Virus record (IMG/VR): IMGVR_UViG_3300020477_000145
Coordinates: 1-22,574 of that record
DNA from: a virus
Strand: one strand, 5' to 3'
DNA: 22,574 bases
In this document: one piece after another, positions 1-22,574 of the stretch
How the letters are laid out: every line of letters begins with the position of its first letter
How positions within the stretch are numbered: position 1 is the stretch's first letter
Position numbers and translations under genes: made by a program
Notes under the pieces: model-generated
The model's database searches: none
Told to the model about the DNA's origin: nothing
What the model saw: the letters and a program-made list of their open reading frames with translations, nothing else

Positions 1-117
1 TTACCAGTCGGAGCAATAGGCTGGAATATGGCAGGACAACCGATTGACTACAATGGAACGGTAGTAGCAACGACAGGCGAAAAGCTGATGAATACCGCAA
101 TAAGTAAGATACTCTAA
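1..117 (+). CDS. C-terminal fragment, probably major capsid protein
   Basis: An open frame enters from the left edge and ends with TAA at 115-117, giving 38 residues that start LPVGAIGWNM and end TAISKIL. The stop shares its last base with the ATG of the connector gene, so both belong to one operon. The identity is inferred from position: in HK97-type viruses the gene between the prohead protease and the connector is the major capsid protein, and the right edge of this window ends in a protease-like gene. The fragment is too short to show the capsid fold. It could instead be a small head decoration protein. Confidence 0.5.
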   Translation, partial: LPVGAIGWNMAGQPIDYNGTVVATTGEKLMNTAISKIL

Positions 118-866
118 TGGTAGCTTACTGTACTGCAAATCAGGTAGCTGCCTTTCTTCAAGTCGCAGACTTTAGTGGAAGCACTACTCCTACGACATCT
201 GATGTAGAATCATTTATTGAGATGGCAGAAGAGCGTATAGACCAGCTTACAGACCATGCGTGGGCTACAGCAAGAGCGAAAAGCGTAACAGAAGAAAGAG
301 TAAGAATCCAGCGAGTAATAAGTAATTCAATAAATGATAGAGGTAGGATTCAATTAAAACATTACCCTGTATTGACCTTTACACAGCATGCAACACCCTC
401 TTTAGCGCAGACTAATGGGAAGGTGCAGGTTTGGGATGGGGGTTCATATTTAGATTATTTAGATTCAGATAATTCTAAAGTAATGGGAAGTGTTACAGAT
501 GTAGTAAGTAAAGATTTTTGGACTGATACTGAAAGAGGAATTGTATATATCAACAGTTATAATACTTTGAATTTATTAAACAGCAGTCCTTCTGGGGTGG
601 ATGGGTATGTGTCATATAAGTATGCAACTGCATCTACACCTGATGATATAAAATTGGCAACAATTTACCTTACGGCATCAACTATTGCAATGAATGATGA
701 TTTGAATCTAATACAAGAAGGGGATGATTCGATGGATAATGCTACCAAGTCTCAGAGGTATGAAGACATGGCGATGAAGATTTTAAAAGATAATAGAAGG
801 ATGGGGAGGACCATGCCAATGGCTCGCGCTATTGGTGGGTTTGCTACTGGGAGGGTAACTCCGTAA
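117..866 (+). CDS. Head-tail connector (adaptor) protein, gp6/gp15-like
   Basis: This 249-residue protein starts with a helical segment (CTANQVAAFLQV, then FIEMAEERIDQLTDHAW) typical of connector proteins that dock under the portal and build the neck of siphovirus-like virions. Such proteins usually have an N-terminal helical bundle with a long inserted beta region, which fits the polar, beta-rich middle here. The C-terminal stretch (RYEDMAMKILKDNRR) is again helical. The ATG overlaps the preceding stop (TAATG), and its own stop overlaps the next ATG. The call rests on pattern and position between capsid and tail genes; a decoration or neck protein of another family is the alternative. Confidence 0.65.
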   Translation: MVAYCTANQVAAFLQVADFSGSTTPTTSDVESFIEMAEERIDQLTDHAWATARAKSVTEERVRIQRVISNSINDRGRIQLKHYPVLTFTQHATPSLAQTNGKVQVWDGGSYLDYLDSDNSKVMGSVTDVVSKDFWTDTERGIVYINSYNTLNLLNSSPSGVDGYVSYKYATASTPDDIKLATIYLTASTIAMNDDLNLIQEGDDSMDNATKSQRYEDMAMKILKDNRRMGRTMPMARAIGGFATGRVTP

Positions 867-1324
867 TGGCAGCAACTTATGCAGCTTTAGCGGACCCAGT
901 AAGTTCGGTGGTTACTTTACTAAGTAGTAACTGGTCTGATGTTGCAAGTGGAGTAGGGACAACCCCAACAATAGATGAATCTTGGGATTTGGGTAAAAAG
1001 AATTTGAAAGAAGGAGATATAATCCGTTGTTATGAAGTATCTGGCGGACATGATATATTAGGAATAGGAAAAGGAATAGACAAGCATACCTCAACGGTAG
1101 CAATAGATATAGCAACAGCAACAAGCCGAGCAAGGCTTAGGGCGTTGTATCAAGGTGTGATACACATCATTCACGCAGCATATTCTGCAAGCGCAGGAAG
1201 TGCATTAAACAGTGACTATGCAAGTATTAAATTGCTAAGTCGCACAGACCAGAGTGACAAACTTCGTCGCTGGTATCGTTACGTTCTCAACTGTGAAATC
1301 ACAAGTTATGAGGTGGTGAACTAA
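866..1324 (+). CDS. Tail terminator / tail completion protein candidate
   Basis: The product has 152 residues, which suits a tail terminator (gpU-like) that caps the tail tube and joins it to the neck. It lies directly between the connector and the tail tube gene, the usual place for this function. The N-terminus (ADPVSSVVTLLSSNWS) has the helix-first layout of such proteins, followed by beta-prone sequence with VAIDIATATSRARLRAL and a C-terminal YRYVLNCEITSYEVV strand. I see no diagnostic motif. Start and stop both overlap neighbours by one base (TAATG), showing tight translational coupling. The function is inferred mainly from context. Confidence 0.5.
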   Translation: MAATYAALADPVSSVVTLLSSNWSDVASGVGTTPTIDESWDLGKKNLKEGDIIRCYEVSGGHDILGIGKGIDKHTSTVAIDIATATSRARLRALYQGVIHIIHAAYSASAGSALNSDYASIKLLSRTDQSDKLRRWYRYVLNCEITSYEVVN

Positions 1325-2604
1325 TGGTAAAAATCACGCAAAATATAGAGGCAGCTTACGAACCTGAATCGGCTTATGCAACAGCGCCCGGTTCTAATTT
1401 GTATCATTTCGGTCTACTGGACACGTTTGACCCAAGAGCGGTTGAGAGGAGTATAACTCCTGTTCCTTCATTGGGGCAGTCAACAGATACTCATCACGCA
1501 GTTGGCCCCCTTGGAGTTACAGTACCAATTAAGGTAGCTTGTAATGGAACTGGGTGGAAACAACTACTTGGGAAAGCAATAGGCGGAACTGAAATTTTAA
1601 GTGATAAACGTGCTAATAATCTTACGACAAGTGTTGAATCACTTTCAGTAATAGCAAAAGAAACGGGTGGTGATTATACCTTAGTTACGGGAGTTGTCCC
1701 TAATGAGGTAACGCTTACTGCTGATTATTCTACAGGGGGTTACATTACAGTAGAAGCTAATTGCACAGGTTATTATTCATTAGATGAAGGTGATGCAAAC
1801 TTTGATGGTTTTCATGGCGATGATTATTCTGGAGTAACTTGGCCAGCAGCGCCAAGTGCAGACCCACTATTACCAACTGATTTAGCTGTAACAGTAGGAG
1901 TTGCAGCAGCTACAAACAAACTTACAGTAGACGGACCATCTAATAGCTCTATAGAAATAGGTGAACAGTATATGAGAATATTTGATAATCCTACTGGGGG
2001 ATTGGATTCGTCTATTTCTTCAGATGGTATTCTTGACCTTACAGCAGGTGCAGAAGATACTATGGAAGAAGTTAAAGCATTAATTCATGCTGATAGTAAT
2101 TGGACGTGTACAAGAGGTGGTAGTGACGTAGCATCTCAAAATTTACTTAAAGGAATTTACAGCACCGAATCTTCCCAAGAGATTTTTGCAGCTACAAGCA
2201 TGGCGGCCTTTTCAAATTTAAAAACGGTTTCTTTAAAGATAGCAAATAATAACACATCTATATCGGGCAAAGCAACTGGAGATGACGCTTCAACAAAGTG
2301 GTTATTAAACAACGCGATAAGCCGTGGAAAAGCAGATGTAACATTAGACCTTACAATGACAGCAGAGGATGAAACCTATTATGATTTGTATCATGCAGGG
2401 ACGACCATCCCATTAATTAGATTAGATTTCGGCTCTCACGGGAGCATTGCATTAACAAATGGAACGATAACTTCGTTTTCCAGACCCCTTACACCGGGTG
2501 GCGAAATTGTTGATTCAATGTCTATAAAATTCCGTGGGGCTGGAAATTACAAAAACTTTAGTGCGTATGCAATAAGTTCAAGCATATCACTAAATCCATC
2601 GTAG
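1324..2604 (+). CDS. Major tail (tube) protein with an inserted domain
   Basis: This 426-residue protein begins KITQNIEAAYEP and contains PVPSLGQSTD near residue 45, a layout common in tail tube proteins where an early loop packs against the next ring. The C-terminal part (SLKIANNNTSISGKATGD, FSRPLTPGGEIVDSMSIKFRG) has the alternating beta pattern and late GxIxSFSRPL-type strand seen in tube proteins. It is longer than a basic tube protein, so the middle (about residues 95-270, rich in Thr, Ser, Asp and Gly) probably forms a surface domain on the tail. A ribosome site GAGGTGGTG precedes the ATG. It is followed by the chaperone and tape-measure candidates, as expected. Confidence 0.7.
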   Translation: MVKITQNIEAAYEPESAYATAPGSNLYHFGLLDTFDPRAVERSITPVPSLGQSTDTHHAVGPLGVTVPIKVACNGTGWKQLLGKAIGGTEILSDKRANNLTTSVESLSVIAKETGGDYTLVTGVVPNEVTLTADYSTGGYITVEANCTGYYSLDEGDANFDGFHGDDYSGVTWPAAPSADPLLPTDLAVTVGVAAATNKLTVDGPSNSSIEIGEQYMRIFDNPTGGLDSSISSDGILDLTAGAEDTMEEVKALIHADSNWTCTRGGSDVASQNLLKGIYSTESSQEIFAATSMAAFSNLKTVSLKIANNNTSISGKATGDDASTKWLLNNAISRGKADVTLDLTMTAEDETYYDLYHAGTTIPLIRLDFGSHGSIALTNGTITSFSRPLTPGGEIVDSMSIKFRGAGNYKNFSAYAISSSISLNPS

Positions 2605-2611
2605 GTAGGTC

Positions 2612-3175
2612 ATGGTAAGAGTCACAGGTCAGTTAGACGCCCCCTTAGTTGACATAGGAGCTATGCAAGAGGAATACTGGGAGAGGCGAGAAGTAACTTT
2701 ACCAAGTCTGGCTAAATTACACCAACCTAAAGGATGGCGGAAATGGTTTTACAAGCAACAAGCCCCTAAGATAGTATTGAAGAGGCTATCCACAGAGGAT
2801 TGGCATAGGATAAATTCTGAATTTCACGGATTAAAAAAAGAAATATTCAAGGATTTACCAAAGACGAGGGAGTTATCTACGAAGGCATTAAGGGGTGAGG
2901 ATTTGACAGAGGATGAGGTTATTTATCTTACAGAGGCGGACCAACGGATACGTCCAGTTTCTTACAGTATGTTAAGTAGTATGATTGTTGAGCCAGAGAT
3001 GACTTATGATGACGTGGTTTTAATGTTTGAGTTTTTAGATGATTTTGATGAACAGACGTTGATGGCGTTTGCCAATCAGATGTCCTCAGAGAAGGCTGAG
3101 ATAATGACGGCAGTAATGCAAGAGCGAACACAAGAGTTAAACCAACTTAGTGCAGAGATGAGGGCTTCGATTTAG
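2612..3175 (+). CDS. Tail assembly chaperone candidate
   Basis: The 187-residue product is soluble, mostly helical and acidic in its second half (MTYDDVVLMFEFLDDFDEQT). It lies between the tail tube gene and the tape-measure candidate, the conserved place of tail assembly chaperones that coat the tape measure before the tube polymerises. The first third carries basic and aromatic residues (KGWRKWFYKQQAPK). Many viruses make a longer form by ribosomal slippage; the A7 run at about 2834 (TTAAAAAAAG) is central rather than terminal, so I do not claim slippage here. A GGTAGGT ribosome site lies just before the ATG. The call is positional. Confidence 0.5.
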   Translation: MVRVTGQLDAPLVDIGAMQEEYWERREVTLPSLAKLHQPKGWRKWFYKQQAPKIVLKRLSTEDWHRINSEFHGLKKEIFKDLPKTRELSTKALRGEDLTEDEVIYLTEADQRIRPVSYSMLSSMIVEPEMTYDDVVLMFEFLDDFDEQTLMAFANQMSSEKAEIMTAVMQERTQELNQLSAEMRASI

Positions 3176-3981
3176 TGGGTGGCCCCGGTAGTGGTAGGAG
3201 AGGTGCGCCAAGAGCGCCAAAAGGGACCTCCGCCGGAGGTCAATTTATTTCCATGCATTTGGAATTGACGGGTGCGGCAGAAGCAGCAGACGACATGGAT
3301 GAGATGAGTAAATCAGCCGAAAAGGCAGTAGATAGTACTAAGAAATTAGGTAAGGCAGTTGATGAGCAAACAAAAGAGATAGAGGAGAATACAAACGCCA
3401 ACAAAAAAAATAAAGATAGTATAGATGACGTTGTTTCATCAGGACTTTCGAATATAATATACTTACAAGCAACAACATCGGCATTGAACCAGACTACTGG
3501 TGGAATGTATAAATTTATTGGGGGAATGGAGGCGGCAGGACGGATAAGTTCAGAAACCGCACAACAGTGGCAAAGAAATGCAAGAACGATTGAATTGCTT
3601 ACAGGACCATTAGAAATAGGGTTGGCCCTTACGACCATTTATACGGCAGTAACGGAGGCAAACACGGCTGCAAAAGGTAAAAACGCGGCGGCGACGGCGT
3701 TGCAGACTAAGGCTGAATTGGGATTACAGGCAGCGTTGCTTAGGAATCCTTATGTTATGCTTGCGGCAGTTTTGCTTTCTGTAATAGCATCTATGGTTGT
3801 GATGGAAAGGTTGTTTGTGGGTACCACAAAGTCGATAGACGCTATGACTGACGCTGTTAGAAGGTTGAGGGAAGGAATTAGAGAATTATTCCTTCTTCAA
3901 AATCCTTTTGAGGGGATGTTTGACAACTTCCCTGACCCAAATAAGACCAAACTTTTTAGGGGTTTGATGGGAGGAGACTAA
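3175..3981 (+). CDS. Short tape-measure protein candidate with Gly-rich N-terminus
   Basis: A GTG start overlaps the previous TAG. The 268-residue product has a Gly/Pro/Arg head (GGPGSGRRG, then PKGTSAGGQF), a charged helical coiled-coil-like stretch (about residues 38-85), hydrophobic segments near 142-160 and 194-214 (NPYVMLAAVLLSV), and a basic helical end. Helices plus membrane-like segments directly after the chaperone slot fit a tape measure, which sets tail length and helps DNA entry. At about 0.15 nm per residue it would give a tail near 40 nm, short for a siphovirus. ATG at residue 27 (3253) is an alternative start that would remove the Gly-rich head. A minor virion protein of another kind is possible. 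Confidence 0.5.
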   Translation: MGGPGSGRRGAPRAPKGTSAGGQFISMHLELTGAAEAADDMDEMSKSAEKAVDSTKKLGKAVDEQTKEIEENTNANKKNKDSIDDVVSSGLSNIIYLQATTSALNQTTGGMYKFIGGMEAAGRISSETAQQWQRNARTIELLTGPLEIGLALTTIYTAVTEANTAAKGKNAAATALQTKAELGLQAALLRNPYVMLAAVLLSVIASMVVMERLFVGTTKSIDAMTDAVRRLREGIRELFLLQNPFEGMFDNFPDPNKTKLFRGLMGGD

Positions 3982-6900
3982 ATGGTAGTATTCAATAGAC
4001 AATTAACACTGTATGGCCTTACTGATGACGCACATCGCTCAGGTGATGGTTGGCTGGATATTAAAGGAATAGGGCAAAGTGATACTGACTTCACGGCATC
4101 AGATTCAATAAAAATAGGTAGAAGTACAGGCAGTAATAAACACCGTGCTGTGGTTCGGATTAACTTACCAACTTTTCCTTTTGATGATGCGAATGCAGAA
4201 ATTGTAGATTTAAAGTTGAATTTATTTTGTTTTAATACTCAAAATGATTGGGCAGATAAAATTGAAGTATATCGAATAACTAAAGCAGTAAGAATGTCTA
4301 ACGTGTCTTGGAGTGAATATAGTGATACAAGTGGTGAGAACTTAACATGGACCACGGCAGGTGCTACGGGCGCAGATGATATAGATACTTCTACTAATTA
4401 TGGACATGGAGCAAATGGTATTATTGATAAAATCCCAACACCTACTGAACAGGGATGGTTTCAGATTGATTTGGGGGGGCTTGTAAGGGCTGGTAAGATT
4501 GACTGGGGGATGGATTCCTCTTCTAAATATGTTTTTTTATTATTAAAATCAGACGAAGGTGAGGCTTTACATAATGGTGAAATTACGGGCGTTCAACATT
4601 TAGATGCTGCACCCGCAGGGAATTACTTTGCTACTTCTACGGCCGACACATGGTGTCTTGTGGATGGTGAACATGCGCCATCAGATGATACAATACTTTG
4701 TGGAGATGTAGATGGAGGTGCTAATGCAATTCAAAGTGGAGATATAATTGCGGTTCTTGATTATGCACCAGACACCACACAAACTTGGGACACGGTTGAA
4801 TTTATGAAGGTTACAAATGTTAACACAAGCACTAACATACTTACAGTGGAAAGGGGATTTGATGGGACAACGGCACGTACAATAGTAGACGAATCTAAAC
4901 TTACCCGTTTTGCTAATGCATCTCCTTATTTGACTGTTACATATAAGAACGATTACCCTACAGCACCAATGATAGAGGTTGTCCCACAAGACAATGGTAT
5001 TGATGCCACTATCAAGATAACAAATACAGTAAGTGATAAGGATTTAACTGGGTTTATTACAGGTTGGAATACGACACTTTCGAGTTTAGCTGCTACAGGT
5101 TCAAATAATACGACAGTGACCACTGAATCGGCTGAGTTTGACAGTACCGATACAAACCATGTGGCTGCAAACTTACTACAAACAGCCAATACAAATTATT
5201 ATGTGGCAGTTTATTCGACAGACAATGAAGTAGATAATCCCTCCACAGCTCACGGTGCGGTGGCTTCCAACACTGTAACTGTAATGCGGCCCACAATTTC
5301 TACGTCAGTTTTATACACAAATACAGGGCTGTCGTCCGCTTTGGGTTCAGATGGTTCAACTAATGCGAGTTTGGGCCAAGAATTGTATCTTAAAGTGGTT
5401 GCAGCCAGTAAAATTAAGAAGGTTTATGTTAACTGGGACGCTGGTGTCAGTGATGAAAATGATGATTATGTTGAATATATAATGGAAAACATATCTACAA
5501 CCTCTTCAGATGGTGTACAAATAAGCCACAAGTACCCTGACACTGGTTTACATAATGTTAAGGTTCAGGTAGAAGATGCCTCAGGTTTTAGGTCTGGGAC
5601 AACCGCAGCAAGAGGGACAGCAATTACAGGGCATGACCCTAACATATCTACATCATCTCCTGTAGCTAAAATTAGTGCAAGTCGTAGTAAAGTATTGTCC
5701 TCGGTGTATCCTGACCAGACAACATCTTTAGTTTTGTCAGGCGCGCATAGTTACGCAATAGGTAGTGATGTAAAGTTGGCAGAACATCGTTTTTCCTATA
5801 ATGCACACCGTTCAACAAGTGATACAACACATCCAACTACATGTACGGCACATGCAACTTCTAATGACAATACAGTATTTGAAGAATCCAGTTCTAAAGT
5901 ACATATAAAGGCCGCAGATTCGGTTGATGTAAGTAGCACTACAACTTTCAAAGTATATGGTTTAAAATCCGTACAAGCTGATGGAACAACGAATGTACAA
6001 GATACTTCAGCAAATTTTAGCCATTATGTGTGGGATTCTGCTACTTTATCAGTAAGTGGCACTGGCGATGCTTATGGTACAGCAAGTTCAGAATACTTTA
6101 AGACAATAGAAACGGTAGTGGGTACGGTATCTACAGATGGTGATGACGATGGAGTTAGGTATGTTCTATCCCGTTCAACCAAAGAAGATTCCTATGTGGA
6201 TTTAAATGAGGCTCTTGACAATTCTGAGACTGAGGTGGATGTAGGCGACGGAGCGGTTTTTGCTGTAGGTGATGAAATACAAGTAGATGATGAAATTATG
6301 TTGGTGGTTAGTAAATCTGGCGATACATTAACAGTACATAGAGGATATCAAGGGACAACGCCAGCAATACATTCAGACAATGAAGACATATATTTGACAA
6401 ATCATAAGATAAACAAAGACATACGTCTAAAAGATAGAGATGCGTTGGGTTCTGCACAATATGGCCGTTGGGGGGGTCGTGCTTACTACAAAGCAAACGA
6501 CGGGTCTGGTTGTGTATTTACTACCAGTAATGATGGAATTAGAATAGTAAATTCAATAGCTTCATCAACTGGTGGGGCGGCTACCAGTTGGTTAGACCAT
6601 GGGTTTTACGTTGGGGATACAATCAAGATAGGAGGAACCAGCAATAATGGAACCTCTGCGGCACCTAATACTGCAACTATTATAGATATGCTTACAGGTT
6701 CAGCCACTAACGACACTATTCTTGTAGATATAAATTTAACAGATGAGACTGTGCAGGCGCAGGTGGCGCGGTCGGACCATGCGCTTAAGCCCCTGTCGGT
6801 TGCTATTTACAATTCGGCTTCTATCGACAAGGTTACGTTTACTTTAGACGTTTTTGATGACACAACAGGGTTTTGGAGTGCTCCGGGAGCAAATGCAACC

Positions 6901-7320
6901 GATACAACAACGGTAACGGTAAGTTACCCCAAGACTCTTGACTTAGATACTGAATTAGATGCAGGAAATATAGCTATAAATGGTGTTAATGTGGCAAGAA
7001 GTGGTGGGCTTGAGGCAAGTATGCCTCTGGGAATTAGAAGATATCCTATAACGGGAGCAAGAACTTCGATGGGGAACCCAACCCTTTCGTGTAATATTAG
7101 GTTATTAAATGATACGGGATTTACCAAGATATTTGCCTTGATAGAAGGAGGAGTGTATGATTATGTGTTCTTAGACACTAAGAAAATAGATTCACCTACG
7201 ACTGCATTTAAATCATTTAAATTGCGGTTACTATCAGGTTCAATAAATAAGACTCCAGATATGGCAAGCCAATATACCGCTTCTCTTCAGTTTGCAGTAG
7301 TGGGTGAAGAGGAAGCCTGA
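3982..7320 (+). CDS. Large tail fibre / receptor-binding protein, multi-domain
   Basis: At 1112 residues this is the largest product. Residues about 20-180 resemble a DNRLRE/disaggregatase-related beta-sandwich: an AVVRINLP strand, EIVDLKLNLF, an IEVYRI strand with following SWSEY, and GWFQIDLGGLV. Residues about 330-440 look like an Ig/fibronectin-type fold, and about 514-535 carry a PKD-like signature (KYPDTGLHNVKVQVEDASG). Two related modules end in ILTVERGFDGTT (near 290) and TLTVHRGYQGTT (near 785), a motif common in virion surface proteins. The last 110 residues (RRYPITGARTSMGN onward) probably attach it to the baseplate. Domains such as these bind glycans or cell surface polymers, so host attachment is likely. 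It starts one base after the preceding stop, behind a GGAGGAG site. Confidence 0.7.
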   Translation: MVVFNRQLTLYGLTDDAHRSGDGWLDIKGIGQSDTDFTASDSIKIGRSTGSNKHRAVVRINLPTFPFDDANAEIVDLKLNLFCFNTQNDWADKIEVYRITKAVRMSNVSWSEYSDTSGENLTWTTAGATGADDIDTSTNYGHGANGIIDKIPTPTEQGWFQIDLGGLVRAGKIDWGMDSSSKYVFLLLKSDEGEALHNGEITGVQHLDAAPAGNYFATSTADTWCLVDGEHAPSDDTILCGDVDGGANAIQSGDIIAVLDYAPDTTQTWDTVEFMKVTNVNTSTNILTVERGFDGTTARTIVDESKLTRFANASPYLTVTYKNDYPTAPMIEVVPQDNGIDATIKITNTVSDKDLTGFITGWNTTLSSLAATGSNNTTVTTESAEFDSTDTNHVAANLLQTANTNYYVAVYSTDNEVDNPSTAHGAVASNTVTVMRPTISTSVLYTNTGLSSALGSDGSTNASLGQELYLKVVAASKIKKVYVNWDAGVSDENDDYVEYIMENISTTSSDGVQISHKYPDTGLHNVKVQVEDASGFRSGTTAARGTAITGHDPNISTSSPVAKISASRSKVLSSVYPDQTTSLVLSGAHSYAIGSDVKLAEHRFSYNAHRSTSDTTHPTTCTAHATSNDNTVFEESSSKVHIKAADSVDVSSTTTFKVYGLKSVQADGTTNVQDTSANFSHYVWDSATLSVSGTGDAYGTASSEYFKTIETVVGTVSTDGDDDGVRYVLSRSTKEDSYVDLNEALDNSETEVDVGDGAVFAVGDEIQVDDEIMLVVSKSGDTLTVHRGYQGTTPAIHSDNEDIYLTNHKINKDIRLKDRDALGSAQYGRWGGRAYYKANDGSGCVFTTSNDGIRIVNSIASSTGGAATSWLDHGFYVGDTIKIGGTSNNGTSAAPNTATIIDMLTGSATNDTILVDINLTDETVQAQVARSDHALKPLSVAIYNSASIDKVTFTLDVFDDTTGFWSAPGANATDTTTVTVSYPKTLDLDTELDAGNIAINGVNVARSGGLEASMPLGIRRYPITGARTSMGNPTLSCNIRLLNDTGFTKIFALIEGGVYDYVFLDTKKIDSPTTAFKSFKLRLLSGSINKTPDMASQYTASLQFAVVGEEEA

Positions 7321-8426
7321 TGCCATTAATTGAGACAATCCCTCACAATCTTGATTTAGATATAACTGTTAACAATGTTCCCGTTGAGTCATGGAGTTCT
7401 TTTACGATTAAAGGGGCTGTAAACAAATCGCGGTTTGTTGTAATTACACTTCACGGGAAAGAGGCTATAGAATACTGTCGTCTTGGTGGAGTCTTAGAGA
7501 TAAGGGCAGGGGAGGGAAACGACATAGAGGTTCCTCTCCATTTTAAAGGAATAATAAAATCATTACAACCACAAAAGGATAGGGTGACTATTACTTCGTT
7601 TGATTACATAACACATTTGACTGGCTCTCAATATATTTTATTTAAGGATGTAATTGATAGAGATTCAGATATTAAGATAGTTGGTGAAGATTTGTATTTT
7701 ATTTCGGCTGCGGTTGCTGATTACAAGGGAATTATTGTAAGTGGTTTAACTGAAGGGTCTGGTATTATGGCTAAGAAAAACATGAGTGCCTTGTTTGGGC
7801 ATAAGACACGAAAACAGTTTTTAGATGAGGCTTTTAAATTAATGGTAGATTATTCAACAGGAGCAAACTATCCTGACTTTGCATATCAACCATGGTATTA
7901 TGCAATTAGGAGCGGTGTTCAGTTAGATTTCTTTTTACCAGATTCTCTTAATACAAATCAGCAACCTATTTTAACATTAAAAGAAAGTAAGAATAACATC
8001 AAGAGTATAAATGCAACTATTGACACTTCTCGTTTAGCAAACGCGGTGCGGGTAATATCAAGTGATGACAAAACCCTTTATGAAGACCATGAGGATACCT
8101 TTAGTTCAGATAGATATGGCGTGCATAGTAGAAAGATAGAAAGGAAAGAGACAAATAAAGATAAATTAAAGCAGTTGGCAGTAGACTACGTTAACCAGAA
8201 CAGGTTTCCTACAATAACATACACATTAGAGCCGATAGATGCGTATTGGGTAGACTTGGGAGACTTGGTAAAGGTTGAAGTGCCTTCGGTGAACATTAAT
8301 GAGGTCTTACCTGTTGTTGGTTATACTACAGTTATAGATAATGACATTAAAACTCAATTAATATTAGGTAATTCGCCTCTTGATGACAAACAATATTTAG
8401 ATTTACTAACACCACCACTGGGATAG
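7320..8426 (+). CDS. Baseplate hub / tail-associated protein (gp44/gpD-like)
   Basis: The 368-residue protein has the layout of a tail hub: an N-terminal beta-barrel (LDLDITVNNVPVESWSSFTI, then LHFKGIIKSLQPQKDRVTIT), a helical insertion (MSALFGHKTRKQFLDEAFKL), a domain with LKESKNNIKSINATIDTSRLANAVRV, and a closing barrel with TLEPIDAYWVDLGDLVKVEVP. This pattern is seen in gp27/gpD/gp44-like hubs and ReqiPepy6 Gp37-like proteins, which form a trimer at the tail tip. It overlaps the fibre stop (TGATG) and is the last gene of the structural operon; its TAG is followed directly by one arm of a large inverted repeat. No lysozyme or peptidase domain is fused to it. Confidence 0.65.
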   Translation: MPLIETIPHNLDLDITVNNVPVESWSSFTIKGAVNKSRFVVITLHGKEAIEYCRLGGVLEIRAGEGNDIEVPLHFKGIIKSLQPQKDRVTITSFDYITHLTGSQYILFKDVIDRDSDIKIVGEDLYFISAAVADYKGIIVSGLTEGSGIMAKKNMSALFGHKTRKQFLDEAFKLMVDYSTGANYPDFAYQPWYYAIRSGVQLDFFLPDSLNTNQQPILTLKESKNNIKSINATIDTSRLANAVRVISSDDKTLYEDHEDTFSSDRYGVHSRKIERKETNKDKLKQLAVDYVNQNRFPTITYTLEPIDAYWVDLGDLVKVEVPSVNINEVLPVVGYTTVIDNDIKTQLILGNSPLDDKQYLDLLTPPLG

Positions 8427-8573
8427 ACACACACACCTTCATTTCCACTGGAGATATAATAATAATAGACGATAAGTATATAAATATAATAATAAGCCGC
8501 CGTACCTCTTTCTCTTTTTTTTTAGTTGGACACTTTTAGAAAAGTTCCAGTGGAAATAGAGGTGTGTGTGTGT
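8427..8573 (+). repeat. 147-bp inverted repeat between convergent operons
   Basis: Left arm 8427-8452 (ACACACACACC, TTC, ATTTCCACTGGA) and right arm 8546-8573 (TCCAGTGGAAAT, AGA, GGTGTGTGTGTGT) are reverse complements apart from about two central positions. The arms abut the stop of the hub gene on the left and the stop of the minus-strand zinc-ribbon gene on the right. The roughly 93-base loop is very A+T-rich, holds a TATA-like GTATATAAAT near 8478 and a run of nine T at 8515-8523, and has a small inner hairpin (ACTTTTAGAAAAGT, 8532-8545). It may terminate both converging transcripts, form a structured RNA, or be a miniature element with terminal inverted repeats. Confidence 0.85.
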
Positions 8574-8836
8574 TAGTAATTCTTTTTATTATCTAATAAA
8601 TCTATAATATATTGAGTTTCTTTAATAGATATAGTTTCGGCTTGTATTTTAGTGTTCTTTTTTGTCATAGAATAGCCACATTTAAAACACTTCCAGCTTT
8701 TATACTTATCTTCGGCAGCTCGACAAGTATAACACTTAGGGCATTTTAATACATAGAATAGAGTCATGGGGTGTTCAATGGTGCCCAACACACGTACAGG
8801 ATTAAACGCCAGCTTTGCCAGTACATACAAAAGCAC
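8573..8836 (-). CDS. Zinc-ribbon mini-protein, 87 aa
   Basis: Two cysteine pairs (CPKCYTC and CFKCG) separated by about 17 residues form a likely zinc ribbon, followed by a charged helical tail ending DLLDNKKNY. Zinc ribbons of this size act in nucleic-acid or protein binding, but nothing here fixes the partner. The GTG at 8836 has an AGGAGA ribosome site about ten bases upstream and is preferred; an ATG at 8767, just before the first cysteine pair (MTLFYVLKCPKC), would give a 64-residue protein lacking a hydrophobic leader-like segment. It is the last gene of the minus-strand operon and ends at the inverted repeat. Confidence 0.7.
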   Translation of the reverse strand: MLLYVLAKLAFNPVRVLGTIEHPMTLFYVLKCPKCYTCRAAEDKYKSWKCFKCGYSMTKKNTKIQAETISIKETQYIIDLLDNKKNY

Positions 8837-8873
8837 GTCCGTAGTTCTCCTACGACTCTATTCCCCATAGAAG

Positions 8874-9002
8874 TTAATCTACTACCCGATTAAATCGTTT
8901 GTGGTAGCAGGTTCTACAGTAACCTGTTGCGGTTTTCTCTCTATTAAGTGGGATTCTAACCCACTTTTCACATTTAGAATCCTTACAGGGCCATTTAGGC
9001 AT
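8874..9002 (-). CDS. Cysteine-pair mini-protein, 42 aa
   Basis: A 42-residue frame starts inside the end of the upstream 32-residue gene. It has four cysteines in a C-x4-C ... C-x2-C pattern (PCKDSKC and YCRTCYHKR), consistent with a small zinc knuckle, and is basic. Its cysteine layout and WKHP/WVRIP-like middle recall the 32-residue protein at 16843-16941, so the two may be related. The overlap and the conserved cysteine pattern, rather than length, support it as a real gene. The function is unknown. Confidence 0.6.
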   Translation of the reverse strand: MPKWPCKDSKCEKWVRIPLNREKTATGYCRTCYHKRFNRVVD

Positions 9003-9093
9003 TGGATTTCCCACAAGCATTACATCTAAAGGCGGCAAAGCCTTCGATGGTGGCGTTGAATTTGCTTTGTGTCTTACAGGTGTCGCAATCCAT
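8995..9093 (-). CDS. Zinc-ribbon mini-protein, 32 aa
   Basis: The ATG overlaps the TGA of the upstream gene (ATGA arrangement) and the frame runs 32 residues to TAA. The product is almost only a metal site: CDTCK at the N-terminus and CNACGK near the C-terminus, spaced by about 18 residues, which is ribbon geometry. Such a domain could bind RNA, DNA or a host protein. It overlaps the following 42-residue gene in another frame. The function is unknown. Confidence 0.65.
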   Translation of the reverse strand: MDCDTCKTQSKFNATIEGFAAFRCNACGKSNA

Positions 9094-9380
9094 CAGTCTC
9101 CTAAGAGTTCACGGAGCTTTTGCTTTTCCTTGGACGTTAGCTGTGTTTTCTGTTCTTCCAGTGGTGTACCCTTCAATTCTTCTTTAACGGCGTGTATTGC
9201 GTCTTTAAGCATGATTCTCGCGCGTCTCAGTTCGTACTGGTAGGCATCCATGGCTTTGTCAAGATTAATAGCGTCTTCATCCTTCAAAGTATAGGTGGCT
9301 TCGATATCAGCTCTGGCTGATTCGTATTGCTTGTCTGTTGGCGTTGTCGCGCCAAGCTTTATTGTAACTTGAGTAATCAT
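9093..9380 (-). CDS. Conserved-looking small protein, 95 aa
   Basis: The N-terminus ITQVTIKLGATTPTDKQYESARADIEATY resembles a short beta-strand domain (pattern xxIxLGATxPTxxYxN) that I associate with small hypothetical proteins in viruses and plasmids, but I cannot assign a named family or role. The remainder is a long helix rich in charged residues ending KEKQKLRELLGD. The ATG overlaps the TGA of the upstream gene and has GGAG six bases before it. It is the second gene of the minus-strand operon. The function is unknown. Confidence 0.65.
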   Translation of the reverse strand: MITQVTIKLGATTPTDKQYESARADIEATYTLKDEDAINLDKAMDAYQYELRRARIMLKDAIHAVKEELKGTPLEEQKTQLTSKEKQKLRELLGD

Positions 9381-9634
9381 TTTTTCTCCTTTATTATATC
9401 TTGTTCAAGTTTGACAGCTTTCTTAACACGTAGCATTTGTTTAGTCCAGTTGTAATAACTTCTGAGACTGTTCTCTTCTTTATTGATAAGGTAGAGACGT
9501 TCTTCCAGTTCTTGTACGTGGTTTACCAACTTTGGGTAAGTCATCTTGTATCGTTCTGCATGTGAGAACTTTTCAAACGGCTTGCATGTGCAGCGTTTAG
9601 CGGGCTTTTTCTTGTCATTTTGTTTTGGTGACAT
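9377..9634 (-). CDS. Small basic coiled-coil protein, first gene of minus operon
   Basis: I chose the ATG at 9634 (MSPKQNDKKKPAKR) because a TATA box (CTTATATG, 9656-9663) lies 29 bases upstream, which gives a leaderless transcript; a further upstream ATG at 9658 would lie inside the promoter. The 85-residue product has a basic head with CTCKPF, then a heptad-like helical region (VNHVQELEERLYLINKEENSL) and a basic tail. It may bind nucleic acid or act as a small scaffold. The function is unknown. Confidence 0.65.
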   Translation of the reverse strand: MSPKQNDKKKPAKRCTCKPFEKFSHAERYKMTYPKLVNHVQELEERLYLINKEENSLRSYYNWTKQMLRVKKAVKLEQDIIKEKK

Positions 9635-9655
9635 GATTAAGCATATACACAGTAG

Positions 9656-9663
9656 CATATAAG
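9656..9663 (-). promoter_or_regulatory. Archaeal TATA box for the minus operon
   Basis: CTTATATG on the minus strand is centred about 26-29 bases before the ATG at 9634. No ribosome site lies between, which fits a leaderless message. It is divergent from the promoter at 9773. Confidence 0.65.
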
Positions 9664-9693
9664 TCTTTGGGTGGCCGTTTCACGACGATACCC

Positions 9694-9705
9694 TGAGGGT
9701 TAAAC
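9694..9705 (+). repeat. Degenerate copy of the GGGTTAAATA intergenic element
   Basis: TGAGGGTTAAAC lies in the divergent gap between the genes starting at 9634 and 9801. It matches the first eight bases of the GGGTTAAATA core found five more times between 11.7 and 13.5 kb, but the end of the core differs and the downstream GGTGCCTTC block is absent. It is the weakest of the six copies. Confidence 0.4.
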
Positions 9706-9772
9706 AAAACGCTGTGGACATTTTGGATGGCCTGTTATGTCTTTTTTGACGTATTTCAAGGCATGCAAAACT

Positions 9773-9779
9773 ATATAAA
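9773..9779 (+). promoter_or_regulatory. TATA box with upstream GCATGC
   Basis: TATATAAA begins 28 bases before the ATG at 9801 and drives the ten-gene operon as a leaderless message. A palindromic GCATGC (9761-9766) sits six bases upstream, in the place of a factor B recognition element or an operator. Confidence 0.7.
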
Positions 9780-9800
9780 CCCACTCCGTCTGGGTATAGC

Positions 9801-10016
9801 ATGGAATCAAATCAATTGACTTCTGAAATAAGCAAGCAAGTATGTTCTGTCTGTAAGGACATAGTCAAATTCACTGAGACCCCTGTGGGGCTAATTGGTG
9901 AACACTCGTGCATCTATGTAGATTGGTGGGGTCGTGATGACAACGGTAGTCTCGGCATCGAGTACGAGTACAGGGATGAACATCCCGACTGGGACACGGA
10001 GGACGAACATGCTTGA
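9801..10016 (+). CDS. Small acidic cysteine-containing protein, 71 aa
   Basis: First gene of the ten-gene operon, translated from a leaderless ATG 28 bases after the TATA box. The product has a cysteine pair (VCSVCKD, near residue 16) and a later HSC (near residue 35), a possible three- or four-ligand metal site, followed by a strongly acidic and aromatic tail (YVDWWGRDD, EYEYRDEHPDWD). The acidic tail could mimic nucleic acid or bind a basic host protein, which is speculation. Its TGA overlaps the next ATG. The function is unknown. Confidence 0.65.
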   Translation: MESNQLTSEISKQVCSVCKDIVKFTETPVGLIGEHSCIYVDWWGRDDNGSLGIEYEYRDEHPDWDTEDEHA

Positions 10017-10155
10017 ATCTGAAATAACAAAAACAACAGGAATCCCCTGTCGCAATCAAGGCGACAAGGATTACTGCGAGTGCTACAACTGTGGCAACGA
10101 GGCATGGGACTACATAGAGTCCATATACATGGAAATATACATTGGAGGTAAGTAA
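10009..10155 (+). CDS. Cysteine-rich mini-protein, 48 aa
   Basis: The ATG at 10009 has GGAGG six bases upstream and overlaps the previous stop; a longer in-frame extension to 9934 would run across the upstream gene and is not needed. Cysteines at about residues 14, 23, 25 and 28 (PCRNQGDKDYCECYNCG) form a compact metal site, followed by an acidic, tyrosine-rich helix. The function is unknown. Confidence 0.65.
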   Translation: MLESEITKTTGIPCRNQGDKDYCECYNCGNEAWDYIESIYMEIYIGGK

Positions 10156-10319
10156 TGAGTAATAAAATAACAAGCCGCACGCATAAGAGTATGGAGACTT
10201 ATGATAAGGCATCATTAATGCAGCTACCAGATTCGGAATTGAAGGCCCATGAAGATGAGGCGTGGAAATACTGGTTAAAGGTAAAGAAGGTAAGGGATTT
10301 TCGTGCGTTGGAGGACTAA
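10155..10319 (+). CDS. Small charged helical protein, 54 aa
   Basis: TAATG overlap with the preceding gene and a GGAGGT ribosome site five bases before the ATG support this frame. The product is helical and charged (LMQLPDSELKAHEDEAWKYW, then LKVKKVRDF), with no cysteines. It reads like a small regulator or binding partner, but nothing identifies a family. The function is unknown. Confidence 0.65.
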   Translation: MSNKITSRTHKSMETYDKASLMQLPDSELKAHEDEAWKYWLKVKKVRDFRALED

Positions 10320-10597
10320 TGAGTCAGGATTTAGCTATTTATATCTGTGAACACAACTCCGACACTTATGAGGTTACAGTAACCGCATGGAGTGGTGCTC
10401 CTGATGGTGGGTATCAGTTTACTTTTACAGATAAAAAGTCACAAGGCAAACCTACCGCGCGCTGTTTTTCTATATCTGGTAAACAGTTAGAGCATTTGTA
10501 TAAGCTACATCTAATGCGTAAGATAGATGGATTAGAACAGATGGATTTCCATCGACATCTTGAAGAGGTTATAGATTACAGGGGGTTAGAGCTATGA
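10319..10597 (+). CDS. Hypothetical protein, 92 aa
   Basis: The start at 10319 is chosen because it forms TAATG with the preceding stop and has GGAGG seven bases upstream; an in-frame GTG at 10262 would lie inside the previous gene. The product begins with beta-prone sequence (LAIYICEHNSDTYEVTVTAW, GGYQFTFTD), suggesting a small alpha/beta domain, and ends in a helix (LEHLYKLHLMRKIDGLEQ). Single cysteines are present but no pair. The function is unknown. Confidence 0.65.
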   Translation: MSQDLAIYICEHNSDTYEVTVTAWSGAPDGGYQFTFTDKKSQGKPTARCFSISGKQLEHLYKLHLMRKIDGLEQMDFHRHLEEVIDYRGLEL

Positions 10598-10773
10598 AAA
10601 CATACGAGATAATGACAACCAACACCGCTTACCTTGTAATAGAGGCGATAAGCGAACAAGAAGCAATAACCAAATTAGAAAAAGAGATAGATGAGGATTA
10701 CTACTATCCTATTGATAATGCGGATTCTTGTGATGGTTGGGAAGTACGCGACGTTTATGAGGTGGAAGAATGA
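10594..10773 (+). CDS. Small alpha/beta protein, 59 aa
   Basis: ATGA overlap with the upstream stop. The layout beta-helix-beta (KTYEIMTTNTAYLVIEA, then SEQEAITKLEKEID, ending GWEVRDVYEVEE) is common among tiny virus and plasmid proteins of the kind M-x-Y-x-I ... EAxxxEEA ... WEVxDVxEV. I can name the pattern but not a function. It is strongly acidic. Confidence 0.65.
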   Translation: MKTYEIMTTNTAYLVIEAISEQEAITKLEKEIDEDYYYPIDNADSCDGWEVRDVYEVEE

Positions 10774-10943
10774 GTCAGAACGCATTAATTACTGATTTAC
10801 CTCAACACAAACAAGATGGACTGAGATGGTTATTGGGTTATCTTGATGAGGAACAGTGGGAAGATGCAGTAGTAACTGGAGAGACTGAAGATATACGCAG
10901 ATTCATAGTAAATCTAAGACTCATGGTTGAGGCGTGGGAATAA
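10770..10943 (+). CDS. Small acidic helical protein, 57 aa
   Basis: The ATG overlaps the previous TGA and is preceded by GAGGTGG. The product is predicted helical with several tryptophans (RWLLGYLDEEQWED, LMVEAWE) and no metal-binding residues. Its TAA overlaps the next ATG. The function is unknown. Confidence 0.6.
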   Translation: MSQNALITDLPQHKQDGLRWLLGYLDEEQWEDAVVTGETEDIRRFIVNLRLMVEAWE

Positions 10944-11158
10944 TGGATTTCGACAGGTTCAATCAGATGCGTGCTCGAGCTGAGGACGTATTCGATGAGG
11001 AAGACCCTGATGGATATATATGGTTGTATGTATATGGATTATATTCATTAGTAGATGCGGTATCACAACTGTCAGGTGAAATAGATGAAAGCCGAATTGT
11101 ATTAAAGCAGATAGAAGGCCATCTACATCATATGCAAATGGAGGCATGGAAAAAATGA
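10943..11158 (+). CDS. Small acidic helical protein, 71 aa
   Basis: The start at 10943 forms TAATG with the previous gene; a GTG nine bases earlier is an unlikely alternative. The product has an acidic N-terminal helix (AEDVFDEEDPDG), an aromatic segment (YIWLYVYGLYSLVDAVSQL) that may be amphipathic or membrane-associated, and a coiled-coil-like end (ESRIVLKQIEGHLHHMQ). The function is unknown. Confidence 0.6.
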   Translation: MDFDRFNQMRARAEDVFDEEDPDGYIWLYVYGLYSLVDAVSQLSGEIDESRIVLKQIEGHLHHMQMEAWKK

Positions 11159-11256
11159 TTTGTGAATGGTGTAAATTAGGAGAGGCGACACATACCTTTC
11201 ATAGTACTGATAGTGTTTGCGTTGACTGTTTCAAAGAGGGTTACGATATAGAATGA
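11155..11256 (+). CDS. Zinc-knuckle mini-protein, 33 aa
   Basis: Start and stop both overlap neighbours by four bases, and GGAGG precedes the ATG. The product is a minimal two-pair metal site: CEWC at residues 3-6 and CVDC near residues 22-25, with two histidines between. It resembles a free-standing zinc knuckle. Too short for family assignment. Confidence 0.65.
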   Translation: MICEWCKLGEATHTFHSTDSVCVDCFKEGYDIE

Positions 11257-11408
11257 GTGATAGAGCCGCAGAGATTGTGAAGAACAATCCCGAATGGGCG
11301 TTGTTGCTGATTAAGAGAGTGTTGCTTGAGAAAGAAATCGATGAGAAGCAAGACGAACTATGGGATGTCAAGAAAAAGATTAAGGAGATGATTGATGATA
11401 ACGTGTAA
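11253..11408 (+). CDS. Small coiled-coil protein, 51 aa
   Basis: Overlaps its neighbours on both sides. Residues 18-45 form a heptad-like charged helix (LLIKRVLLEKEIDEKQDEL, WDVKKKIKEMI) typical of a dimerising coiled coil. No other motif is visible. The function is unknown. Confidence 0.6.
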   Translation: MSDRAAEIVKNNPEWALLLIKRVLLEKEIDEKQDELWDVKKKIKEMIDDNV

Positions 11409-11544
11409 AGTTTGCCGTTGTGATTTAGTATGGCACTGGGAGTTCTGCCCTCGGTGTGGTAATCACGTTAGTCCATTCCTTCCAAACCAACAATACCGCG
11501 ACAAGCATAATACTTATAGTAAGAAGGTTAGGGAGGTAACTTAG
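11395..11544 (+). CDS. Zinc-ribbon mini-protein, 49 aa
   Basis: Last gene of the operon, beginning inside the preceding gene behind AAGGAG. Cysteines CKVCRC near the N-terminus and CPRCG near residue 18 form a likely zinc ribbon (CxxC ... CPxCG), followed by a polar basic tail ending SKKVREVT. CPxCG ribbons often bind nucleic acids or sit in transcription-related proteins; that is general family knowledge, not a specific call. Confidence 0.7.
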   Translation: MITCKVCRCDLVWHWEFCPRCGNHVSPFLPNQQYRDKHNTYSKKVREVT

Positions 11545-11562
11545 AGGACTCTAAAGGGGATA

Positions 11563-11631
11563 GGGGGGTAGTTTCCATAGCTAACTTCACGACATTGCAC
11601 TAATGTTTGATTCCTAAGCTACCTCCCCCCC
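11563..11631 (+). ncRNA. Structured element after the ten-gene operon
   Basis: GGGGGGTAG (11563-11571) can pair with CTACCTCCCCCCC (11619-11631), with one bulged T, enclosing an inner hairpin ACATT-GCACT-AATGT (11592-11606). The element starts about 20 bases after the operon stop. It may stabilise or terminate the operon transcript, or be a separate small RNA. No T-run follows, so a simple terminator is not obvious. Confidence 0.4.
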
Positions 11632-11710
11632 AAATTCAAACGCAAACAAGCAGTTAAGATAACTATTATCTTCTATATCTACGTGTAGGAGTCTCGGGCG
11701 GGCGCGTAGG

Positions 11711-11745
11711 ACATGCAGGGGGGTATATATACTTATCTATGCCTG
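11711..11745 (+). promoter_or_regulatory. Promoter-like block, first of a duplicated pair
   Basis: ACATGC, a G-run and TATATATA (11724-11731) followed by TATGCCTG closely match the block at 11850-11882. A transcript starting about 25 bases after the TATA box would begin near 11752, where only very short frames follow. The region 11545-11932 holds no convincing gene: it consists of the structured element, this promoter pair, one GGGTTAAATA element and the promoter at 11904. Confidence 0.45.
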
Positions 11746-11763
11746 TCATTTTCAGGAAATGTC

Positions 11764-11776
11764 CAAGGGTTAAATA
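11764..11776 (+). repeat. GGGTTAAATA intergenic element, copy B
   Basis: CCAAGGGTTAAATA is followed ten bases later by ATGGTGCCTTC, as in copies D and E. It lies between the two promoter-like blocks upstream of the gene at 11933. Confidence 0.7.
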
Positions 11777-11849
11777 CTCTTTATGGTGCCTTCGCTGTTG
11801 CTCTTGTCGTGTTTGTATATGCTGGTGTGTTACTTTTGGCATGGTAGGG

Positions 11850-11882
11850 GCATGTCGAGGGGTATATATAAAGGTATGCCTG
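11850..11882 (+). promoter_or_regulatory. Promoter-like block, second of a duplicated pair
   Basis: GCATGT, a G-run, TATATATA (11863-11870) and TATGCCTG repeat the block at 11711-11745. It would start a transcript near 11890, about 40 bases ahead of the ATG at 11933, so it may act in tandem with the TATA box at 11904. Confidence 0.45.
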
Positions 11883-11903
11883 CTCTATAGAACCACCCAT
11901 AAG

Positions 11904-11911
11904 TATATATA
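11904..11911 (+). promoter_or_regulatory. TATA box for the 11933 gene
   Basis: TATATATA starts 29 bases before the ATG at 11933, giving a leaderless message. Confidence 0.65.
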
Positions 11912-11932
11912 CCCGTATATGCTGGGTAATAC

Positions 11933-12079
11933 ATGGAGAAATTCAAACATGCAGCAATGACCTGCAAAATATGCGCCAGAAAAAGCCGCCCTTGGATAGA
12001 GTCAAGGGCCTACAAGCTAAAGTTATGCGGAGCGACCCCAGAATGTGACGCCGCCCTTAGGGGGGTGGTCGATGAGTGA
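11933..12079 (+). CDS. Cysteine-rich basic mini-protein, 48 aa
   Basis: A leaderless ATG lies 29 bases after a clear TATA box. The 48-residue product has CKIC near residue 11 and two further cysteines near 32 and 38 (LCGATPEC), a probable treble-clef or zinc-knuckle site, within a basic background (ARKSRPW, RAYKLK). This suggests nucleic-acid binding. It overlaps the next gene by eight bases. Confidence 0.65.
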   Translation: MEKFKHAAMTCKICARKSRPWIESRAYKLKLCGATPECDAALRGVVDE

Positions 12080-12296
12080 AGGCGGGCCGCGAGGTTATAA
12101 CGGCTGGCCAAATCGTGAAACGTGGCTTGTAGGTTTACACTATAATCCAGAATCTAAAGAAGACGTCTTAATGATTAAAGACTTTCTTGAGGAGGAATAT
12201 TATAATATTTGCGATAGTCATGTATTTTTCGGAGACATGATAGATTTTAACGCTATCGATTGGAGACGGCTGGAGGCGAGCGCAGAAGAGGACTAA
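12072..12296 (+). CDS. NGWxNRETW-motif small protein (DUF7249-like), 74 aa
   Basis: The start at 12072 is preferred because it has GGGGTGG just upstream and overlaps the previous stop; a GTG at 12045 would extend back through that gene. The N-terminus GYNGWPNRETWLVGLHYNPE matches a motif (NGWxNxETWxVxLW) widespread in virus and plasmid proteins grouped as DUF7249-like domains, whose role is not known to me. The remainder is an acidic helix (LMIKDFLEEEYY, RRLEASAEED). Confidence 0.65.
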   Translation: MSEGGPRGYNGWPNRETWLVGLHYNPESKEDVLMIKDFLEEEYYNICDSHVFFGDMIDFNAIDWRRLEASAEED

Positions 12297-12309
12297 AGGA
12301 ACAAGGAAA

Positions 12310-12335
12310 GGCTGACAAAGCATATAAAATCAGCC
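12310..12335 (+). other. Hairpin after the 12296 gene
   Basis: GGCTGA (12310-12315) pairs with TCAGCC (12330-12335) around an A+T-rich loop that holds CATATAAAA. It may end the two-gene transcript or be chance. It is followed directly by repeat copy C. Confidence 0.35.
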
Positions 12336-12342
12336 AAACCCC

Positions 12343-12355
12343 CAAGGGTTAAATA
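12343..12355 (+). repeat. GGGTTAAATA intergenic element, copy C
   Basis: CCAAGGGTTAAATAATC in the gap between the gene ending at 12296 and the minus-strand gene ending at 12434. The downstream block is shortened to CCTTCTCTT. Confidence 0.65.
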
Positions 12356-12380
12356 ATCATCCTTCTCTTAAAATAGAGTT

Positions 12381-12400
12381 GCAGGGATTTCGCTCCCTGC
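12381..12400 (+). terminator. Hairpin followed by T-run
   Basis: A perfect seven-base stem (GCAGGGA / TCCCTGC) with loop TTTCGC is followed by TGGCGTTTTTC. This resembles a terminator for plus-strand transcripts from the 11933 operon. Archaeal termination relies mainly on T-runs, so the stem may serve RNA stability. Confidence 0.45.
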
Positions 12401-12433
12401 TGGCGTTTTTCAGGCTCGTAATCTCTTGGGGTA

Positions 12434-12580
12434 TCAGAGGCTTTCCAGCTCGTCTATCCCTTCCTGTGCGGCATCTAAGAGCATCTGTAGCCCCTCTTTC
12501 ATTGCCATTACTTCTGTCTTCAAATCATCCACAGATGATTCAATTCTGCTTGCTGTATCGACCATATCGATTGATTCCAT
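12434..12580 (-). CDS. Small coiled-coil protein, 48 aa
   Basis: The ATG at 12580 lies 31 bases after a TATA box (12603-12611), consistent with a leaderless message. The product is an acidic continuous helix with a heptad pattern (DDLKTEVMAMKEGLQMLLDA) and no other motif. Such small coiled coils often act as dimerising partners. It was supported by its promoter and clean start rather than by homology. Confidence 0.6.
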   Translation of the reverse strand: MESIDMVDTASRIESSVDDLKTEVMAMKEGLQMLLDAAQEGIDELESL

Positions 12581-12602
12581 GATATAACCAAGTATATGCT
12601 CC

Positions 12603-12611
12603 TATATATAA
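12603..12611 (-). promoter_or_regulatory. TATA box for the 12580 gene
   Basis: CTTATATATAGG on the minus strand lies about 28-31 bases upstream of the ATG at 12580. Confidence 0.6.
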
Positions 12612-12643
12612 GCTATCGTCGTATGTATTTCTGCGAAATTCTG

Positions 12644-12656
12644 CAAGGGTTAAATA
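12644..12656 (+). repeat. GGGTTAAATA intergenic element, copy D
   Basis: GCAAGGGTTAAATAATCGA is followed by TTTTGGTCCTCTTC. It shares TTCTGCAAGGGTTAAATAA with copy F and the downstream block with copy E. It lies in the gap between two minus-strand genes. Confidence 0.7.
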
Positions 12657-12692
12657 ATCGATTTTGGTCCTCTTCTTCATCCATTAGGCTGT

Positions 12693-12721
12693 CCCTCCAA
12701 ATGGAGGGGCGACAAAGCCCC
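12693..12721 (-). other. Two overlapping, mutually exclusive hairpins
   Basis: CCCTCC-AAAT-GGAGGG (12693-12708) and GGGGC-GACAAA-GCCCC (12706-12721) share the central G-run, so only one stem can form fully at a time. They lie just after the stop of the minus-strand gene 12729-13085 and may end or protect its transcript, or act as a switch. Confidence 0.4.
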
Positions 12722-12728
12722 TCTCCTC

Positions 12729-13085
12729 TCACTCTACCACCTCCTCTTTGGCTTTTAGGACCTTTTCCTGTCTCCTCTCGGCTCTGGCAATGCATTTCTT
12801 TACTTCCCTCTTTATGCGCTTCTTAAACGCAGGTATTGCATTGTCGCAGTAGTAACCACCACACCATCCAAATCCGCTTGTTGGCACGGTTACAGATGGC
12901 GAGTAGTCCTCTACCCAGTAGGTGTCCCAAGATACCAGTTCACCTGTTCTGTTGTTCACAGCAAGACACGTCATCTTATCCTCTTCGACTCCTCTGTGTC
13001 CTCCGTCGCTGTGCATTCTCACACTTGCTACGATGGTATACTCACCGTTTCTCGTGTTCACTTTTGTTGTTGTGTTCGGTTCCAT
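12729..13085 (-). CDS. Hypothetical protein with Cys-Cys and basic tail, 118 aa
   Basis: The start at 13085 is chosen because AGGAGA lies five bases upstream and a TATA box (13117-13124) places transcription a few bases before it; the ATG at 13133 lies above the TATA box. The product has a beta-rich N-terminal half (EYTIVASVRMHSDGG, KMTCLAVNNRTGELVSW), a glycine/aromatic segment with two cysteines (GFGWCGGYYC) and a strongly basic helical tail (FKKRIKREVKKCIARAERR). The tail suggests nucleic-acid contact. I do not recognise a family. Confidence 0.65.
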   Translation of the reverse strand: MEPNTTTKVNTRNGEYTIVASVRMHSDGGHRGVEEDKMTCLAVNNRTGELVSWDTYWVEDYSPSVTVPTSGFGWCGGYYCDNAIPAFKKRIKREVKKCIARAERRQEKVLKAKEEVVE

Positions 13086-13116
13086 AGTTTCTCCTACGTT
13101 TCCGTAGGCATATGAG

Positions 13117-13124
13117 TATATAAG
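13117..13124 (-). promoter_or_regulatory. TATA box for the 13085 gene
   Basis: CTTATATAC on the minus strand predicts transcription starting near 13097, leaving a short leader that carries the AGGAGA ribosome site. This first gene is one of the few here that appears not to be leaderless. Confidence 0.6.
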
Positions 13125-13156
13125 TATTTGCATATACTCAAATAACTCAAAATGTG

Positions 13157-13169
13157 CACGGGTTAAATA
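13157..13169 (+). repeat. GGGTTAAATA intergenic element, copy E
   Basis: GCACGGGTTAAATAACCGA then TTTTGGTGCCTTCT, the fullest version of the element. It lies in the divergent gap between the genes starting at 13085 and 13256. Confidence 0.7.
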
Positions 13170-13203
13170 ACCGATTTTGGTGCCTTCTACATCTCCTTAG
13201 GTA

Positions 13204-13220
13204 TACAACCTCAGGTTGTA
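13204..13220 (+). promoter_or_regulatory. Perfect 8-1-8 palindrome, candidate operator
   Basis: TACAACCT-C-AGGTTGTA is a perfect inverted repeat ending seven bases before the TATA box at 13227. This is a typical place for an archaeal activator or repressor dimer. Confidence 0.55.
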
Positions 13221-13226
13221 GAAAGC

Positions 13227-13234
13227 TTTATAAG
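13227..13234 (+). promoter_or_regulatory. TATA box for the 13256 gene
   Basis: TTTATAAG lies 29 bases before the ATG at 13256 and is followed by AAGCATGCC, which resembles the AAGCATGCTT palindrome at 15170. Confidence 0.65.
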
Positions 13235-13255
13235 CAAGCATGCCTGCTACTATGC

Positions 13256-13405
13256 ATGGTCGATATCGACTACATTGGTGCGATGGCTGAAGAGTCCTAC
13301 GATGAGTGGGTGGCCGACGGTGATTACCGTATGTCTACTCTTCAGGAAGCCCGTGATATGATTGAAGAAATCATAGAGCGATTCCAAAGCTCCGGTCTTT
13401 TGTAG
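13256..13405 (+). CDS. Small acidic protein, 49 aa
   Basis: The ATG at 13256 fits a leaderless start 29 bases after the TATA box; an ATG four bases earlier is in a different frame that stops after 12 residues. The product is acidic and helical (EESYDEWVADGDYRMS, ARDMIEEIIERF). A strong hairpin terminator follows. The gene is flanked by a palindromic operator candidate and by two GGGTTAAATA elements. The function is unknown. Confidence 0.6.
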   Translation: MVDIDYIGAMAEESYDEWVADGDYRMSTLQEARDMIEEIIERFQSSGLL

Positions 13406-13430
13406 ACGCACCAATACAGCATCCGCACCC

Positions 13431-13475
13431 GGGATTCGACCCCCTTGGAATGGGGGTCATCCCAACCTGTTTTTT
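13431..13475 (+). terminator. Strong two-part hairpin with T6
   Basis: GGGAT (13431-13435) pairs with ATCCC (13459-13463), enclosing a two-base bulge and a perfect seven-base stem GACCCCC/GGGGGTC with loop TTGGAAT. Six T follow at 13470-13475. It follows the 13256 gene and reads as a terminator. On the minus strand the sequence resembles tRNA pieces (see findings). Confidence 0.6.
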
Positions 13476-13487
13476 CACGTTTTTCTG

Positions 13488-13500
13488 CAAGGGTTAAATA
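13488..13500 (+). repeat. GGGTTAAATA intergenic element, copy F
   Basis: GCAAGGGTTAAATAAACATTATGG. It lies in the convergent gap between the genes ending at 13405 and 13568. The upstream TTTTTCTGCAA matches copy D. Confidence 0.7.
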
Positions 13501-13567
13501 AACATTATGGACGCGCTACAAGCATTAGAGCAGTTTATACACGTGCTCAGGTGTTGCTATGGAACGG

Positions 13568-13747
13568 TTAAGTGTCACAAGCGTCATTACACAACCATCC
13601 TTTATCATATGCTATCATTGAAGGCCCTTCATTGTCCTCTATGTAGTCATCAGCAAATCCCATAGATATTAGATGCATGCCCATGTCAACGGCCTTCTGG
13701 CAGTTAAAACATAAGTCAGGATAGTCTTTACCTGTTAAGTATTTCAT
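13568..13747 (-). CDS. Zinc-binding mini-protein, 59 aa
   Basis: The ATG forms TAATG with the stop of the nuclease gene upstream on the minus strand, so the two are one operon. The product has CFNCQ near residue 13 and CNDAC near the C-terminus, a possible bipartite zinc site, separated by an acidic methionine-rich helix. It is transcribed with a candidate homing endonuclease but its composition is closer to the other virus genes. It is more plausible than the frame on the opposite strand. The function is unknown. Confidence 0.65.
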   Translation of the reverse strand: MKYLTGKDYPDLCFNCQKAVDMGMHLISMGFADDYIEDNEGPSMIAYDKGWLCNDACDT

Positions 13748-14709
13748 TATTTGTCACCCCCTTTTCTTTTCCTTGTATATTGATTGCCCGTATGTTTTCC
13801 CTTATTCCATGGAACTCTCTTTGGTCTATACGGGTTCTTTTTAGGTAATGTTAAGCCATCACAAATTCTTTTAGTTCTACGAAAGGAAATAGTCAATTCC
13901 TTACTTATTTCAGTTCGAGTATAACCTTTTCTCCAAAGTTTCAATATCATAGGGGTTATCTTTTCATCCTCATATCCCCACTTCTTTTTCCATGATACCG
14001 ATATTTGATTGCCTAACCCTAATTCTTTAGCCCATTGCCATCGAACATTAGTTTTAATGCCAAATTTATCTTCTACTACTTGGCTTGGGTTATGTATATT
14101 TTTATCATTATAGATTCTTAAAAACTCTTCTTTCATATTCTTTAAACAATCTTCTTGATAATTTAACAACTTTTTAGTCAGTTGGTTTTTCTTACGTGTA
14201 AATGCTGACTTATTAGTTTGTTTAAAAACATCTAAATTATCCACACACATTCTAAACTTATCATAATTATTACATGTTTTGAAAATCCCTTCATAACGTT
14301 GCGCAATCGGTCTTTCAATAGGTATAGAAATTATCATTGAGTTATTATCTAAATTATCTTCACTTTTAGCCTGTTCATAGATATAACTTTGAGGTATTAC
14401 AAAAATATCTTTAGGATTATAATCTATATCATAACCTACGCATATTGCATAATCAAAAGCGTTTTTTTGGATTTGAGTCCCGATAAATTTAAAATCATAT
14501 CTCTTTTCCTTTTTTCCATCGTGTTTTCTTTTCGGTCCTGATTCATTAGTTCTTGAAGTTTTAACTTCAACGCGATGCATATTTTTCCAAAGGAATAAGT
14601 CATAAGTCCTATCTATTTTAACAGCGTCAATATCCATCCGACCTAATAAGAATTGAACATAATGTTCACCCATATTTCCTTTAATAGACAAAAAGGTATG
14701 GTCGGGCAT
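13747..14709 (-). CDS. PD-(D/E)XK nuclease with C-terminal DNA-binding motifs, possible homing endonuclease
   Basis: The 320-residue protein has an N-terminal PD-(D/E)XK nuclease core: E15 (GNMGEHYV), D37 (TYDLFLW), then E48-V-K50 (RVEVKTS), followed by QKNAFDY near 81-87. The C-terminal third carries two helix-turn-helix-like segments (about 208-232, NPSQVVEDKFGI; about 250-285, GYTRTEISKELTIS) and PYRPKRVPWNKGKHTG (about 293-308), a motif like NUMOD modules of homing endonucleases. It should cut DNA at a specific long site. The gene is visibly richer in A+T than its neighbours, lies alone on the minus strand with a GAGGTGA ribosome site, and has no partner methyltransferase, all fitting a mobile homing gene. 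A solitary restriction-like nuclease is the alternative. Confidence 0.65.
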   Translation of the reverse strand: MPDHTFLSIKGNMGEHYVQFLLGRMDIDAVKIDRTYDLFLWKNMHRVEVKTSRTNESGPKRKHDGKKEKRYDFKFIGTQIQKNAFDYAICVGYDIDYNPKDIFVIPQSYIYEQAKSEDNLDNNSMIISIPIERPIAQRYEGIFKTCNNYDKFRMCVDNLDVFKQTNKSAFTRKKNQLTKKLLNYQEDCLKNMKEEFLRIYNDKNIHNPSQVVEDKFGIKTNVRWQWAKELGLGNQISVSWKKKWGYEDEKITPMILKLWRKGYTRTEISKELTISFRRTKRICDGLTLPKKNPYRPKRVPWNKGKHTGNQYTRKRKGGDK

Positions 14710-14739
14710 TTAGTCACCTCTTAAGTAGTCTAAATCGAC

Positions 14740-14756
14740 ACACTTTCTTAAAGTGT
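14740..14756 (-). promoter_or_regulatory. 7-3-7 palindrome before the nuclease gene
   Basis: ACACTTT-CTT-AAAGTGT is a perfect inverted repeat. On the minus strand it contains a TATA-like TTTAAGAA about 40 bases before the nuclease ATG, leaving space for the GAGGTGA ribosome site, so it may combine promoter and operator. It also lies after the stop of the 14790-15035 gene and could be a terminator stem. Confidence 0.4.
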
Positions 14757-14789
14757 CAGACTGGCGGTTTCGGTGGTCGGGGGTGGCCA

Positions 14790-15035
14790 TTAGAGGCCAC
14801 CCTTTCCACGCTTTAGGTTGATTAACCTAAGCACCTTAGCATAAGCCCCTACAAGGGCCTCATTTACTAATGACTCAGGGTCACCTATGCACCCGTCAGG
14901 ATAGTCGGCATCAAAGTGCTCGAACTCATCATAACGGGCGTTCATTTTAGCTCCAGCCTCTCTATGTAATAGAGTGACCTCGGCGGCTAACTCATCTATC
15001 TCAGGGACTTTCACCCTGCGTTGATTTATATCCAT
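14790..15035 (-). CDS. Small hypothetical protein, 81 aa
   Basis: The ATG at 15035 lies about 32 bases after a TATA-like TTTAAGTA (minus strand, 15060-15067), consistent with a leaderless message. The product has an N-terminal helix (VPEIDELAAEVTLLHREAG), an acidic middle (YDEFEHFDADYPDG) and a helical, basic C-terminus (GAYAKVLRLINLKRGKGG). It is divergent from the terminase operon and shares a regulatory gap with it, so an early regulator is possible. No family recognised. Confidence 0.6.
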   Translation of the reverse strand: MDINQRRVKVPEIDELAAEVTLLHREAGAKMNARYDEFEHFDADYPDGCIGDPESLVNEALVGAYAKVLRLINLKRGKGGL

Positions 15036-15059
15036 AGCTATATCGTCAGGGGCATATGC

Positions 15060-15067
15060 TACTTAAA
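15060..15067 (-). promoter_or_regulatory. TATA-like box for the 15035 gene
   Basis: TTTAAGTA on the minus strand lies 32 bases upstream of the ATG at 15035. Weaker than the other TATA boxes. Confidence 0.45.
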
Positions 15068-15103
15068 GGTTTGCTATCCCCCCGCTCCATGTAGACCCCC
15101 TAT

Positions 15104-15115
15104 GCAGTATACTGC
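15104..15115 (+). promoter_or_regulatory. Palindrome GCAGTATACTGC, candidate operator
   Basis: A perfect 12-base palindrome lies in the divergent gap between the 15035 gene and the terminase operon, about 46 bases before the operon TATA box. This suits a repressor or activator dimer controlling both units. Confidence 0.5.
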
Positions 15116-15160
15116 TAAGGTAGCTAATCTATAAATTTTCTATATTTTGGCATAGAAAGA

Positions 15161-15179
15161 TATATATACAAGCATGCTT
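15161..15179 (+). promoter_or_regulatory. Terminase operon promoter with AAGCATGCTT palindrome
   Basis: TATATATA (15161-15168) begins 29 bases before the ATG at 15190. The palindrome AAGCATGCTT (15170-15179) lies between TATA box and transcription start, where a bound protein would block the polymerase. Confidence 0.65.
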
Positions 15180-15189
15180 ATGCATTTCC

Positions 15190-15570
15190 ATGACCAATAG
15201 AACGACGGACTCAACGAGGTATATAATCCAAGTGGGTCGGAACAGATTTAGGCGAGGCGTATGGGAGTCATTGAAGGACATCTGTGCGATAGAGAACACG
15301 AGGCTTGCGGATGAGATATGGCAGGCGTTGGATGCACACGTGAAGGATTATGCACGTGAGGACAAGCGATTGGAGGCAAAGGCCATGGATGAGGGGCCTC
15401 AGCCTGATTTTAGCATGCCAGAGGAGAAGGGCAATATATTTGACAAGATGGTTGATGACATTGTTGCTGAGGCATCAGCTGAGGAGGTTGAGGAGGTGTT
15501 ACAGGATGAGAGTAGAGAGCGCGGTCGAATGGCGAGCAGCGATATGTTTGGACATTATAGAAAGAAATGA
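15190..15570 (+). CDS. Small protein with DNA-binding-like N-terminus, first gene of terminase operon
   Basis: Leaderless ATG 29 bases after the TATA box. The 126-residue product begins with a basic strand and helices (TRYIIQVGRNRFRRGVWESL, then LADEIWQALDAHVKDY) that could be a ribbon-helix-helix-like fold, followed by an acidic C-terminal region (AEASAEEVEEVLQDE). Being first in the operon and overlapping the terminase small subunit, it may regulate the packaging genes or assist packaging. The fold call is weak. Confidence 0.55.
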   Translation: MTNRTTDSTRYIIQVGRNRFRRGVWESLKDICAIENTRLADEIWQALDAHVKDYAREDKRLEAKAMDEGPQPDFSMPEEKGNIFDKMVDDIVAEASAEEVEEVLQDESRERGRMASSDMFGHYRKK

Positions 15571-16076
15571 GCAAGAGCGGGAAGAGTTACAGTACTGAGG
15601 ACAAGCAGGAGGCTATGGGTTTGTATTTGCGGGGTCATTCGGGCGCGGAGATAGCTCGGAAGTTGAACGACCGTTATGGTTATGGTTTGAGTGGAGCGAC
15701 GGTGAAGCTTTGGGCTGAGAAGGGGGGTTGGGATGAGTATCGCAATCAGGTAGAGATAGATTTGATAGAGCATACACGTAAGACCGTAGTTAGTGACATG
15801 GCTAAGAACATGCACGAGTTAGAGGAGGTACGTCAGGAGTTTTTGAAGAAGATGCGTAGTAAGAGTGGTCCTGAGATACGGGGTCATGAGTTTGTGAAGA
15901 TGACTGAGATGTTGACTAAGTTACAGGATGTAGAGGTTGAGAAGGAGAACATGGTTACGCACATCAACACATGCATACATGATGCATTAGGGGAGGTAGA
16001 TATAGAGAAGCGTTTGAAGCAGAAGTTTTTGCGAGCTTATATTAGTAAGTTAAGAGGTGGTGATGGGAGTGGATGA
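15567..16076 (+). CDS. terS: Terminase small subunit
   Basis: The 169-residue product has an N-terminal helix-turn-helix (about residues 10-55: EDKQEAMGLYLRGHSGAEI, then GATVKLWAEKGGW) followed by a long helical oligomerisation region (MHELEEVRQEFLKKMRS, EFVKMTEMLTKL) and a basic tail. This layout matches terminase small subunits, which bind the packaging start site and hand DNA to the large subunit. Length is typical. The ATG overlaps the preceding stop by four bases. The large subunit lies 2 kb downstream in the same operon, separated by eight small genes, a wider gap than in most tailed viruses. Confidence 0.7.
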   Translation: MSKSGKSYSTEDKQEAMGLYLRGHSGAEIARKLNDRYGYGLSGATVKLWAEKGGWDEYRNQVEIDLIEHTRKTVVSDMAKNMHELEEVRQEFLKKMRSKSGPEIRGHEFVKMTEMLTKLQDVEVEKENMVTHINTCIHDALGEVDIEKRLKQKFLRAYISKLRGGDGSG

Positions 16077-16176
16077 TTTTGATTTGAGTGACATGGTGGA
16101 TTTTTTCAAGAAGAGTAAGAAGGTGAAGGTATTGGTAGTTGATGAGGAAGGGGTGCATGATGTCGAAGAATCGTAA
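16063..16176 (+). CDS. Small protein, 37 aa
   Basis: The ATG is preceded by AGAGGTGGTG and overlaps the end of terS by 14 bases. The product is acidic at both ends with a lysine-rich centre (MVDFFKKSKKVKVLVVDEEG). The length is below what can be classified; the ribosome site and overlaps support it. Confidence 0.55.
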   Translation: MGVDDFDLSDMVDFFKKSKKVKVLVVDEEGVHDVEES

Positions 16177-16420
16177 TGGATTGGGCGAGAATTTTGTGGC
16201 AGGTAAGCGGAATCACACTTTTACGGACTCGGATTTGAAGCGCGAGATAAAGTATATGGATATACGGGCATATTGTTTGAAGAAGATGAAGAACACGCAG
16301 GAGTATCGGGATGAGCATTGGCAGGTATCGGACGAGGCATTGAGGGTATATATGCAGGGTATATTTGATGCGACGTCGGATTTTCTTGGTTGGTGTGAGG
16401 GGAGAGTAGACAATGAGTGA
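16160..16420 (+). CDS. Hypothetical protein, 86 aa
   Basis: The start at 16160 (or the adjacent ATG at 16157) has GGGGTG a few bases upstream. The product is polar and helical (SDLKREIKYMDIRAYCLKKM, DEALRVYMQGIFDATSDFL) with no metal site. It overlaps its neighbours at both ends. The function is unknown. Confidence 0.6.
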   Translation: MSKNRNGLGENFVAGKRNHTFTDSDLKREIKYMDIRAYCLKKMKNTQEYRDEHWQVSDEALRVYMQGIFDATSDFLGWCEGRVDNE

Positions 16421-16514
16421 TTTTGTATGGAGTGTGCTTATCGGAATTGGGATTGTGGTATTGGCTATGGGTATAGTGGCGTGGTTGACGGTACGGAGGG
16501 TACGGAATCAATGA
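16413..16514 (+). CDS. Single-pass membrane mini-protein, 33 aa
   Basis: The frame overlaps both neighbours. Residues about 5-27 (VWSVLIGIGIVVLAMGIVAW) form one clear membrane helix, followed by a basic tail (RRVRNQ) that should face the cytoplasm. It is the only plain membrane protein in the early and packaging genes. It could be a holin-like or membrane-anchoring factor; the sequence does not decide this. Confidence 0.6.
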   Translation: MSDFVWSVLIGIGIVVLAMGIVAWLTVRRVRNQ

Positions 16515-16846
16515 AGGAGTGGTTTTTGGATTTGGATAGTACTAAGAAGTTAGTGGCGCGTTATTTACGGGAGTATCCTCATACGCGGGACAGTGACACG
16601 GAGTTATACTTTATGATATTGAAGGATTACTATGGTGCATTGCCTGATGAGGTACGTCATGCTTCGGTTGACGGGTTTATAAGTGATTTATATTTATTAT
16701 TGAAGTATGCACCGAGTAAGAGTACGGTAAGTCGGGTACGTCGTCGGGTACAGAATGATGATGAGATATTTCAGGGTACGCCTGAGATACAGGAGAGGCG
16801 TAAGGAGGCACTTAGTCAGCATGAGAAGTGGTTACTGGGCGAATGA
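16511..16846 (+). CDS. Conserved-pattern virus protein, 111 aa
   Basis: The start at 16511 overlaps the membrane mini-protein stop. The product contains YPHTRDSDTELYFMIL near the N-terminus, a central helical domain, then SKSTVSRVRRRVQND and GTPEIQERRKEA. The order PxTRxSDxxLY ... SxSTVSRxRRxxQN ... P ... xRR is one I associate with small hypothetical proteins near replication or regulatory genes of tailed viruses. The STVSRVRRR part looks like a recognition helix, so DNA binding is plausible. Confidence 0.6.
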   Translation: MKEWFLDLDSTKKLVARYLREYPHTRDSDTELYFMILKDYYGALPDEVRHASVDGFISDLYLLLKYAPSKSTVSRVRRRVQNDDEIFQGTPEIQERRKEALSQHEKWLLGE

Positions 16847-16941
16847 AGTGCAAGTTATGTGGGTGTGAGGAGTGGAAGCACCCTTTGACTAAGAAGGTGC
16901 GTTGTGGTTATTGTTATGACAGGCATGGGAACAAGAGATGA
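16843..16941 (+). CDS. Zinc-knuckle mini-protein, 32 aa
   Basis: Both ends overlap neighbours by four bases. The product has CKLCGC at residues 3-8 and CGYC near residues 21-24, a minimal zinc site, in a basic background (HPLTKKVRCGY, RHGNKR). It resembles the 42-residue protein at 8874-9002. It probably contacts nucleic acid. Confidence 0.65.
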   Translation: MKCKLCGCEEWKHPLTKKVRCGYCYDRHGNKR

Positions 16942-17123
16942 AGTGGAAGTTTAGTTGTTTTGTGTGTGGATTTGCATGGGAGGAGGCGCATCGGAACATA
17001 CATGAGTCGGATTTTATATTTAGCAAGAAAAAAGAGGGTAGACCTATGGTAGACTGCCCAAAATGTCAGATGGACGACATACATGCTCCATTGATGGGTG
17101 ATTTAGTTGGTCAACGTAAATAG
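16938..17123 (+). CDS. Zinc-ribbon mini-protein, 61 aa
   Basis: ATGA overlap with the preceding gene. CFVCG (residues 7-11) and CPKC (near residues 40-43) form a zinc ribbon with a long basic/acidic finger (HRNIHESDFIFSKKKEG). Two zinc mini-proteins in tandem suggest they act together or on related targets. Function unknown. Confidence 0.65.
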   Translation: MKWKFSCFVCGFAWEEAHRNIHESDFIFSKKKEGRPMVDCPKCQMDDIHAPLMGDLVGQRK

Positions 17124-17457
17124 GCAGAAGCAGAGGAACGATGTTAGTCGTCTTTTGCGGACGAGTAATCGGAATCGGAATGCGTTTCGGTGGAGTACGA
17201 GTGAGACGGAGGAGCATATAGAGATGAAGTTTCAGATTTGTAAACAGTTGAAGGATTGGGGTCACGAGTTTTACACTGAGGCGATATTTGAGCCGAGTGG
17301 ATTGCGTGCAGATGTGATAGATGCGGACACGGGGATAGTGTATGAGGTTGTGAATTACGAGGGTGATGAGTCTATGAAGAAGAAGGCTAAGAACTATCCT
17401 TTGGAGGTACGGTTTATTAGTGCTAACGATGTATTTCGGGAGGAGTTGTTATTGTAA
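17107..17457 (+). CDS. PD-(D/E)XK-like protein with altered active site
   Basis: A TTG start at 17107 follows GGGTGA and lies inside the end of the preceding gene. The 116-residue product shows a restriction-endonuclease-like core: helix with EEHIEMK (35-41), E58, D69 (RADVID) and E80 (VYEVVNYE). The lysine expected two residues after E80 is valine, so catalysis may be lost or rearranged. The YP motif after the core (AKNYPLEVRFI) is common in related archaeal virus proteins of this size. Roles in such families include DNA repair, junction cutting and host DNA attack; none is fixed here. No ATG lies before residue 40, which supports TTG. Confidence 0.55.
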   Translation: MVNVNRQKQRNDVSRLLRTSNRNRNAFRWSTSETEEHIEMKFQICKQLKDWGHEFYTEAIFEPSGLRADVIDADTGIVYEVVNYEGDESMKKKAKNYPLEVRFISANDVFREELLL

Positions 17458-17477
17458 ACAACAATTTTGAGAAGGAC

Positions 17478-17966
17478 TTGGCTGATGGTCAGAAGGGCGA
17501 GGAGGCGGTCAGGCACTTTGTAGAAAAGACGTGGCAGAAGCGTTTTATCAGGTATAATGATGATTTTGCGTATGATATTTTGTTTCAGAATGATTTTGAG
17601 GCGCCAGTGACGTTTGAGGTAAAGACTGACCTTTGGGAGCGTGATATGGACAAAGGGGGGTCAGGAAACATGGCGATAGAGTATAAATGTCGTGGGAAGC
17701 CGAGTGGAATAAGAAAGACAAAGGCAAAATTTTTTGCATATTACTTTCCAAACATTAGAGAGGAGCAGCTTTGGGTGATAAGTGTGATGAAATTGAAGGA
17801 ATTATTGAGTGAAAACACATTCAGGGCGGTAGATGGTGGTGAAACTTACTATGATAATGATGAAAAGGTAACGAGGTGTTATTTGATACCCAGATTTGAG
17901 TATAAAAATCATTTTAGTCGTTATACTTTTGATGGTCGAGGGGGTTGGTTGGTATCATTAGGATAA
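17478..17966 (+). CDS. PD-(D/E)XK nuclease, small
   Basis: The 162-residue product has an intact PD-(D/E)XK core: E9 (GQKGEEAV), D33 (AYDILFQ), E47 and K49 (TFEVKTD), then GNMAIEYKCRGKPSGIRKTK, a segment I recall from small virus-encoded nucleases of this fold. The TTG at 17478 has only a weak site. The frame stays open upstream to 17451, where ATT lies eight bases after GGGAGG and would add NNNFEKDL, so a rare ATT start is possible. It may process DNA during packaging or recombination, as it precedes the large terminase. A host-DNA-degrading role is an alternative. Confidence 0.65.
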   Translation: MADGQKGEEAVRHFVEKTWQKRFIRYNDDFAYDILFQNDFEAPVTFEVKTDLWERDMDKGGSGNMAIEYKCRGKPSGIRKTKAKFFAYYFPNIREEQLWVISVMKLKELLSENTFRAVDGGETYYDNDEKVTRCYLIPRFEYKNHFSRYTFDGRGGWLVSLG

Positions 17967-18088
17967 TAAAGGATGGTGAGGTGCTTGAGGAGTCGGAAAA
18001 TTTACAATACATTCATGAAAAGTTACTTTGGTATGACAAAAACGTTAAAGAGTTAGAGATAACTGTGTTAAAATACAAATATGAGTAA
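17945..18088 (+). CDS. Small protein, 47 aa
   Basis: A TTG at 17945 opens a frame that overlaps the end of the nuclease gene and the first eight bases of the terminase gene. The product (IIKDGEVLEESENLQY, then LWYDKNVKELEITVL) has a plausible beta-alpha composition and fills an otherwise empty 100-base gap. A competing ATG frame of 27 residues at 17973 lacks such composition. The start codon is uncertain. Confidence 0.5.
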   Translation: MVGIIRIIKDGEVLEESENLQYIHEKLLWYDKNVKELEITVLKYKYE

Positions 18089-19547
18089 CTCCAAGTACAT
18101 TTCGCAGGCTATTGCAGGTGCATTGGAGATAATGAAGGACCAGCCTTTGACGTTGGGTGAGTTCATAGATGAGGTAATGTCGGATTACATGGAGTTGGAA
18201 CCCGGAGAGTATGTTCCTTTGGGTGACATGCACACAGAGTGGGAGGAGAATTTAGCGAAGGGTGAGTACACGGCGATAATTTGTGCGAGGGGTCACTTGA
18301 AGACGACGTGGAGTTTATGTGTTTTGGCATATTACATGCATAAGCAGAGAAATTTTCGTGCGTTGTATATTTCGGCGACGTTGGAGCAGGCTTGGGACAA
18401 GTTAGAGCAGTTTGAGGAGTTGTGTGGTCGTAGTTGGCGTTTGAACAATTTTCTGGCGAAGATGGACGACAAGCGTATAACCTTGAGGAAGGGTGCTAAG
18501 TATTTCAACAATGGTAGTAGGGTTCACGGTGCGAGTATAGGAAAGGCGCTTGAGGGTCCTCACGTTCACATGATTATATTGGACGATGTGTTGCAGGAGT
18601 TTCCGAATTTGACAGATGACAAGGTAATTCATTATGTTCAGCGAGTTGTGATGCCGATGAGGTTGCCGCATGCACAGATGTTGCTTGTGGGGACGCAGAA
18701 GAGGGTAGGAGACATAACGGACTGGGTAAGTGAGAGTAGTGAGTGGAATATGATACGTCATCCTGCGTTGAAGGAGGATGGAACGCCGAGGTGGCCTGAA
18801 TATTGGAATCGGGAGCGTTTGGACAAGGAAAAGGAGACGATGGGTAGTCGGGCTTTTGAGAGTGAGTATATGTTGAATCCATTGGACCCAGAGAGTGCTG
18901 TGATACCGTATGAGGTATTGGAGCGTAATTTGGTGGATGATTTGGACATGGGGTTGTCGGATGTGGATGACGATATAAGCGTCGTAATGGGTGTTGACTT
19001 GGCTGTGGGTATGAACAGTCAGAATGATGAGACAAGCTATGCTATCGTGGCTTACAACAGGAAGGACGAGCGTCGTAGGGTTCTTTACAGTTGGACAGGG
19101 AAAGTAATGGCGAAGGGGAGCGGTTGGTTGGAGACTCAGGTGTTAAAGATTAGGGAGTTGGCGAAACGTTTTAATCCAGATACGATTATGATAGAATCGA
19201 ATGGGTATCAGAGACTTGTGGTACATAGTGCGAGCGATTTGGCGGGGCTTCCCGTCGAAGGACACAACACAGGCCGAGAGAAACACAGTCACGATGTGGG
19301 GATACCGGGGTTGGCCTTGGAGTTTGAAAAGGAGAGATACTCGGTTCCGTGGAAAAGCGAAATAAGGGAGGCGAGTCGTCCGGGACCTCGCAAGCTTGTG
19401 GATGGATTGGCGAGGTTGGTTTACGGTAAGAATGGAAGGTTAGAGGGTCACACTCCTGATGCGGTGATGGCGTTATGGATGTGTGAATTGGCGATTAAGA
19501 ATTTGAACAAAAAGGGTTTGAGTTATGCCAGTTGGGATTACATATAG
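18081..19547 (+). CDS. terL: Terminase large subunit (ATPase-nuclease)
   Basis: The 488-residue protein drives DNA into the prohead and cuts it. The ATPase domain has Walker A around 68-76 (CARGHLKTT), Walker B at 164-170 (MIILDDV) and a coupling motif LLVGTQ at 201-206. The RNase H-like nuclease has D306 (GVDLAVG), E372 (IMIESNGYQ) and D460 (HTPDAVMAL). Length and order of motifs are normal. It overlaps the preceding small gene by eight bases and ends the long packaging operon; a new promoter follows. Its coding strand is poor in C like the rest of the operon. Confidence 0.93.
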   Translation: MSNSKYISQAIAGALEIMKDQPLTLGEFIDEVMSDYMELEPGEYVPLGDMHTEWEENLAKGEYTAIICARGHLKTTWSLCVLAYYMHKQRNFRALYISATLEQAWDKLEQFEELCGRSWRLNNFLAKMDDKRITLRKGAKYFNNGSRVHGASIGKALEGPHVHMIILDDVLQEFPNLTDDKVIHYVQRVVMPMRLPHAQMLLVGTQKRVGDITDWVSESSEWNMIRHPALKEDGTPRWPEYWNRERLDKEKETMGSRAFESEYMLNPLDPESAVIPYEVLERNLVDDLDMGLSDVDDDISVVMGVDLAVGMNSQNDETSYAIVAYNRKDERRRVLYSWTGKVMAKGSGWLETQVLKIRELAKRFNPDTIMIESNGYQRLVVHSASDLAGLPVEGHNTGREKHSHDVGIPGLALEFEKERYSVPWKSEIREASRPGPRKLVDGLARLVYGKNGRLEGHTPDAVMALWMCELAIKNLNKKGLSYASWDYI

Positions 19548-19565
19548 AAAGTGTTATATACCTGA

Positions 19566-19573
19566 TATATATA
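19566..19573 (+). promoter_or_regulatory. TATA box for the portal operon
   Basis: TATATATA begins 27 bases before the ATG at 19593, giving a leaderless message. It separates portal and head genes from the terminase operon. Confidence 0.7.
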
Positions 19574-19592
19574 CATCCAGTCCAACCAAGCC

Positions 19593-19742
19593 ATGAAAAA
19601 GCGAACACGGTTGGAAATTTATGGAATTAGCAGGGAGACTAAGGTAAGTCTCAAGGAGATAGCTAAGGCGGAGAATGTACCGACTGGGGTGCTTGTAGAG
19701 CCGATATTGCGGCGATATGTTCGGGAGTATCGTGGCCGATAA
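19593..19742 (+). CDS. Ribbon-helix-helix-like DNA-binding protein, 49 aa
   Basis: Leaderless first gene of the portal operon. The short basic strand (KKRTRLEIYGI) followed by two helices (VSLKEIAKAENV, then VLVEPILRRYVREYR) matches a ribbon-helix-helix/CopG-like or small helix-turn-helix regulator. Its position suggests control of late genes, possibly through the palindromes seen at other promoters. Confidence in the fold is moderate. Confidence 0.6.
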   Translation: MKKRTRLEIYGISRETKVSLKEIAKAENVPTGVLVEPILRRYVREYRGR

Positions 19743-20127
19743 GCGAGATAGGTATCGGATACCACGTGGTGTCAAGAAGGAGGCATTACAGGGCCGAGAT
19801 TTACGAGCGATGCATGGTTATGGTGGAGGTAAGGTAACTAAGGCGATAAACCGCAAGTTACGTTTTCAGAAGGATGTTGGTTACAAGACGGCGGTAAAGA
19901 TAGACACATATTACAGGAGGCATGAGAAGGTAGACCCTCCAGCCAAGAATTTTGCTGACAAGAAGAATCCGAGTAAGGGATACATTATGTGGAAGATGAT
20001 GGGTGGTAATTCGGGTCAGAGTTGGAGTAGAAGATTAAAGAAGAGTTTAGATGTGATACAGAAAAAGGAAAGGCTTAATAAGATAATTAATACAGTGGAG
20101 GCGATACAACTTGGCATGGTACGATAG
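19732..20127 (+). CDS. Small basic protein with GYIMWKMMGGNSG motif
   Basis: A GTG at 19732 with GGGAG six bases upstream is preferred; an ATG at 19717 would overlap the previous gene more deeply. The 131-residue product is very basic and contains KNPSKGYIMWKMMGGNSGQS (about residues 79-98), similar in pattern to GYIxWxxxGGxxGxxW segments in small proteins beside portal genes. The basic C-terminus (RRLKKSLDVIQKKERL) is helical. A DNA-binding head or packaging accessory role is possible. No named family assigned. Confidence 0.55.
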   Translation: MADKRDRYRIPRGVKKEALQGRDLRAMHGYGGGKVTKAINRKLRFQKDVGYKTAVKIDTYYRRHEKVDPPAKNFADKKNPSKGYIMWKMMGGNSGQSWSRRLKKSLDVIQKKERLNKIINTVEAIQLGMVR

Positions 20128-21508
20128 ATTGCTTGGTCGGAAGCCAGTGCGGAAGCGTTCTGCGTTAGAGGAGTTAATAGAGCGTAATACTGCGAGTGTA
20201 ATAAAGGAGGCACGCACTCCTGTGTATGGGGTTACTGGTTCTAATCGGGCATTTAAGGATTCGATACTTCCTCCAGTGGACCAGAATTATCTTGAGCAAT
20301 TAGCTGACAGGTATTCTCATCTTCGTACGGTCATCACTCGGATTGCTTCTCAGTCAGTGGCGAAGGGGTGGGAATACCACGCTATTGGAGATAAGGGCGA
20401 CAAGGAGGAGCGCAACATGTTGGAGAATCTTCTTCAAGACCCCACAGGTGGTAATGCGGACATTACGGCCAGTGAATTTTTCAAGGCGATGATACGTCAG
20501 GTTGAGGTTTTTGATGATTGTTGGATAAGTGTTGTTTACGAGAGGATTGAGGGTTCGGAGAATAAAATAGTGAAGGAGCTTTGGGTAGAGGATGCAAAGC
20601 AGATGAGATTTCATGTGGATGAGTATGGGAAGTTTAAGGACGACCAATATTTTGATGTAGTTACTCGAAAGCCATTAACTAAGGGAGAGACTGGAGAGGG
20701 AGGATTTCCAGCGGAGAAGATTGCATATTATTATGATGCGGGTCAGGATGAGGACAAGATTCCGTTTGCACGGGATGAGATTATTCATTTCAATAAATAC
20801 AGTGCGAATGCCAGATTATATGGTCAGTCGCCGATTATAGGTCTTTCCAAGAAAATCGAAACAGCTCTCGCGATTGAAAATTTTCAAAACAAGATTTATA
20901 GGTTGGAAAGGCCACCTAAGGGTTTCTTGGACATTCCGGGACATGATGAGGAGAGTCTCAATAGGTTAGGAGAATACATAGCGGAGGAGACAAGACGCAA
21001 TCCGAACTTTGTTCCTATTATTAGTAGTAGAGGAGAGGGCGTATCGGCAGGTCAGGCGAAGTTTGTACCAGTTATGCCTAACATGGATGAGTTGATGGCT
21101 TTGCCGTATATGGAGCGAATTAACAACGACATAAACGCATCTTATGGGGTGATGCCTATTGTTACAGGAAGTACAGCAGGAGTTGGTGGGTTGAATGCGG
21201 AGGGAGAGCAGATTTCTTTATTTGACCGAACTATCAGGGAAACTCAGCAATGTATAGAGATGGGTTTTATGAAGCCATTAATGAAGTTAATGGGAATAGA
21301 GACATGGAGATTAAAATTTGCAGATATCAATGAAAAGAACGAGCAGCAACATTTGGCAAATATGTTACAGAAGGCGAATATTATTACTGTTCTTAATAAG
21401 TTAGGAATCAAGGCTACGATAGATAAGGATGGTAATTTAGTATTGCCAGATGAGCCGACGGTGGTTTCTCCAGAGGCCAAACCTGAGGTGGGGGCGATAA
21501 AACCGTGA
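20111..21508 (+). CDS. Portal protein
   Basis: The 465-residue protein starts at TTG 20111 behind GGAGG; no ATG lies in frame nearby. The sequence has the hallmarks of HK97/SPP1-type portals: an early LRTVITRIASQSVAKGWEYH segment, EFFKAMIRQVEVFDDCWISV, a wing region with EIIHFNKYSANARLYGQSPI, a helix IETALAIENFQNKIY and the late YMERINNDINASYGVMPIVT. It forms the dodecameric channel through which the terminase pumps DNA and to which the connector binds. Its GTGA overlaps the next gene. Confidence 0.88.
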   Translation: MAWYDRLLGRKPVRKRSALEELIERNTASVIKEARTPVYGVTGSNRAFKDSILPPVDQNYLEQLADRYSHLRTVITRIASQSVAKGWEYHAIGDKGDKEERNMLENLLQDPTGGNADITASEFFKAMIRQVEVFDDCWISVVYERIEGSENKIVKELWVEDAKQMRFHVDEYGKFKDDQYFDVVTRKPLTKGETGEGGFPAEKIAYYYDAGQDEDKIPFARDEIIHFNKYSANARLYGQSPIIGLSKKIETALAIENFQNKIYRLERPPKGFLDIPGHDEESLNRLGEYIAEETRRNPNFVPIISSRGEGVSAGQAKFVPVMPNMDELMALPYMERINNDINASYGVMPIVTGSTAGVGGLNAEGEQISLFDRTIRETQQCIEMGFMKPLMKLMGIETWRLKFADINEKNEQQHLANMLQKANIITVLNKLGIKATIDKDGNLVLPDEPTVVSPEAKPEVGAIKP

Positions 21509-21738
21509 CGAACTGTAAGAAGTGTATGGCAGGAGAAGTGCGGGTCAGGATAATGTCCAATGGTCTTTGTGAAGAGTGTGAACATGAGAGGGCATGGGAC
21601 AATAAGGAAGAGATGAAGCGACAACGCGATAAACTAACAAGATTACACATGATGAAAAAGGCAGGAGACATAGTAAACCGTAAGTGGAAGGAAAAGTATG
21701 GCGATGCTTCTGTGGAGGAAGTTGCCTCCTATCTATAA
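21505..21738 (+). CDS. Zinc-binding mini-protein between head genes, 77 aa
   Basis: A GTG start overlaps the portal stop (GTGA). CKKC (residues 4-7) and CEEC (residues 22-25) form a zinc-ribbon-like head; the rest is a basic helix (KRQRDKLTRLHMMKKAGDI). It ends in TAATG with the gp10-like gene. It could be a head-assembly factor because it is embedded between portal and neck genes, or a regulator expressed late. Function unknown. Confidence 0.65.
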   Translation: MTNCKKCMAGEVRVRIMSNGLCEECEHERAWDNKEEMKRQRDKLTRLHMMKKAGDIVNRKWKEKYGDASVEEVASYL

Positions 21739-22175
21739 TGGGGTTCACAATAGAGGGCGAGCAGTATTTTTTCTCATCTATTAATTTTTACAAAAAAAAG
21801 AAAAATTGGCGGAATATACTCGAAGTAGCGGCAGAGAATACTTCGGGAAAAATAGAAAATGATGCAAAAAGGCTGGCCCCTAAGAAAACTGGGAGATTGG
21901 CTAATAGGATTAATGTTGATGTAGAAGTAGAGGAGGATTTGGTTTTCATTGATGTGAATTGCGACCATCCAGCCGCAGGGATAATAGAATATGGGGGGTA
22001 CAGTCCATTTCCTCCATGGGGAGATGCGTCAGGTTTGGATTTTCCAGTGGCTAAAAAGATTTTTGAGAATCAGCCGTTCAAGCAGCCTCGGCCGTTTTTA
22101 CGACCAGCATTACAACAGAATGCGGTAACGTTAGAGAAGGAGATACACAAGCAGGCCAAGGAACTGGGGCCATGA
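21738..22175 (+). CDS. HK97 gp10-like neck/tail completion protein
   Basis: The start at 21738 (MGFTIEGEQYFF) forms TAATG with the preceding gene; the frame can be read back to 21684 but that would overlap the zinc protein. The 145-residue product has the gp10 signature LAPKKTGRLANRI, then GIIEYGGYSPFPP and a closing PRPFLRPALQQN. Members of this family complete the head-tail joint. Here it comes before the protease instead of after the capsid gene, an unusual order also noted under findings. Confidence 0.8.
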   Translation: MGFTIEGEQYFFSSINFYKKKKNWRNILEVAAENTSGKIENDAKRLAPKKTGRLANRINVDVEVEEDLVFIDVNCDHPAAGIIEYGGYSPFPPWGDASGLDFPVAKKIFENQPFKQPRPFLRPALQQNAVTLEKEIHKQAKELGP

Positions 22176-22194
22176 TTCCGGAAAGTTCTTTCTA

Positions 22195-22202
22195 TTTATA
22201 TA
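22195..22202 (+). promoter_or_regulatory. TATA box for protease-capsid-tail operon
   Basis: TTTATATA begins 28 bases before the GTG at 22223. It probably drives the protease and the capsid gene, and may read on through the structural genes at the left of the window if the genome is circular. Confidence 0.6.
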
Positions 22203-22222
22203 CATATATCCAATAGTAGGCT

Positions 22223-22574
22223 GTGGCAGACGAAGGTAACTCTAATTGGAAGGTCTATCGACCAGAGTGGTATAATGACAGAATTTTAGAGACTTATATA
22301 TCAGCGCCTATCGTCGATAAACAGAATGACAAAGTTCCTACGGCGGCAGTCAAGGAGTCTATGGATTTCTATATGAAATACGGAGTTTATTCATACAAGC
22401 ACGAGGAGATGCCAGTGGGGTTACCTCTTGCGTATAAGATTAAGGATGGTAAGGTAAAGTTGAGGGTTGGGATACACAACCGTCTTCCGATGCACAATAG
22501 GGTATGGGAGGAGATGCAAATTTACGGTGATAAAGGAGGCTCGTCCATTAGGGGCGAAGCTGAGAAACAGGAGA
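22223..22574 (+). CDS. XkdF-like prohead protease, 5' part
   Basis: A GTG start follows the TATA box by 28 bases, so a leaderless GTG start is inferred. The first 117 residues continue past the window edge. H60 (YKHEEMPVG) and the GGSSIRGEA segment (S107/S108) resemble the His and Ser positions of XkdF-like/U35-type prohead proteases that trim the scaffold during capsid maturation; a strand with KVKLRVGIHN lies between them. The gene order portal, protease, capsid fits. The C-terminal part, where a scaffold domain may follow, is not visible. Confidence 0.65.
   Translation, partial: MADEGNSNWKVYRPEWYNDRILETYISAPIVDKQNDKVPTAAVKESMDFYMKYGVYSYKHEEMPVGLPLAYKIKDGKVKLRVGIHNRLPMHNRVWEEMQIYGDKGGSSIRGEAEKQE

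Follow-up and report, generated by a model that had tools for sequence, protein, structure and literature searches.

A strand-fixed 14-bp intergenic element in the early region of a marine, probably archaeal, tailed virus family: a possible polar docking site

Here, we report a short asymmetric sequence element, CTANGGGTTAAAYR (14 bp), in 35 related marine viral contigs, where it runs along the terminase strand in 106 copies and against it in 2; permuted cores gave a mean of 2.2 in the same contigs, which are not all independent (55 sites are left after dereplication at 60% flank identity). The explanation that we favor, with a rough probability of 0.4 and by analogy with known systems, is that CTANGGGTTAAAYR may be a polar site on which a DNA-binding protein of the virus docks, in the manner of a stoperator or a one-way insulator. 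Almost nothing is known about regulation in uncultured marine archaeal viruses, and sites that are dispersed, intergenic, and fixed in strand would imply genome-wide control by one protein.

The window, i.e., the whole stretch of DNA that was analysed, is IMG/VR record IMGVR_UViG_3300020477_000145 (22,574 bases), and it encodes head-tail genes (portal, TerL, and tail protein). Six copies of the element are located in it:

9693..9706, plus strand: site A, CTGAGGGTTAAACA, between divergent genes
11763..11776, plus strand: site B, CCAAGGGTTAAATA, between two rightward units
12342..12355, plus strand: site C, CCAAGGGTTAAATA, in a convergent gap
12643..12656, plus strand: site D, GCAAGGGTTAAATA, between leftward genes
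13156..13169, plus strand: site E, GCACGGGTTAAATA, between a leftward gene start and a small rightward ORF
13487..13500, plus strand: site F, GCAAGGGTTAAATA, before the 3' end of the leftward F85/F46 genes

The core GGGTTAAATA is exact at 11767, 12346, 12647, 13160, and 13491 on the plus strand, and the copy at 9697, also on the plus strand, reads GGGTTAAACA. Chance predicts 0.14 exact copies of GGGTTAAATA in the window, which has five, a number that none of 100 shuffles reached; with one mismatch allowed, the count is only six for 2.4 expected, so that the significance is carried by the exact copies. The first-pass annotation had described six plus-strand intergenic copies, and these are borne out (five exact, one variant) at positions that it had placed 3 bases too low. 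Intergenic DNA makes up 24% of the early region on our gene map, and six out of six intergenic copies would arise by chance at ~2e-4. The flanking gene order is -/+ at 9697 and 13160, +/+ at 11767, +/- at 12346 and 13491, and -/- at 12647; as these orders are mixed, the direction of the sites is independent of the genes, in agreement with what had been proposed. One copy per gap, also proposed earlier, describes the gaps at 9.6-13.6 kb and fails elsewhere: no site is found in the gap of the origin (8427-8572), in that at 14710-14789, or in that at 15036-15189, which precedes the late operon, and in relatives not every gap holds one. Upstream of sites D and F, TTCTGCAA was called correctly, and the downstream block assigned to B, D, and E is shared only loosely, reading TTATGGTGCCTTC in B, TTTTGGTGCCTTC in E, and TTTTGGTCCTCTTC in D. 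On the minus strand at ~13414-13465, the window resembles the part of a tRNA from the anticodon loop to the 3' part, possibly an attachment site; ARAGORN called no tRNA there, Rfam gave none, and the tested Marine Group III genome had no match to this stretch.

Relatives were collected by a TerL search of viral contigs (80 loci, 69-88% identity), and motifs were counted over whole records and over assembled contigs. Each of the four clades has its own spelling of the motif:

Clade A: TerL 85-88%, motif GGGTTAAAYA
Clade B: TerL ~70%, motif CTATGGGTTAAACA
Clade C: TerL ~70%, motif CTAAGGGTTAAATG, paired
Clade D: TerL ~65%, motif CTATGGGTTAAAC, paired

GGGTTAA is invariant in the combined logo CTANGGGTTAAAYR, positions -1, +8, and +9 differ by clade, and the pairs of the sister clades C and D are direct, 66-70 bp apart, with unconserved spacers. 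Motif copies score at least 15, with almost nothing between these and the background. In scans of viral contigs, exact 14-mers repeated within one returned stretch came from members of this family; contigs outside it gave single 14-mer matches, save for a few tandem repeats lacking the CTA prefix. Whether relatives keep the gaps and lose the element had been raised as a test, and its outcome favors the element, the motif being kept across the family. Our literature search found no paper on this motif in viruses. In clade B, the F43 product looks by eye like a class-II glutamine amidotransferase and the F44 product like an amidoligase (L101 8000-8896 and 10207-11394, minus strand).

The motif-bearing family probably consists of marine tailed viruses infecting archaea, with a marine euryarchaeon as the probable host. 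The nearest described viruses to the window TerL are haloarchaeal phiH1 and phiCh1, together with some Bacteroides phages, at ~25% identity; a comparison of TerL with GTDB genomes gave no confirmed relative, and the class of the tested Marine Group III genome yielded weak relatives only. A search with the ORB sequence matched one Marine Group III genome, one Pacearchaeota record, and one Thermococcus record, and the class of the Marine Group III genome otherwise shows mostly GGGGT forms. The motif was tested in the Marine Group III genome in which an ORB-like box recurs; its 1.2 Mb hold a single match in each direction, which does not exceed the reversed control. At this background frequency, in a genome that is only a candidate host, an element derived from the host was rejected, and the figure is in line with the site-binding reading.

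Family copies span the early region from the last tail gene, F21, to the late operon that starts with F7, and the gap before F7 has no site. Sites occur in gaps of all orientations, with only 1/79 inside a called gene, and convergent gaps are occupied most often (14/18). In clade B the early genes beside the sites point leftward, in clade A mostly rightward, and the families F28, F46, F53, and F86 occur in both directions; the sites keep their direction, with exceptions such as G005 13530. Just after F21, at 8424-8574 of the window, two inverted ORB-like boxes (written TTCCAGTGGAAATGAAGGTGTSTGT or TCCAGTGGAAATGAAGGTGTGTGT) enclose a short spacer, which is probably a replication origin of the Orc1/Cdc6 type. 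The pair is kept after F21 in those members of clades A and B whose sequence covers the gap and in the clade D virus G050; in clade C it is found near 28.8 kb, to the right of TerL, yet the site direction is unchanged. Fork direction does not fix the sites if one origin is assumed, because the clade C origin has moved and the direction was kept; on that assumption, a polar site for replication forks (Ter- or KOPS-like) was rejected. With early operons inverted and the origin moved, and the direction fixed all the same, we conclude that direction tracks the late/terminase strand.

According to the first-pass annotation, TTAAATA could be a TATA box and GGG a BRE, i.e., the element would be a promoter that yields small or antisense plus-strand RNAs. 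The core is indeed AT-rich, and the intergenic repeats of the haloarchaeal virus HF2 carry promoters (PMC8707807). The HF2 repeats, however, are 58 and 29 bp long, against 14 bp here, and they hold a TATA box and a start site and drive transcription (PMC8707807), whereas our element is unlike the promoters of its own family. Those promoters are leaderless, with TTATATA boxes ~28 nt before the ATG; on a model built for them the element has a median score of -3.2 versus 14.5 for real promoters, and an ATG stands where a leaderless start would fall in 6/66 cases against a background of 21%, which is no enrichment; the element does not show the archaeal arrangement of a TATA-like box 24-28 nt ahead of a start. 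The clade variants TTAAACA, TTAACTA, and TTAATCA would also make poor TATA boxes, and neither a conserved RNA fold near the sites nor an Rfam match at gathering score over 9000-14800 was found, so an RNA element was rejected as well. We regard a promoter within the element as very improbable.

A different relation to promoters has to be weighed, i.e., that the element is an operator or upstream activating site of early, mainly leftward, promoters, read by a viral regulator, its direction being inherited promoter geometry. TATA-like boxes do accompany the sites in the window:

13112..13125 (approximate), strand ambiguous: TATA-like box near -42 of site E
Near -43 to -36 of sites A, B, and D: TATA-like boxes

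Across the family, such a box lies 29-51 bp to the left in 38/66 cases (two adjacent windows), and in clades A and B it begins there at more than half of the non-redundant sites. In all four clade D viruses, the only pair stands 52-54 and 118-120 bp away from a single leftward promoter; for the second pair of clade C, the distances to a leftward promoter are 108 and 175-178 bp. Against this, the boxes are near-palindromic and split evenly in direction (11 leftward-better, 10 rightward-better), the distance from site to promoter varies by clade (~33, 53, and 108 bp), and the convergent gaps at 12346 and 13491 of the window hold a site with no promoter detected. Control of nearby early promoters seems less likely to us than a polar docking site, but it is a serious rival.

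In the polar docking site that we prefer, a virus-encoded sequence-specific protein would dock on CTANGGGTTAAAYR between early-region transcription units, with a polarity set by the late-operon and terminase strand and not by the adjacent early genes; the bound protein would stop or gate RNA polymerase moving along the late (plus) strand through the early region, and leftward transcription would pass the bound sites. We infer that the site is bound by a protein, one encoded by the virus, and that this leads to polar transcription control; the viral binding site suggested by the first-pass annotation gains indirect support at the sequence level from asymmetry, strand constraint, clade variants, pairs of fixed spacing, and spread through the family. 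Several sites within leftward gene runs with no detected promoter are consistent with a stoperator-like role. On the other side, a site lies inside a leftward unit at only about two independent loci, divergent gaps hold sites where a stop on the plus strand has no obvious use, and the single clade D pair, being 52-54 bp upstream of a leftward early promoter, fits ordinary promoter control too. Where the gene to the right of a site is itself rightward, a predicted promoter of the same direction stands between the two in all cases except G033 1513, so that a block on the plus strand would not silence that gene; this is partly trivial, because leaderless promoters sit directly before genes.

At stoperators, a monomeric repressor halts RNA polymerase in one orientation only, a precedent for asymmetric, orientation-dependent intergenic sites bound by a monomer (PMC9283540; PMC6550527). 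The stoperators of cluster A mycobacteriophages (L5, TipsytheTRex) resemble our element in being asymmetric 13-14 bp sites, mostly in one orientation (PMC9283540, PMC6550527), dispersed between genes in many copies per viral genome, with a motif that is similar and not identical between relatives. The differences are several. Stoperators follow local transcription, whereas the family element does not (leftward genes in clade B, rightward in clade A); they are bound by the phage immunity repressor, and no repressor is known for the family element; they number more than 20 per genome against 2-6 here, and only the family element forms pairs at 66-70 bp and probably comes from an archaeal virus. 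Because its direction follows the late strand and not local genes, the element falls outside the definition of a stoperator, although it may act in a similar way. If its polarity does follow the late strand, archaeal viruses would use one-directional transcription or packaging signals, which so far are best known from mycobacteriophages. A bolder proposal, and a tentative one that falls short of an even chance, is that a polarity tied to the late/terminase strand, whatever the adjacent genes or the origin position, belongs to a signal that a 49-residue ribbon-helix-helix protein reads: it would be the first stoperator-like system from archaea, one that holds late transcription off the early region, or else a packaging or partition signal with multiple sites.

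Packaging sites for the terminase small subunit, or partition sites of an episomal prophage, would explain the direction in their own right, because it tracks the terminase strand, and it does so in all clades. Sites located upstream of the small-subunit gene, pairs at constant spacing, and a TerL nearest to those of phiH1 and phiCh1 point the same way. The copies, however, are spread over kilobases in variable number, the small subunit has a likely recognition helix that, as judged by eye, diverges strongly even between subclades whose core is the same, and neither parA nor another partition gene was recognised in the one near-complete genome read. We consider packaging or partition an improbable role, though a serious rival.

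Lambdoid phages have boundary sequences, short sequences common to the borders of modules, and the family element likewise shows a few mosaic joints at the site. A short recombination site, always in direct orientation, through which early genes are gained, lost, or shuffled, would produce joints such as G003 11296, which combines the left flank of G005 10997 with the right flank of G005 11472, one gene being cleanly absent, and the abrupt switches of homology at the site in G001/G004 and G022/G023. Single pairs are suggestive, but unlike in lambdoid boundaries the breakpoints are not significantly concentrated: 19/268 intergenic homology ends fall no more than 20 bp from a site, where random intergenic positions give 13.5 +/- 3.5, and reading the genes of the one near-complete genome revealed no catalytic recombinase. 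Recombination joints were set aside, a cassette boundary being in our judgment slightly less probable than packaging; as the count over all relatives failed to confirm them, the mosaic joints are taken as a by-product of the position between units. The F36 gene of L090 (G006), like L106 2591-2929, encodes, among late genes, a small conserved protein with the DNA-binding serine recombinase 'Recombinase' domain (PF07508) only and no catalytic domain.

As for the protein that would read the polar docking sites, one candidate is encoded in the window:

19593..19742, plus strand: F6, a 49-aa ribbon-helix-helix-like protein, candidate ligand of the sites

F6 is found in nearly all family members, with a predicted topology of a short N-terminal stretch followed by two helices, and its best structural matches, although weak, are the ribbon-helix-helix proteins CopG, Arc, ParG, and ORF56. 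Within TRLEIYGI, the putative DNA-reading residues R, E, G, and I do not vary in clades A-C and are kept in D, and the core of the site is conserved across clades like these N-terminal residues of F6. It is from this parallel conservation, together with a structural prediction, that F6 is put forward as a candidate only. F7 as a second ribbon-helix-helix protein was rejected on account of its low-confidence model. With the 14-mer defined and a candidate ligand that can be tested, the system becomes accessible in vitro.

Several other sequence features were seen next to the sites or elsewhere in early regions. One of only two inverted copies, on the minus strand of L088 (G005) at 13521-13530, adjoins the nuclease-like (PD-(D/E)XK-like) F46 and has a CGGG spelling foreign to G005, as if the segment had been imported and inverted. 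CTACTC..GAGTAG palindromes adjoin sites in G003, G005, and G009. Other dispersed intergenic repeats are present in the early regions of clade B and G019 (e.g., L101 and L124): AATAACGCACACA in both directions in clade B and TGTATGTAATCCG in G019.
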